In this document: piece by piece, positions 1 to 64,000 of the stretch
How positions within the stretch are numbered: the stretch's first letter is position 1
How the letters are laid out: every line of letters starts with the position of its first letter
NCBI RefSeq assembly: GCF_000002985.6
Contig: NC_003284.9
Coordinates: 14,756,001-14,820,000 of the forward strand
Direction: 5' to 3'
DNA: 64,000 nucleotides
Origin: Caenorhabditis elegans
Taxonomy: Eukaryota > Nematoda > Chromadorea > Rhabditida > Rhabditidae
The notes under the pieces: model-generated
The model's database searches: none
Seen by the model: the letters and a program-made list of their open reading frames with translations, nothing else
Told to the model about the DNA's origin: nothing
Translations under genes and position numbers: made by a program

Positions 1-74
1 TGTGGCTGAATTTTTCCGATAAAATGGAAAAATTGCAGTTGTCGCAAACCAATTGATTGAAAGTTGAAAGTTGT

Positions 75-3000
75 TCATGGGAAAATGGCAAAGATGGAAT
101 GTAAAAGAAAAATACACGGAACTAGCCATAATCTAGCAATTCGACTGGACGATGGTGCTACTTCTTCGATGATTATTGATTTTCGACGAACTGCGGTTTC
201 CTTGGTCCATACACGTTTGAACTTTGCGGTTTGACGGTAGGGAGATCGTAGGGGTTGACTGAAAATTTGCAGATCAAGAATCAAGAAGAATGTCGGTGGG
301 TTAGATATGATTTCCAAACGCCGTAAAGTTTCATTCGCATGCGGTTTTCAAGTTTGGTAAATCGTCTGATCACGATGCCCATAAACCGCGATCATCTTTC
401 AAAACATTATTGAAACACTAATTTACCAAATTTTAGAAAATCAAAATTTAATCAAACCGATTTTTTCTGCTGCATTAAAAAATTTTAGCAACTGGACCTA
501 TGTATCTTTTATATAGTTTCTTCCCTTGTTTAAATTCTGATTCCTATAGAAAAAATGTAAGGCTTTACCTAGGTACCTACTGAGTTACTAAGAGCTTTCT
601 TCCTTCAACTTTGAAAAACTGTTAAACCAATTTTTTTCGTTATTATTCAATGTAGGTCTCCCTTGAGATCGCCGCAACGGTGCCTCTGCCGGCTTCACGG
701 CGTCACTCAAGCCGCATGTATTCGAATGCATAGTACCGCGCGGTCCCCGAACACGCCGGCCGCTTCCAAAAAACTGTTTCTTCGCACACACCAAGCTACT
801 CATTTCACGCCAAGCTGCGGAACCCGAGCGTGTCGGCCGCTCCAAATAACTACCTTTAGCATTTCATTGCGCACTCACAGCGGCGTCGGCGTAAGGCCGG
901 CGTGAGGCCTGCATTTCGCGTCTCACTCAGCTGTGAGCCCTAGTTCAATTAAAAAAGAAAAAAACAAGCAAACATCCGTAAAACAAAGCAGTACTCCACA
1001 TTGCATTTGTTTTACTCATTAATATTTTTGAATGATCTAATTTTATTTTTATCCACAGGTCTATTTTTAAAAACGTATTTATTTGGATTTTCTGTGTTTT
1101 GGCACATTGTAAAATTTCAAATGTTAGTCTCGATTACAAAATGGAATAAGTAAAAGAAAAACTCACATCACATCTGTATTTTTTAACTTCTGAACTATAA
1201 ATCCGCTCTCTTCAAGATATGTTAACACACTACTGCTTCCAAAAAAGTGTCCAGCGCCTATTGCAGAAAATACAGTGTTACTATTTCGACCCTTCAAAAT
1301 CTTCTCTATCCGTTTGGCCATTCTCAAATTTCGTTTTACAAAAATATCCTGCTTCAACTTTTTGTTGATCTGTAATTGTGAACATTGCAGCGTGTTTAAT
1401 TTGATTTTGACTCACTCACCTCGTCAGCTTTAAACCGTTCTGTTGTTCCAGTTGCATAGTCAATTATAGACATTCCATCTTTATCAAACATATCTTCCTT
1501 CAGAGTCCCACACTTATAATGTTCGACGAGCTCTTTCAAACTGCTTCTAGACTCATTATCCTTTGATGGATTGTCCAAGATTTTATCTTCAAAATAGTGC
1601 ACAGTATGCTCTATTGCAAAGATAATCTGTAATAAAACAAATGTGACTCTAATATACCATTCGTGTTTTTCAGTAGGGCTGGCACATGGGACGTCAGGAG
1701 CCCGAACCGGACGCACATGCGTCCGGTTTTGGAAAATTGAAAATGTTCCGAGGTGTAGGCTTTCACGGCGGCCGACAATTTCCGAGTTTAGCCACTTATT
1801 ATAAAATTCTATGATTAAGTATAGTGAGTGGCTAAACTCAGAAATGGTCGGCCGCCGTGAAACCCTACACCTTTGAAAATTTTCAAATTTCTAAAAACCA
1901 GACGCCGTGCGTCCGGTCTGTCAAAACCGGACGACCGGACACCAAATATGCCAGTTCTACTTTTCAGTAATTTCCCGGCATCCGCTACTTCTTTTTAAAA
2001 AGTTCAAAAAACTTTTCTTTGAACTTTTTTTTTGATAATTGGTGCAAACAAAAAACCATGCATCCGTTTTAGCACTTGTTGAGCTAAAATGAGCAGCATA
2101 GTCTTTTGTCCCGGTAAACCCCTTGCTTTCACACTTTTCCACATTCATCATAACGACACGACAATTATCTTTCTGCCATATTGCGCATTCTATTATTCCT
2201 GCGACTAATGGACCCTTCCTACTTTTGAACCAGTACTTGACACGTTATTGTTTGCGTTCACTAACACATTTGTCTTTTATCGGTGTGAATACACTCAGAA
2301 TTATGAAGTGCTTCCGGAAATCTCACGATGTCCAGAAGGAAAAAAAACACTAACTTCATTGGTAGAAACTGAAACAACTGGATTGCATTGCTCCTCGGCG
2401 GTTTCAATCGGGATAATTGTCTTCTTCTCGTCGGTGGCTCTTTGTGCAATGTACAAATCTAGTAATGGACTTGAACTTTTTTCAAACACATTTTCGCACA
2501 TTTGATAGAGCAGAAATAATAACCAAATTGGGCGTTTTCTCCACCAATCTCCTGAAAAACATTCAATGGAAAGGAAGAAAGGAACACAAAATACAACAAA
2601 TCTATTTATCTTGTACACCGTATTTAACCAGCAGAAGCATAAGAAAATATGAAAAAAGGTGCACGACTAATAGAGATATTAACTTATGAGGTTGTCAATT
2701 TTTGTATGAATTATTCAAACATATTAAACTTTTTGAATGTCACTTGAGCAATCTCCATATTTTTCAATTCAATTTCTGATTGTGATATGGTTTTTATTAA
2801 ACTTCAGTACTTTCTGAAAAAGTCTTTCTGATCTTGCAGGCACATTTTTAGCTGGAATGGAATAAATATATAAAAAAAAATATATAAAAAAATGATAAAT
2901 GTTCAGTGTGTCATTTTCTCGTATAGTTTCGAGGACTGAAAAGTGTGATGATTTGGAGCATTTTGGAAGTTTGTCGGATTTTATTACAATCTGAAACGTC

Positions 3001-4963
3001 TTTCAGACAACTAGATCAAAACATTTTTTTGTTGGAAAAACTGAAAATTTTTGTTTTCAACTCTATTAACATACATTTAAGGTCAATCGACGACCAGATT
3101 TGACCAAAATTTGGTAACTTCTGGTTGTACATCGACCTTCAATGTACCGAAATCGAGTCGAAAACGCACGATAATTAACTGTTATAACCAACATTAGACC
3201 GCGATTTCTAAAAAGTTAGTTTCCAGCCGCTGCGACATTGACAAGTCGGTCAAATTTCAAATTTTAACAAATTTTAGGTCATTATTTGAGCTGTCATAAC
3301 TTTTTTTTGAGAAGTTTTCAAGAAGTTTCATTATGAAATGCGGTGTTTTCAGACAATTTTGAGTCTAACAAAGCAATAAAACATTTGACTACATCACCTT
3401 TAAAAAATACCAAGTTGTTCATAAGTTCACAAATAATCCTGACGCAGAATTATATATGAAAAAAATTCTTCCGGAAATTGTTTCAAACATTCTATTTTCA
3501 TTAAAACATAACCTAAAACAAGTTCATATCAACTATGTTCAAGTTCAAAATGTCCCTCTGTGACTAGATACTATGAGTGTGGCAAAATGAAATATTTTTT
3601 TCTTACAGGAATAAGATTGATGTGGAAATTTAAAAGAAAGAAGGAACATTTGTTTTCTTTACAAGCATCATTCTTTTCGACAAAAATTAGTAGTATTTCA
3701 TTACTGTGGTTATTGTATTATGCGCCGTCGACACTATTATCTCTGCACAAAAACATTGCATCACAATGTTACCTCATTGTCTCAAAACACCCGTGAGGTG
3801 CTAAAATCATCTGGTCTCATATTTACCATCTGGTAGCTATTTGGTCTACTATTTGGGCTGACTCTCGTGAACAAGCCACTCGAACAAACGTATATTTTTG
3901 AGAGTAGAAAGCAAACACGTGTTCCGCGTACTAATACATATAAAGGACGAGAGAAGGTGGAAATACCTATGATATTGTTGTAGATATCTTCAGCATGCTT
4001 TATCTTCTTTGTGTCCCGTGGATTTTGTTTCTGGGCCCAGGCAAGGAAACTTGAGCGAAGATATTCCATAACTAGAATATTTTTTTGAGATTTTTCAAAT
4101 GAAAACTTAATAAATTATTCACTCACTTTTCTCTATTCTTTCCAATAATTCAATGGAAAGATAAGAGTGCACAGTCTCATCATATGCCAAGTTCTTACAA
4201 GCTATCAACTCATGAATTGTTGCTTCATCATGTAAATCAATTTCCAAGAGAACTGTGTCTGACACCGCAAATGCATCACGCACTCGGTCGCTCACTGAAA
4301 ATATGAATTATTAGTTGGCGTCATGACTATTTCATTTTGATCTTCCTACCTTCCTTCCAAACCTCGGTGAATGGCACATGAATTGTACCAAAAAGATATC
4401 CCTGAGATGATGCGAACTGGGGATGTTTTACTGACCACAAGAATATATTTCTTTCCCTCTGAAACAAAAATATTGAAAATTATATTAGATTTTTATTTGA
4501 CTTGTTCTTGTAATTTTGATAGCTTTTTATACAATTTTTATACAAATTGGAATCCATTAAGGATTTTTACTCAATATTCAACTTTTAAAATATTTAAATT
4601 TTAAGATTAATGAAAAAACAGAAGATGTAAAACGAGCAGTATTTAGCTCTGGGCTTGTCCTTCTTATTAACGGTTTTAGTCCTAAAACCCTATTTCGAAT
4701 TAAACAAAATTTCACATTGATTTGCTGACTATTGTGAGCTAGATTATTTTGAAGGAAATATACCAGTAACCTGGTAAGTACATTTATTTTTACAGTTCTG
4801 ATGTTTTGAATGAGTTGTCGGAAAACTAGCATTTTTGAAACCTAAAAAATGTAATAAATCAGTGAAACCTCACCTGTTCAACATCGGTATCACAATCGGA
4901 CTGTACAACAGTTACTAGAAACAATGATAAATATAAAGATACAACTAGTATATAAAAGGTCAT
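75..4963 (-). CDS. TIKI/TraB-family membrane metalloprotease homolog
   Basis: Eight exons on the minus strand: 4963-4874, 4458-4350, 4294-4127, 4071-3967, 2551-2355, 1626-1420, 1369-1167, 258-75. All junctions have GT donors and AG acceptors and stay in frame, giving 420 aa. Residues 1-22 form a signal peptide. Residues 54-57 (GTIH, in YLFGTIHVP) and 330-333 (GAGH, in GAGHFFGS) are the two GX2H motifs of the TraB/TIKI fold. The middle part carries [22 protein letters not shown] and EHYKCG, which match the order of motifs in vertebrate TIKI1/2. The C-terminus is a hydrophobic tail ([17 protein letters not shown]), consistent with a membrane or GPI anchor. Vertebrate TIKI proteins cut the N-terminus of Wnt ligands at the membrane; Wnt as the worm substrate is inference. 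Exon 7 could read into a stop directly after its donor, but the spliced form supplies the expected tail. Introns carry two MITEs. Confidence 0.85.
653..942. mobile_element. hAT-type MITE, TAGGGCTC family, copy 1
   Basis: A 290-bp GC-rich block inside the last intron of the TIKI-like gene. It starts TAGGTCTC and ends GAGCCCTA, and shares long stretches such as CTCAAGCCGCATGTAT with the block at 11851-12132. The flanks ATTCAATG and GTTCAATT agree at 6 of 8 positions, consistent with a decayed 8-bp target duplication. No coding capacity. Confidence 0.75.
1674..1959. mobile_element. hAT-type MITE, TAGGGCTG family, copy A
   Basis: Ends TAGGGCTGGCA and, on the opposite strand, TAGAACTGGCA. The interior is a long imperfect palindrome (GGCGGCCGACAATTTCCGAG against CTCAGAAATGGTCGGCCGCC) around a TATAAAATTCTATGATTAAG centre. 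The flanks TTTTTCAG and CTTTTCAG match at 7 of 8 positions, as for a hAT 8-bp duplication. It lies in intron 5 of the TIKI-like gene, 47 bases from exon 6. Confidence 0.8.
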
Positions 4964-6035
4964 CTCGACGTGTCAAAAATGCGAATAGAGTAGACAGAAG
5001 AGTAAGTAGTATCTCAAAAAGCTTTCAAAAATAAATAAACAAAAGAGACACAAAAGCGGACTCCTACAGCAGTTGGTGGTGCGGAAGAAAAAAGAACACG
5101 ACAGAAAAGGAAGCAAAGTTTTCGGAGGCGTGAAAAGGTGGTGGTGGTAGCAGCTCGAGACGGAGCTGGCAGGGTGCGTTTACGCATCCGAGGGCGGGGT
5201 TAGGTGTGAGTGTGGTCCACCATATTGATCTGTCTTGTGATGTGCACTGTTTGAATAAACACCGGTAGGTATTGGTGAGCGATGGGAATTGTAAACTATT
5301 GGACATACGGGAATATGTTTTCTTGGTGGAAATTCATTATATGTACCAACTTTTAAAAAAAGTTCTTATGAAGTAATGTTTGTGGGCCTTTTTGCCTTAA
5401 ATGGCACAAAAAACAAAACAACAGTTCATAGACTTTATTTTAAAAAATGTAATGATTTTATTAATTTTGGTGTAAATAAGGGAGCAGGATAGCTCAATCG
5501 GTAGTGGTAACCGCTAGCAATCTGGAGGCCACGAGTTCAAGTCCGGCCTCACCACCAGGATCACCCAGCCTCTATTGGGAAGTGGAGCAATCTACGACCG
5601 TATTATCGGCCACAATCCGGAATTATTTTTAAACTCCAGTGGAAATGAGTGTGTTTTTCCGGTCTATATTCATCGGGTTTTTTTCTTTTCTTTATCTTTG
5701 TTGTTTTATCATATAAAACATCATTTGTCACATTCAAAGACTAAAGACTCACGTTATAACTTTATTTTCATTTACAAACTTTCAGATGGCAAAAAACCCA
5801 CAGACACTACTTCTTCTCCGAAAATTAAATAAAAAATTTTTCCAAGTATATTTTGGTTTAAAAGTTGCCTAAAATTTAATAACTTTGAAAAGCATGACCA
5901 TAATAAAGCCATATGCATATGTATTACATATCTCAAATAATTTATAATAGTATAATGAAGTATTTCTATTTAATAATTTATTTGGAATACAATGTGCATA
6001 GACAAGCAAAATTAATAGATACAAGTTTTTTCCAT
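4964..6035. other. intergenic, head of TIKI-like gene to tail of carboxypeptidase gene
   Basis: Upstream sequence of the TIKI-like gene and downstream sequence of the carboxypeptidase gene. Apart from the SINE-like element at 5480-5612 I see no coding exon. On the minus strand AATAAA at about 5978-5983 is a candidate poly(A) signal for the carboxypeptidase gene. Confidence 0.6.
5480..5612 (+). mobile_element. tRNA-derived SINE-like element, copy 1 (truncated)
   Basis: Contains a pol III A-box-like TAGCTCAATCGG (5490-5501) and a B-box-like GAGTTCAAGTCC, followed by a non-tRNA body (CACCCAGCCTCTATTGGGAA, then GGAGCAATC and TTATCGGCCACA). The same layout occurs at 47697 and 55234. It cannot be an intact tRNA because there is no acceptor-stem pairing. 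The 3' part present in the other two copies is missing here. Confidence 0.75.
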
Positions 6036-9000
6036 TTAATTGAACAATAAAACTGAAAGAATTGTAGCCATAATTGTCAAGACTCCTCTGCCTTCAGCAC
6101 CTTTAGTTGTTGTAATAATTGGTTGTGTAGTTGAAATGCCGTTTGTTGGTGCTGCTGTTACTGTAGGTCCAGTTCCTGGTGTTCCTGTAGTACCGGCGCC
6201 TGGAGTGCTTGGCGTTGTTGTGGTGGTTTGGGCTGCTGTTACTGTAGGTCCAGTTCCTGGTGTTGTTGTGGTGGTGGATGTTGTTGTTGTTGTAGTAAAA
6301 TTGCTATTTAGATCGAATGGAGTGTTGTAACCTCTGGACTTCACAAAGTTGTAGATCATTTGAAGAGCTTGCTGTGGACGATCAAGTGGCACGAAGTGAC
6401 CGGAGCCCTGGAACAAAATTATGAGTAAATATTAATTCTTAAAAAGCATACCTTAACAGTGAGCACATCAATATTAATAGCGTTTGAAGTGTACGAAGTT
6501 TGGTATCCAGCAACTGTTGGTTGGAAGGTACTGTTATATTGGAATGTCCATTGAGCTCTTGGGCTTGATGTCTGAAAGAATACTGTATTTAAAAAAAAAG
6601 TATATTTAAAAAAAATACAGTAAGTCCCAATGCCGCAAAATTGTTAGCTGTGAAAATTTCTGCACCAAGCCAGTTCACCATGGTGTCAGCATCACCACTG
6701 TATAAAAGCATCTTAAAGTTTGCAGGAGCGCTGAAAACTATTTTTAGTAGGTTCCAAAAACTAATATTAAGTGTACTTTGCCATGATGATTTGAAGATTT
6801 GGAACAATGCTATCCACTTGCTGATTGTAGGCATTAATAATGTTGCTGAAATTTCAAATAGTTTTTTCAAAATCTTAAATTAGGTGCATACTTGTTAGCA
6901 GCCCAGTATGGAACGGAATCTGGAATGTTGAGTGCTTTTCTAACAACTGGACGGTTCAAGTATCCCTCCATCGCGCTGTCATCATAGCAAGGGTAACCAT
7001 TCAAGAAATCGGACGATTCATAGTTGATTCCGGTCTTAAAATTTGAATAAATAATTTTTTTCTCAAACTTTCCGAATGATCTCACCCAAGTCTCTCCGTA
7101 TGGAGTACGTGGAGTAGTATCATTGTACGGAATAGTCCAGCATTGTTGGTACATGTTATATGGATCAAAAGCGGTCAACAGAAGTTGAGCTCCAGTAGCG
7201 ACGACCTGAAATTTAATTTTGTTTCACATATCATGAACTCGAATAGAATTACAAAGTCGTAGCATGGATCGCTCAAGTCTCCCCAGGGAATCGAGTTGTT
7301 GAAGTTTGTCATACGGTCGCTGAACCTGCACTTGAACTCATCTCCAGAGCAGCACAACTGCAAGGCAGTGTTGTAAGTCCTGCAATAAAAAACATATACT
7401 AAGTTACGATAATCCGGAAACATACGTTGCAGAAATTCCACCATGATAATATTGGTAATGAAGTTGAGAATTCATGTCAGTTCTCTTGTCGATGACTCCG
7501 TTTCCAATGGAAACTCCCTTGTAGTTAATATTAATATCGCCAGATTTGATTCCTTGTACAAGAAGAGCAGAAAGTCCTGGGAGATAAACTCCAGCATAGG
7601 ATTCTCCAGTGGTGTAGAAATCAGATGTAGTGTATTGAGGGTATTGAGCAAAGAAGCTCTTGAGAGCAGCATAGTTTTCTTGAGCGGTCTGCAAGAATTA
7701 ATTTTAACTTGGAGTTTGAATTTTTAAAGGTTCTTACCGTAACATCATCATACTGAATGTTGGTGTTGTTATAGGCATAGGAATACCCAACTCCAATTGG
7801 ACTTTCCAAGTACAAGACATTAGCAAACTGAAAATTTACAGTTGATATGTACATATTGCTAAATATAAAAACTGTTTGTACCTTGTTCCATGAATATGGG
7901 TTACGAGAAAGTGTCTGCGAGTCCTTGCTAACACGGAATGGACCGTTCTCTTCGAACAATCCCATCAAAGAACTGGATCCAGGTCCACCATTGAGCCAGA
8001 GCAAAAGAGGATCGGTTGATGGGTTGTTTTCAGATTCAACAAGCCTATTCAATTATTAATATGATTCAATACAGCCCAGTAAACTGTCTTACCAATAATG
8101 AACCTTGTGTCCTGAAAGTCCATCCAAAAATCCGGAATATTGCTTAAACAACATATCAGCTGGAAGACCAGGCAGATTAATGATACGATCAGTTTGTCCA
8201 GTTGTGCAGTTAGTTTGAGAAATCACATTGGTCAGAGGCTGAGGGGTCACATCAATCTGTAACGACGGGTTGACTTAAAAATATTATATCAATAAACTCA
8301 CTCCAGCCGGAGTGCTGTAATTAGCCTGATTGCTCAAGAAATTGGTGAGCATTTGAAGAGCTTGAGCTGGACGATCAGAAGGAACGAAATGACCTGATCC
8401 CTTGACAGTGAGTTGAACCAAGTTTTGAGTCCAAGACTTGGCATATCCAGCAATGGTTGTAACGTATTGGCTTCCTTGTTGGTAGTACCATGGTTGACGT
8501 GGAGAAGTTACCTGAAAAGTCTGATGGGTTTACAAAATCTTTTTTGCATATACTTTTATTTATCATTTTCAAAAGGACCTTAGGTTTTATATTTCAGACT
8601 TTATATTTCTTTCAAAATTTTCGGTACAACAGTCCATACAGAGTATGAAAACCTGCTAAAGAATGTAATTTTCCAGAAAAAATCGAATTTGTTTTGATTT
8701 TATTCAAGCTTATTAATTTAATCAAACATTTTTCCGTAACCTTTATTATGTGAAAATTTAGAGAAATAATAATTGATATACTTGTGAAATGTTTAACATC
8801 ATTTTCCAATCAAAATTTATATATTTCAAAGAAATTCATTTTGCCCGTCACCTACCGTTAAATTACGTCTTGTCACCAGCTTTTCGATCAACCACTGATC
8901 TCCAAGGAACTGGCAGATGGTGTCCACGTCTCCGTTGTAGAACATGAGTCTCATACTGTTCTGAGTGTACCATTTGGAATCCATAATATCACTAATTGTG

Positions 9001-12000
9001 TTTTGCATGTCGTAGTACTTCTCTTGGGTATGGTATCTAAAGTGATTTGCTGGGTTCTCGTCAGCACAGTCTACCCAGAGAGGTTGCTTCCTTGAATGAA
9101 TTGCGGTTTGCACATCGTCACGAGAGAGGTAGGTTACGAGTGCGTCGCCAGCAAAACAGTTGAGTCCACGGAACGGATCAGTCGATCCATACCAATTTTT
9201 AGAGTTGGAGTTATCAAATTTGATGGATGCAGAAGCAAACGACTTGCGACGGTTCATATGGGCTCTTAGAGCACGTTCTCTACGAGTCTTTGGTTTGGTT
9301 TGTTGCTGAGCAGATGGTGTTTGCCATGCTCCTTTGTTGTTGTAAAGGTAGCAATCTTGGTACATATTATATGGGTCTCCGCTTAAATTTTTGTTTTAGA
9401 AAACTGGTAGGTGAAATTCAAAGCTTACTATCTCTCATCCAAGCCATAAAATTTTTTCTGATTATCATCAACTGCCTGGTAGCACGCAGACCCTTCGGGA
9501 GCACCTTGGTAGTCATAGTAGATTGTATCGGAGTTTGTCAAGTTGCATGCTGTTTTCAAGTTGTTCCAGTCACTGTAAGTTTGAGAAAACATTCAACTCT
9601 AGTTCTTCCGTTAACTCACTCCACTCCATTGAATCCTCGTCCGTATTGAAGAACAATTTCCGAATTCGTTTGCAAGTATTCACTGAGAATTCCGTTTCCA
9701 ACAGCGGTTCCCTTTAAATTTTGAAACTATCCCAACAATACTCTATTAACGTGCTTACCTTAAAATTCAAATTCAAAATTCCGGCGTCAATTTGTTGGAC
9801 CAAGTTTAATGTCAACGTTGGGCAATAGACTCCTCCGTATGACTCTCCTGTGATGAAGAATTGATTCTGGGCGTATTGTGGGAACTTCTTCTGGAAGAAT
9901 GATTTGATGGCGTATCCGTTGTTTTGAGCAGTCTGTAATTTTTATTCAATCAGTGGTCCAAGAATTGTTTAAATGAGTTTACAGTATCATCATCCCAATA
10001 GTAATTTGGATCTTCGGTATATGAGAATCCAACCTTTGCCGGGGCCTCGAGGAAGATAACATTTGCTTTCTGAAATTATGATTTTTGATCCTTCAACAAC
10101 TTCCTGTTTTCATGCCTTATCAAATCATATAATATCAATGATAGTAATAAATTAAATGTGTACATTTGTAGCGCAAATAATGCAAATGCGGTTGTATGTA
10201 CGTATAACATGGGAAATGGGAATTTCACGTGAATAGTTGAAACTTTTTGTAGATCAACCTAGGGGCGAAGATTTACAAAAGTTCTAGCCATGAATTTCAT
10301 GTTACAAAAACGTGTTCCCAAATGAATTGAAATTATCAAAAGTAAAGTTTTACTACAGCATGTTATATTTGTAATGTTACCATAAATCATCTCACCTTAT
10401 TCCAGGAGAAAACATTTTCGTAAAGAGTTTGACCACCATCATCGTTTGGATGGAATGGCCCAAGTTCTGTGAAGAATCCACCTAAAGAACTGCACCCTGG
10501 ACCTCCATTAAGCCACAATACAACTGGATCATTCACCGGATCATTTTGAGATTCAACAAACCAATAAAACAAATGGTTCAGTGGAGTTTCGTCAGCAGTC
10601 AGGTATCCGGAGAACATGCGATAAGTCACATTAAATGTTAGTCCAGGCAAGCTCAGAATCATATCAGCCTTAGCGGCATCATTCAATGCTGTTGGGTAGA
10701 TTTGGGATCCGTGTTCATCAGCTGCGATGGTTCCGGGTTCTGCTACCTCCACTACATCCTTCTTAGCCACAAATGGATAGGTGACACCTGGTGGAAGTGG
10801 TGGAAGTGGCGGTAGAGTTGGAAGAGACTGAGCAGTTGGGTATTGTGGGGCTTGACATCCTTGAAGATCGCTATAAGCTGGAAGAAGTGGTGCTGCCGGA
10901 AGAGCATATGGGAATGTAGTGTTCAAATTGACGCCACTGATAAAGTTGAAAATCATTTGCAATGCTGGTCCTGGACGATCCTGTGGTACTAAGTGTCCTG
11001 ATCCTTTGACAGTGACAAGGTTAAGGTTCGAATCGAACACCTGAAAATTTGAATGTGTGATACTTCAAAGCAAAGAATAGAAACTACCTTCACATATCCT
11101 GCAAGCTGTGGAAGATAGTTTTGCCCAGCCATCACATAATTCCATGGCTGACGTGGAGAAACGGTCTAAAAATGAATCGAGATCTTCTAGATCTTCTACT
11201 CCTGAGCCCCTAATTTCTTACCTTCAATCCAGCATTACTTGCAACCTGCTCAATCAGCCATTGGTCTCCAAGATGATTGCACACCATATCAACATCTCCG
11301 TTGTAGATCAGGATTTTCATATTATTTTGTTTGTAGTAATAGCTAGACAGAATACGATTCAAAACTGCGTCCAACTCGAAATAACTGCGATTATAGAGCT
11401 GTGCGTTGACGGTTTGGCTGAAAACAGCGCCAATAGTTTTTTTTTCTGAAGAAATTTAAAAAAACTAACTTGAAAGATTGCCACTGCTGCACAGTGGTCG
11501 GAATATGGAGTGCATTTCGAACATCGTCTCGGTTCAAATAAGTTGTTGTTGCATCAGTACTCCAGCACGGGAATCCATCAAAAGGATCAGATGAGGCGAG
11601 GTTTAACAGTCCCTGAAAAGTCCAGATTGCTTCTGCGGAGCGAATTCAAAAAACTTACAGCGTTATCTCTGACTGCCGCTCGGTTTTGCTTGTTGGATTT
11701 GGAGGATGAGGAAGAAGAAGAACTAGCAGATGTGGTATAACAATCACCATAGATGTTGTACGGATTGTTGGCAGAGTTCCAGACTTGATCGTTAACAACA
11801 CCAAGGATCTATAGAAGCATATTGAGACTTTTCAGTATAGTTCTTTCAACTAGGGCTCCGATGAGGTCGCCGCGCCGGCCTCACGGCGTGGCTCAAGCCG
11901 CATGTATACGACTTCTTAGTGCGGCGCAAAACCGCGAACGTCTCGGCCGCTACCGAACAACTAACTCTTCGCACTACCTTGCGCACACACCAAGCTACTC

Positions 12001-15000
12001 ATTTTGCGCCAAGCTGCGGAACCCCGAACGTGTCGGCCGCTCCAAATAACTACCTTTCGCACTTCATTGCACACACACAGATGTGCGCGGCATGAGGCCC
12101 GCATTTCGCGCCTCACTCGGCTGTGAGCCCTACTTTCAACTTACTGTGGAAGAACAGAATGGATCAGCTCCGTCAACTGCTTTGTAGTTGCCAAGATAGT
12201 CGAAGAAGACGTATGGGGTGTAGAAATCACATTGAGTTGGGTCAGTCACATTCTTGCAACATCTTGCAACAAGAGCGTTGTATTCACTAAAATTTAAATT
12301 TGAGTTTAAGTTATGAAAAGTCGAAGAATCTACTTTTCTCCGAAAAGTCCATATGTGTAGAGTTGGAAGATAGCAGAGTTCACTTGCAGCTTGGTAGTCA
12401 ATTCTCCATTACCGATGGCGATTCCCTGAAATTTTGAACATGGGCAAACACTGACAAAGAAATAAATAAAATTCTCGCTCCAACTATGAAAATCAGCCTT
12501 GCCTTAAAGTTTATGTTAATTTCTCCGGCACTGAGCATCTGCAGAAGGAGCTTCGACAGGGTTGGAATGTATACTCCACCATATGACTCTCCGGTGATGT
12601 AAAATGGATTTTGCTTGTATTGTGGGAAGATGTTGTTGAAAAAGTCTTTGAGAGCGTTATAGTTGTCCGAAGCAGTCAAGTCATCTCCATAAGTGTAATC
12701 GTTAGCAACCGTTGAGTATGAGTATCCTACTTGGTGTGGACTCTCGAGGTAGAGAACATTGGCAAACTGAAATTAAATCATGTCTCTGCTTTGTCCTTTT
12801 TTTTTAAATTATCGTACTTTATTCCAGGAGTGAACATTCTCATACAATGTTTGCCCGTCTTTATTCGGACGGAATGGTCCGTTTTCTGTGAGCATTCCCC
12901 ATAGGGAAGAACTTCCAGGTCCACCATTCAACCAGAGCAGCACTGGGCTGTTGGTGGGGTCATTCTGAGATTCTACGAACCAATAGTGGAAACGGTGGGT
13001 GTCTGAAGCGTTCAAGTATCCCGAGTATTGATTGAAATTGATTTGGTATGTGAGTCCTGGTAGATTCACAATCTGAAAAAAAAAGAAATTAGAGATCAAT
13101 AGGCCAAATTCCAAAATAGATCATGAGCACACTACATTCAAAGTGTGATTCTTTTTGCCAAAAGCTACACTCACCTTATCAGCATCACGACGAGTAGCTG
13201 GCGCGGCAAGTTGTTGATAAGCGGGCAGCAATGGCGCGGCGACTTTGTTAACTCGGCTGAGGCAATTGTTGAAAAACAGTCCTAAGACGAAGTCGCGATA
13301 TAGTTGTAGCGATTGTGACGGACGGTTTTGTGGTGCGAAGTGACCGCCACCCTGTAATAATGGGAAATTGCATTCGCTGACGCAATAAGGAAAATTTTTG
13401 AAAAACTTTAAAGGTATTGAAAAAGTATCATAGAAGTATACGATATGATATCGATAAAGAATCTTGTATCAATTTATCAAAAGTTCGAAAATTTCAACTA
13501 GATATTCTTGAAAGTTGTATTATGTAATTCTCGAATTTGCTGAAACTATAAACTTACTCTAATGGATGCGATATGAAAATTGCTCGAGTAACTAGTAATA
13601 ACTCCACCATCCATCCACACAAATGCTGCCGAATCATAGTTATGTCTCCAAATGCGATCCTCGGTTGTGTTCAACTTGAGAGCTGCCGCAATTTCTTGTC
13701 CAAATCTTTGAGCACCAATAAAGTTGCTCCAGAGATCCAGATCTCCATTGTAGATCATGATTTTCATGTTATTTTGAGCATACTTCTCGGATGTTAGAAT
13801 TGAGGAAATTCGGATTTGCAAATCCGTTGAGAGTTCTCCGTATGTCAGATTTCTGATCATATTATTGTTAAGTACTACATAGTATGCAAACTGCTCACCT
13901 GCAAGTCTGGAAGTTTGTACTTGCATTCACACTAACATGAAGTGCAGCTTGAACATCTTGTCTGTTTAAATAAGCGGCGGTGGCTGAAAGTGCAAAGCAT
14001 GGATATCCTCTGAATGAGTCCGTTGAGTTGTAGTTATCTACAGCTGCCTGAAAGTTACTTCCTAATGTCAAGCGTTAAGCGTTATGTTCAATACATTAAT
14101 TCCAAGTTGTTTGAAGGATGTTTGCCATGCAGCTTGGTTTCTGTAGCAGTCTTCGTTGATGTTTGTGTTGTCAATTCTGAAACCAAATTGATACAGAATG
14201 TTCAAGTATGGAAATGACTAAAAGCTTGAACATGTGTTCAAATAGATGGTCAGTAAATTTATAGAATCAATTGTATCAAAAGTTCATTTCTAAAAATCAA
14301 AAGTTCATTTCTAGTTGTAGCTGTGTGATCAAGTAAATCGATAATATCAAACTAAAGGCTAAAATGAATTTAATTTACATTGATTTCAGAACACCCCCTT
14401 CTTGTAAGTACTATCTTATTGGCTCTAAAATTTTAAATTGTTGCGTTGTTGCAATCTGGTCTTTGTTCTCTAATATTTTGTGACCATAGCACTTTCCCCT
14501 CATTTTGATGACTTTCCATTCCCAATTTCACAAGTGATAAAATCAAGTGTGCATTCCAAATTAAAAACGATCAAAAACCACGTACTGATAATTTGACCAA
14601 GTGGCAATTGCGTTGTCAGCTTTGGTTCTGCATGCTGTGTTACTGTTGAAAAAATCGCAAGTTTGGGTGGAAGCATTTGTGCAACAAACTGATTTGAGAT
14701 CGTCATATTGTCTGAAAATAAATTCAAAATGATAAATGATAGAAAAATAGGTCCAACTTTGATCCGGCAAATCCATGAGTGTAGTAGAATGGGATGAGAC
14801 TGTTGTATTGGAGGCGAGCACTCAAGTCACCATTTGCAAGAAGAAGTCCCTGAATTTTTCAAAAATTTCATTTTTAAAATTTCCCAGCAAACTTCAGAAT
14901 TGAACTATGATAAGAATAAATAGAAACTCATAAAATTTGTTTTAATGTATCTGATAGTGTTGCAACAACTTTTGTAGATAACTCACTCGAATATTAACTG

Positions 15001-15824
15001 GAGAGGTAACAATGTCCGGTCTTGGAGTGTTATTCACCATCAGAGATTCTACCAACGACGAAGCAAAGAAAGATCCGTATCCTTCACCAGCAATGTAGAG
15101 ATCAGAGTTTAGCATATTTGGATACACCGTATAGAAATCCATGAGAGCGTTAAGAAGAGCACCAGTTACGTAGCTGTCGTCTTGAAAGAGATTTTGTTGC
15201 CATGAGAAGCCGGCGCCCGGACCGTCGATGGCAAGCAAATTGGACACCTTGTTCCAAGCAAACACATTTTCATACACCGTCTGACTATCACTAGACACAT
15301 GGAATGGGCCGATTTCCTGGATCTGCCCGAAAACTGAACTACATCCCGGACCTCCATTAATCCAAAGAAGGAGCGTATCATTGGAAGGGGTCAGTTGAGA
15401 TTCGATTAACCTGAAATTGTTTTATTTTGTTTGGTAGTCAAGGTTCAGTATCCAGATAATAAAATGTTTAGATTAATATCTTGAACTTACCAATAGTGAA
15501 GATTGTTGTAGTTTTTGTTGGGATCAGAGTTGAGGTAACCCGCATACTGTTTGAAGTTCACCTAAAAGGTAATGTGTTTAATCAACCTGCGAACTTTTTT
15601 AGTTGTTTAAATTTTACCTAAAAACACAGAAATTTGGAATAAAATAATTCTGCATACATATTTTCAAAAAACAAAAATATAAAATGTATTATTACCTGAA
15701 AAATAGTCCCTGGCAGTTGATTAACCAAATCGGCCTGGGCTCTCGTGGTCGGCGTGGTTTGTCCATTCCGCAACGGCGCTAATAGTAGTAACAAACAAAG
15801 GAGTAAAATTTGATGCGCCGCCAT
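6036..15824 (-). CDS. four-domain serine carboxypeptidase (S10) protein
   Basis: 35 exons: 15824-15696, 15561-15491, 15410-14987, 14849-14758, 14711-14586, 14176-14095, 14047-13899, 13852-13558, 13351-13175, 13072-12818, 12766-12503, 12425-12334, 12286-12145, 11808-11659, 11612-11470, 11417-11222, 11165-11088, 11040-10396, 10069-9983, 9932-9759, 9711-9620, 9572-9429, 9381-8856, 8511-8302, 8256-8093, 8044-7882, 7827-7738, 7688-7426, 7379-7253, 7205-7086, 7034-6892, 6845-6777, 6730-6619, 6571-6452, 6407-6036. The frame is open throughout, giving 2161 aa. A signal peptide leads ([12 protein letters not shown]). Four cathepsin-A-like domains follow, each with LLWLNGGPG-type oxyanion, nucleophile, NGD-type Asp and GSGHxVPxDRP His motifs. 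Nucleophiles: domain 2 GESYGG (Ser661), domain 3 GESYGG (Ser1230), domain 4 GESYAG (Ser1750). Domain 1 reads GEGYGS with Gly177, so it should be inactive. A Thr-rich mucin-like stretch and a hydrophobic end ([12 protein letters not shown]) suggest surface anchoring. The family removes C-terminal residues from peptides in lysosome or lumen. Exon 11 uses a GC donor. It fits my memory of C. elegans locus Y16B4A.2, not verified. Confidence 0.92.
11851..12132. mobile_element. hAT-type MITE, TAGGGCTC family, copy 2, perfect TSD
   Basis: 282 bp with ends TAGGGCTC and GAGCCCTA, flanked on both sides by the identical octamer CTTTCAAC (11843-11850 and 12133-12140). It is homologous to the block at 653-942. 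It lies in intron 13 of the carboxypeptidase gene. The right-hand duplication covers intron positions +5 to +12, so insertion was only four bases inside the intron and left the donor GTAAGTT intact. Confidence 0.88.
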
Positions 15825-16257
15825 TCGTATTGCACAAATGATGATGGCAATCACTATCAGTGCCCGAGCATCGCTTTTATAGAATAATGAAAGGAAATTT
15901 TACAAGCACACAGTTCAGTCGTTTCAGCGTTTCAGTCGTAAAATTTTGTTTCGTGAGCGTTGATATGTAAAGTGAGTTGACATTGTGAAATAAGTGCTGG
16001 ATGGTACAAGACGTTCCGATGTCGAAAAATAGAAGGACGAGAAAAAAAAAACAACGCTGTCGTAAACCTGCTCTTTAAGTTTAGTCTGCCGATTGAAGCT
16101 GTGTATTAAAATATTTCTGTCAAGCATTTTTAAAAGGGAAGAATTAATTTCCCCACCATTATCAGAAAAAATTTCAAATGAATGCAACAAATCTAAAGCT
16201 ATGTTATTGTATTTAATATTTGTATTACAAACTGCAAATACTGGAAAACTGTACAAA

Positions 16258-16446
16258 CACGTGGTGTCAGAGTGTCTTATTTCGGTTTGATCTGCGTAGA
16301 TCTACAAAAAATGCGGGAGAAGAGACGCAGAGTTCTCAACTGATTTCTCATGGTTAAAAATGTGCTGACGTCACATTTTTTTTTGGGAGAAAAATTCCCG
16401 CATTTTTTGTAGATCAAACCGTGATGGGACAGCCTGGCACCACGTG
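16258..16446. mobile_element. palindromic non-autonomous element, copy 1
   Basis: Outer ends CACGTGGTG and CACCACGTG. The inner arms GATCTACAAAAAATGCGGG and its exact reverse complement are 19 bp each. A second copy sits at 26322-26502 in an unc-3 intron. Structure of a foldback or MITE; superfamily not determined. Confidence 0.75.
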
Positions 16447-16586
16447 CATAAACAATATTCTTTATACAAACGGGGTGGTTCATAATTATGGGGTCCAGTT
16501 TACAACAGTGCAACTTTTTTTTGAAGTTGGAACAACACAACTGAATACCTACTTTAATTGCAGAAAAACCTTATGCATTCAAGTGG

Positions 16587-17640
16587 CTACAAGACCTCGC
16601 GTTCCGAAACTACAAATAAAATAAAACCCAATATAACACAACTTATATAATAATATTTCAGCTTCAATTCAACACCATGATAAATATTTTTGATAATTCC
16701 AGCATCCCTGAAAACGAACTTTGCGCACTCACTCACACCTGGAAACATCTTAGCAACTACGGTAGATCTGAAACATCGTTGCTTTAGTGAAAAGAAAAAT
16801 ACCGACTTGAGAACAATATTCTGTGTATATAAATGTTTTATCAAAGCAATTGTGATAACTTCGCCAAGTTGATAACTATGAGCAATATTACACTTCACTT
16901 GCACGACTTCAAATGCTGGCTCCTGGCTTGTTCCTAAAAGAAGATGGTCACAAATAGCCAAACACTCTACATTCTTGATTCCAGATACCGTAATCTGCAA
17001 TAGGACACACGAATCTCCATCAATTTTCTTCGCTATCCTCTCATCCTCTCCCATCTCTTTATTTTTTTGTGCTTCTTCCGTTTTTTTTGTGTTGCCTTCT
17101 TCAGTGTTGTCTGTCTGACCTCTCACGTCTCAATTGTTGAAGATTGTGAAGAAGTATGCACAAAAGAGGACCAAGGCGTGGTATGCTATGCTTTCTAGGA
17201 TGATTGATGAAATCCTTCACTTGACTTTTCTGTGTGTCATACAACTATTTTCTGTAATATTTTTGGTGAGCCACCACACCAGGCTTGAACGTGAAAGGGG
17301 TGCGAACAATCTTCCCCCAGCTGCCCCCCCATTTTTTTGCTGTAGAGATTTTCAAAGTTTCGCGCCGTGCCTTCCGGCTAATCAGGCATATCTCCATAAC
17401 CATAATTCACAGTCAGCTGGCTCAATCCTCACACTCGCTCCGTTATTCCTCTCCTTGTTGCATCTATCAGGCGTACTTGGACGGGAGGCCGTCGGACCCA
17501 AACCGCTTGTGACATATAAGAGATTAATCTTTTGCAGAGTCGGTTGTGTAGCTGGTGTTGTTGCCTCCCACTTGATCCGAAAACTGTGGCATGAGTTTGA
17601 CAGCTCCGCTAAGAGCTGGCCAGATGAACTTCTATGATGA
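16587..17640 (-). other. coding-like fragments, no gene model closed
   Basis: On the minus strand an open stretch about 17100-16590 has protein-like composition (for example GDSCVLLQITVSGIKN, then QLGEVITIALIKHLYTQN), and a second at about 17632-17530 follows a possible TAG acceptor (KFIWPALSGAVKLMPQFSDQ). I could not join them with normal introns: the candidate intron after HLYTQNIVLK is only 39 bases with a poor GTCGGT donor. The long open frame starts at GTG, not ATG; the first ATG inside it is at about 17052. This may be a decayed gene, a small gene I mis-splice, or chance. No family recognised. Confidence 0.25.
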
Positions 17641-20079
17641 ACCTTATAATCCTGTATTAAATCTTCACATTCAACCGTAAGTTGTTTTACATGGCTTTTT
17701 AGGCTGCCTTGAAAAACTTGATGCTGGAAAATTGAGCAGAATCTTAATAAATAAATAAAGAGAATCTGGTATGGGAGCTGTACTGATCTGAGGCTCCGGA
17801 ATACTGGAAGTTGTTAAAATAAAATTTATTTATTTTTGGGTTTGATACCGTTCAGACGTAACTCCTTAATTAAATTTGTCTTAGTAAAAGTCGAAGAGGT
17901 TCTACTAGAAGTTAATTCAAATTTATTACGTTTGGTACACAATTTCAAAAACAAGTCCATAATTATGGACCACCCTGTAGGATTAGGTGTTTGTGTATTA
18001 TATGCCATCATATCTAGGTTATTCATTAATAACCATTACAAAGAAATTTGTTCAATTTTTGAGCTTAGGTTAATATTATTTCCAAGCATACTTCATACTA
18101 AACATATCATTCAATGGGTTAAATAATCTGGAAATTATAATATACAACTACATAGATATACAACTATTTCTTAACTAGGAATGAGCCCCCTAAATCACAA
18201 AAATACACCTTGTAAGCATCTTTTCTAAACCTGTCTATTTTCTAAAAACATTTTGATACCATATTCCTGAATACCAAAATGTGTATCTTTAAGGTGATTC
18301 ATACCTCATTATTATGTTTGAAAGCCTCCTCATTCTCAATGCACTATTGGCTAAAGTTTTAGTCATTCTAACGAATCTATGACAATAGCTGTATACTAGC
18401 TATCACAAGCTAAATATCTCTTCGCTCATAATATTTTCCGTCTATCCTCAAACTCAACAGTTGTATATTCTCTTTTGACTTTGCTTCAATTAGCCGTACT
18501 CGGGCTCGTTGCCTAACAACCCACCCTCGGAATTGATAGCCACTATCATCCTTCTTTTTTGTCCATAACAGCCACTCTTATTAGTATTGCTTGGTGAGCG
18601 TTAATATTATTATCTGATGAATACTCAAACCTTGGAATCCTTGCTTTTCAGCAATTCTGGTGTCTTTGCGGACCTTCAAAGGTAAGATAGAACTTCTAGG
18701 ACGACACTTTTGAAATAGAAGAGACCCAACTCCTTTTTTTTTGATGACGTTAGCGGGATTTCATTCCCAAAGGGGAAATTGTAAGGTGTTCATGGCTTGC
18801 GATACATTCTTGAGCTTTATTGGCGATGAGTTTAGTAAGTCTAGAATTATGTTTGAAACACTTAAATTAACAATTAACTTAGTAAGTATAACGTCATTTC
18901 TATAGCGTCATACGTTGTTATGATTCAGGTGCTGATGTTGAAGATGAACTTTTAGAAATAATTCAAAAAGTACATCATCTTGTTGTTCCCAAACGTTTTT
19001 GTAATCCATATTTCTTTCATTTTTCTGCTTGGATTTGAGCATTTTGTTTTTACATAAATTTCTCAATTCCTTCCGAATCTAGAATCCCGTACATGGTGAA
19101 TGATGAGATTTGGGCTATTGAGATGTTACAAATTGCGTAGATGGCTACAAACTGATAACTGGAAACAAGTGGACAGAGAGAGGCCATCTCCGTTTCGCGC
19201 GTTTCGGTTATATATCTCTTATTGCTAGTCCAGAAATATTTGCATATTTCGAAAACGGGGCAGAGCACTCACAAACCCACACACAAACACACATACCAGT
19301 TATACGAGTTCGCAGCTGTCTTGTCGGATTTCAAACCATTTACATATATGACAGAGTGAAGTGAGGAGCCCACGAGCACACCACATATCACCATGTTTGG
19401 GAAAGATAGTAGAATGCTTCACTTTTTGTGTTGAGTTTTTTTTTTCTGAAATGGGTGAAGGCGTAGGAGCAAAGGAGCAAAGACAAGGAATCGTCTTCTG
19501 AACATTTATACAACAAATATTACAATTTCCAATAATCAATTATTAAACATAACATGAAGTCTGTTTCATTTCATTAAAGAGATAATTGCATTTTATGTTA
19601 GCTACTCGAAAAGTAGATTTTATTAATTGTTATGTTCGTAAAAATGTTCGTTCAAAACATTTATCAAAAACTCAGAAAATAACATTACTGTCTAGATCAC
19701 GAAATCTAAAGGGAATTGAAATATAAAAATTTTTCATAATAGCAGCTATACAATAACAAAATAGCATTATCCCAAAAAATATTTTTAAGGGTTTTTTTTA
19801 GGAATTTCAGATAACCCATTTTCGTTTTAAATTAAATTAAAAAATTAAACCCATTTTCGTAATGAGATTTTTTGTACACTTTTTGAAAATGTTTCATGGC
19901 GGATCTGAACTTTGAAAACAATATTTCGTTTGCATATCGAATTATAATTTTTAGGCCTAAAAATAAAAATAGTACAGGGTTGGTCATTATCAAATTTTAC
20001 ACAAGTATCAAAATATGGTTAAGATGTTTTTTCTAAAATAAATTACAGTTTTATTACGGAACGAAAATACATTCAATAA

Positions 20080-20081
<2 letters not shown>
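17641..20081. other. intergenic upstream of unc-3
   Basis: AT-rich with no convincing gene. One 30-base segment (18652-18681) is bracketed by a good acceptor (TTGCTTTTCAG) and donor (GTAAGATAG) on the plus strand and could be a non-coding first-exon part. Otherwise I see nothing I can support. Confidence 0.4.

Positions 20082-20133
<52 letters not shown>
20082..20133. repeat. (AT)26 microsatellite
   Basis: 52 bases of uninterrupted alternating A and T about 450 bases upstream of the unc-3 first coding exon. Likely length-polymorphic. Confidence 0.95.
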
Positions 20134-20136
<3 letters not shown>

Positions 20137-20587
20137 ATTTTTGGGAACCTCTTAGCCAAGATTACGTAACAGAACAAAATATTTACTATGTTCATAAAAC
20201 ATGAAAAATATATAATTTTCATCTGCTTAAAAAAAAAAGTCGGTAGCGTTTTAAATGAGATCGCAATGGGAGAAGCACGAGAAATAATTATCTTTCGAGC
20301 CCAACTTCACCGAGTTGAAAAATTGAAGCACCCCCTAGTTCATCACATGTTTTTGGCTGGGTTTTCTCCCCGCCAAACCAAAACTTTGTCTATGCTTTTA
20401 TCTGTGCTTCATCGTTACTCCAACATCAGTAAAGCCGGAGCCGCAGTCAAATCGGCCCGTCGCCAGATTCCTTTTTAGCTACTCTCCCCTCAATGTTTTT
20501 CCTACTGTGTGCCCACCCATTGGCCCCTAGTGCGCAGTAGGCGGAGCTTGCGAAGCTCTGCCGAGCACGCTTGTGGATCTGTGTCTA

Positions 20588-27045
<6,458 letters not shown>

Positions 27046-28539
27046 GTTCTAGAAATGCTCCAACACTTTCCAACTTTCCACTCTTTCTCTTTTTCTTTAT
27101 CTTTCTTTCATTTTTTTCCCTTAATCCAAAATAGTGGCGCCCGAACCTCTAGAACTCATTTGTCTTGCGCGCTCGCTCCACCTCTTGTCAATAATTGTAT
27201 TGTGATACTTTGAACATTTTCTTGTCAGGAAACAGAGAACTCATGCAAATAATTACTTTGATCTTACAAGTTTTTTTCATCCAGTTAATCTTTAATCCTA
27301 AATCTCAACTCCATACAACGATCTCTTAGAATTTTTAAGTTAAATGTATAATAATGTTCGAATATTTGTCGTCCCACATAAGATGTTCATGACAACCTTC
27401 CAAAAGCAATATGATTCATGAACAGTATTCATCACCACACCCCTCTAATAATTTCACAACTCTATTTCATCTTATCACCCCATTTATCAACCCCCATCGC
27501 AACTTTGTGACATGTTCATTGTGTGCCGTGAATAAGTGAATAACTAATAAAATCAGACCATTCAAAATGTGGAAGAAGAACAAAATAACGTTGAAATACA
27601 TTCTTATCAAATCAAACTTGAAATGTAACGGACTCGTCGTTCAAATTGCGTCCAACGACAATGGAGTTGAGTGACAGGCACTGATGAAAGAAACCATTTT
27701 TCGTTGACAATTGCCACACGGTCTTTGGGTTTTTTTTTTGGTGTTGACATGATTGAGTAGCACGAGCGTGCAGATAACAGTTTCCATATAAATTTCATCT
27801 TTTCGCCGCTAACCCTACAATGACACTATGAAATCTGACGACCAACTTTCAAAGGTTTTATTTATCAGTTGCGACGTGACTTTTGAAGTTCATCGCTAAA
27901 TTTAGCGATGTTTGTGCGTCCGCGAGAAGATAGCAAGAAGGTTAGAAGAAAAGATTCATCACAAATCAACGTCAGACTTTATCAAACTATGAAAATAAGA
28001 AGAGTTGAAATACAAATAAATTTTAATACAAATACACTGGTAGCCCACGTGATGCATTGTGACACCGGAAATGGTTTGATATAAAACACCGGATGTAGAA
28101 TACATATTCTTTTAAAACTTTACAATAAAAAAAGGTGAATGTGAAAATAGGTCTATGATAAGATTTTGATATTCTGTGACAAAGTGTGTCATGTTGTTTT
28201 TGAGTTTGATTTTCAAAAAAAAACCAACAGAAACTGAAAATTCTGAATTTTCGAAATACAGAAAAACTGAAAAAAATTTGTTGGGAAAAGAACGTTAGAA
28301 TCACAAAAAAATAGGGTTTAATTTTCTCATATTTCATTAAAAATTTGGTTTTATTTGATTGCATATGATATCATTATCTAATTTTCAAATTATCACATTG
28401 CCAAAAACTATGAGAAATTTATGAAATCTGTAATGGTCTATTTTCAAAAATAAACGTTTTGTTTACCGCATTGGCTACTATTTAATACTATTAGAAAAAT
28501 AAACTGGGGATTTTGTCTAAATACATTTATAAGGATCCG

Positions 28540-28880
28540 GAACGACTGAATATCATAACAAAAAAATCTAAAACATGTTAGATTTTTCATAATTTCCGGT
28601 AAAAGTTTTGGCAAATTGGCAACATTTTGAAAAATATGAGCTTTTCAGGAAATCCAAAGCAATGTCGCATGTCTGACCCGTACAATGTTTTAATAGAAAC
28701 AATTAAAACTAAATTACAGTATACAAAATGTTGGAAAAATCTTTTTTTTTTTTGATCGACTTCCAAAAATTATGAGTGGCTAAGCCTGAGTAATTGTCAC
28801 TTTTTTCAATAAATTTTTCAAAAATTTATTGACTAATAAACTTTAGATTTACTTTTATAAACTTAAGATTTATTCTCTAA
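28540..28880 (-). repeat. dispersed AT-rich repeat, inverted copy
   Basis: Reads on the minus strand like 44640-44960: TTGGCAAATTGGCA, then TTTTTGATCGACTTCCAAAA and ATTATGAGTGGC on the plus strand are the reverse complements of the unit seen at 22640-23070. Confidence 0.65.
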
Positions 28881-31800
28881 AAGTTGCCACTTGCAAGTTC
28901 GGGATGTAGAAAAATACTCACTATTAGGCTAGCGAATGCTATATTTTTAGTGTGTTTTCCACAGTTTTTGAAGTGACCATATTAGTTTAAAATTTCTGTA
29001 TTTTTTTCGAAAAGTTGAACATCGGTTTGATCTAATTTTTCATTGAAACTTTTAATTGTTTTGAACCCATTAAATCAGACCATCAGCACTAAAATTTAGA
29101 CCACCACCAAGTTATTGCCCATTGACATCAAACACCATTGCAAGGTTAAACAACTTTATCAAAATTCCTTGATTTTCACAAATTTGCAGAATAATCAGCA
29201 ATTTGGAAACTCGCCGAGTCGACAACAGCCAATTTGTTTGATCTTGCCGATAACGTAACATTGCTAACTAAAAGTTGCAACAACTTCAAATGTGTCTTCG
29301 GACTAAACTTCATTTGCTTTGTGGGTTACGGTAGATAATAAAACGGAACCATTTATCGCGCCCTACATACTGCAGCTGATTCCATGTTTTATTAGCATGT
29401 CCAGTTTCTTACGAGTGTTTTGTTTCCAACAATCCCTCTCTGAAAGCAGCGCTTACTTCAAACGTCATACACTTGTCATCATCTACAGTACCCCTTTCTG
29501 AGACTGATGAAAGAAATCGTTGAAATCTGAACAAAAATATCATCATTTTTTCATCACTCTTTGCAAAAAAAAAAAAAAGAATCCAGAAATACTGACCAAA
29601 AAACATAGGAAAATAGTATCAAAATAACAGTTATTACTTTTGTTTTCGTCGTATCTAAAGATCAAAAGTCGGCCATGCACATTACTGATAAGTAAACGCA
29701 ACTCGGAAAAATCAAATTTTGCATAGAATTCTGTGACATCATGTAAAAAAGATGCAACATAAAATATATCAATTAAATGAAAATTTACATTTGTAAGAGA
29801 CTTTCAAATGTGTTTTAAGTGAGATAATTGCTAACCTAGCATTTTAAGCTATCCTGAAAAACATTAATATATAATTAGAACTAATTTTTTTAATCGGCAA
29901 AAAATGGAAGTTTGGAAAATTGAATTTTTGCCAAAAATATAAATTTGGTTCTTTTAAACTTTAAAAATAGAAAAAAAGAATAGTTTTAGCTTCTCTTTTA
30001 AATTTCATCTGAACAGTTTCTTTTCTAGGATTTCAAAGAATAATTTCTAAATTCAGAATGAAAAATGGTAAAAAGACGTGTGCATTCAAACCGAAAGGTT
30101 TTGTATCAAAGCATTAAAACATCGGTAAGATGAAAATCCGTAAATACTGTACAACATTTTGGATAATATATGAATTCTATATATGAAATCAAAGATATTT
30201 TTTTTAAGTTTTGAGGGCTGAACAATTTTGGGGCCTACTTGATGGTGAGCATCCGACACCCAAAATATTTCCAAAGCCTTTTCCAAGGCCTGCTAGCAGT
30301 TTTCTAAAGAAAATGCTGTTGGCCTTAAACTGGGGAACTATGGCTTAGTAATTCGTTGTTTCTTGTTCCACGGATTGTTACAAAAATCAATAAAAAAAAA
30401 TCAAAAGATATTTAGGTTTATTTTTTTGAGTTTTAAACTATTATATTGTAACTTGTCTTTTTTGCCGCAATATCCGGGACAAGATAACATGCAATATTCT
30501 ACTTATTACTGTACAAATTGTGGTTGAAATTTCCTGCTTTCCAACATAACATTATTTTATTTAATATGCACTTTATAATACTGCACACCATTGATATTTC
30601 CTCCCCTATCTCAATCCCTCGTAACACTGCTGCCCTACCGCTTCACTTTCTGCAGCTGCTGTAGACGTTTTCTGCAATCTGATGCAATAGTGCGGAGGTG
30701 AACGGTGTCTTTGTTTGCGGCTGCGGTACACAACGAAAAGTTTATCGCACTATGTCATGTCAAAATAGTAAACGTATGTTTTTTTCTGTTGTTGCTTGGA
30801 ATATTTAAACTTCCGTGTCGGAAAATGTTTTAATGGAGGACATTTAATTTCTTTACCACCACGTGACAGAAAGCGAATTTATCTTTGGTCTGATAAAATC
30901 GTTCTTGAAGCAACCGAACAACGTCAGCTGATGCTCATAACGACAATGTACCTGGCCATGTGAGATTTGTGTTTTTCTTTTCCATCACCTATGTATCTCT
31001 TCGTCGCCTTCATTTTCGTTTTCCTCCATACTCCACATTTCGACGCCGGCACTCTTCACCGTTATTTGTGAAAAAGGACGGACACTGATATGACGGGTCG
31101 CCACCGCTGTCGTCGTCGTCTCCTTCGCTTAAGTATGGCGACGAAACCATCGCTGTATTGTTCATCAAATCAAAGCGTCTGTGGTCTCTATCTCTTTGCA
31201 GATGTTTAGGAATCAGTAGGATCGGTTATCGGGAGGAGACGAGAAATAGGCGGTAAAAAAACACACCGTGAAAAATAAGAAAACGATAATGACCACGTTT
31301 GATTTTGATATCAAGCACAGAAGAACATCTGTGATACTATTTTCGCGACAACACAAGTAGAATCACTCCACTTTTTTTGATTGATGCTACGTGAGAAACA
31401 AAACAATTTAGATTTTGCTGAACAATCTGAAAATACATTGTATGGTAAAAAAGGATATCATCAATTGAAGTGAAGGTCTAACAAACAATTGCGTATTATT
31501 GATATCTACTAGAACGGATATCAAGCGCAAAGGTTGAATGGTACAGTATAACCAACCACTGACCGTTAATTTGATAAGCAAACATGAAAATTGGAAGAAT
31601 GTTCTCGAAGATTTTAGTTTACGAAAACAAAAGAAAACGAATTAAATTCACAAAAACAAGATTGCCAATTGATAGCTTTCAATTGTGAACTACTCAAGGT
31701 GTACTTTTCATATCATATTCGTTTGTGATAACTGATTAGAAAAGCTATTAAGCAGATTAGTGCGTAGTCTTTGAAAGTTTGAAAAACACGATAAGAAAAG

Positions 31801-32259
31801 TTCATCAGACTTATGGTAGGTACAACCGGAGTAATTTTGTCAAACCAGAAATTTTCCTTGATTGTTTGATTGTAATTTGAAATTGAAGTGTGCAATATAA
31901 AAACTGTGTACAAAACTAATGAGTATATTTTTCGATAGGTGCACAAACGACTCATCGATAGAAAATAGCTATCCGGAGACCAGAAGTGTCATTTAAATAT
32001 TTGAGCATTTTCTGTTTTTAAAATGCTTATTTAATTATTGCCACACTTCTTTCTTTTATATGACCATTGAACATTTACCAGGTACTTACAAGAAACAAAT
32101 CAAAAAATGAACTACTTGCCGAATCCATCTGGTTACAAAGCAATGGATTTTATAAAAATAGTTCTAATTTAGAGTAGATTTTCTACCATAATAAATTCCG
32201 ACAAACTTGAACATCTAAAGTCAACCTAAACAAAATGGAAGTGTGTTGTATCTTAGGTG

Positions 32260-32481
32260 TAGGGCTGTGCAACCAGACGCACATGCGTCCGGTTTGGGGT
32301 AGCTTTCCATGGCGGCCGACAATTTCCGAGTTTCGCCACTGACTATAAAATTGCTGATTAAGTATAGTTAGTCGAGAAACTCGGAAATTGTCGGCCGCCG
32401 TGAAAAGCTACCCCAAACCGGACACATGGGCGTCCGGTGGTGTCAAAATCGGACGACCGGACTACGATCTGTACAGCCCTA
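32260..32481. mobile_element. hAT-type MITE, TAGGGCTG family, copy B
   Basis: 222 bp with ends TAGGGCTG and CAGCCCTA. Flanks CTTAGGTG and GTTAGGTG match at 7 of 8 positions. The arms around 32300-32420 (GGCGGCCGACAATTTCCGAG and its complement) make a long hairpin. Homologous to 1674-1959 and 49873-50040. Confidence 0.85.
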
Positions 32482-34788
32482 GTTAGGTGCAATGTGGATA
32501 TGAATCTGATGTTCTATCTGAAAACAAAACTGAAAGTAGAAAGAATTTATTTTTAAACACGTTAGATTACGGTTGTCAAAGATTCCATAGTGAGGCTTTA
32601 GACTTTGTAAAGTAGGAAGATGTTTAGTTGTCCAAATTATTTACAGATTTTTCAAAACTTTCTGAAATTGATAACTTATGACCATTCTGCTTGCCTTCAA
32701 TATTTCGTCTCAAATTCTACTTGTCTGTGTTTTAATAAAACATACGTCACAGCTCGAAAAATCAAATACTCATTTTCTTACGTGCTTTACAACAAAAAAG
32801 CCAAAACAAAATTCCGAACTGTGCTCTCATCTAACATCAAGCGACATTACATGCTGTAACCGGTCACATTTGACACCACGGAAGTGTATTTGTCAAACGT
32901 GACCAAATGCTTGGTTTTGAGACAAGAATAGATCAAAAACTGAAACAGTGTGAGAACGACGTCTACTGAATGTATCATTGTGGGAATAATAAGGCTGATT
33001 ATTGCTTTGTATGGGTTGTACGGGGTCTAAAAAAAGATTTTTGATGACAATCACTTTACAATAACCTGAAATAATACTGTTGTATGTTTTTATTACATAC
33101 TTTAAAAAAAATAACTGAATTTTACAGCATTCACATAATAATACTCGTACCAAGTTGGGGCAATTGGAAAAACACATTTTTCAATCTTAGTCTTAAAATA
33201 GTTATATTTGTGCTAACTTTATTAATGTTTAGGGGTACTACACATGAACCGTTTTTTCAGTTCAACACAATTTGATTTGAATCAAAATACTCCAAAACTG
33301 TGTACACATTTGCACCGCAAAAAATGTACCTAAAAATGTTCTTATCATGACTATTTACAAAAGATCAAAATATTTCCTGCCAGACGGTTTGCGAACATGG
33401 GTTCATTTCTGTTTCTTTTTCCGATAACACTTTCTTTTTTCATTGCGTAGAAAATTAGTTCATTTCATGAAACTAATAACAGGTACACCGATGATGTTAT
33501 ATTTGTATTTTAAAGAACAAGAAACCAATCATCAAAACGGACGCAAACAGTTGGGTGCCCACAGTACTGATTATTGTTTTCCCAGTCTAAAATTTTCAGC
33601 CAATTCAAGAACTGTCATGATATCGTGGCAAGAGTATGATTTTTGGCCACCGTGATCCGAATCCTGCTGCGGAAGGAGACAAGAAACCAACTACGTAAGA
33701 CGGAACTTGGTCGTGGATGGATCCTTACAGTAATCCCCAGAAAGCTTGGAACGACTCTCAAAATTTTATTGTGGTGTTTTTGCATTTGTAAAACAGAAAC
33801 TAAAAATCAAATACGTCCCACTTTAGCTGAGAACACTTCCCTAACTGATAGATCAAGTTACAAATGCGTGGGAATATGGGTGATCTATCAATGAGTGAAC
33901 TGATAGACAATATTGTAGAAAATTTCAAATTCGATATCTGATCTCAGAGACTTTTGATATTCAGAAAATGTCATAGTTTGATTTCTAAAATACAAAACAG
34001 AACATTTAGTACACGCTGACAATAATAGATCATCGCAGTGATCTCAAAATAGAAACCACTGAGAACAGGTACTAATAGTAGACACCCAAGTGCTTACAGT
34101 ACCAGGAATAACTGATTGTGTAACGCGATACAGATTTTCGGCCAGACAATGCCATCATATCATAATGACGTGGGTGTGTGTCGACTACAAATGATCTTTA
34201 AAAATACACTTCTTATCTTGATCTCGTCTATTTCTATTTTCACGATGTCTGACGCCACTTTGTTTGGTTTTTGTACTCGATATGAGATGTTCACTATACT
34301 TTTGTTCGCCAACGTCGTCGCACCGAGAGTGAGAGAGACCACCCACACAGTTGCAACACAACCAAGTTTTATCTGGCGATCGCATCTGGTCTGACGACCG
34401 ACCCCATTCATCTTTCGTCATCTTTATGCGTATGTCATCATGTTTAGTCAACGTGACTATCGCGCCACGTGTATGTCGATGTATTTTTAATACCTTGTCG
34501 CCGCTGCTGGTCGGTAGGAGAAGAGAGAGATAGATGACAGGCCAAGCGGAGAGAATAACGAGAAGACGACGATGAATAGAGACAAGGACAAGATGATACG
34601 ATACGCAGAGCGTGCTTGCTGGGAAATGAGAAGAAAGCGTGGGAACCTGTATGGTGCGACTGGCTAGACGCAGGGGTGACAGTAATCACCACGCGACGAA
34701 TTGACTCCTCCTTCAATTAGCGATCAGTCGCGTGCGGCATCGAAACATTATCAGTGGGGGGCGGGGTTCCAATTCGTACGTTCACAGA

Positions 34789-34795
34789 TATAAAA
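34789..34795 (+). promoter_or_regulatory. TATA-like element upstream of tatn-1
   Basis: TATAAAA, preceded by a G-rich GGGGGGCGGGG block at about 34755-34766. A strong 3' splice site (CTCTTTTTCAG, ending at 35007) lies 51 bases before the tatn-1 ATG and could be an SL trans-splice site or the end of a 5' UTR intron. Confidence 0.4.
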
Positions 34796-35058
34796 GTTGG
34801 CTCGTTTCCCACTGTTCCAGCATATTTCCAAACACACTTTCTACAGCTCTAAACATACGGACTACATACATTTCTTAATCAATTATGACTTCTTGCCCTA
34901 GTTCCGCTTTCTTTTAATCTTTTGATATCGTTTGACTTTTTTATGACTACTCTTGATTTTTATAGCAGCACAAATCACACAAATCATCATAATTTGCTCT
35001 TTTTCAGATAAAAAAAAAGCGTTGCTTCAACTGGTCTAGGAACAGAATACAAATCAAA

Positions 35059-36643
35059 ATGCAAACTCTAATGAGTCACAGCCGTATTACCCCACTTCCG
35101 GGAGCCATCACCAAGGAAGAAATCAAGAACCAGCTTTTGGTGCACGAGCGTCGCTTCTTGAGCAAGGTAATTACATGTTTTGGCTCGCAATTGAGTAGGC
35201 GTGCTTTTAATTTTACCCTGTAGACTTTCGTGTATAAATATTCCACCCAACTCCCCCAAAACTTCATTCACTATCATGTCTTATTATTTATATTTACAGC
35301 CAAACCGCAAGGATCAGTGGAACGTTCTCCCACAATCAGCTCACTCCAAGAACACCGTCAACCCAGTCCGCAAAATTGCTGATGCTTGCGCCGTACCTCC
35401 ACACCCAGAAAAGAAAGTCATCAAGCTTCACCTTGGAGACCCATCAGTAGGGGGAAAACTTCCACCAAGTGAGATCGCAGTTCAAGCGATGCACGAATCT
35501 GTCAGCAGCCACATGTTCGATGGATATGGACCAGCAGTTGGAGCTCTTGCCGCCAGAGAAGCGATTGTTGAGCGATATTCCAGTGCCGACAATGTGTTTA
35601 CAGCCGATGATGTCGTTCTTGCCTCCGGATGCTCACATGCTCTTCAGATGGCTATTGAAGCCGTTGCAAACGCTGGAGAGAACATTCTCGTCCCACACCC
35701 AGGATTCCCACTTTACTCTACACTCTGCCGTCCGCACAACATTGTTGATAAACCATACAAGATTGACATGACTGGAGAGGATGTCAGAATCGACTTGTCT
35801 TACATGGCCACCATCATTGACGACAACACCAAAGCGATCATTGTAAACAACCCTGGAAACCCAACTGGTGGAGTCTTCACCAAGGAACATCTCGAAGAGA
35901 TTCTCGCATTCGCCCACCAATACAAGCTTATCATCATTGCTGACGAAATCTACGGAGATTTGGTATACAACGGAGCTACCTTCTACCCACTTGCCTCCCT
36001 CAGCCCAAAGGTCCCAATCATCACTTGCGATGGTATTGCCAAGAGATGGATGGTACCCGGATGGCGCCTTGGATGGTTGATCATTCACAACCATTTCGGT
36101 GTGCTCACTGACGTTAAGAATGGAATTGTCGCCCTCTCACAAAAGATTGTCGGGCCATGCTCGCTAGTACAAGGAGCTCTTCCAAAGATCCTTCGTGAAA
36201 CTCCAGAAGATTACTTCGTCTACACCAGAAACGTTATTGAGACAAATGCCAACATTGTTGATAGCATCTTGGCTGATGTTCCAGGAATGCGAGTTGTCAA
36301 GCCAAAAGGAGCCATGTACATGATGGTCAACATCTCCAGAACAGCCTATGGATCTGATGTCAGCTTCTGCCAAAACTTGATCAGAGTAAGTTCGAACAAT
36401 CAAATTGTGGAAAACTCAAACTAATTCTGTTATTTTTTTCAGGAAGAATCAGTGTTCTGCCTACCAGGACAAGCTTTCTCCGCCCCTGGATACTTCCGAG
36501 TTGTGCTCACTTGCGGAAGCGAGGATATGGAAGAAGCCGCACTGAGAATTCGAGAATTCTGCTACCGCAACTTCAATCAACACTCTGATTCCGAAGACAG
36601 CTCCGATGAAGGACTTGACTTGAGCGCGATGGAGTCGGATTAG
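35059..36643 (+). CDS. tatn-1: tyrosine aminotransferase
   Basis: Three exons: 35059-35166, 35300-36385, 36443-36643; 464 aa, the usual length for the family. It transfers the amino group from L-tyrosine to 2-oxoglutarate, giving 4-hydroxyphenylpyruvate, the first step of tyrosine breakdown. It is a fold-type I PLP enzyme: NNPGNPTGG, ADEIYGDLVY, then the PLP lysine Lys284 in IAKRWMVPGWRLGW. The C-terminal domain has CLPGQAFSAPGYFRVV, and the protein ends in an acidic Ser/Asp/Glu-rich tail (SDSEDSSDEG). Codon use is strongly biased to C-ending codons, as in well expressed worm genes. AATAAA at 36961-36966 is a good poly(A) signal. Loss of this enzyme in worms raises tyrosine and alters insulin/DAF-16 signalling and lifespan (established knowledge). 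Confidence 0.97.
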
Positions 36644-36966
36644 ATTAGTTAGATCAACCCACCAACATACACTTCTAGTCAACAAAAAAGAGAAGCTGTG
36701 CTTCGTAATTTATGTGCTAAATCTAAACCCAATCCCGCGATTGCCTCGGTAATTGATTATTAATTACCACATTACCAACCCCTTTCTTTCTCCAAAACCC
36801 GAAAATCTCATGACACGATCCCAAACACTTTTTTAGTTTTATTTTATCTAATTAATTGAAAACTATAACTCCATCCATGCCATACTGTACGATACCCATC
36901 ACAACGATTCCCAGTTCCAAGACTTAAATTGTTACTTCATAATTGATATGTTTCCAACATAATAAA

Positions 36967-39900
36967 ATATATTCCTTTCTAAAAAATGAGTTTATATCTC
37001 TTTTTATAGCCCCTCCAAAAAAGGAAACGCATTGAATCCAGCAAAATGGAAATATGACTAAAAAAGTCTAATGAATAGTCTAGCTACGTGTCATCTTTCA
37101 AGTTTTGCCAGGAGTCTCAGAATTTTTCCACCCGTTTTTTCCACTTAACTGCAATATCAATTTTAAAGAAATCAAATTCATATTCTTTTCCTTTTTTTTT
37201 TGGTTTGCGAGATCAATTTAAATATAAAATACAACTTTAAATCATAAATCACAATTTTCAATATCAATACTAATCTTATGTTTTCACTAGTCTGCAATAA
37301 TCCGCTGCTTTAGTTATTGTCTCTCGGTTCATAATTCAGTCTTTTTTTTTTCCAAATTCTAGTTCCAAAAAAATGTTAATCCGATTGTCTAACAACGCCT
37401 ACTGATAACTACTGAAAACGTAAAACGGATTATGTTTTGTTCAGAAAAGTGCATGCCACCTCAAGAACAATGACCGGACGTGAACGCTGAGAGGTAAGGT
37501 TTATAGCCCTTTGATAATATCTGAATGAAAAAGTGACGTCATTTCCGAGAATAAATATGCAAATGCGTACGATTGATAATGAACCCAACCTGTCCTCGAT
37601 ACAATAATTATCGCTGTCTCTGCGATAGAGAAATTTGTCAACGCGAGATATGATTGTTCTATGCCATAATTGCATCATTTTAAGAGATAAAAAAAACTAA
37701 ATCTAGAAAAATTAAAAACGATTTGAAAATAAAAATTTTAAATATCAGCGAATTTTGCGAAAATAAAAATTAAAAAATTTCATAAAGCGTTTTTATCCGT
37801 AAAATTTGTGAAACATTATAATAAAAATACATTGAAATACATTAACTTAAAGTTTGTATTTTTTAATGAAAAAAAATCAATAATATTTTGTTTCAAATTT
37901 TACAAATTCCAAATGACCAAGAACGAATTTCTAAGAAAAAACCAAAATCTCGGTTAGCAATTTACCTTTATTTCTACTAAAACCATTTTGCAACCGTCAC
38001 TTAAAATTACCCGGAATTTATATTTTAAGAAATGTTTTTCAAATAAGTCACTATGCATCTAAAACATTGTGGGGCAATTGTGAATTCACTTTTTATTAGC
38101 AAGTATATTTTATTTTCTTATTTTCAACCAGTTGACGAACTATAATATCAGAACGTCAAGAATTATTTGCAAGTCCAGTAAATTCTCATCCCGAAAGGAA
38201 TAATTTCAGATGTTCACAAGTTCCAACAAAAATCGTCTTCGAGGATTTAAAATCAACCATTGGCATCTGAACTTTGACGCCTTCCCACTACTGCTTCAGA
38301 CAACTAGTAAGGTTTTACATTTTTTTGTGACAGGACAAAGATTTGATAAATTGAAAACCGGGTGGTCTTCATTTCAATGACGTCACCAAAGTGAAGGGAA
38401 CGTTGTTTGGCCTGAGAGTAGCAAAGTTTAAGTTATAATAATATGAATCCATGCAATTTTCTGGAATACAAGTTTCACCTGCAAAGAGTACATAGGATAT
38501 ATTTAGTACTACTGTACATACGAATGTGTAGAGTTAATTGCATATTTGGTTTTTTGTGCAGTGTACACTTCGTGTGTTACAATTGATCTATGTTCCCTCC
38601 ATGAAAAGTGCAGAGGAAAGTTGCACATTACCTCGAATTCTTATATTCACCTGTCCATGGTATACATAAAACAAGACAAATTTCATGTTACATGAGTCTT
38701 GTTAGTTTTGCGTATTTAAGTTCTATTGTAGCTAAACTCGTTTCAATAGGACTATCATTTATGGTATTACAGTCGTATTTTGTAAATTGGTGGACAGTGT
38801 AACTAGCACACTTTTGAAAAAATAATCTAAATATACATACATACTATACCTGTTGAAGAAGTAATTTAGAGCTCGATTAAAAAAAAAAAATTTAAAAAGT
38901 TTGTCATTTAAAGGTTTGAAGTTTCGAAGTTGACATTTGAAAATTTTGCATAATTATCGATTTTTGGAGGCTCCACCTGTGACTTTTTAACGTTTTAAAA
39001 TTTAGTTTTAAAATTGAGATAACAATCACATATGCGATCGGTCACTTTATAGAGTGTTCTGGCTGAACGGAAGTTGACAGTTGAGGATTTATTTGAAAAA
39101 GTCGGTCGGAATCAGTTTCAAAAGTCGGCTGCGATAAGGTTGAACCTATTTTTTTTCATTCCCACTTATATATTCCAATTGAGATCTTTGATCCATGTCA
39201 GTTAGGCAGCCAAGACAATGACGATGGTGTCATAAAACATTTCCAGTTCAAACGTATCAAAAATTGAAATTGAGCTGTGGAAAGCATTTCATGATATTTT
39301 TATTACTCTATCAAATATTCATTGGACACTTGTCGTTTTTTTCTTGTTTCTTTCTTGTTTTCTTCCAAATCCTAAAACGCTTGCCAAAACCCAAAAAATC
39401 TTGAAATTTCTTGAGAAATCCAAGTTCAATAAGATCCTCTTCGTACTTTTTTTTTCTTTCTTACATCTTTTTTTCCGTATGCTAAGCATTCCTATTACCA
39501 ATCGGCAATACGAAAAGCAATTTAGATGGGGGCCCTGAGGGCAATTCGGAACAAAATGAACGAAATTGTTTGGTATCCACCCCAAAGTGAAACAACGATC
39601 TTCCTTTCAATCATCACGCACTTGGCTCTGCTTGTGACCCGTTTTCTCCGATTTTGTCTTTCTATCCTCAAGTGACCACAACTTTCAAAACAACTACATT
39701 ATCTTTATCTTCCTTTTTCTTTTTTTTCCAGAACTAAATTTATGATGTTACTTCTAGTTTTTCTGGTTTGCTCAATTTTTTGTGTTATTTTTTCTTTGCT
39801 CTGAAAGTTGTTTCTCGAATCCTACTATCTTTGGTATTCGATGAAAACAAAAGAACAATTTTCTCCTAGTTGTGGAAAAAGTGAATGTCACTGGGGGGCT

Positions 39901-42900
39901 CCGTGAGCTTTCACGAAAGTTCAGAAAATTCGATTAGTTTAAAAATAAGAGCATGTCACCAAACCCTAAACAAGATCGTTTTTGGAAAATCCTTAGCTTT
40001 TTTTTTCTTCGAAAAGAAAAAAAATGCTTTCTTCATTTTTCAATGTAGTTGCTCCTTAACTTCAACCTTTGATCGTTATGAAAATTGTTTGGATATGAAG
40101 AAAAAAAGTGAGAAAAAAAAATGAGATGAGTGCAAGGAGCATGACGCATTCAAAATTAGAATCGAAAATCCTGCATCTCCTGGCATGGAAAATATATCTT
40201 AGAGTTTGCCAAATTTCCGCTCGCTCATATCCGGTGTGAGGTATTTTAAGAGATTGATTTCAATGATTATAGTTGTTCTCTTAGCTAAAATCTGTACATT
40301 TTGCGTATTTTTACTTATAATTTTTTTTGTTTTTAATGTTGAATTCCAAAAGCACATACCATTCTAAATTGGGTGCTAACTGAATGTTTAATATATTTTT
40401 CGTATGATTTTATAGTTTGTCATAGTAATCACATCATAACAAATGAAGTTTCAATCTTTCATTTTTTAATAGAATATTATTGCATATTTTATTCGTAACA
40501 AAAAACCCACTCACTCCGTTTTTTTTAAGCTCCACACAGAAATGCTCTATATGTCCTTCAATTAATCCAAATTGTAGTTATTAACAGTATAAATAAATTT
40601 CATATTTTAGGAATCCATTTCTAATGGGATTTCATTAATATGATGTTTTGTAGTGCACTCTATTTTTTTTAACGGTGCATAGTTTTGTACCCTTAATTAA
40701 GTTGGAAACTCAGAATAGAATTTAAAAAACAAAACAATAACTTTAACAAAATATCGAATTCATATTTTAATTTTCATATTTATTGTGAAGTCTGCATTCA
40801 CTGTTAGACTTGAACATTTCATTCAACGAATAGCAAATGAAACAGGCCATAATTTTGGTGATTTGTTCTATCGTGAAATATTAGTGTTCATTTTAACCAA
40901 ACACTACAATACAGTTTCGCATATAGTACTGTTGTTAAATAGAAAATAAATGTTTCTATCCAGATAGATAAATTTGGATTGGAAAAAGGAAGTTTCAAAC
41001 CAACAGTTTTTTTTAAGTTGTTGAACCCGGTTTATTTGGGTTTTTACCTAATTTGCTTTTTTTCTGTGAAATTTAAAAAAAAACCTAAAATCAATACATT
41101 TACTAAAGTTAAAAAAGTAATATGTTCTTAATAGAGTTGGAAGTCTGAATAAGCATTTTAAAAAACTTTTAAAAACTTTTTTTAAAAAAGTATGTAAGTC
41201 TACCGTCCAATTGTGTTTTTTACAGGTGGACGAAGGTCAGTGAGGAAATGGATAAAACCCATGCCTTTCAAAAATTTTGGTGTGTTCCGGCTTTTGACTC
41301 GAAATTTAAAAAAATGTTCCAATTTTTTTTTCGAACAGTTTTATTCATAACAGGTCATTTAAGAATCATAGAAATGGTTTTTTTTAATCATTTTTATACG
41401 TTCCGTAGTCCACCTTTATTTCCATCTAGGGAGCAATATTTGGAAAAATGCCCTCTAATGATCTATGTTTTTTTTCCAAAGAAGCTCCCCAAATTATTTT
41501 TTTAAATAAAAGAAACAAACAAATATACGTTCCATGAAACATAATCTTTCTGAAAGCCTCCAAACAGATTATCCCCTATTTCATCACCAATTATCCCCTC
41601 ATCGTAGTACCCTCATTTCCTCGTTATCAAATGCTCATCCCACTGTCTCCCCGGGAACAAAAAGAATGAAGGGGACGAAAAAGACAGGCGGAGCGGTGGT
41701 GGGGGGAAAAAATGGAAATGCAAGACCTACATTCATAGTTATTATTTATCTTTCTCTAAGAGATTATGTCGGACTTCCATTGATATATTGCATTTTTGTT
41801 CACTCCACTCACTTGGCGACTGACTCACAAACTGAGCATTTTTGTTTTTATTTTTTCCCTTTTTTCCCTTTTTTCAACACAACTATCTCCCAATTTTTAG
41901 ATAGTCTGTGTCATTAAAACTTAATCTGTAAATGTGAAATAAAATACGTGGACAACAAGACGGGATGGAGCACGAGCAATCCTTTGAGCCTCTCGATAAG
42001 CCTTCTTACTGAATTCTCGCGGCCACATTAGTTATCTTTTGCGGTTATCTATAAGTCCGTCCATCAAACTGATATGATATGAGGAATAACTTATCACTTT
42101 CTTTTTTCTTCTAACTACGTCGATGAAAATAAATTATTCAAGACGGAGACTGAGAGCAGGAGCTACGGGAGGGGGGGGGGGGGGGGGGAAGAAAGTTCAT
42201 TTCTTCCTTGAGATGCCCAAACCAAGTGAAGGGGAGGTGGATATTAATATTTTTCAATGCGTTTTTCGAATTTTTGAATCAATTTTTTTCAATAAGTTTC
42301 GAGTGTTTTGAGGAGAGTTGTTTGAGTTTGCCAAAAGTCTTATGTTTTGCGAGATTATGTTTTCGAGCTCATACCTTATTTTTAAATGATTTTTTGAATT
42401 TCCTCAAAGTACACTTCTCGTTATTCCCATCCCCACTATTTGCTCATCAATTGAAACGAAAAGCCTGGATCAAAGTGAAGCCTTAATTGAATCCAGGGCT
42501 TTTATCAAATTATCAGATGACACACAGCCATCATCACACTTTCATTAAAAACCTATTCACAAAATAATATCCGGGTTAGAATTGAAAACTTCTTTTTTCA
42601 TTTTCACTTGCCTACACGAACATCCGGTTTTTGATCCATAGTGCCACCACAAAAGCTCACAAACTTATGTTGCATGTGGGTTTGCTAGCTCCAGGGAGCT
42701 ATCAAAAGAGCTATAGACAGTCTGGACAATAGCAAACCCTATTGCAATTGTTGGTTTTATATATGTTAACAACAAAATCCCATTTGTTTCTGTTGCAACT
42801 TTCTAGAAGATAATTTTAAAATCTCGAAAATGCCTGCATCCTGGATGTTTCGAAGAAAGCCATTTCTAACACGCAGGTCTACTCAACAATTCTTCACAAA

Positions 42901-44116
42901 AGTAGAAGCAGCTAGAACTTTTGAGAATACTTTTGAAATATATTGACCTGACGCACCTGACGCGAAACGTAGTGAAATTCATATTTTTGAGTGTTTGATC
43001 TATTTTAGTGGCTCTAAACTTTTATTGGCGTTTGATATTTTCTAAGTCTTTGTTTTATTTTATAGGTTCTTCAGTCTTGGTAAAAGCTAGTTTAAAAACT
43101 AATTTTCAAAAAGAAATTAGCAGACATTTCATTTGTTTTAAAGTAATTTGATCAAAAAATTAAAAAAAAATGACACGCCTTTGTTCCTTGTATGAAATAA
43201 AATGTAAGGCTTCTATGAGCACATTACGAGAGTTTAATATCAAGGTCAGAAACATTTTTCCGTCACAAAAAAAATTGAAATTGATGGATTTTGTACTTAT
43301 TTGAACTTTTATTTTTATTCTGCTCAAATATAAGGATGAAAGTGCATGAAACCTGGGGGGCACTTTTCATAGTAGCATTATTTTTTTGCCATTATGCTAT
43401 TTTTTGACCATTCTGAGTTTGTGTCTAATATATAAACCAACTACAATTATTTATTGTCATTTTTATGCTAAACTACTTACGAATTACATATTCTGACATG
43501 TTTTACAATTATCAGCATTTGAACATTTTACGGGACCGAACTTATCTAGGAACGTTGGTTGTGTTCTATTTTGCATGTCTATTTTTTTTTGGAATATTTT
43601 TAATGTACATATTTAGACAAAATCCCTACTGGCGCAACACCATTTTGGAGTATTTAAGCAGTTCTCAAAAAGTTAGCAATTTTTTTTGTTCATTCCTCAA
43701 TTCCTTCAAGGAATAAGAGATTCTTAAAAAGTGCACCGGTTTTTGGAATCTCATGCCCATCCTTACTTTCTATTTAATCGCAGTGTAGTCACGCGAAAAA
43801 TCAATTGGCTCTATTTCTTTTTTTTTCTGGATGAATGACAAGAAAGCGAATAAGAAAAAGAAGCGGGATGAAAAGGAGACAAAGCTTGATGTTTCTGTGC
43901 CCATCTCATGAAATTACGTGTTTCAATTTTGCGGACCAAGGTTTCTTCTCCTTGACCAACTTTTTGCGGTTAACGCTTTTGTTTGCCTTTGTGCCTAGGA
44001 CCCTTCTCAGAGACTAAATTCACCCGTCGCTTCCTTCATTTAAATTTTAGATCCCCCCTTAACCCTATCCTATTTATTTCAAGCTTATCGAACTTTGTGA
44101 CTTTGATCCCAACTTT
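36967..44116. other. gene-poor region between tatn-1 and the GPCR gene
   Basis: AT-rich with many homopolymer runs. I found no exon pairs that hold a frame. It holds the poly-G tract at 42171-42188 and, near 43610-43640, a short piece of the dispersed repeat family seen at 44560 (AGACAAAATCCCTACTGGCG). Nothing else supportable. Confidence 0.5.
42171..42188 (+). repeat. poly-G tract (18 G)
   Basis: An uninterrupted run of 18 G preceded by GGGA. Worm genomes carry such tracts, and their stability depends on the FANCJ-like helicase DOG-1. Confidence 0.95.
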
Positions 44117-44167
44117 CAGGAAAACACTATATTCAAATCGTCATGAGGTGGTGAAATTGTGGAGGGC

Positions 44168-47100
44168 ATGAACTACGAAGTTTATTGCGGCAATGCGCAT
44201 GCAGAGCCAAATAGCTCAGCAGTTCAACAACTTGCAGAAGCATGTGTTGAACAAGGTGAGTATAAAGGAAATTTTTACAAAGTCTAAAATTAAAACCGTA
44301 CAAGTAAACCTAAAAAAAGGTTCAGCCCAATATTAGATTGGTCAGCGCCCATTTACAGTTGCATTTAAATATGTATAAAAGAAATGTGCAACAATGAGCG
44401 CTAAAAATTAAAAAAAAATTTGAAGACTTTAGCTAATTTCATTTTCTATAATACTTCCAAAATGTTTTCCAATACAAAATAAAATGAGCATATTGAATAA
44501 AACCGTTAAGAACTTTTTAAACAAAATTTTTGATATTTGGTTATTGTCCCAGTTGCTGGAAATTAAAGGTGGAGTAGCGCCAGTAGGAAAATTGTTAAAA
44601 ACCACTCCGTTGGTCCCGAAATGACCAAATATCATGATAAAATTTTTTATTTACTGTCAAAAAGTGGCAATTACTCAGTTTTTGCCACTCATAATTTTGG
44701 AAGTCGGCCAAAAATTTTTTTTTTCGACATGGTTTATGTTTTAATTTTGTTTGAATTAATTGTAATAAAACATTGTAAGAGTCGAAATATGCGTCATCTC
44801 TTTAAATTTCCTCAAAAGCTCGTATTTTTCAAAATTTTGGCACTTTGCCAAATCTTTGAGCGGAAATTATGAAAAATCTAAAAATTTTTGGAGTGTTTTA
44901 TTTTGATATTCGGTTGTTTTGGATCATTATAAGTGCATTTAGACAAAATCCCCACTGGCGCTACTCAACCTTTAACTTTGATTAAATTAATACTTTGAAT
45001 TTTTTCTTCTTATTTACAGACATATTCAAGTAGACACATTATTAAATTCAACATTTTTGAAATATTTTTTGGAATATTTAAAACAGTACAAATATTTAGT
45101 TACTTTGTTAATTACTCCACCTATAAAAACTCGATTTTTTCGAAATTAAAATTTTCAGACGCGTCTTATTTTGATGGTTGCTCGAGAACGTGTGTGAAAG
45201 ACAAGTATCTACTGCCTCTGACACAATTCGACAATTTAGAGATTGTAGTTTATGGGCAGGTTTGTGATATTCTTTTCAACTTTGCCACACTGAAATGATT
45301 CAGATTTTCCCAATTTTGGTGCTTTTCGCAGTTTTTGCGAATGCGGCTGTTGCGCTAGTTCTATCGAAGAAGCACATGATCACTCCAACTAACGTCGTTT
45401 TGAAGTACATGGCTATTGCGGAACTTTTAGTGGGACTCGTCCCACTGCCCTGGACTCTTTTCTTTTTTTCAATGGGGTGAGAGCACTTGTCGAAATGTCA
45501 TAAAATGCAAATATGATTCAGGAATATCAAAGAAACACATCGGTTAGAGTTATGGTGGTGCTATCTACAAAAGTACAGTATGGATGCGTTTCCTCCAGTT
45601 TTCCATATGATTGCCATGTGGTTGACGGTACTTCTGGCGGCACAAAGGTGAGTTTCTTTTTTAATATTTCATTTTTAATGAGCATTGTGATCTCAATATA
45701 CGGAATATAACTGTAAAATAGTAATAGGATCGTTCGAAATTTTTCAAATTTCTTTCAATTATGCAACAAAAAATCCAAAAGTTCATATTAAGTTTGTATT
45801 CCCGCACAAATAAATTACTTGGTTTCAAAATTGCTGCATTCTAGGTCTGGACGTATAATTTTTTATATCGAACGTTTTTTAGTTGCAAAATTGAAAGAAA
45901 ATTAATTAGAAATTTCTCAGAAATTTCTAACAGTTTCACAGTTTCTTACAGTGATTTGGTTGGCACATTACGTTTAAATTTTGAGCATTGTATAGAAAAT
46001 GTTTCGAATGTTTGAAAGAGAGTTTAAACAAGTTCAAACTCCAGGTAAATAGTGTAGGTTCAGCCAATTAGACAAATTACAGATACGTCTCCATAAGTCA
46101 TCCATTGCATTCTCGATCCGCGTGTAATGTAAAAAATGTTCGATTAGCAACAATGATCATAACTGTAAGAAATTTTTTATTGATTATATAAAATTCACTT
46201 TTTGGGTTTTCAGGTCACATCTTTCCTTTGTGGACTTCCAAAGTCGTTTGATTATGAGTATGAAACAGTTCACGGATGGATTTATTCGCATGGTAACTGG
46301 ACGTATGCAAGGTAAAATATTCGAATTTGAGTATTAAGGAATTAGGACTGGGAGATCAAGTAATGTTAGAACGTAAAGAACTTTTCTTACAGTAAGTTTT
46401 AACTTTTTCTTACAGTAAGTTTTTTAGTTTCATGTTGGCTTGAAATTGGGCTTTGAAATTTTCTTAATCGCAGACAAAAGTGAAATTACCAAGACCTATC
46501 AATTTTGGAAGTCGAAAAAATTACGTATTTCTATTATTATATGTATACAAATTCTAGGGGTTCAAACCTTCAAAAGTGCTTGAAACCTCTTGAAAAGCGG
46601 CAGTCAACTGAATTTTTTGAAAAATCTAAGGAATTTCACGTTGGACCTCTCAAAGATAATTAATTCAAGTTTACCCAGGACGGTGCTCCACTTTTGAAAT
46701 TTTGTAATTTCCAAAAGTTCAAACTTATTTTCCTAGTATAATATTTCAAATAACACGCGGTTTTCTAATATTATGAAGTTGATTGAAATTCGGCATTTTG
46801 TGAATCACTCAAATTTTTTTTGTTGATATTTCATTGGTGTGTCTCAAAAAAATCCCACCAACTCCCCACTTATTTTCTCAAATTTCAGCAGTTGCGTCAT
46901 GATGCCTACAGCGATATTAACCAATATGGGGCAAACTGTGTACTTTAATATTTACTTCTGGACACGTGCGCTCGGCTTCATTATTTTGCCAAGTTTCCTA
47001 CTTGTCCTGCTCAATGGCCTTCTCATTAAGGGTATTAGAAGAGCGCAGCGGCGGAAGCTGCGATTGTTGAGGTTTGGTTTCAAATTGTGGCTACCTTGGG

Positions 47101-48235
47101 AAAAATTTTGGCACTTTGCCAAAACTTTGACCGGAAATTATGAAAAATCTAAAATTAACAGAACATGTTAAAAAAAAGCTTATTTTCAGAGAAAAACGTT
47201 CCGAAGAAGCTGCTCGGCAACGAGATAGCAATTCGACAAGCCTTATGCTAGTTGCTATTGTTTCAATTTTTTTGGTAAGTATTTCAAAACCCGCTTCAAC
47301 CGAAATGCATCACTTTTCAGATTGTAAATTTGCCGCAGGCTATATTTATGGGCCTGCTTTGTGTCTGTGAGACGTTTACAATTAAGATTCCAATATTAGA
47401 AGGAACTTTCCCTGCCGTGTTTCTTATCGCTAGTAATATGATCGTTATTGTAAGTTTGGAATTTGCGTTCTGATTTTTGAAGAACTATTTAAAGGCTACT
47501 TATCCCATCAATTTTGGAATCTACTGTTTTATGTCAAGCAGTTTTCGACAAACTTTCAAATTGTTGTTTTGTCCGTAAGTTTTTTTTAGTATTAAAAACT
47601 CAATTTTATTAAAACTTTATTAAAATGGTTCAAGTAATTTGATTTCTGATCAGTGCGCAGCTTTGTCGATTTATTGAAAATTGAAAGTCGTATCTATAGC
47701 TCAGTCGGTAGTGGTGGCCGCTAGCAAACTGGAGGTCACGAGTTTAAGTCCAGCCTCACCCCTAGGTTCACCCAGCCTTTATTGGGAAGTAGAGCAATCC
47801 ACAACTGGACTATCGGCTACATATATCGGCCAGACTTAAGTTACAGCCCAGTCTGAGCACCACCAGGCAGTGTACCTGAATCCCCAATCCGCAATGAATA
47901 GTTTTCTTTGAACATATATCTATGTATATCTTTAAAATTTATTGCTTTGACTTATAATTAATGAATTCAACGTTGAAAAAAATGGTATCAAAATTTATTC
48001 AAGATGAACTGTTCCACTTTTCAGTGGCGCTAGTCAACTCCAATGCGAACGGCGAATCGAAGCTGCAAGTGCCGTACATTCCAGTCGTCGACGTTCCGAC
48101 ATTTGCTCGCATTTGGTGAATGTTTGCACAAACTCTGAGGGATTCATGCAAGTATCCCATCATTGTCTGCACGTCGATTATCTTGTATCGGATAGGCAGT
48201 CGACTCAGTTTACAACGATGGATAGGAGTGATTAA
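44168..48235 (+). CDS. sex-peptide-receptor-related peptide GPCR
   Basis: Eleven exons: 44168-44255, 45159-45259, 45304-45476, 45522-45647, 46083-46164, 46214-46311, 46889-47071, 47190-47274, 47321-47449, 47495-47574, 48025-48235; 451 aa. Class A receptor. Its TM1-TM2 region (LSKKHMITPTNVVLKYMAIAEL), TM3 end (MWLTVLLAAQRYVSISHP, Arg163 in the QRY form of DRY) and TM7 (YPINFGIYCFMSSSFRQTFK) follow the insect sex peptide/MIP receptor pattern. The N-terminal part is short, with a possible glycosylation site (NSS); the cytoplasmic tail is Ser- and Cys-containing. A 3' splice site ending at 44119 (AACTTTCAG) lies 48 bases upstream of the ATG. Introns contain AT-rich repeat fragments (intron 8) and a SINE-like element (intron 10). 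Probably one of the C. elegans sprr genes; I cannot tell which. Ligand unknown from sequence, MIP-like peptides are the family precedent. Confidence 0.9.
44560..44960 (+). repeat. dispersed AT-rich repeat, intron 1 of the GPCR gene
   Basis: Same unit as 22640-23070: GGAGTAGCGCCAGTAGG, TTACTCAGTTTTTGCCACTC, TTTTGGCACTTTGCCAAA, then ACAAAATCCCCACTGGCGCT near the right end. The GGCGCTAC and GTAGCGCC pieces at the two ends are inverted, as for a foldback or MITE. Confidence 0.7.
47095..47160 (+). repeat. fragment of the same AT-rich repeat in GPCR intron 8
   Basis: TTTTGGCACTTTGCCAAAAC followed by TTTGACCGGAAATTATGAAA matches 44828-44875 closely. It fills most of a 118-base intron. Confidence 0.7.
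47690..47920 (+). mobile_element. tRNA-derived SINE-like element, copy 2
   Basis: A-box TAGCTCAGTCGG (47697-47708), B-box-like GAGTTTAAGTCC, then the shared body CACCCAGCCTTTATTGGGAA, TATCGGC, GAGCACCACCAG and TACCTGAATCCCCAATCCGC. Lies in intron 10 of the GPCR gene, in the sense orientation. No acceptor stem, so not a tRNA. Confidence 0.8.
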
Positions 48236-48876
48236 CTTGTTTTCTTTTTTTTTCTGCAAATTAAGATGTTTGAACATTGTGAATAACTTCGCCTAAATGT
48301 GAATTTTCTTTTTAATTTTCTTTTTTTTTACTTCGAAATAAATGCATTTAAAATTTGTATTCATAGTTCAGAAATAGCAAACGTATTTTAGTTTTTTCAA
48401 ACCAAAAAAAAACATAAAGAATCAAAGCGACAATAATTTTTATTCTACAATTTTGGTATGGTACATGGAAAATACGCTCTACCGCAGTACTATTTAAAAT
48501 GAGTCTATGGGACGAATTTGATATTACTCAATTGGTCTTTTGTATTTCTACATATGTATAGATTTATTCTGATTGTATTTTCTCTGTTTCCAGCGCGACG
48601 AACTCTATTTTATTAAATAGATAAATAAAAAAAACAAAATATTTTGCTAGTTTTACATTTTTCAATAAAATTTTTAGTTTGAGTTAATTCAACCCATTTT
48701 CAGAAAATTTTGAAAAATGAAATGAATGCATACAATTTTGGAAAATTTAAAGGTTTTTTTTTGCGTACAAAATAGGAATAATCGACCCGGTGTGAAATAT
48801 GTTTGCAATGTGGCCGACCACCCCTACCACACACACGACAAACATGTTTCCGTAGCCTGTTCTTGTTCTACCGCAC

Positions 48877-48948
48877 GGGGGTATAGCTCAGTGGCAGAGC
48901 ATTCGACTGCAGATCGAGAGGTCCCTGGTTCAACTCCGGGTGCCCCCT
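48877..48948 (+). tRNA. tRNA-Cys (GCA)
   Basis: 72 bases that fold as a full cloverleaf. The acceptor stem GGGGGTA pairs with TGCCCCC (one G-U pair), discriminator T. The D arm has TAGCTCAGTGGCAGAGC, the anticodon arm TCGACTGCAGATCGA with anticodon GCA, and the T arm CCTGGTTCAACTCCGGG. No intron. Downstream TTTTT (about 48954) is a pol III terminator. Confidence 0.96.
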
Positions 48949-49872
48949 AAATACTTTTTGGGACATTTTATCGTGTGTAAAAGTTTTGAGTGATCTTGCA
49001 AATATTAAACATGTCAGTATCGTTCAGAACATTATGGAATTGTTTTATTATTATTACAGTGGTTATTTTTTGAACGTTCTTAAATATGTCATTCAATCGA
49101 AAAATATATCCAAAAAACATACAATATACTGTATTTGTATTGATTTCTGTTTATTTTTGAAATAATTATTCCTGCTTTTTCCTGTGAAAAAAAGTTGCTC
49201 TAAAACGAACAGAGTATCTACAGGAGAAGTTGTTTACGAGTAATTGCTCCTTCTATCCTCACTTTCTGATGGCTATAAATTTCCGAATGTTTATTTTGTA
49301 TCCTCACAAACTTTTTGTTTAACAATTGAGTCCTATTTTTTCTCCCGCTTCACGTTGATTTTGATAAATGTCTGTAGGAGTTTTTATCCAATGCTCTTCT
49401 TCACCATCGTATTGTAATATTGTAATGATTTTTTTTGTTGAGAAATTGAGATGTTCTAGGCATTGCTTTGTTGAATCACAAAACGGAACTTTCTTGATTA
49501 ATGAGAGTTCTCGTACCTGAGGTGTCTTTTTCCTCAACCTCTGATATCTATAGAATGTCCAAAGTTTTGTATAGTGCAATCGGTCGCGTGATTTTTTGAT
49601 GCAACAAGTGTTCTTAGAATTGAATAAAGTTCAAACTTCGTGGGTACAGATTTTCGACGATGACTCATTTGAGATAAATCGACAATGATTATTACTAAAA
49701 AACATTGAAGAGACCTGAAAACTTTGGGAAGCGCACATGTACTGATTCGAGTTATTTTGTTCGATCGCTAATAGTGCTCAGATACATAATTAGTGAAACA
49801 TAAGAATGTTTCTGTTTATAGATATTAAAAAAAAACATTTCTACAGAGGTGGTCATGACCGTGACACTAAAG

Positions 49873-50040
49873 TAGGGCTGTACAATTTACGAGTTTGGCC
49901 ACTCATTATAAAATTCTATAATTAAGTATAGCGAGTGGCCAAACTCGGAAACTGTCGGTCGCCGAGAAAACATACCCCTCGGAAAATTTTCAAAGTTCTA
50001 AAAACTGGTTTTCTTTCTAAAACCGGACGCACTGTTTTTT
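49873..50040. mobile_element. hAT-type MITE, TAGGGCTG family, copy C (degraded)
   Basis: Left end TAGGGCTGTACA is intact, and the centre CACTCATTATAAAATTCTAT and GAGTGGCCAAACTCGGAAAC match copies A and B. The outer left arm is deleted and the right terminus is lost after ACCGGACGCAC. Confidence 0.75.
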
Positions 50041-50069
50041 GAAGGAATTTTCAGTAATTTTATTGAAGG

Positions 50070-50430
50070 TGGAATACCGAAATTTGAGACTTGGTTTTCT
50101 AGACTTAGAATGACCCAAAACTACCGAATTTCGTGATGAGAAGTTTTGAAAATTTCTGGAAAAAAGGCTCATTTTCAGCTACAATCAAAATTTTTGCCAC
50201 TTTCTCGGTGTCGCAGCTTATGCAGCAAAAATGTAAATTTTATTTGTGCCCCACTTATCGAAAATGTAGTTAAATCTACGAAAAAATGCGTAACCGCAAT
50301 ATTCATTAGAAAGTAGTAATTATTGAATAAAAACTAAGTGGCAAAATTTTTGGTTTTAGTCGAAAATAAGCCTTTTTCCAGAACATTGAACCGCCACAAT
50401 TTTTTTTTGAAAATTTTTTTTTTAAAGTAC
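50070..50430. repeat. dispersed inverted-repeat family, copy 1
   Basis: GGAATACCGAAATTTGAGAC, then ACCCAAAACTACCGAATTTC and ATGAGAAGTTTTGAAAATTT, recur at 51480-51830. The right part (CCAGAACATTGAACCGCCAC) is also shared with that copy. Confidence 0.6.
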
Positions 50431-51224
50431 CCCGCCTTTAAGCTTATTTAATATTGTATAAAGGACCATTTACCATTGCAAAATAAGCTTTATATAATAA
50501 CTTCGTTATGTCATACCTGTTTTTGTTTTTTTGCAAGACTACTCTATCTTGAACTCATTTTATACCATCTATGAAAAAATGTTCTTTTATCATATTTTGA
50601 TTTATTTTGAACAATCCCTGTTCTTCAAAACCGAAGGGTCAATTTGTGCAGACTGGGTAAAAAAGTACTTGGCGGGTTCCTTCCGACTGTCTGGATGTCA
50701 TAGTTCAAACTAAATTCTGCTTCGGCCAAACGTCGACTGGTATTTTTTTTTGTGTTCCAAACGAGCGTTGAATGGACCACTCTCCACATCGCATTAGTTG
50801 TTGATCGAAGGAGGACCGCCCACATTTGTCAGAAAAAGATATCAATGGGCCCACCTTGGCTTGCTAAATCACAGAAGATGCCTGCCGCGACAGACAATTT
50901 TTATTGCACAAATGTTTGTTTCACGGAGCAAGGTGTTTAATAAGATTTCTATCTATTTCTAATGGGACCTTTTTTCGCATTTAGGTGGCCAAAAAAGTAT
51001 ATATTAGATGTGAGGTATCAGGCGGGTACGGTATTAAAAAAAAAGTGAATTTTATAAATTATCTAGTTAAGGTTTTCAGTTCTCACAAGCCGGCAGTACC
51101 ACCTTTTTAATTTTGCACGAATTTTTGAAAGTGTCTTGCGTCAATAATACATTGCTCTTTGAATATTTTCTCACGCTAGCAAACGAAACTTCAACTACAG
51201 TACAAAAAAATTTCAGCAACTTCA

Positions 51225-51944
51225 ATGAAACAAAAATGCGTCATTATTCTCCTGACAGTGCTTCTGTTGTTACAGGTAAACTTGAAAATTTTCCACGTTA
51301 CATTTGAAAAGTGTTGTTTCAGTTTGCGCTATCACACCCTCTTTTATGGCCATCGCCATACGTCAGGTACCAATTTTGTTTATTATTGTTACTGATAACC
51401 TTGAGAAAGATTTCCTGAAGTAACGTCAAAATTACATTTTCTGAGCCTAAAGTTGAAGTATCACCTATAAAAATATATGCTTAAAAGTGGAGTACCGAAT
51501 TCTGAGATTTAAACCCAAAATGACGTAAAACTACCGAATTATAATGAGACGTTTTGAAATTGTCTTTAAAAAAAGTTATGGGGATTTAAAGTTCAGGAAA
51601 AAAGGCTAACATTTTCAAATGGACCGTGTTTTCCAGAACTTTAAACCGCCATAACTTTTTTTTTGAGAAATTTTCAAAACGTCTCATTACTAAATTAGGT
51701 AGTTTTGGGTCATTTTTGGTCTAAAAAAACAAAGTCTCAAAATTCGTACAAATGTGGTCGACTTCAAAAATTATAGAGCGCCAAAATTTCTATAATATTG
51801 ATAGTTTAAACTTTTTCCAAACTGGTGCTACCCCACCATAAAATTTATTTCAGTGACAAGCACGGAATTGGCAAAAGAGCTTTTGACCGCTACGACTGGG
51901 CAGGTGTGTTTGAATTTGGAGCTCCACCATGGATGCATAGGTAG
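51225..51944 (+). CDS. small secreted neuropeptide-like precursor (61 aa)
   Basis: Three exons: 51225-51275, 51323-51366, 51854-51944, with phases that close exactly (17 codons; 14 codons plus 2 bases; 1 base plus 30 codons including stop). Exon 1 alone is a signal peptide start (MKQKCVIILLTVLLLLQ), continued by FALSHP. The middle part ends in a GKR-type dibasic site (KHGIGKR). The last peptide begins AFDRYDW and ends APPWMHR at the stop. A TTTCAG acceptor ends at 51216, eight bases before the ATG, as for SL1 trans-splicing, and AATAAA lies at about 52136. The layout signal peptide, spacer, dibasic site, peptide is that of nlp-type precursors. I do not recognise the peptide family. Caveat: the end CATAG|GTAGAC could also be a donor, which would extend the protein. 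A 487-base intron 2 is mostly repeat. Confidence 0.65.
51480..51830. repeat. dispersed inverted-repeat family, copy 2
   Basis: Left arm GTGGAGTACCGAATTCTGAG and AATGAGACGTTTTGAAA; right arm TTTTCAAAACGTCTCATTAC. The arms can pair. A related fragment (CATAACTTTTTTTTGAGAAG) is near 3296-3330. It occupies intron 2 of the small peptide gene. Confidence 0.65.
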
Positions 51945-53346
51945 ACATGTTGTATTTCGAAAGTCGCTTATTTTATTTTCAATATTTTTTTTATTTTATA
52001 CCTTACGTTATTCCAATTTAAACATAAGCCCTTGTTCATGTATTACGTTACGATTAATTGCTTTTCCAAGCAAGGCATATCTGTTTTGTTGTCATAAGTT
52101 TTTTTTTTCATTTAATTGAACAATTTTCTGTACTGAATAAAAACTGGCAGAGTGAAAGATTAATTTCAGATTGAAAGAAACGCGTGCGGATAGATTTTTG
52201 GTTAATTTTCTATTGCTTCAATTCTGACAAAAACCCCTTAAAATCTGCTAATGAGCTTTATCACAATTTGGTAAGTTATTGACAGATCAGATGAAACGTA
52301 GACTTAATTCAATTTGCTTTACTATGTATACTCTGCACTGAGAATTTTTTCTGTAAATCTTTTTATTGGCAATGATAAACAAGGGAAGTTGATTGTGAGA
52401 TCATTTGCTGTAACTTTTTTTCTTACTATTAGCTTATAATTATCAAAAAAAAAATGTCTCGTGAAATTGAAAAGTGATTTAAATACACTTTTTGCTATAT
52501 TCAAGTGCCTTCAAAAACATGTTGTTCAATACAGTTTGTGACGTAACTTCTCGACGTTTCTCGAAATTTTTCCACAGTTGTTTTATTATATATTTTTTAT
52601 TTTTATTATATATATTGAAGTTTGACTTACCGTTTCCGCGCCATTTCGATGCTCCGGAAAAATTTCGATGCTGAAAACTTTGAGGCGGAAAAAGTTTGTC
52701 GTGGCAAAATATCGTCGCGGAAAATTTCGCTGCGGAAAATTTTTTTTTTTCAATTTAGTTGCGGTACATTTTCGGAGCATAAATAATTTTGAAAAACGTA
52801 TATTTTTGGATGAAACCAATATTTTTTAAAAGCGTACATTTTCGGATGAAATAAATATTTTTGAATTTTCTAAACACTTTCCTATCTAAAAGAGTCTGAT
52901 CCACTCGAAAAGTTTCACTAACCAAATTTCAAATTGACTTGTCCGATTCCCCCCGATATACTTTTGTTTTTCCACTCACTCCTAATTGTTTTTAGCTAAA
53001 ATATGAGTTTGTCGCCAGTGTTGGAATAATGACGTGCGCTTCAAGTTCACTAGTAGTCATGATGACAAAATAAATGAAAAATGATGACAAAACAAGAAGC
53101 TACAATTTGACTACAACCAACTATAAGTGTTGGTGATAAGTTATAGATCTATCGGTTTCAGATACTTTTTTATTTGAAGAGTAAGGTTAATATCATGCAA
53201 ACGAACAGAATAATACCATTGGCGTATGAAATTTTAAAAAATCCACAATTCGTACAATATAAGGGAAGGATGAAGTTTAGAAAATATTAATAATAATAAA
53301 ATGAGTTGAACTTTCAAACGGAGTAAAAAACATTAAAAATTGAGGT
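51945..53346. other. intergenic between peptide gene and atf-4
   Basis: 3' UTR of the peptide gene up to about 52150 and 3' flank of atf-4 from the other side. Around 52630-52780 there are short tandem variants of GGAAAATTTCG-like units. No coding exon seen. Confidence 0.5.
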
Positions 53347-54541
53347 TTAGTCGGTGACAGTTTTCATTCCCATCTCGGTCATGAACTTTTTGAAGTAACG
53401 AATTTCACGCTCCAACTCGGATACCTGGAAAAAAAGCTAATCCTCAAAATTCTTCATAATTTACAAACCTGATCCTTCAGCTTGCCATTGGTGACACTAA
53501 GACCTTCAATGCAAGTCATAGCCTCTTCCTTTTCACGACGCTTCTTTTCACGGTATCTGGTAGCTGCGAGACGGTTTTGAGCCTTCTTTCGTTCCTTCTT
53601 TTCTGGGGTTTTGTATGGGTGGTAAGATTTTTCGGATTGAGAGTCATGTTCATCTGAAGACCAATTTGAGGCTGGAGACGCGCTCGAGTTGGAACGACGC
53701 TCGATTTCTTCGCACTCGCGCACGATTTCTTCGAGAATTTGTTCCTGAAATAACATTTTTGTGAGTTTTTCATATGTTTAGATGTAAAATTCCGGATATA
53801 CCGAATTGTTTTTTTAAAGTTTCAGTCAAATTTCAAAAGACTTCCAGAGGATTGCAACTCAAAAACTTCTGCAAAAGCAGATAATTGTAACCCCTAAAGT
53901 TAAAAAGCTAGGAGGTTGTTTTATTTGAATTTTACCCCTTTCAAAGTCAAATGTTCATTATTCAATGTTACTTTACCAGAAGCAACGTATCGGTTTCATT
54001 TACTAAAATATTTGCATTCGTTGACACCAAAAGCATACACAACATTTCCTCTTCCTTATAGCTTTGAATCACATGAATTTCACGTGAAACCACCGTTGCT
54101 TCTCAACCTAACTATATTTCCTTAACATAGTCTTCCCGCAGATCATTTTTGATCTCTCAACCCGATTGGTTCTCCGTTATCAAGTAGACAGACAGTTTCC
54201 ATGTCAGAATTTTCGTGCAATTGTTTTTGTGAAATTTCCTGAGCGCAATTTCTGAACTATCAACTCACTTTTGCTTGTACATTAGTCTCCATTGGCTCAA
54301 TTGAGCAAAACGGATCTGGTGGAACCGAAGTGCTTTGTGGAACCATTTGGAAGTTGACATCGGAGTTCAAATGATGCTGTTGATAAGATTGATGGGAGTA
54401 GGGGTTGAAATATGATTGAGGATATGTCGGAGATTGATGGTGATGATGATGATGGTTATGATATTGTGGGGTGGAATGGGTTTGATTGTGCATCCCATTA
54501 TAAAGCAAGAACTGTGGATTTTGTTCATTTACATAAGCCAT
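53347..54541 (-). CDS. atf-4: ATF4-type bZIP transcription factor
   Basis: Three coding exons: 54541-54269, 53744-53469, 53424-53347; 208 aa, equal to the known worm protein (older name atf-5). A Gln/His/Tyr/Pro-rich N-terminal part with a His run (HNHHHHHH) is followed by an acidic and Ser-rich part, the basic region KKAQNRLAATRYREKKRREK and a C-terminal leucine zipper (LSVTNGKLKDQVSELE). ATF4 proteins drive amino-acid and stress-response genes when eIF2 is phosphorylated. The start is decided by splicing: the ATG at 54756 does not stay open across the 54664/54605 junction, so the first long-frame ATG is 54541. Two short upstream ORFs precede it on the spliced leader (see separate entries), implying translational control. 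Confidence 0.94.
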
Positions 54542-54570
54542 TTGTTGGTAATCATTTTGTCCGTATGCAT
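54529..54570 (-). promoter_or_regulatory. uORF2 of atf-4, overlaps the main start
   Basis: ATG at 54570, 13 codons (MHTDKMITNKWLM), stop at 54531-54529. It runs through the main ATG (54541) in another frame, so ribosomes translating it cannot start the bZIP ORF. This is the arrangement of vertebrate ATF4 uORF2. Confidence 0.8.
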
Positions 54571-54581
54571 GACCCGTAGGC

Positions 54582-54756
54582 TCAACAAACACAGCACGTG
54601 ATTTCCTGGAAAGGATCATTGTTTAAACTAATTATTAATCAATTAAAAGTTAAATGAACTTACTGTACAAATTGGCGCTGTGGCGGAAGGAGCGTTCGCG
54701 ATGACGTAAGATTGGTATTGAGACGGTTCGGTGCTATAGTTCATGTTGAAGTTCAT
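54582..54756 (-). promoter_or_regulatory. uORF1 of atf-4, spliced
   Basis: ATG at 54756; codons 1-31 in the first exon (to 54664, donor GTAAGTTC), then 54605-54582 after the acceptor TTTCCAG, ending in TGA: 38 codons, starting MNFNMNYSTE. It stops 40 bases before the main ATG. The donor and acceptor force it out of frame with the bZIP ORF, which is why it is a uORF and not the N-terminus. Confidence 0.75.
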
Positions 54757-55233
54757 AATTTTCAGATGAGATGTTTCTGCGAGAAAGTGGCTGTATGTGT
54801 CCAGTGATGTGTTGATTGTGAAATGACAGAAGAGGAAAGGGAGACGACTAGCGCTTGGTGTAGTTTGGCTGCCCCCAATCTTTTCCACCTCCGGCGTTTG
54901 CTCGATATTTTTTGTATGTTCTCTGATCGCACCCGTTTCTTATACTATTTCTCTTAGTTTATCAGGGCTGTCGCGTGCTATCTGCATCTCTCGCGGTCTC
55001 GTACGTCATCAATCGATGTGGATTAGTGGAGGAAATTCAAATATCAAAGACGTTAAGCTGATCTTTGGATTGAAAAAAGTTTCAGATTAATTTTTAATAA
55101 AATGTGTAAGTAATTCAAAAAGCTCCCAGAGTGTTTTCTTACAGTTAGGTATAATTAAGGTAGGGCTTCTCTAAACTTTCTTATCTAAATTTCCCGATAT
55201 TCGCTATTTCGGATATCGGTTATTTTAGATTTT
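54757..55233. promoter_or_regulatory. atf-4 upstream region
   Basis: 5' flank of atf-4 between uORF1 and the SINE-like element. No TATA box that I trust. The segment 54960-55020 is GC-richer (TCTCGCGGTCTCGTACGTCA) and may hold the promoter. Confidence 0.35.
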
Positions 55234-55462
55234 TAGCGACAGATAGCTCAGTCGGTAGTGGTCGCCGCTAACAATCTGGAGATCACGAGTTGAAGTTCAA
55301 GACCCCCTAGGTTTAACCAGCCTCTATTGGAGAGTGGAGCAATCCACTACAGGATTATCGGCCACAGTCCCAGGCTAGGATGTGGCTTAAATTATAGCCC
55401 AGTGAGATCACCACCAGTCAGTTTACCTGAATCCCAGTTCCGCAGAGCATAGCACTTGAAGA
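55234..55462 (+). mobile_element. tRNA-derived SINE-like element, copy 3
   Basis: A-box TAGCTCAGTCGG (55244-55255) and a decayed B-box (GAGTTGAAGTTC), then the shared body: CCAGCCTCTATTGGAGAGTG, GGATTATCGGCCACAGTCCC, GATCACCACCAGTCAGT and TACCTGAATCCCAGTTCCGC. About 229 bp, the longest copy in the window. Confidence 0.8.
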
Positions 55463-55709
55463 ACGGATCGTCTTTTAATCCTTTAATCCTTTAGTTCGCT
55501 GTTTCGAATAAAATAATTTTTTTGAATCGGATATTTTTCGGACAATTTGGATATTTCGGATATTTTTCTTCAAATTTGTGTTATTTTTCTGTTTCAACTA
55601 ATTTTTATTGAAAAATGAACAGTTTATTGAAAACCGACAACAAAAACATCAGAAAAAACTGTTTAAACAAAACAACATGTTAGAAATTAAAGAAAATAAA
55701 TCAATAATT

Positions 55710-56230
55710 TCAGTCAACCAAGTAGCCTTCTGGCTCATCAATAGTATTCATTAGACGAATATTTTTGCTCAAAAATAGGAGCATTTTAAATTCTCAGGTG
55801 ACAAAGCTTTTCGGTATTTAGTAAGACTCGTGTCGGCTGTTGAACACAGTTTCTCAGCTTCACTTGAGCCAGTTGGACAGATGATAAAGCGTCGAGCAAA
55901 TTTGGAGAGGCGTGGATATGATGATTTGGTCACAGAATTTACCCAAAAATCTCTCGGACTGATAGTTTCTACTGCAGTGGAGAGATAACGTGTCACCTCC
56001 ATCTTCACGGTAAAACTTTCGTCAGTTAACGATAGGTGCTCTCCACGAGGCTTGATCTTTTTCTGAAATATGTTTCAACTAAAAATTCTAGTCCGAAACG
56101 TTATTCACCTTAATGTGCAGTCAAAGTTGTCCGAGATTTTTTGAATTTTTGAATTAGGTTCATTGAGATGCAAAGAGTCGTCAAGAGCAGTGTTTGCAGA
56201 TTTCTCCACGTCTTCAGTATGGCTCTGCGT
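55710..56230 (-). pseudogene. hAT transposase C-terminal relic
   Basis: From an acceptor at 56063-56065 the minus strand reads an open frame with KKIKPRGEHLSL, FWVNSVTKSSYPRLSKFARR, PTGSSEAEKLCSTAD and YRKALSPENL, the order of the hAT dimerisation domain (compare the usual SER.FS.AG..V...R..L.P). Near 55780-55797 the frame slips by one base; in the shifted frame it continues MLLFLSKNIRLM to a stop at 55710. Upstream to about 56230 an acidic open stretch may be the previous exon, but it does not join in frame. No intact N-terminal part (BED finger or catalytic DDE region) is in the window. So a dead copy. Confidence 0.8.
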
Positions 56231-56459
56231 CTTCTTCTTCAATCACCTTAAATAAACTCCAAAATTCAACAAAATTTTGCGTATTTGGATCAAACTCGTT
56301 TTTGTTAGAAATTTCAACTTGAGAATTTCATTCCACCCGACTGAACTTCCGTTATAAATCATGCCGTGCTTGAACAGCATGCTCAAAATCTCAACAACTT
56401 TTCATGCCTCACTTAAACTGCCAGAAACTTTTCATTGCTGCTTTTTCTTAATATTTATA

Positions 56460-58380
56460 ATGATTGAAAACTCATATGAAGACTGTTTTTCAAAGGTGAA
56501 AGTACCAGACGTTAGTTGCAAAGATTTTAAAGTGTCTTTTTGAAAATTCTTTTACAGCGAGTTGAAGCGTTGATTTTAAGAGTTCTGGATGGTCAATCTA
56601 AACTTGAAACTCTTCGGGATTCCTATCAAACAGGTTTAAGGTCACATGGAAAACAACTTTTATCAGTGTTATTCACTAAAACTGAAGATGACAAAACTGA
56701 ACTCCTTCATGCTCATTTGCAAAGTAATTTGAAAAATGGTATTTTATACGTTTGTTTATAATTTTTAGATTTGCAAGAACAAGTGGAGTCATTGCATGGC
56801 ATGGAAGAAATTGATAAAATGGAAGTGTCATGGATTACATTTAAAAAAAGTTATGAGGATTTCAAAAATGATGATCTCGGGGTAAAAATTCATTTAAAAA
56901 ACTGTTTTCAAAGTTAATATGTATTAAAGATATCAGAACAAGAAAAACATTTACAAATCGTCCGTAAACGATGCAACATTTTTGTTCGAGATACTCATCA
57001 AAAATTGGAAGAATTTTGCCAACGAATTATGATTCAAGCAGAAGAGCATAGAGGTAATGTATATGTGATAAAAAAGGTTGTGTTCAACTGCAGTAGTACT
57101 CACCACAAAAATAAATAAACTTTTAAAATTGTTCTAACAAAGTATTAGGATAAAAGCTCATGAACTGGATTTTGAACAATTACCAATTACTGATAATTTT
57201 CTGTATATATATAACATTATAATTTTTTGTAATTTCTTGGATTATTTTGATAATCTCGAGTGAAACGAAAATTAAGTTTTTTTTAATTTAGGTGCCCAAG
57301 CAAAAAACCGTGTTTTTTTCTTAATTTTCAAGCGATACGTATTACTTGCAAATATAAATAAAATAAAATCTTTTAATATAAATAATACAAAATTAATATA
57401 AATTAATATTATATAAAAACAAATGTATCGATACATTTGTTTTTATTAAATATCTACATTTTCTCGAAAATCCACATTTGAATTTTGAAATGCACTCATG
57501 CACATGTTTCTTGAAAATACACGTGCCCAAATAATGTTCTCCACATGTAGTTACTTGTTTCTCGTGGCTAACGTAATTGGTGCAAGCTGAATAAGTGTTA
57601 TATTTATTCGGTCTTGTTGTGTTATGAAAAAAAAGTAATGAACCTGCCACTATTTCTAAAAGCTTATTTTCAGCCTGCAAAGCATCATTTGACGACAACC
57701 TTGCTGCTGAAATTCGACTTATTAGGCAAAATTTTACGGATTTATTGCAGGATTTCTTTCAAAAACGGCGAGTTGAGAAATTGAGACAGCTGGTTGAAGA
57801 GTTTGATTTAGTTGTGAGTTTTTTGACATGAAGTAATAAAATTCAATTGTATTATAATAGAACATGGAAAAGTGTAACACTCGAGTGGAAGCATACCAGG
57901 ATAACATTCGGAAACGAAAGTTCATAATGCGAAGAGTTTTTCATGCTGAACAGGAATTGAGGTCTTGCCAGTTTAAGCTAAGGTTAACATTTTCATTTTT
58001 AAGCAAGATTCTTTCAATTTTTTCAGAAAAGTTCCATATGCTCATTATGAATCAATTTCGGAAGCGTCAAAAACTACAACCACCTCCACAGCTAAAGTCT
58101 GAAAAATCTGTTTATCAATATTTTACGACTGTTTTCTTTTCAGCTAATCACAATGGGAAACATATATTCTCAGCTAAACGACTCGATGAAATCAGATTTG
58201 GAAGCTTCCAAGAAACAAAAAACTATTTTGGACAAGAAATTGTCAGATCTTTTGCAAAAAACCACTAAAGTTCAAGTCAAACTTTGCGACGTCATTAAGC
58301 AGGCGATTCGACAGCAAGTTTACAGGCACGATGACCTGTGTTGCTTGACGCCAGAAGATTTTGATGCATGTGTCAGATAA
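56460..58380 (+). CDS. helical, probably coiled-coil protein, function unknown
   Basis: Eight exons: 56460-56495, 56558-56723, 56769-56881, 56930-57053, 57674-57813, 57861-57982, 58027-58096, 58144-58380; 335 aa, in frame throughout. The sequence is almost all charged and amphipathic helix: for example HLQIVRKRCNIFVRDTHQKL, FQKRRVEKLRQLVEEFDLV and DLEASKKQKTILDKKLSDLL. No signal peptide, membrane segment or catalytic motif. I do not recognise the family; a structural or adaptor role would be a guess. Weak points: exon 7 ends at an unusual donor (GTCTGA), and exons upstream of the ATG cannot be excluded. Intron 4 (57054-57673) is long and AT-rich. It is convergent with epn-1. Confidence 0.75.
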
Positions 58381-58388
58381 TTTATAGA

Positions 58389-58409
58389 TATATATATATA
58401 TATATATAT
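58389..58409. repeat. (TA)n microsatellite
   Basis: About ten TA units right behind the stop codon of the coiled-coil gene (58380), hence in its 3' UTR. Confidence 0.9.
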
Positions 58410-60625
58410 GTATACGAAATGGCAATATTTAATTTTTTAGACTAATGAAGCGAATATAATCAATTAATGTTTTTGTTTTGATTCGGCGCGGAAAATTAAT
58501 TGATAATAATTTGAAAACTCATAGCTTTTTCAGAATTGAAAAGTTTTAATTTTCCTACGAAAATGTATTTGATACTGGTCTGGCCTTACCGAGTTTGTTG
58601 ACACCCGAGACAACAGAGTCTGCAAATATATAATATTTTTTAATTCCATAACGAATTAGTGATATAACCAAACTGTAAATTTATAAAAATTTCTAATGCG
58701 TAGAACGCAGAATTAGGTTTGTATGTTGAAAAAATAAAAACTGATAAAACGTGAGCTACATTTTTTCTGAAACTCGTACTCTATAGTCTTGCTAGCTTTT
58801 CAAATTTAGCAAATGAACAGCAACTGTAGTTTTCACTTCAAAAGTAAGTGAATTGCAAAAAAGTTGAAAAAAGATAAGTCGTTTCGTTTGTTTCTGTTTC
58901 TTTTTTTCTTTTCTTTCATTTTGTTTCTTTTTTTTTGTATCGTTTGTTGCAAACATGGTAGCAAAATTCTAGCTTGCCTCATTGAGTTGCGTTTTTGAAA
59001 TGAATGTTGTAAATATTGGGTGACTAAAAAATATGGACAACATCATTCTTTTAGTTAACCGTTTTTGTAAACCCCTTTATTATTAAAGTCTAGTTTTATT
59101 ATCATTGCGCAAAACAAAGATACACCTTTCAAATCCAAATTTCAAATTGAAGCCTTTATAAAAATAGCAGTTTGTGGATAATTAATACCTATTGCTAGAA
59201 AAAAGTTTGAAATTATGTATTTCAAAGATTTTTGAAAATCATGTTTTTCATATGTTTCAACTATATAGAAAAATTGGGCAAAACTTTTATCGGTATTGCA
59301 CTGACCTTTTTTTTGCTTGAAAGACAAACGAAACTTTCTGTAAAACCACCATTTTTTGAGTAAATTATGAATGAAAGTGTTCAAAAAGCCGATTAAATAT
59401 TGCAAAAGTGTGTAATCCGGATCAATTAAAAATTAGGCTTGCGTGACTAATGGAGGAAGGAGCTTTTTAAGCGTTTTTCACTTGCCCTATTTTGTTCAGA
59501 ACATTAAAAATAGGTTTGACCCCTTTCCTGAAAAAAAAAACACAATTTCACATTCTTCCAACAATAACTTCTAGGCCATCCCTTGTTCACCCATTTTTTC
59601 TTCCAATAAATGCGATAACCCCTCTGAACCATTGTTCATAACCTTTTCCGCCAATTTCATTCCGGATAAGTGCTCTCGTGCTTTTTATATTCAATTTCCT
59701 GCAATTGTTCCCCAAATTTCCGATGGATGGCTTTTTCGTGTCTAAAGTAGCATTTGCGGTCATCAAAAACATGAAATACTAATAATGATTTATCAAAAAT
59801 TTAAAAATGATAAGATTGTTTATTCATTTGAAAAAAAAAATATTTTTCAGTAGAAGTTGTGTTAATTTTGTTGTTTGTTTTAATGTGGGAAGTCATATGC
59901 ATCTCCTAAAAAATGTTATGTCTCCAAATTACTGTTAGTCGACAGCATTTGCTTGATATGATGTTATTTAGAAGCAACCAAAGAAAATAAAGAGAAAAAA
60001 AAAGAAGACTTCCTTCAATCAGACACGCTACAAAAAATACCATACACACGAAGAAAAAAAAGATGTGGGAAAACTTGAAGGAAAGGGTGGAGCCAAAAAA
60101 GAAAAAAAGAGTGAAGAAATTGAACAACTCAACTTCATCAATCGTATCGTTTTATAACGGTTTAATTCAAGACAAGTTGCGGGAGACGAAAATTGTACAG
60201 AAAAAGTATAAAATAATTCCCAAAAATTTTGGGAGAAGAGAAGGCAAATGGGTGGGGACGAAATGTTTGAACCGTCACCAACAATTACTTCAAAAAAAAA
60301 GAGTCAAGTTTAGCCAAAGGAGGATGACAAGTTAGTGGGGATGGGATGGAGAAGATGCAAACAAGCAATGACAGGCTGTAAAAGGAGGATAGGCTTGCAA
60401 TAGATATAAATAGATTATACAAATAATCGACATATAAGTATCATAAATTACAAAGTTTAATTTATCTTCGGGCTTCACAAACATGAATTGAAGAAGAAAT
60501 TGTAAAGGAGGCGCGGGGGAAAAACGTGGTGAGTGTATATGAGAGTGAGTTTCGTTTTTGACAGAAATATATCAAAGCTGATTAGAATAGGTAGTTTCAC
60601 AGTAAAGACCAATTGCCCGGACTGT
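58410..60625. other. intergenic between convergent genes
   Basis: 3' flanks of the coiled-coil gene (+) and epn-1 (-). Pyrimidine- and purine-rich runs, no exon with convincing splice sites. The open frame at 60063-60335 is Lys-rich low-complexity sequence and probably not coding. Confidence 0.5.
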
Positions 60626-62494
60626 TTAGAAAGGATTTGCAAATGGATTGGCTTGTGGAAGTGTCCCACGTGGAGCCATCGATGGAATTGGAGGGGCCTG
60701 TCCTTGAGCAGCACGCATCTCATTCAATGTCGGAGACTTTCGTTGTTGAGCAGCAAATGGATTGGCGTTCGCTGGAGCGGCTCCGGTAAGGAATGGGTTT
60801 CCACCTGAAAAAAAATGTAGAACATTCAATCATTATCAGTTTTTTTTATTGCGCCAGTGCGTTCGCGCTTTCAAAATTGTGCCCTTTACGACATCACATC
60901 TTATCAGCTGATTTTGATATCAGCGGCGCTTCTGCCGTAAAGGTGTGAGCACGAGTTTAAGAGGGATGACACAAACAAACACAGAGCAGTAGCACAAAAT
61001 AGCACCAATCTGAAAATAAATTTGGTTGTACTGACCTGTGGTGCTTGGAGTTCCGCTTCCCAGCAAGTTGTCCAAGTTGACAAGGTTAGAGTTCTCCCCA
61101 AGGAAGTTTTCTGGAGTCTTTCTGGTACCATTTGTGGAGTTGTTAGTGTTGATGTTGGCGCTCAATGAGTTAGTTGGGGAGAGCAGCTGAAATAAATAAA
61201 TATACAGAATCTACGGAATGACTGAAAATAGATCTTACATCTCCTCCGAGAAGATCAAACGAACTGCTCGTTGGCATTGTTGATGGAGTAGTTGCAGCTG
61301 GAGCCGGTGCATCCCAAGAAGCAAACGGATCAGAGTTTGGAGCGGTAGCGGCAACTGGTTGAGCAACTGTCGATGTAGCCCATGGATCGTTGTTGGACAT
61401 CGAGTTAGCAAACATTTGATCGTTTGTGTTGAGAGAGGCAGAAGCTTGTGGAGCACCCCATGGATCATTCATTCCCCAAGCCGACGATGACGATGGTTGA
61501 TCGTTGTTTCCACTGACCAGCTCACCAACACCCAACGAAAGCAGGTCGTCAAGAGCGGATTGGGTTAATTGTCCGCTGCTCACGGTACCTTGCTTGGTCG
61601 TTGCGAGGCGATCGGCATCCTGAAGCTATAAGGGGTTAATGGGAAGACGGAATATGGTGGGTTTCTAAACAAACCTTTTGCGACTCTTCCAGAGCCATTT
61701 GAAGGCGAGCATCATCGCTCTTGCGCATCTCGTCGGCCTTTTCGCATTCCTCTCGTGAAAGAGCAAGAGCAATTTGAAGCTGCATCTCTTCCTCGGTGGC
61801 GGTAGATGGACGAGCATCTTCGTACTCGGGGTCTAAAAAAATTTAATTGAGCAGAGTTGTTGTGGGGAAGTATCCGCGCTGCTATTTCAATATGATATTT
61901 ATATCTTACCAAGAGACGCGTCGGTGACATGATGACGATTGCTGCGACGACTTTCCGCTCCAACCGGTCCTGGATTGTTTTGCTTGAATTTGTTTCTTGT
62001 GAGGATGAAGCGTGTTCTTTCGTTTTTCAAGCGTTCATCGTCGGAGAGCAGTGAAGTGATCTGCTTTGCTTTCTCTCGAATGTTCAAGCCCTGATCCCGA
62101 TTGTCTTCCACATGCTGGAAATCCTTGAGTGTTTCAATGGTGAACACGTTCTCTCTGCATTGTTGCGCGACCTGCAATGCGAAAAAAAATCGATAATGCA
62201 TATGAGTCAGAAAACCATTACCTTCTCGTGGCCGCATTTGATGAGAAAATCGAGAAGCACCAGACTTTTGTACACGTGTCGCCAGTTTTTGCCAGAATCA
62301 TTTAATCGCTTCCAAACAATTGACATAATCTCAGTGAACGCCATTGGATTGTGCGTCAAGTCGGCAATTTCGGACATGAGCGCTGTGGATGGTCCCCATG
62401 GATCGTTGCTTGTGGCTTCGCGAACCTTTACTTGTGCATCCGAGAAATTATAGGCGACGTTCTTCACTTGCCGGCGAATCGTCGAAATCGACAT
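60626..62494 (-). CDS. epn-1: epsin, endocytic clathrin adaptor
   Basis: Six coding exons: 62494-62222, 62171-61910, 61832-61675, 61625-61239, 61186-61036, 60804-60626; 469 aa. The N-terminal ENTH domain (about 1-140; RRQVKNVAYNFSDAQVKVRE, KNWRHVYKSLVLLDFLIKCG) binds PtdIns(4,5)P2 and bends membrane. Two ubiquitin-interacting motifs follow at about 192-208 (EEEMQLQIALALSREE) and 217-230. Then come DPW motifs for AP-2 (MNDPWGAP, NNDPWATS), Leu-rich clathrin-box-like segments (DDLLSLGVGEL, NLDNLLG) and four NPF motifs for EH proteins (413-415, 425-427, and the final NPFANPF). It works at the plasma membrane in internalising ubiquitinated cargo. A 3' splice site (TTTTATTTTCAG) ends 13 bases before the ATG, so a 5' UTR intron or SL trans-splicing is likely. 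Confidence 0.96.
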
Positions 62495-62508
62495 GTTTGC
62501 TCCCCGCC

Positions 62509-64000
62509 TGAAAATAAAAAAAGTTAAAGAGATGCAAAGGCAGAAATCAAAATTATACAACGAATGACCATTGACTGAAAAGGAAACATCACATGGATAA
62601 GATTATGCCCAATCAAATAAACTGAACAGAGAACTACAAAAATGCCAACTGGCAAGAGGGATGATGTGGCTGAATGGTGTGGCTAAAACATAGAAATTGA
62701 TAAGAAACGATCCAATAGAATCGCGCATGTACAATGCATATTTGAGAGAGAGAGAAAATGAAAGAAAGACAGAGAGGCGAATGAGTGAGGTTTGGAGAGG
62801 GTGAGTCTTTTGTGAGTGAATATATATGTGTGTGTGTGTGTGTGGTCTTTTTGCGCGCGTCGCATGCGTTTTGTGTCTGTGTCTGTGTGTGTATCTGTGA
62901 GTGTTGAGTGTTGAGCGCGAGAGTATTTCTCCTCGAGGCGAACGCGCGCCGCGCGCGTGCAACAGCGCACAGTGAGCGCACGAGTGTCAGTGCGCGTGCT
63001 AGAGAGCACCATTTGCAGTGAGACGCAGATGGTTAGAAGTGTCCCCCAGAGAAAAGAGTGCGCAGAGAAAAAGGAGCCGGATAGTGCGAGAGACACAGTG
63101 GCAGCGCACGGTGGTCAGAAAAGAAAGAAATTAAGCTAGTGAGTTCGCAAAGTCACGAGATTATTTGCTTCGTTTCAGTGAGTGAGTGTGTGCTGGGCTG
63201 AATGATTGATGAAAAGAGAAGAAGGGGTAGTCAGTGAGTATCAGTTTTTGATAGTGTGTGCTACTATCCGTCGCTGCCTGAAGGTGTTCACAGATTAGGA
63301 CTGGAAGAGCGGCAAACAAACGTATACACACATGCATACACATGTATTTCGCATTTCCAAATGCCTTCATTTTTCTATGAAAACGGGCCTCCTAAAAAAA
63401 AAAAAGAAACATGGATGGAAAGGGTGTGTTATATGAAATTGGACGAAAAATGAAGAGAATACAGAGAAACGAATGGAACTTGAGAAGAACAAAAACAGGT
63501 TTTCCTGTGGAGATGACGGGGGGGGGGGGGATTGGCTAAAGGCGTCGAAGATTTATAATATCTTCCTGGTCGCGTTGCGAAATGGATGGATGGACATTGG
63601 TGGCAAACGGGCGGTGGGGGAAATGGCAGAAATTGCAAGAAAATTCTGAACGAAAAACTTCTAGTATGTAGTACTTTTTTGCAGTCGGTGACGAATGCCC
63701 CGCTGCTGCTTGGGTTGAGGATAGCTCATTGGCAAATAGAGAAGTTACGAAATATCTGAACAGGTTTTTTTTTCTGTTGACACGTCATTCATGCTTGTTT
63801 TAAATGTTTCCAATATTTTTAATTAAAACTTCCAAAAAAAAAACCCTCTTAAATTGATAAATTGAGAACTTATAATTGAAAATACAACAGTAGTAATAAA
63901 AAAATGCTAAAGTTGAACCAGTGTTTATTAACTCCATATTGTTCACAGAAACAAAAAAAAATAACAAGCATTACATCAAATTGACAGAATTTCCAAAAAA
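62509..64000. promoter_or_regulatory. epn-1 upstream region
   Basis: Flank upstream of epn-1. It contains a (TG)n run at 62827-62844, a long region rich in short GT/GA repeats with GCGCGC blocks (62850-63000), and a 13-G tract at 63518-63530. No coding exon recognised up to the window end. Confidence 0.45.
63518..63530 (+). repeat. poly-G tract (13 G)
   Basis: Thirteen consecutive G residues after GAC; a second G-quadruplex-prone run besides 42171-42188. Confidence 0.9.

Follow-up and report, generated by a model that had tools for sequence, protein, structure and literature searches.

Whether positions 51225-51944 of the 64,000-nucleotide stretch of C. elegans DNA analyzed here (the window) hold a gene for a neuropeptide precursor, and whether its peptide would found a new family or belong to a known one, is the question raised by this locus. 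In our judgment it is quite likely a real, short gene, probably SL1 trans-spliced, encoding a one-copy precursor of the NLP-8 type, that is, an nlp-8 paralogue.

Gene Model and Precursor Layout

The three exons listed in Table 1 (51 + 44 + 91 nt) join in frame to 186 nt and encode 61 amino acids, MKQKCVIILLTVLLLLQFALSHPLLWPSPYVSDKHGIGKRAFDRYDWAGVFEFGAPPWMHR, followed by the stop codon. This bears out the original prediction of a three-exon gene with exactly closing splice phases, which had also placed an acceptor eight bases ahead of the ATG; ATTTCAG indeed ends at 51216, 8 nt from the start codon, and use of SL1 at this site is presumed. The GC content of exons 1, 2 and 3 is 0.37, 0.50 and 0.49, respectively, versus 0.29-0.30 in both introns. 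Donor 2 (CAG/GTACCA) is weak and deviates from the usual GTAAG. By the hydropathy and small-residue rule of the model enumeration presented below, the precursor begins with a predicted signal peptide, which covers approximately residues 1-21 when the cleavage point is read by eye, and a dibasic convertase site, GKR, which would free a short peptide, occupies residues 38-40. Of the layout first proposed, the signal peptide, the GKR site and the C-terminal peptide are retained in this order, but the segment regarded as a spacer may itself be a product.

Table 1. Coordinates of the candidate gene, its surroundings and other genes of the window.
Feature	Coordinates	Strand	Basis
Probable trans-splice (SL1-type) acceptor, ATTTCAG	51210..51216	+	sequence; SL1 use presumed
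Exon 1, 51 nt: MKQKCVIILLTVLLLLQ, most of the signal peptide	51225..51275	+	
Intron 1, 47 nt, GTAAAC...TTTCAG	51276..51322	+	
Exon 2, 44 nt: FALS (end of signal peptide), HPLLWPSPYV, two bases of the following Ser codon	51323..51366	+	
Intron 2, 487 nt, GTACCA...TTTCAG	51367..51853	+	
Palindromic MITE-like element, ~220 nt, within intron 2; arms ~81% complementary	51508..51725	.	
Exon 3, 91 nt including TAG: final base of Ser, DKHGI, GKR site, NLP-8-like peptide AFDRYDWAGVFEFGAPPWMHR, stop	51854..51944	+	
AATAAA, candidate polyadenylation signal, 192 nt past the stop	52136..52141	+	sequence
Serine carboxypeptidase-like genes	window		ORFs by eye
TIG-domain gene, E 1e-06, read as unc-3	window		Pfam
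Aminotransferase PF00155, E 5.9e-53, read as tatn-1	window		Pfam
bZIP gene, E 1.9e-07		-	Pfam
ENTH-domain gene, E 6.5e-32		-	Pfam

Occurrence of Comparable Models in Shuffled DNA

Two- and three-exon models were enumerated if an SL-type acceptor lay near the ATG, the encoded protein started like a signal peptide and a dibasic site was present. Under strict rules the candidate was the sole spliced signal-peptide-plus-dibasic model in the 64-kb window, and models were obtained from 0/40 and 0/1,000 shuffled windows, counts which support the model but are not a formal probability, since all enumeration rules were written after the candidate was known. Under the same strict rules, dinucleotide shuffles gave models in 0/240 plain and 0/240 acceptor-planted sequences, the latter having their TTTCAG sites restored. 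When the rules were loosened, the candidate ATG of the real window permitted a second model, which lacks GKR and has another exon 3 ending at 51724; models of this looser kind arose in 0/200 shuffles. With another looser rule set, 3/120 plain shuffles and 9/120 planted ones yielded any-dibasic models and none of the 240 a GKR model, and with very loose rules the frequencies were 16/40 for any-dibasic models and 2/40 for GKR models.

Codon use of the candidate is intermediate and not decisive for its coding status. It was scored with a codon set that included five carboxypeptidase segments and left out the atf segment. Exons 2-3 (44 codons) scored 6.2 bits, matched or exceeded by 37/1,875 open noncoding windows, and 86/1,306 CDS windows, which overlap one another and are the training genes themselves, scored this low; on synonymous choice only, the corresponding counts were 192/1,875 and 13/1,306. 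When all 61 codons were taken, 32/697 noncoding windows were equal or better and 0/1,170 CDS windows were this low, with 61/697 and 6/1,170, respectively, for synonymous choice only. Such scores may reflect a short, weakly expressed gene and are no proof of coding.

Similarity of the C-Terminal Peptide to NLP-8

The candidate peptide was compared with a library of 118 peptides of presumed sequence from 52 families, which left out NLP-4, proctolin and one NLP-7 variant. The top match was NLP-8-1, which we take to be AFDRFDNSGVFSFGA. The 15 residues starting directly after KR, AFDRYDWAGVFEFGA, are identical to this presumed sequence at 11 positions without a gap, giving a score of 59; the best non-NLP-8 score was 26. 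A score of 59 was reached by none of 1,200 shuffled queries run against the 118 peptides (maximum 44) and by none of 6,772 cross-family peptide pairs, the best of which, at 56, lay between related RPamides. The original prediction had described the precursor as possibly new, its end being known from no named family, a description left unsupported because the core matches presumed NLP-8-1; the PPWMHR tail alone has no counterpart there. Of the eight best library matches listed, a single one, to NLP-36, extends into this tail, over 4 residues and at chance level. The broader claim, that the locus encodes a neuropeptide precursor, is supported by the architecture together with the likeness to NLP-8.

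The other NLP-8 peptides, presumably AFDRMDNSDFFGA, SFDRMGGTEFGLM (the third) and YPYLIFPASPSSGDSRRLV (the fourth), were compared likewise. The score of presumed NLP-8-2 was reached in 17/5,000 gapped and 3/20,000 anchored shuffles. NLP-8-3 is available in print, as SFDRMGGTEFGLM, in a review; its score was reached in 19/5,000 gapped and 37/20,000 anchored shuffles, FDR is common to both peptides, and its best ungapped match to the candidate is out of register. Anchored scores against the candidate were 18 for NLP-8-3, 19 for orcokinin and 18 for NLP-14, and printed NLP-8-3 would thus weakly support kinship with NLP-8, no better than orcokinin or NLP-14 do. The first peptide of the candidate showed no significant similarity to the presumed fourth NLP-8 peptide (596/5,000 shuffles). 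With respect to the two AFDR peptides of NLP-8, a full-text literature search found the letters of neither in print, and it is because of the presumed NLP-8-1 letters that NLP-8 is chosen over orcokinin.

The candidate and NLP-8, as far as the presumed letters of the latter hold, have in common the core AFDR[F/Y]D..GVF.FGA directly after KR, as well as a precursor plan of signal peptide plus dibasic site. NLP-8 peptides end in FGA or GLM ahead of a dibasic site. In the candidate, FGA is followed by the PPWMHR tail and the stop, with no dibasic site after FGA; one core has therefore been kept and the end differs. It is also single-copy, unlike the NLP-8 precursor, which yields several peptides. 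No further R.[FL]DR.[DGN] copy was found near the candidate in the six frames of the window, the only other match lying at 12546 (+). The nlp-8 gene itself is, we assume, D2005.2 and sits at another locus. The candidate thus seems to add a member to a known peptide type, NLP-8, and not to found a new family.

Neither the candidate peptide nor three pieces of it were found in a full-text literature search. In the main text of the reports consulted, none of nlp-85 to -98 or nlp-99 to -118 is described as the candidate peptide, and in the literature found under the clone names T04C10. and F42D1., as far as consulted, there was no neuropeptide gene. The parts of the literature consulted report nlp-8 duplicates in parasitic nematodes, and they describe nlp-99 (T05A8.3) as a C. 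elegans neuropeptide gene that was recognized late through its signal peptide and dibasic sites. It offers a precedent for a late-recognized gene of this plan, although its peptide, unlike that of the candidate, is of the somatostatin/allatostatin C type. The published background used throughout was taken from portions of PMC3527849, PMC13082328, PMC12667811, PMC10728192, PMC7615469, PMC5576490, PMC5656890, PMC6880623, PMC6380545, PMC10050701, PMC8674661, PMC6363226, PMC8857226, PMC8764417 and PMC9881375.

Alternative Readings of the Locus

The alternative that deserves most weight, though we regard it as rather unlikely, is a peptide of the orcokinin/pedal-peptide type. The candidate shares the N-terminal pattern [AN][FL]D..D..G with members of this family (NLP-14, NLP-15 and crustacean orcokinin), and its anchored scores against crustacean orcokinin NFDEIDRSGFGFN and NLP-14 ALDGLDGSGFGFD were reached by 20/20,000 and 18/20,000 shuffles, respectively. 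If printed sequences alone are counted, this likeness equals that to NLP-8-3, orcokinin and NLP-14 both being in print. However, the comparison was picked once the likeness had been noticed, gapped alignment was weaker (80/5,000 shuffles for orcokinin, 241/5,000 for NLP-14), and the scores of 23 and 20 are far under the 59 of presumed NLP-8-1. Unlike these family members, the candidate also lacks the SGFGF[ND] end and has a longer tail, and its likeness to them is much under that to presumed NLP-8-1. NLP-8-type peptides may, as a suggestion only, have branched off from the pedal peptide/orcokinin superfamily; if so, the orcokinin reading overlaps the preferred one and the odds given to the two are not exclusive. 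A genuinely new neuropeptide family, in which the likeness to the NLP-8 core arose by convergence and activity resides in the APPWMHR end, appears very improbable. It would agree with the tail being touched by NLP-36 only, among the matches listed, and with the outcome of wider searches: no match was found in Pfam up to E 1 or among PDB sequences up to E 10, neither of which is expected to contain such a peptide, and 68 viral and 314 prokaryote short-pattern matches gave 0 confirmed by tblastn, as expected for a nematode gene. Against it stands the ungapped identity with presumed NLP-8-1 from the very residue after KR, at a level not seen among the shuffles.

That there is no gene, splice sites and open frame having lined up by chance in AT-rich sequence or a paralogue having decayed, we hold to be equally improbable. 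The weak second donor, the modest codon signal, the repeat sequence upstream and within intron 2, and the GKR models that very loose rules drew from shuffles would all fit this reading, but they are opposed by the failure of 1,000 shuffles to yield a model under strict rules, by the NLP-8-like core directly after GKR and by the AATAAA at the usual distance. Less probable still is that the secreted peptide serves a function that is not neuronal, such as an epidermal or antimicrobial one. A signal peptide plus a dibasic site fits either role; the core, however, resembles NLP-8, which the literature consulted in part presents as a neuropeptide of ADL and HSN acting in sleep. The reading that we prefer is the nlp-8 paralogue.

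Predicted Processing and Possible Role

If the nlp-8 paralogue is transcribed and trans-spliced as predicted, the signal peptide would direct the precursor into the secretory pathway, where a proprotein convertase of the EGL-3/PC2 type would cleave after GKR, and carboxypeptidase E and amidating enzymes would then trim the exposed ends. Cleavage at GKR leaves Gly on the upstream peptide, which turns into the amide; the site would therefore amidate the upstream HPLLWPSPYVSDKHGI and not the terminal peptide, so that HPLLWPSPYVSDKHGI may be a product and not just a spacer. A C-terminal Arg is a substrate of carboxypeptidase E and is probably trimmed off, so the mature candidate peptide may end in PPWMH. 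The products expected from dense-core vesicles, presumably of neurons, would be AFDRYDWAGVFEFGAPPWMH(R) and probably HPLLWPSPYVSDKHGI-amide, and the NLP-8-like part would act on a G protein-coupled receptor common to, or related to, that of NLP-8. It seems unlikely, if somewhat less so than a new family, that the paralogue has escaped annotation, in what is the best annotated of animal genomes, and that its PPWMH tail steers an NLP-8-type ligand to a receptor of its own, one peptide-receptor system having become two in Caenorhabditis alone; we put this a little below the orcokinin reading.

According to the parts of the literature consulted, nlp-8 is expressed in ADL, and hyperosmotic avoidance, which is reduced in the flp-4 mutant, was not reduced in the nlp-8 mutant. 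The gene also belongs to a group of five neuropeptide genes with HSN expression, and additional copies there brought no rise in egg-laying. One review assigns nlp-8 to sleep and names no receptor for it in the part consulted; loss of nlp-8 combined with loss of flp-24 and flp-13 is described in this review as having a synergistic effect on stress-induced sleep. By analogy, the candidate may have a role in common with nlp-8. If confirmed, the paralogue would enlarge by one ligand the peptide set with which C. elegans receptors are deorphanized, could hide effects of nlp-8 loss, and would provide a natural variant, with the core retained and a tail added, for receptor finding.

Neighboring Receptor Gene and Locus

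Pfam was run on five pieces of the window. The receptor gene at ~45.2-47.6 kb matched 7TM_GPCR_Srw in the one exon examined, at E 0.01 and under the cutoff of that model. We take this gene to be F42D1.3, the gene order being in keeping with what we presume to be the right part of C. elegans chromosome X: tatn-1 (F42D1.2), F42D1.3, atf-4 (T04C10.4) and epn-1 (T04C10.2). In the portion of a review consulted, F42D1.3 is listed as SPRR-2 (PMC3527849), and the neighboring receptor is thus probably SPRR-2, provided that the locus is correctly placed. SPRR-2 was activated by only five NLP-38 peptides of a ~350-peptide library in one study, as reported in the part consulted. Like NLP-38/MIP-1, the candidate peptide has two tryptophans. 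These (W7 and W18) are separated by 10 intervening residues and no amidation Gly follows at the C-terminus, unlike the W-X5-8-Wamide motif of SPRR-2 ligands. SPRR-2 as receptor for the candidate is therefore unsupported. The nearby peptide receptor gene to which the original prediction had pointed is a weak hint; proximity is no evidence here because the published ligands of the probable SPRR-2 are the NLP-38 peptides.

Relatives of the MITE-like element of intron 2 lie within 50078-50417, ~1 kb upstream of the candidate, and at 3295-3376. A second inverted-repeat family is found upstream at 49882-50005, as well as at 1727-1898 and 32296-32414, with CGAGTTTGGCCACT / AGTGGCCAAACTCG ends and pieces that are 78-86% identical. 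A further repeat has three copies, 47696-47884 (+), 5489-5614 (+) and 55243-55435 (+), the other two being ~80-86% identical to the copy at 47.7 kb; its start is tRNA-like (TAGCTCAGTCGGTAGTGG ... CACGAGTT.AAGT), and it is probably a tRNA-derived SINE-like element. A tRNA-Cys (GCA) gene at 48877-48948 (+) lies between the receptor gene and the candidate; no other tRNA was detected in the window by ARAGORN or by Rfam at gathering scores. On the minus strand, an ATG-led frame at 54756-54582, MNFNMNYSTEPSQYQSYV..., lies upstream of the bZIP coding frame and reaches a stop soon past the next junction if the splicing is guessed correctly. Two uORFs are reported for atf-4 in the literature consulted in part, and this frame would fit one of them.
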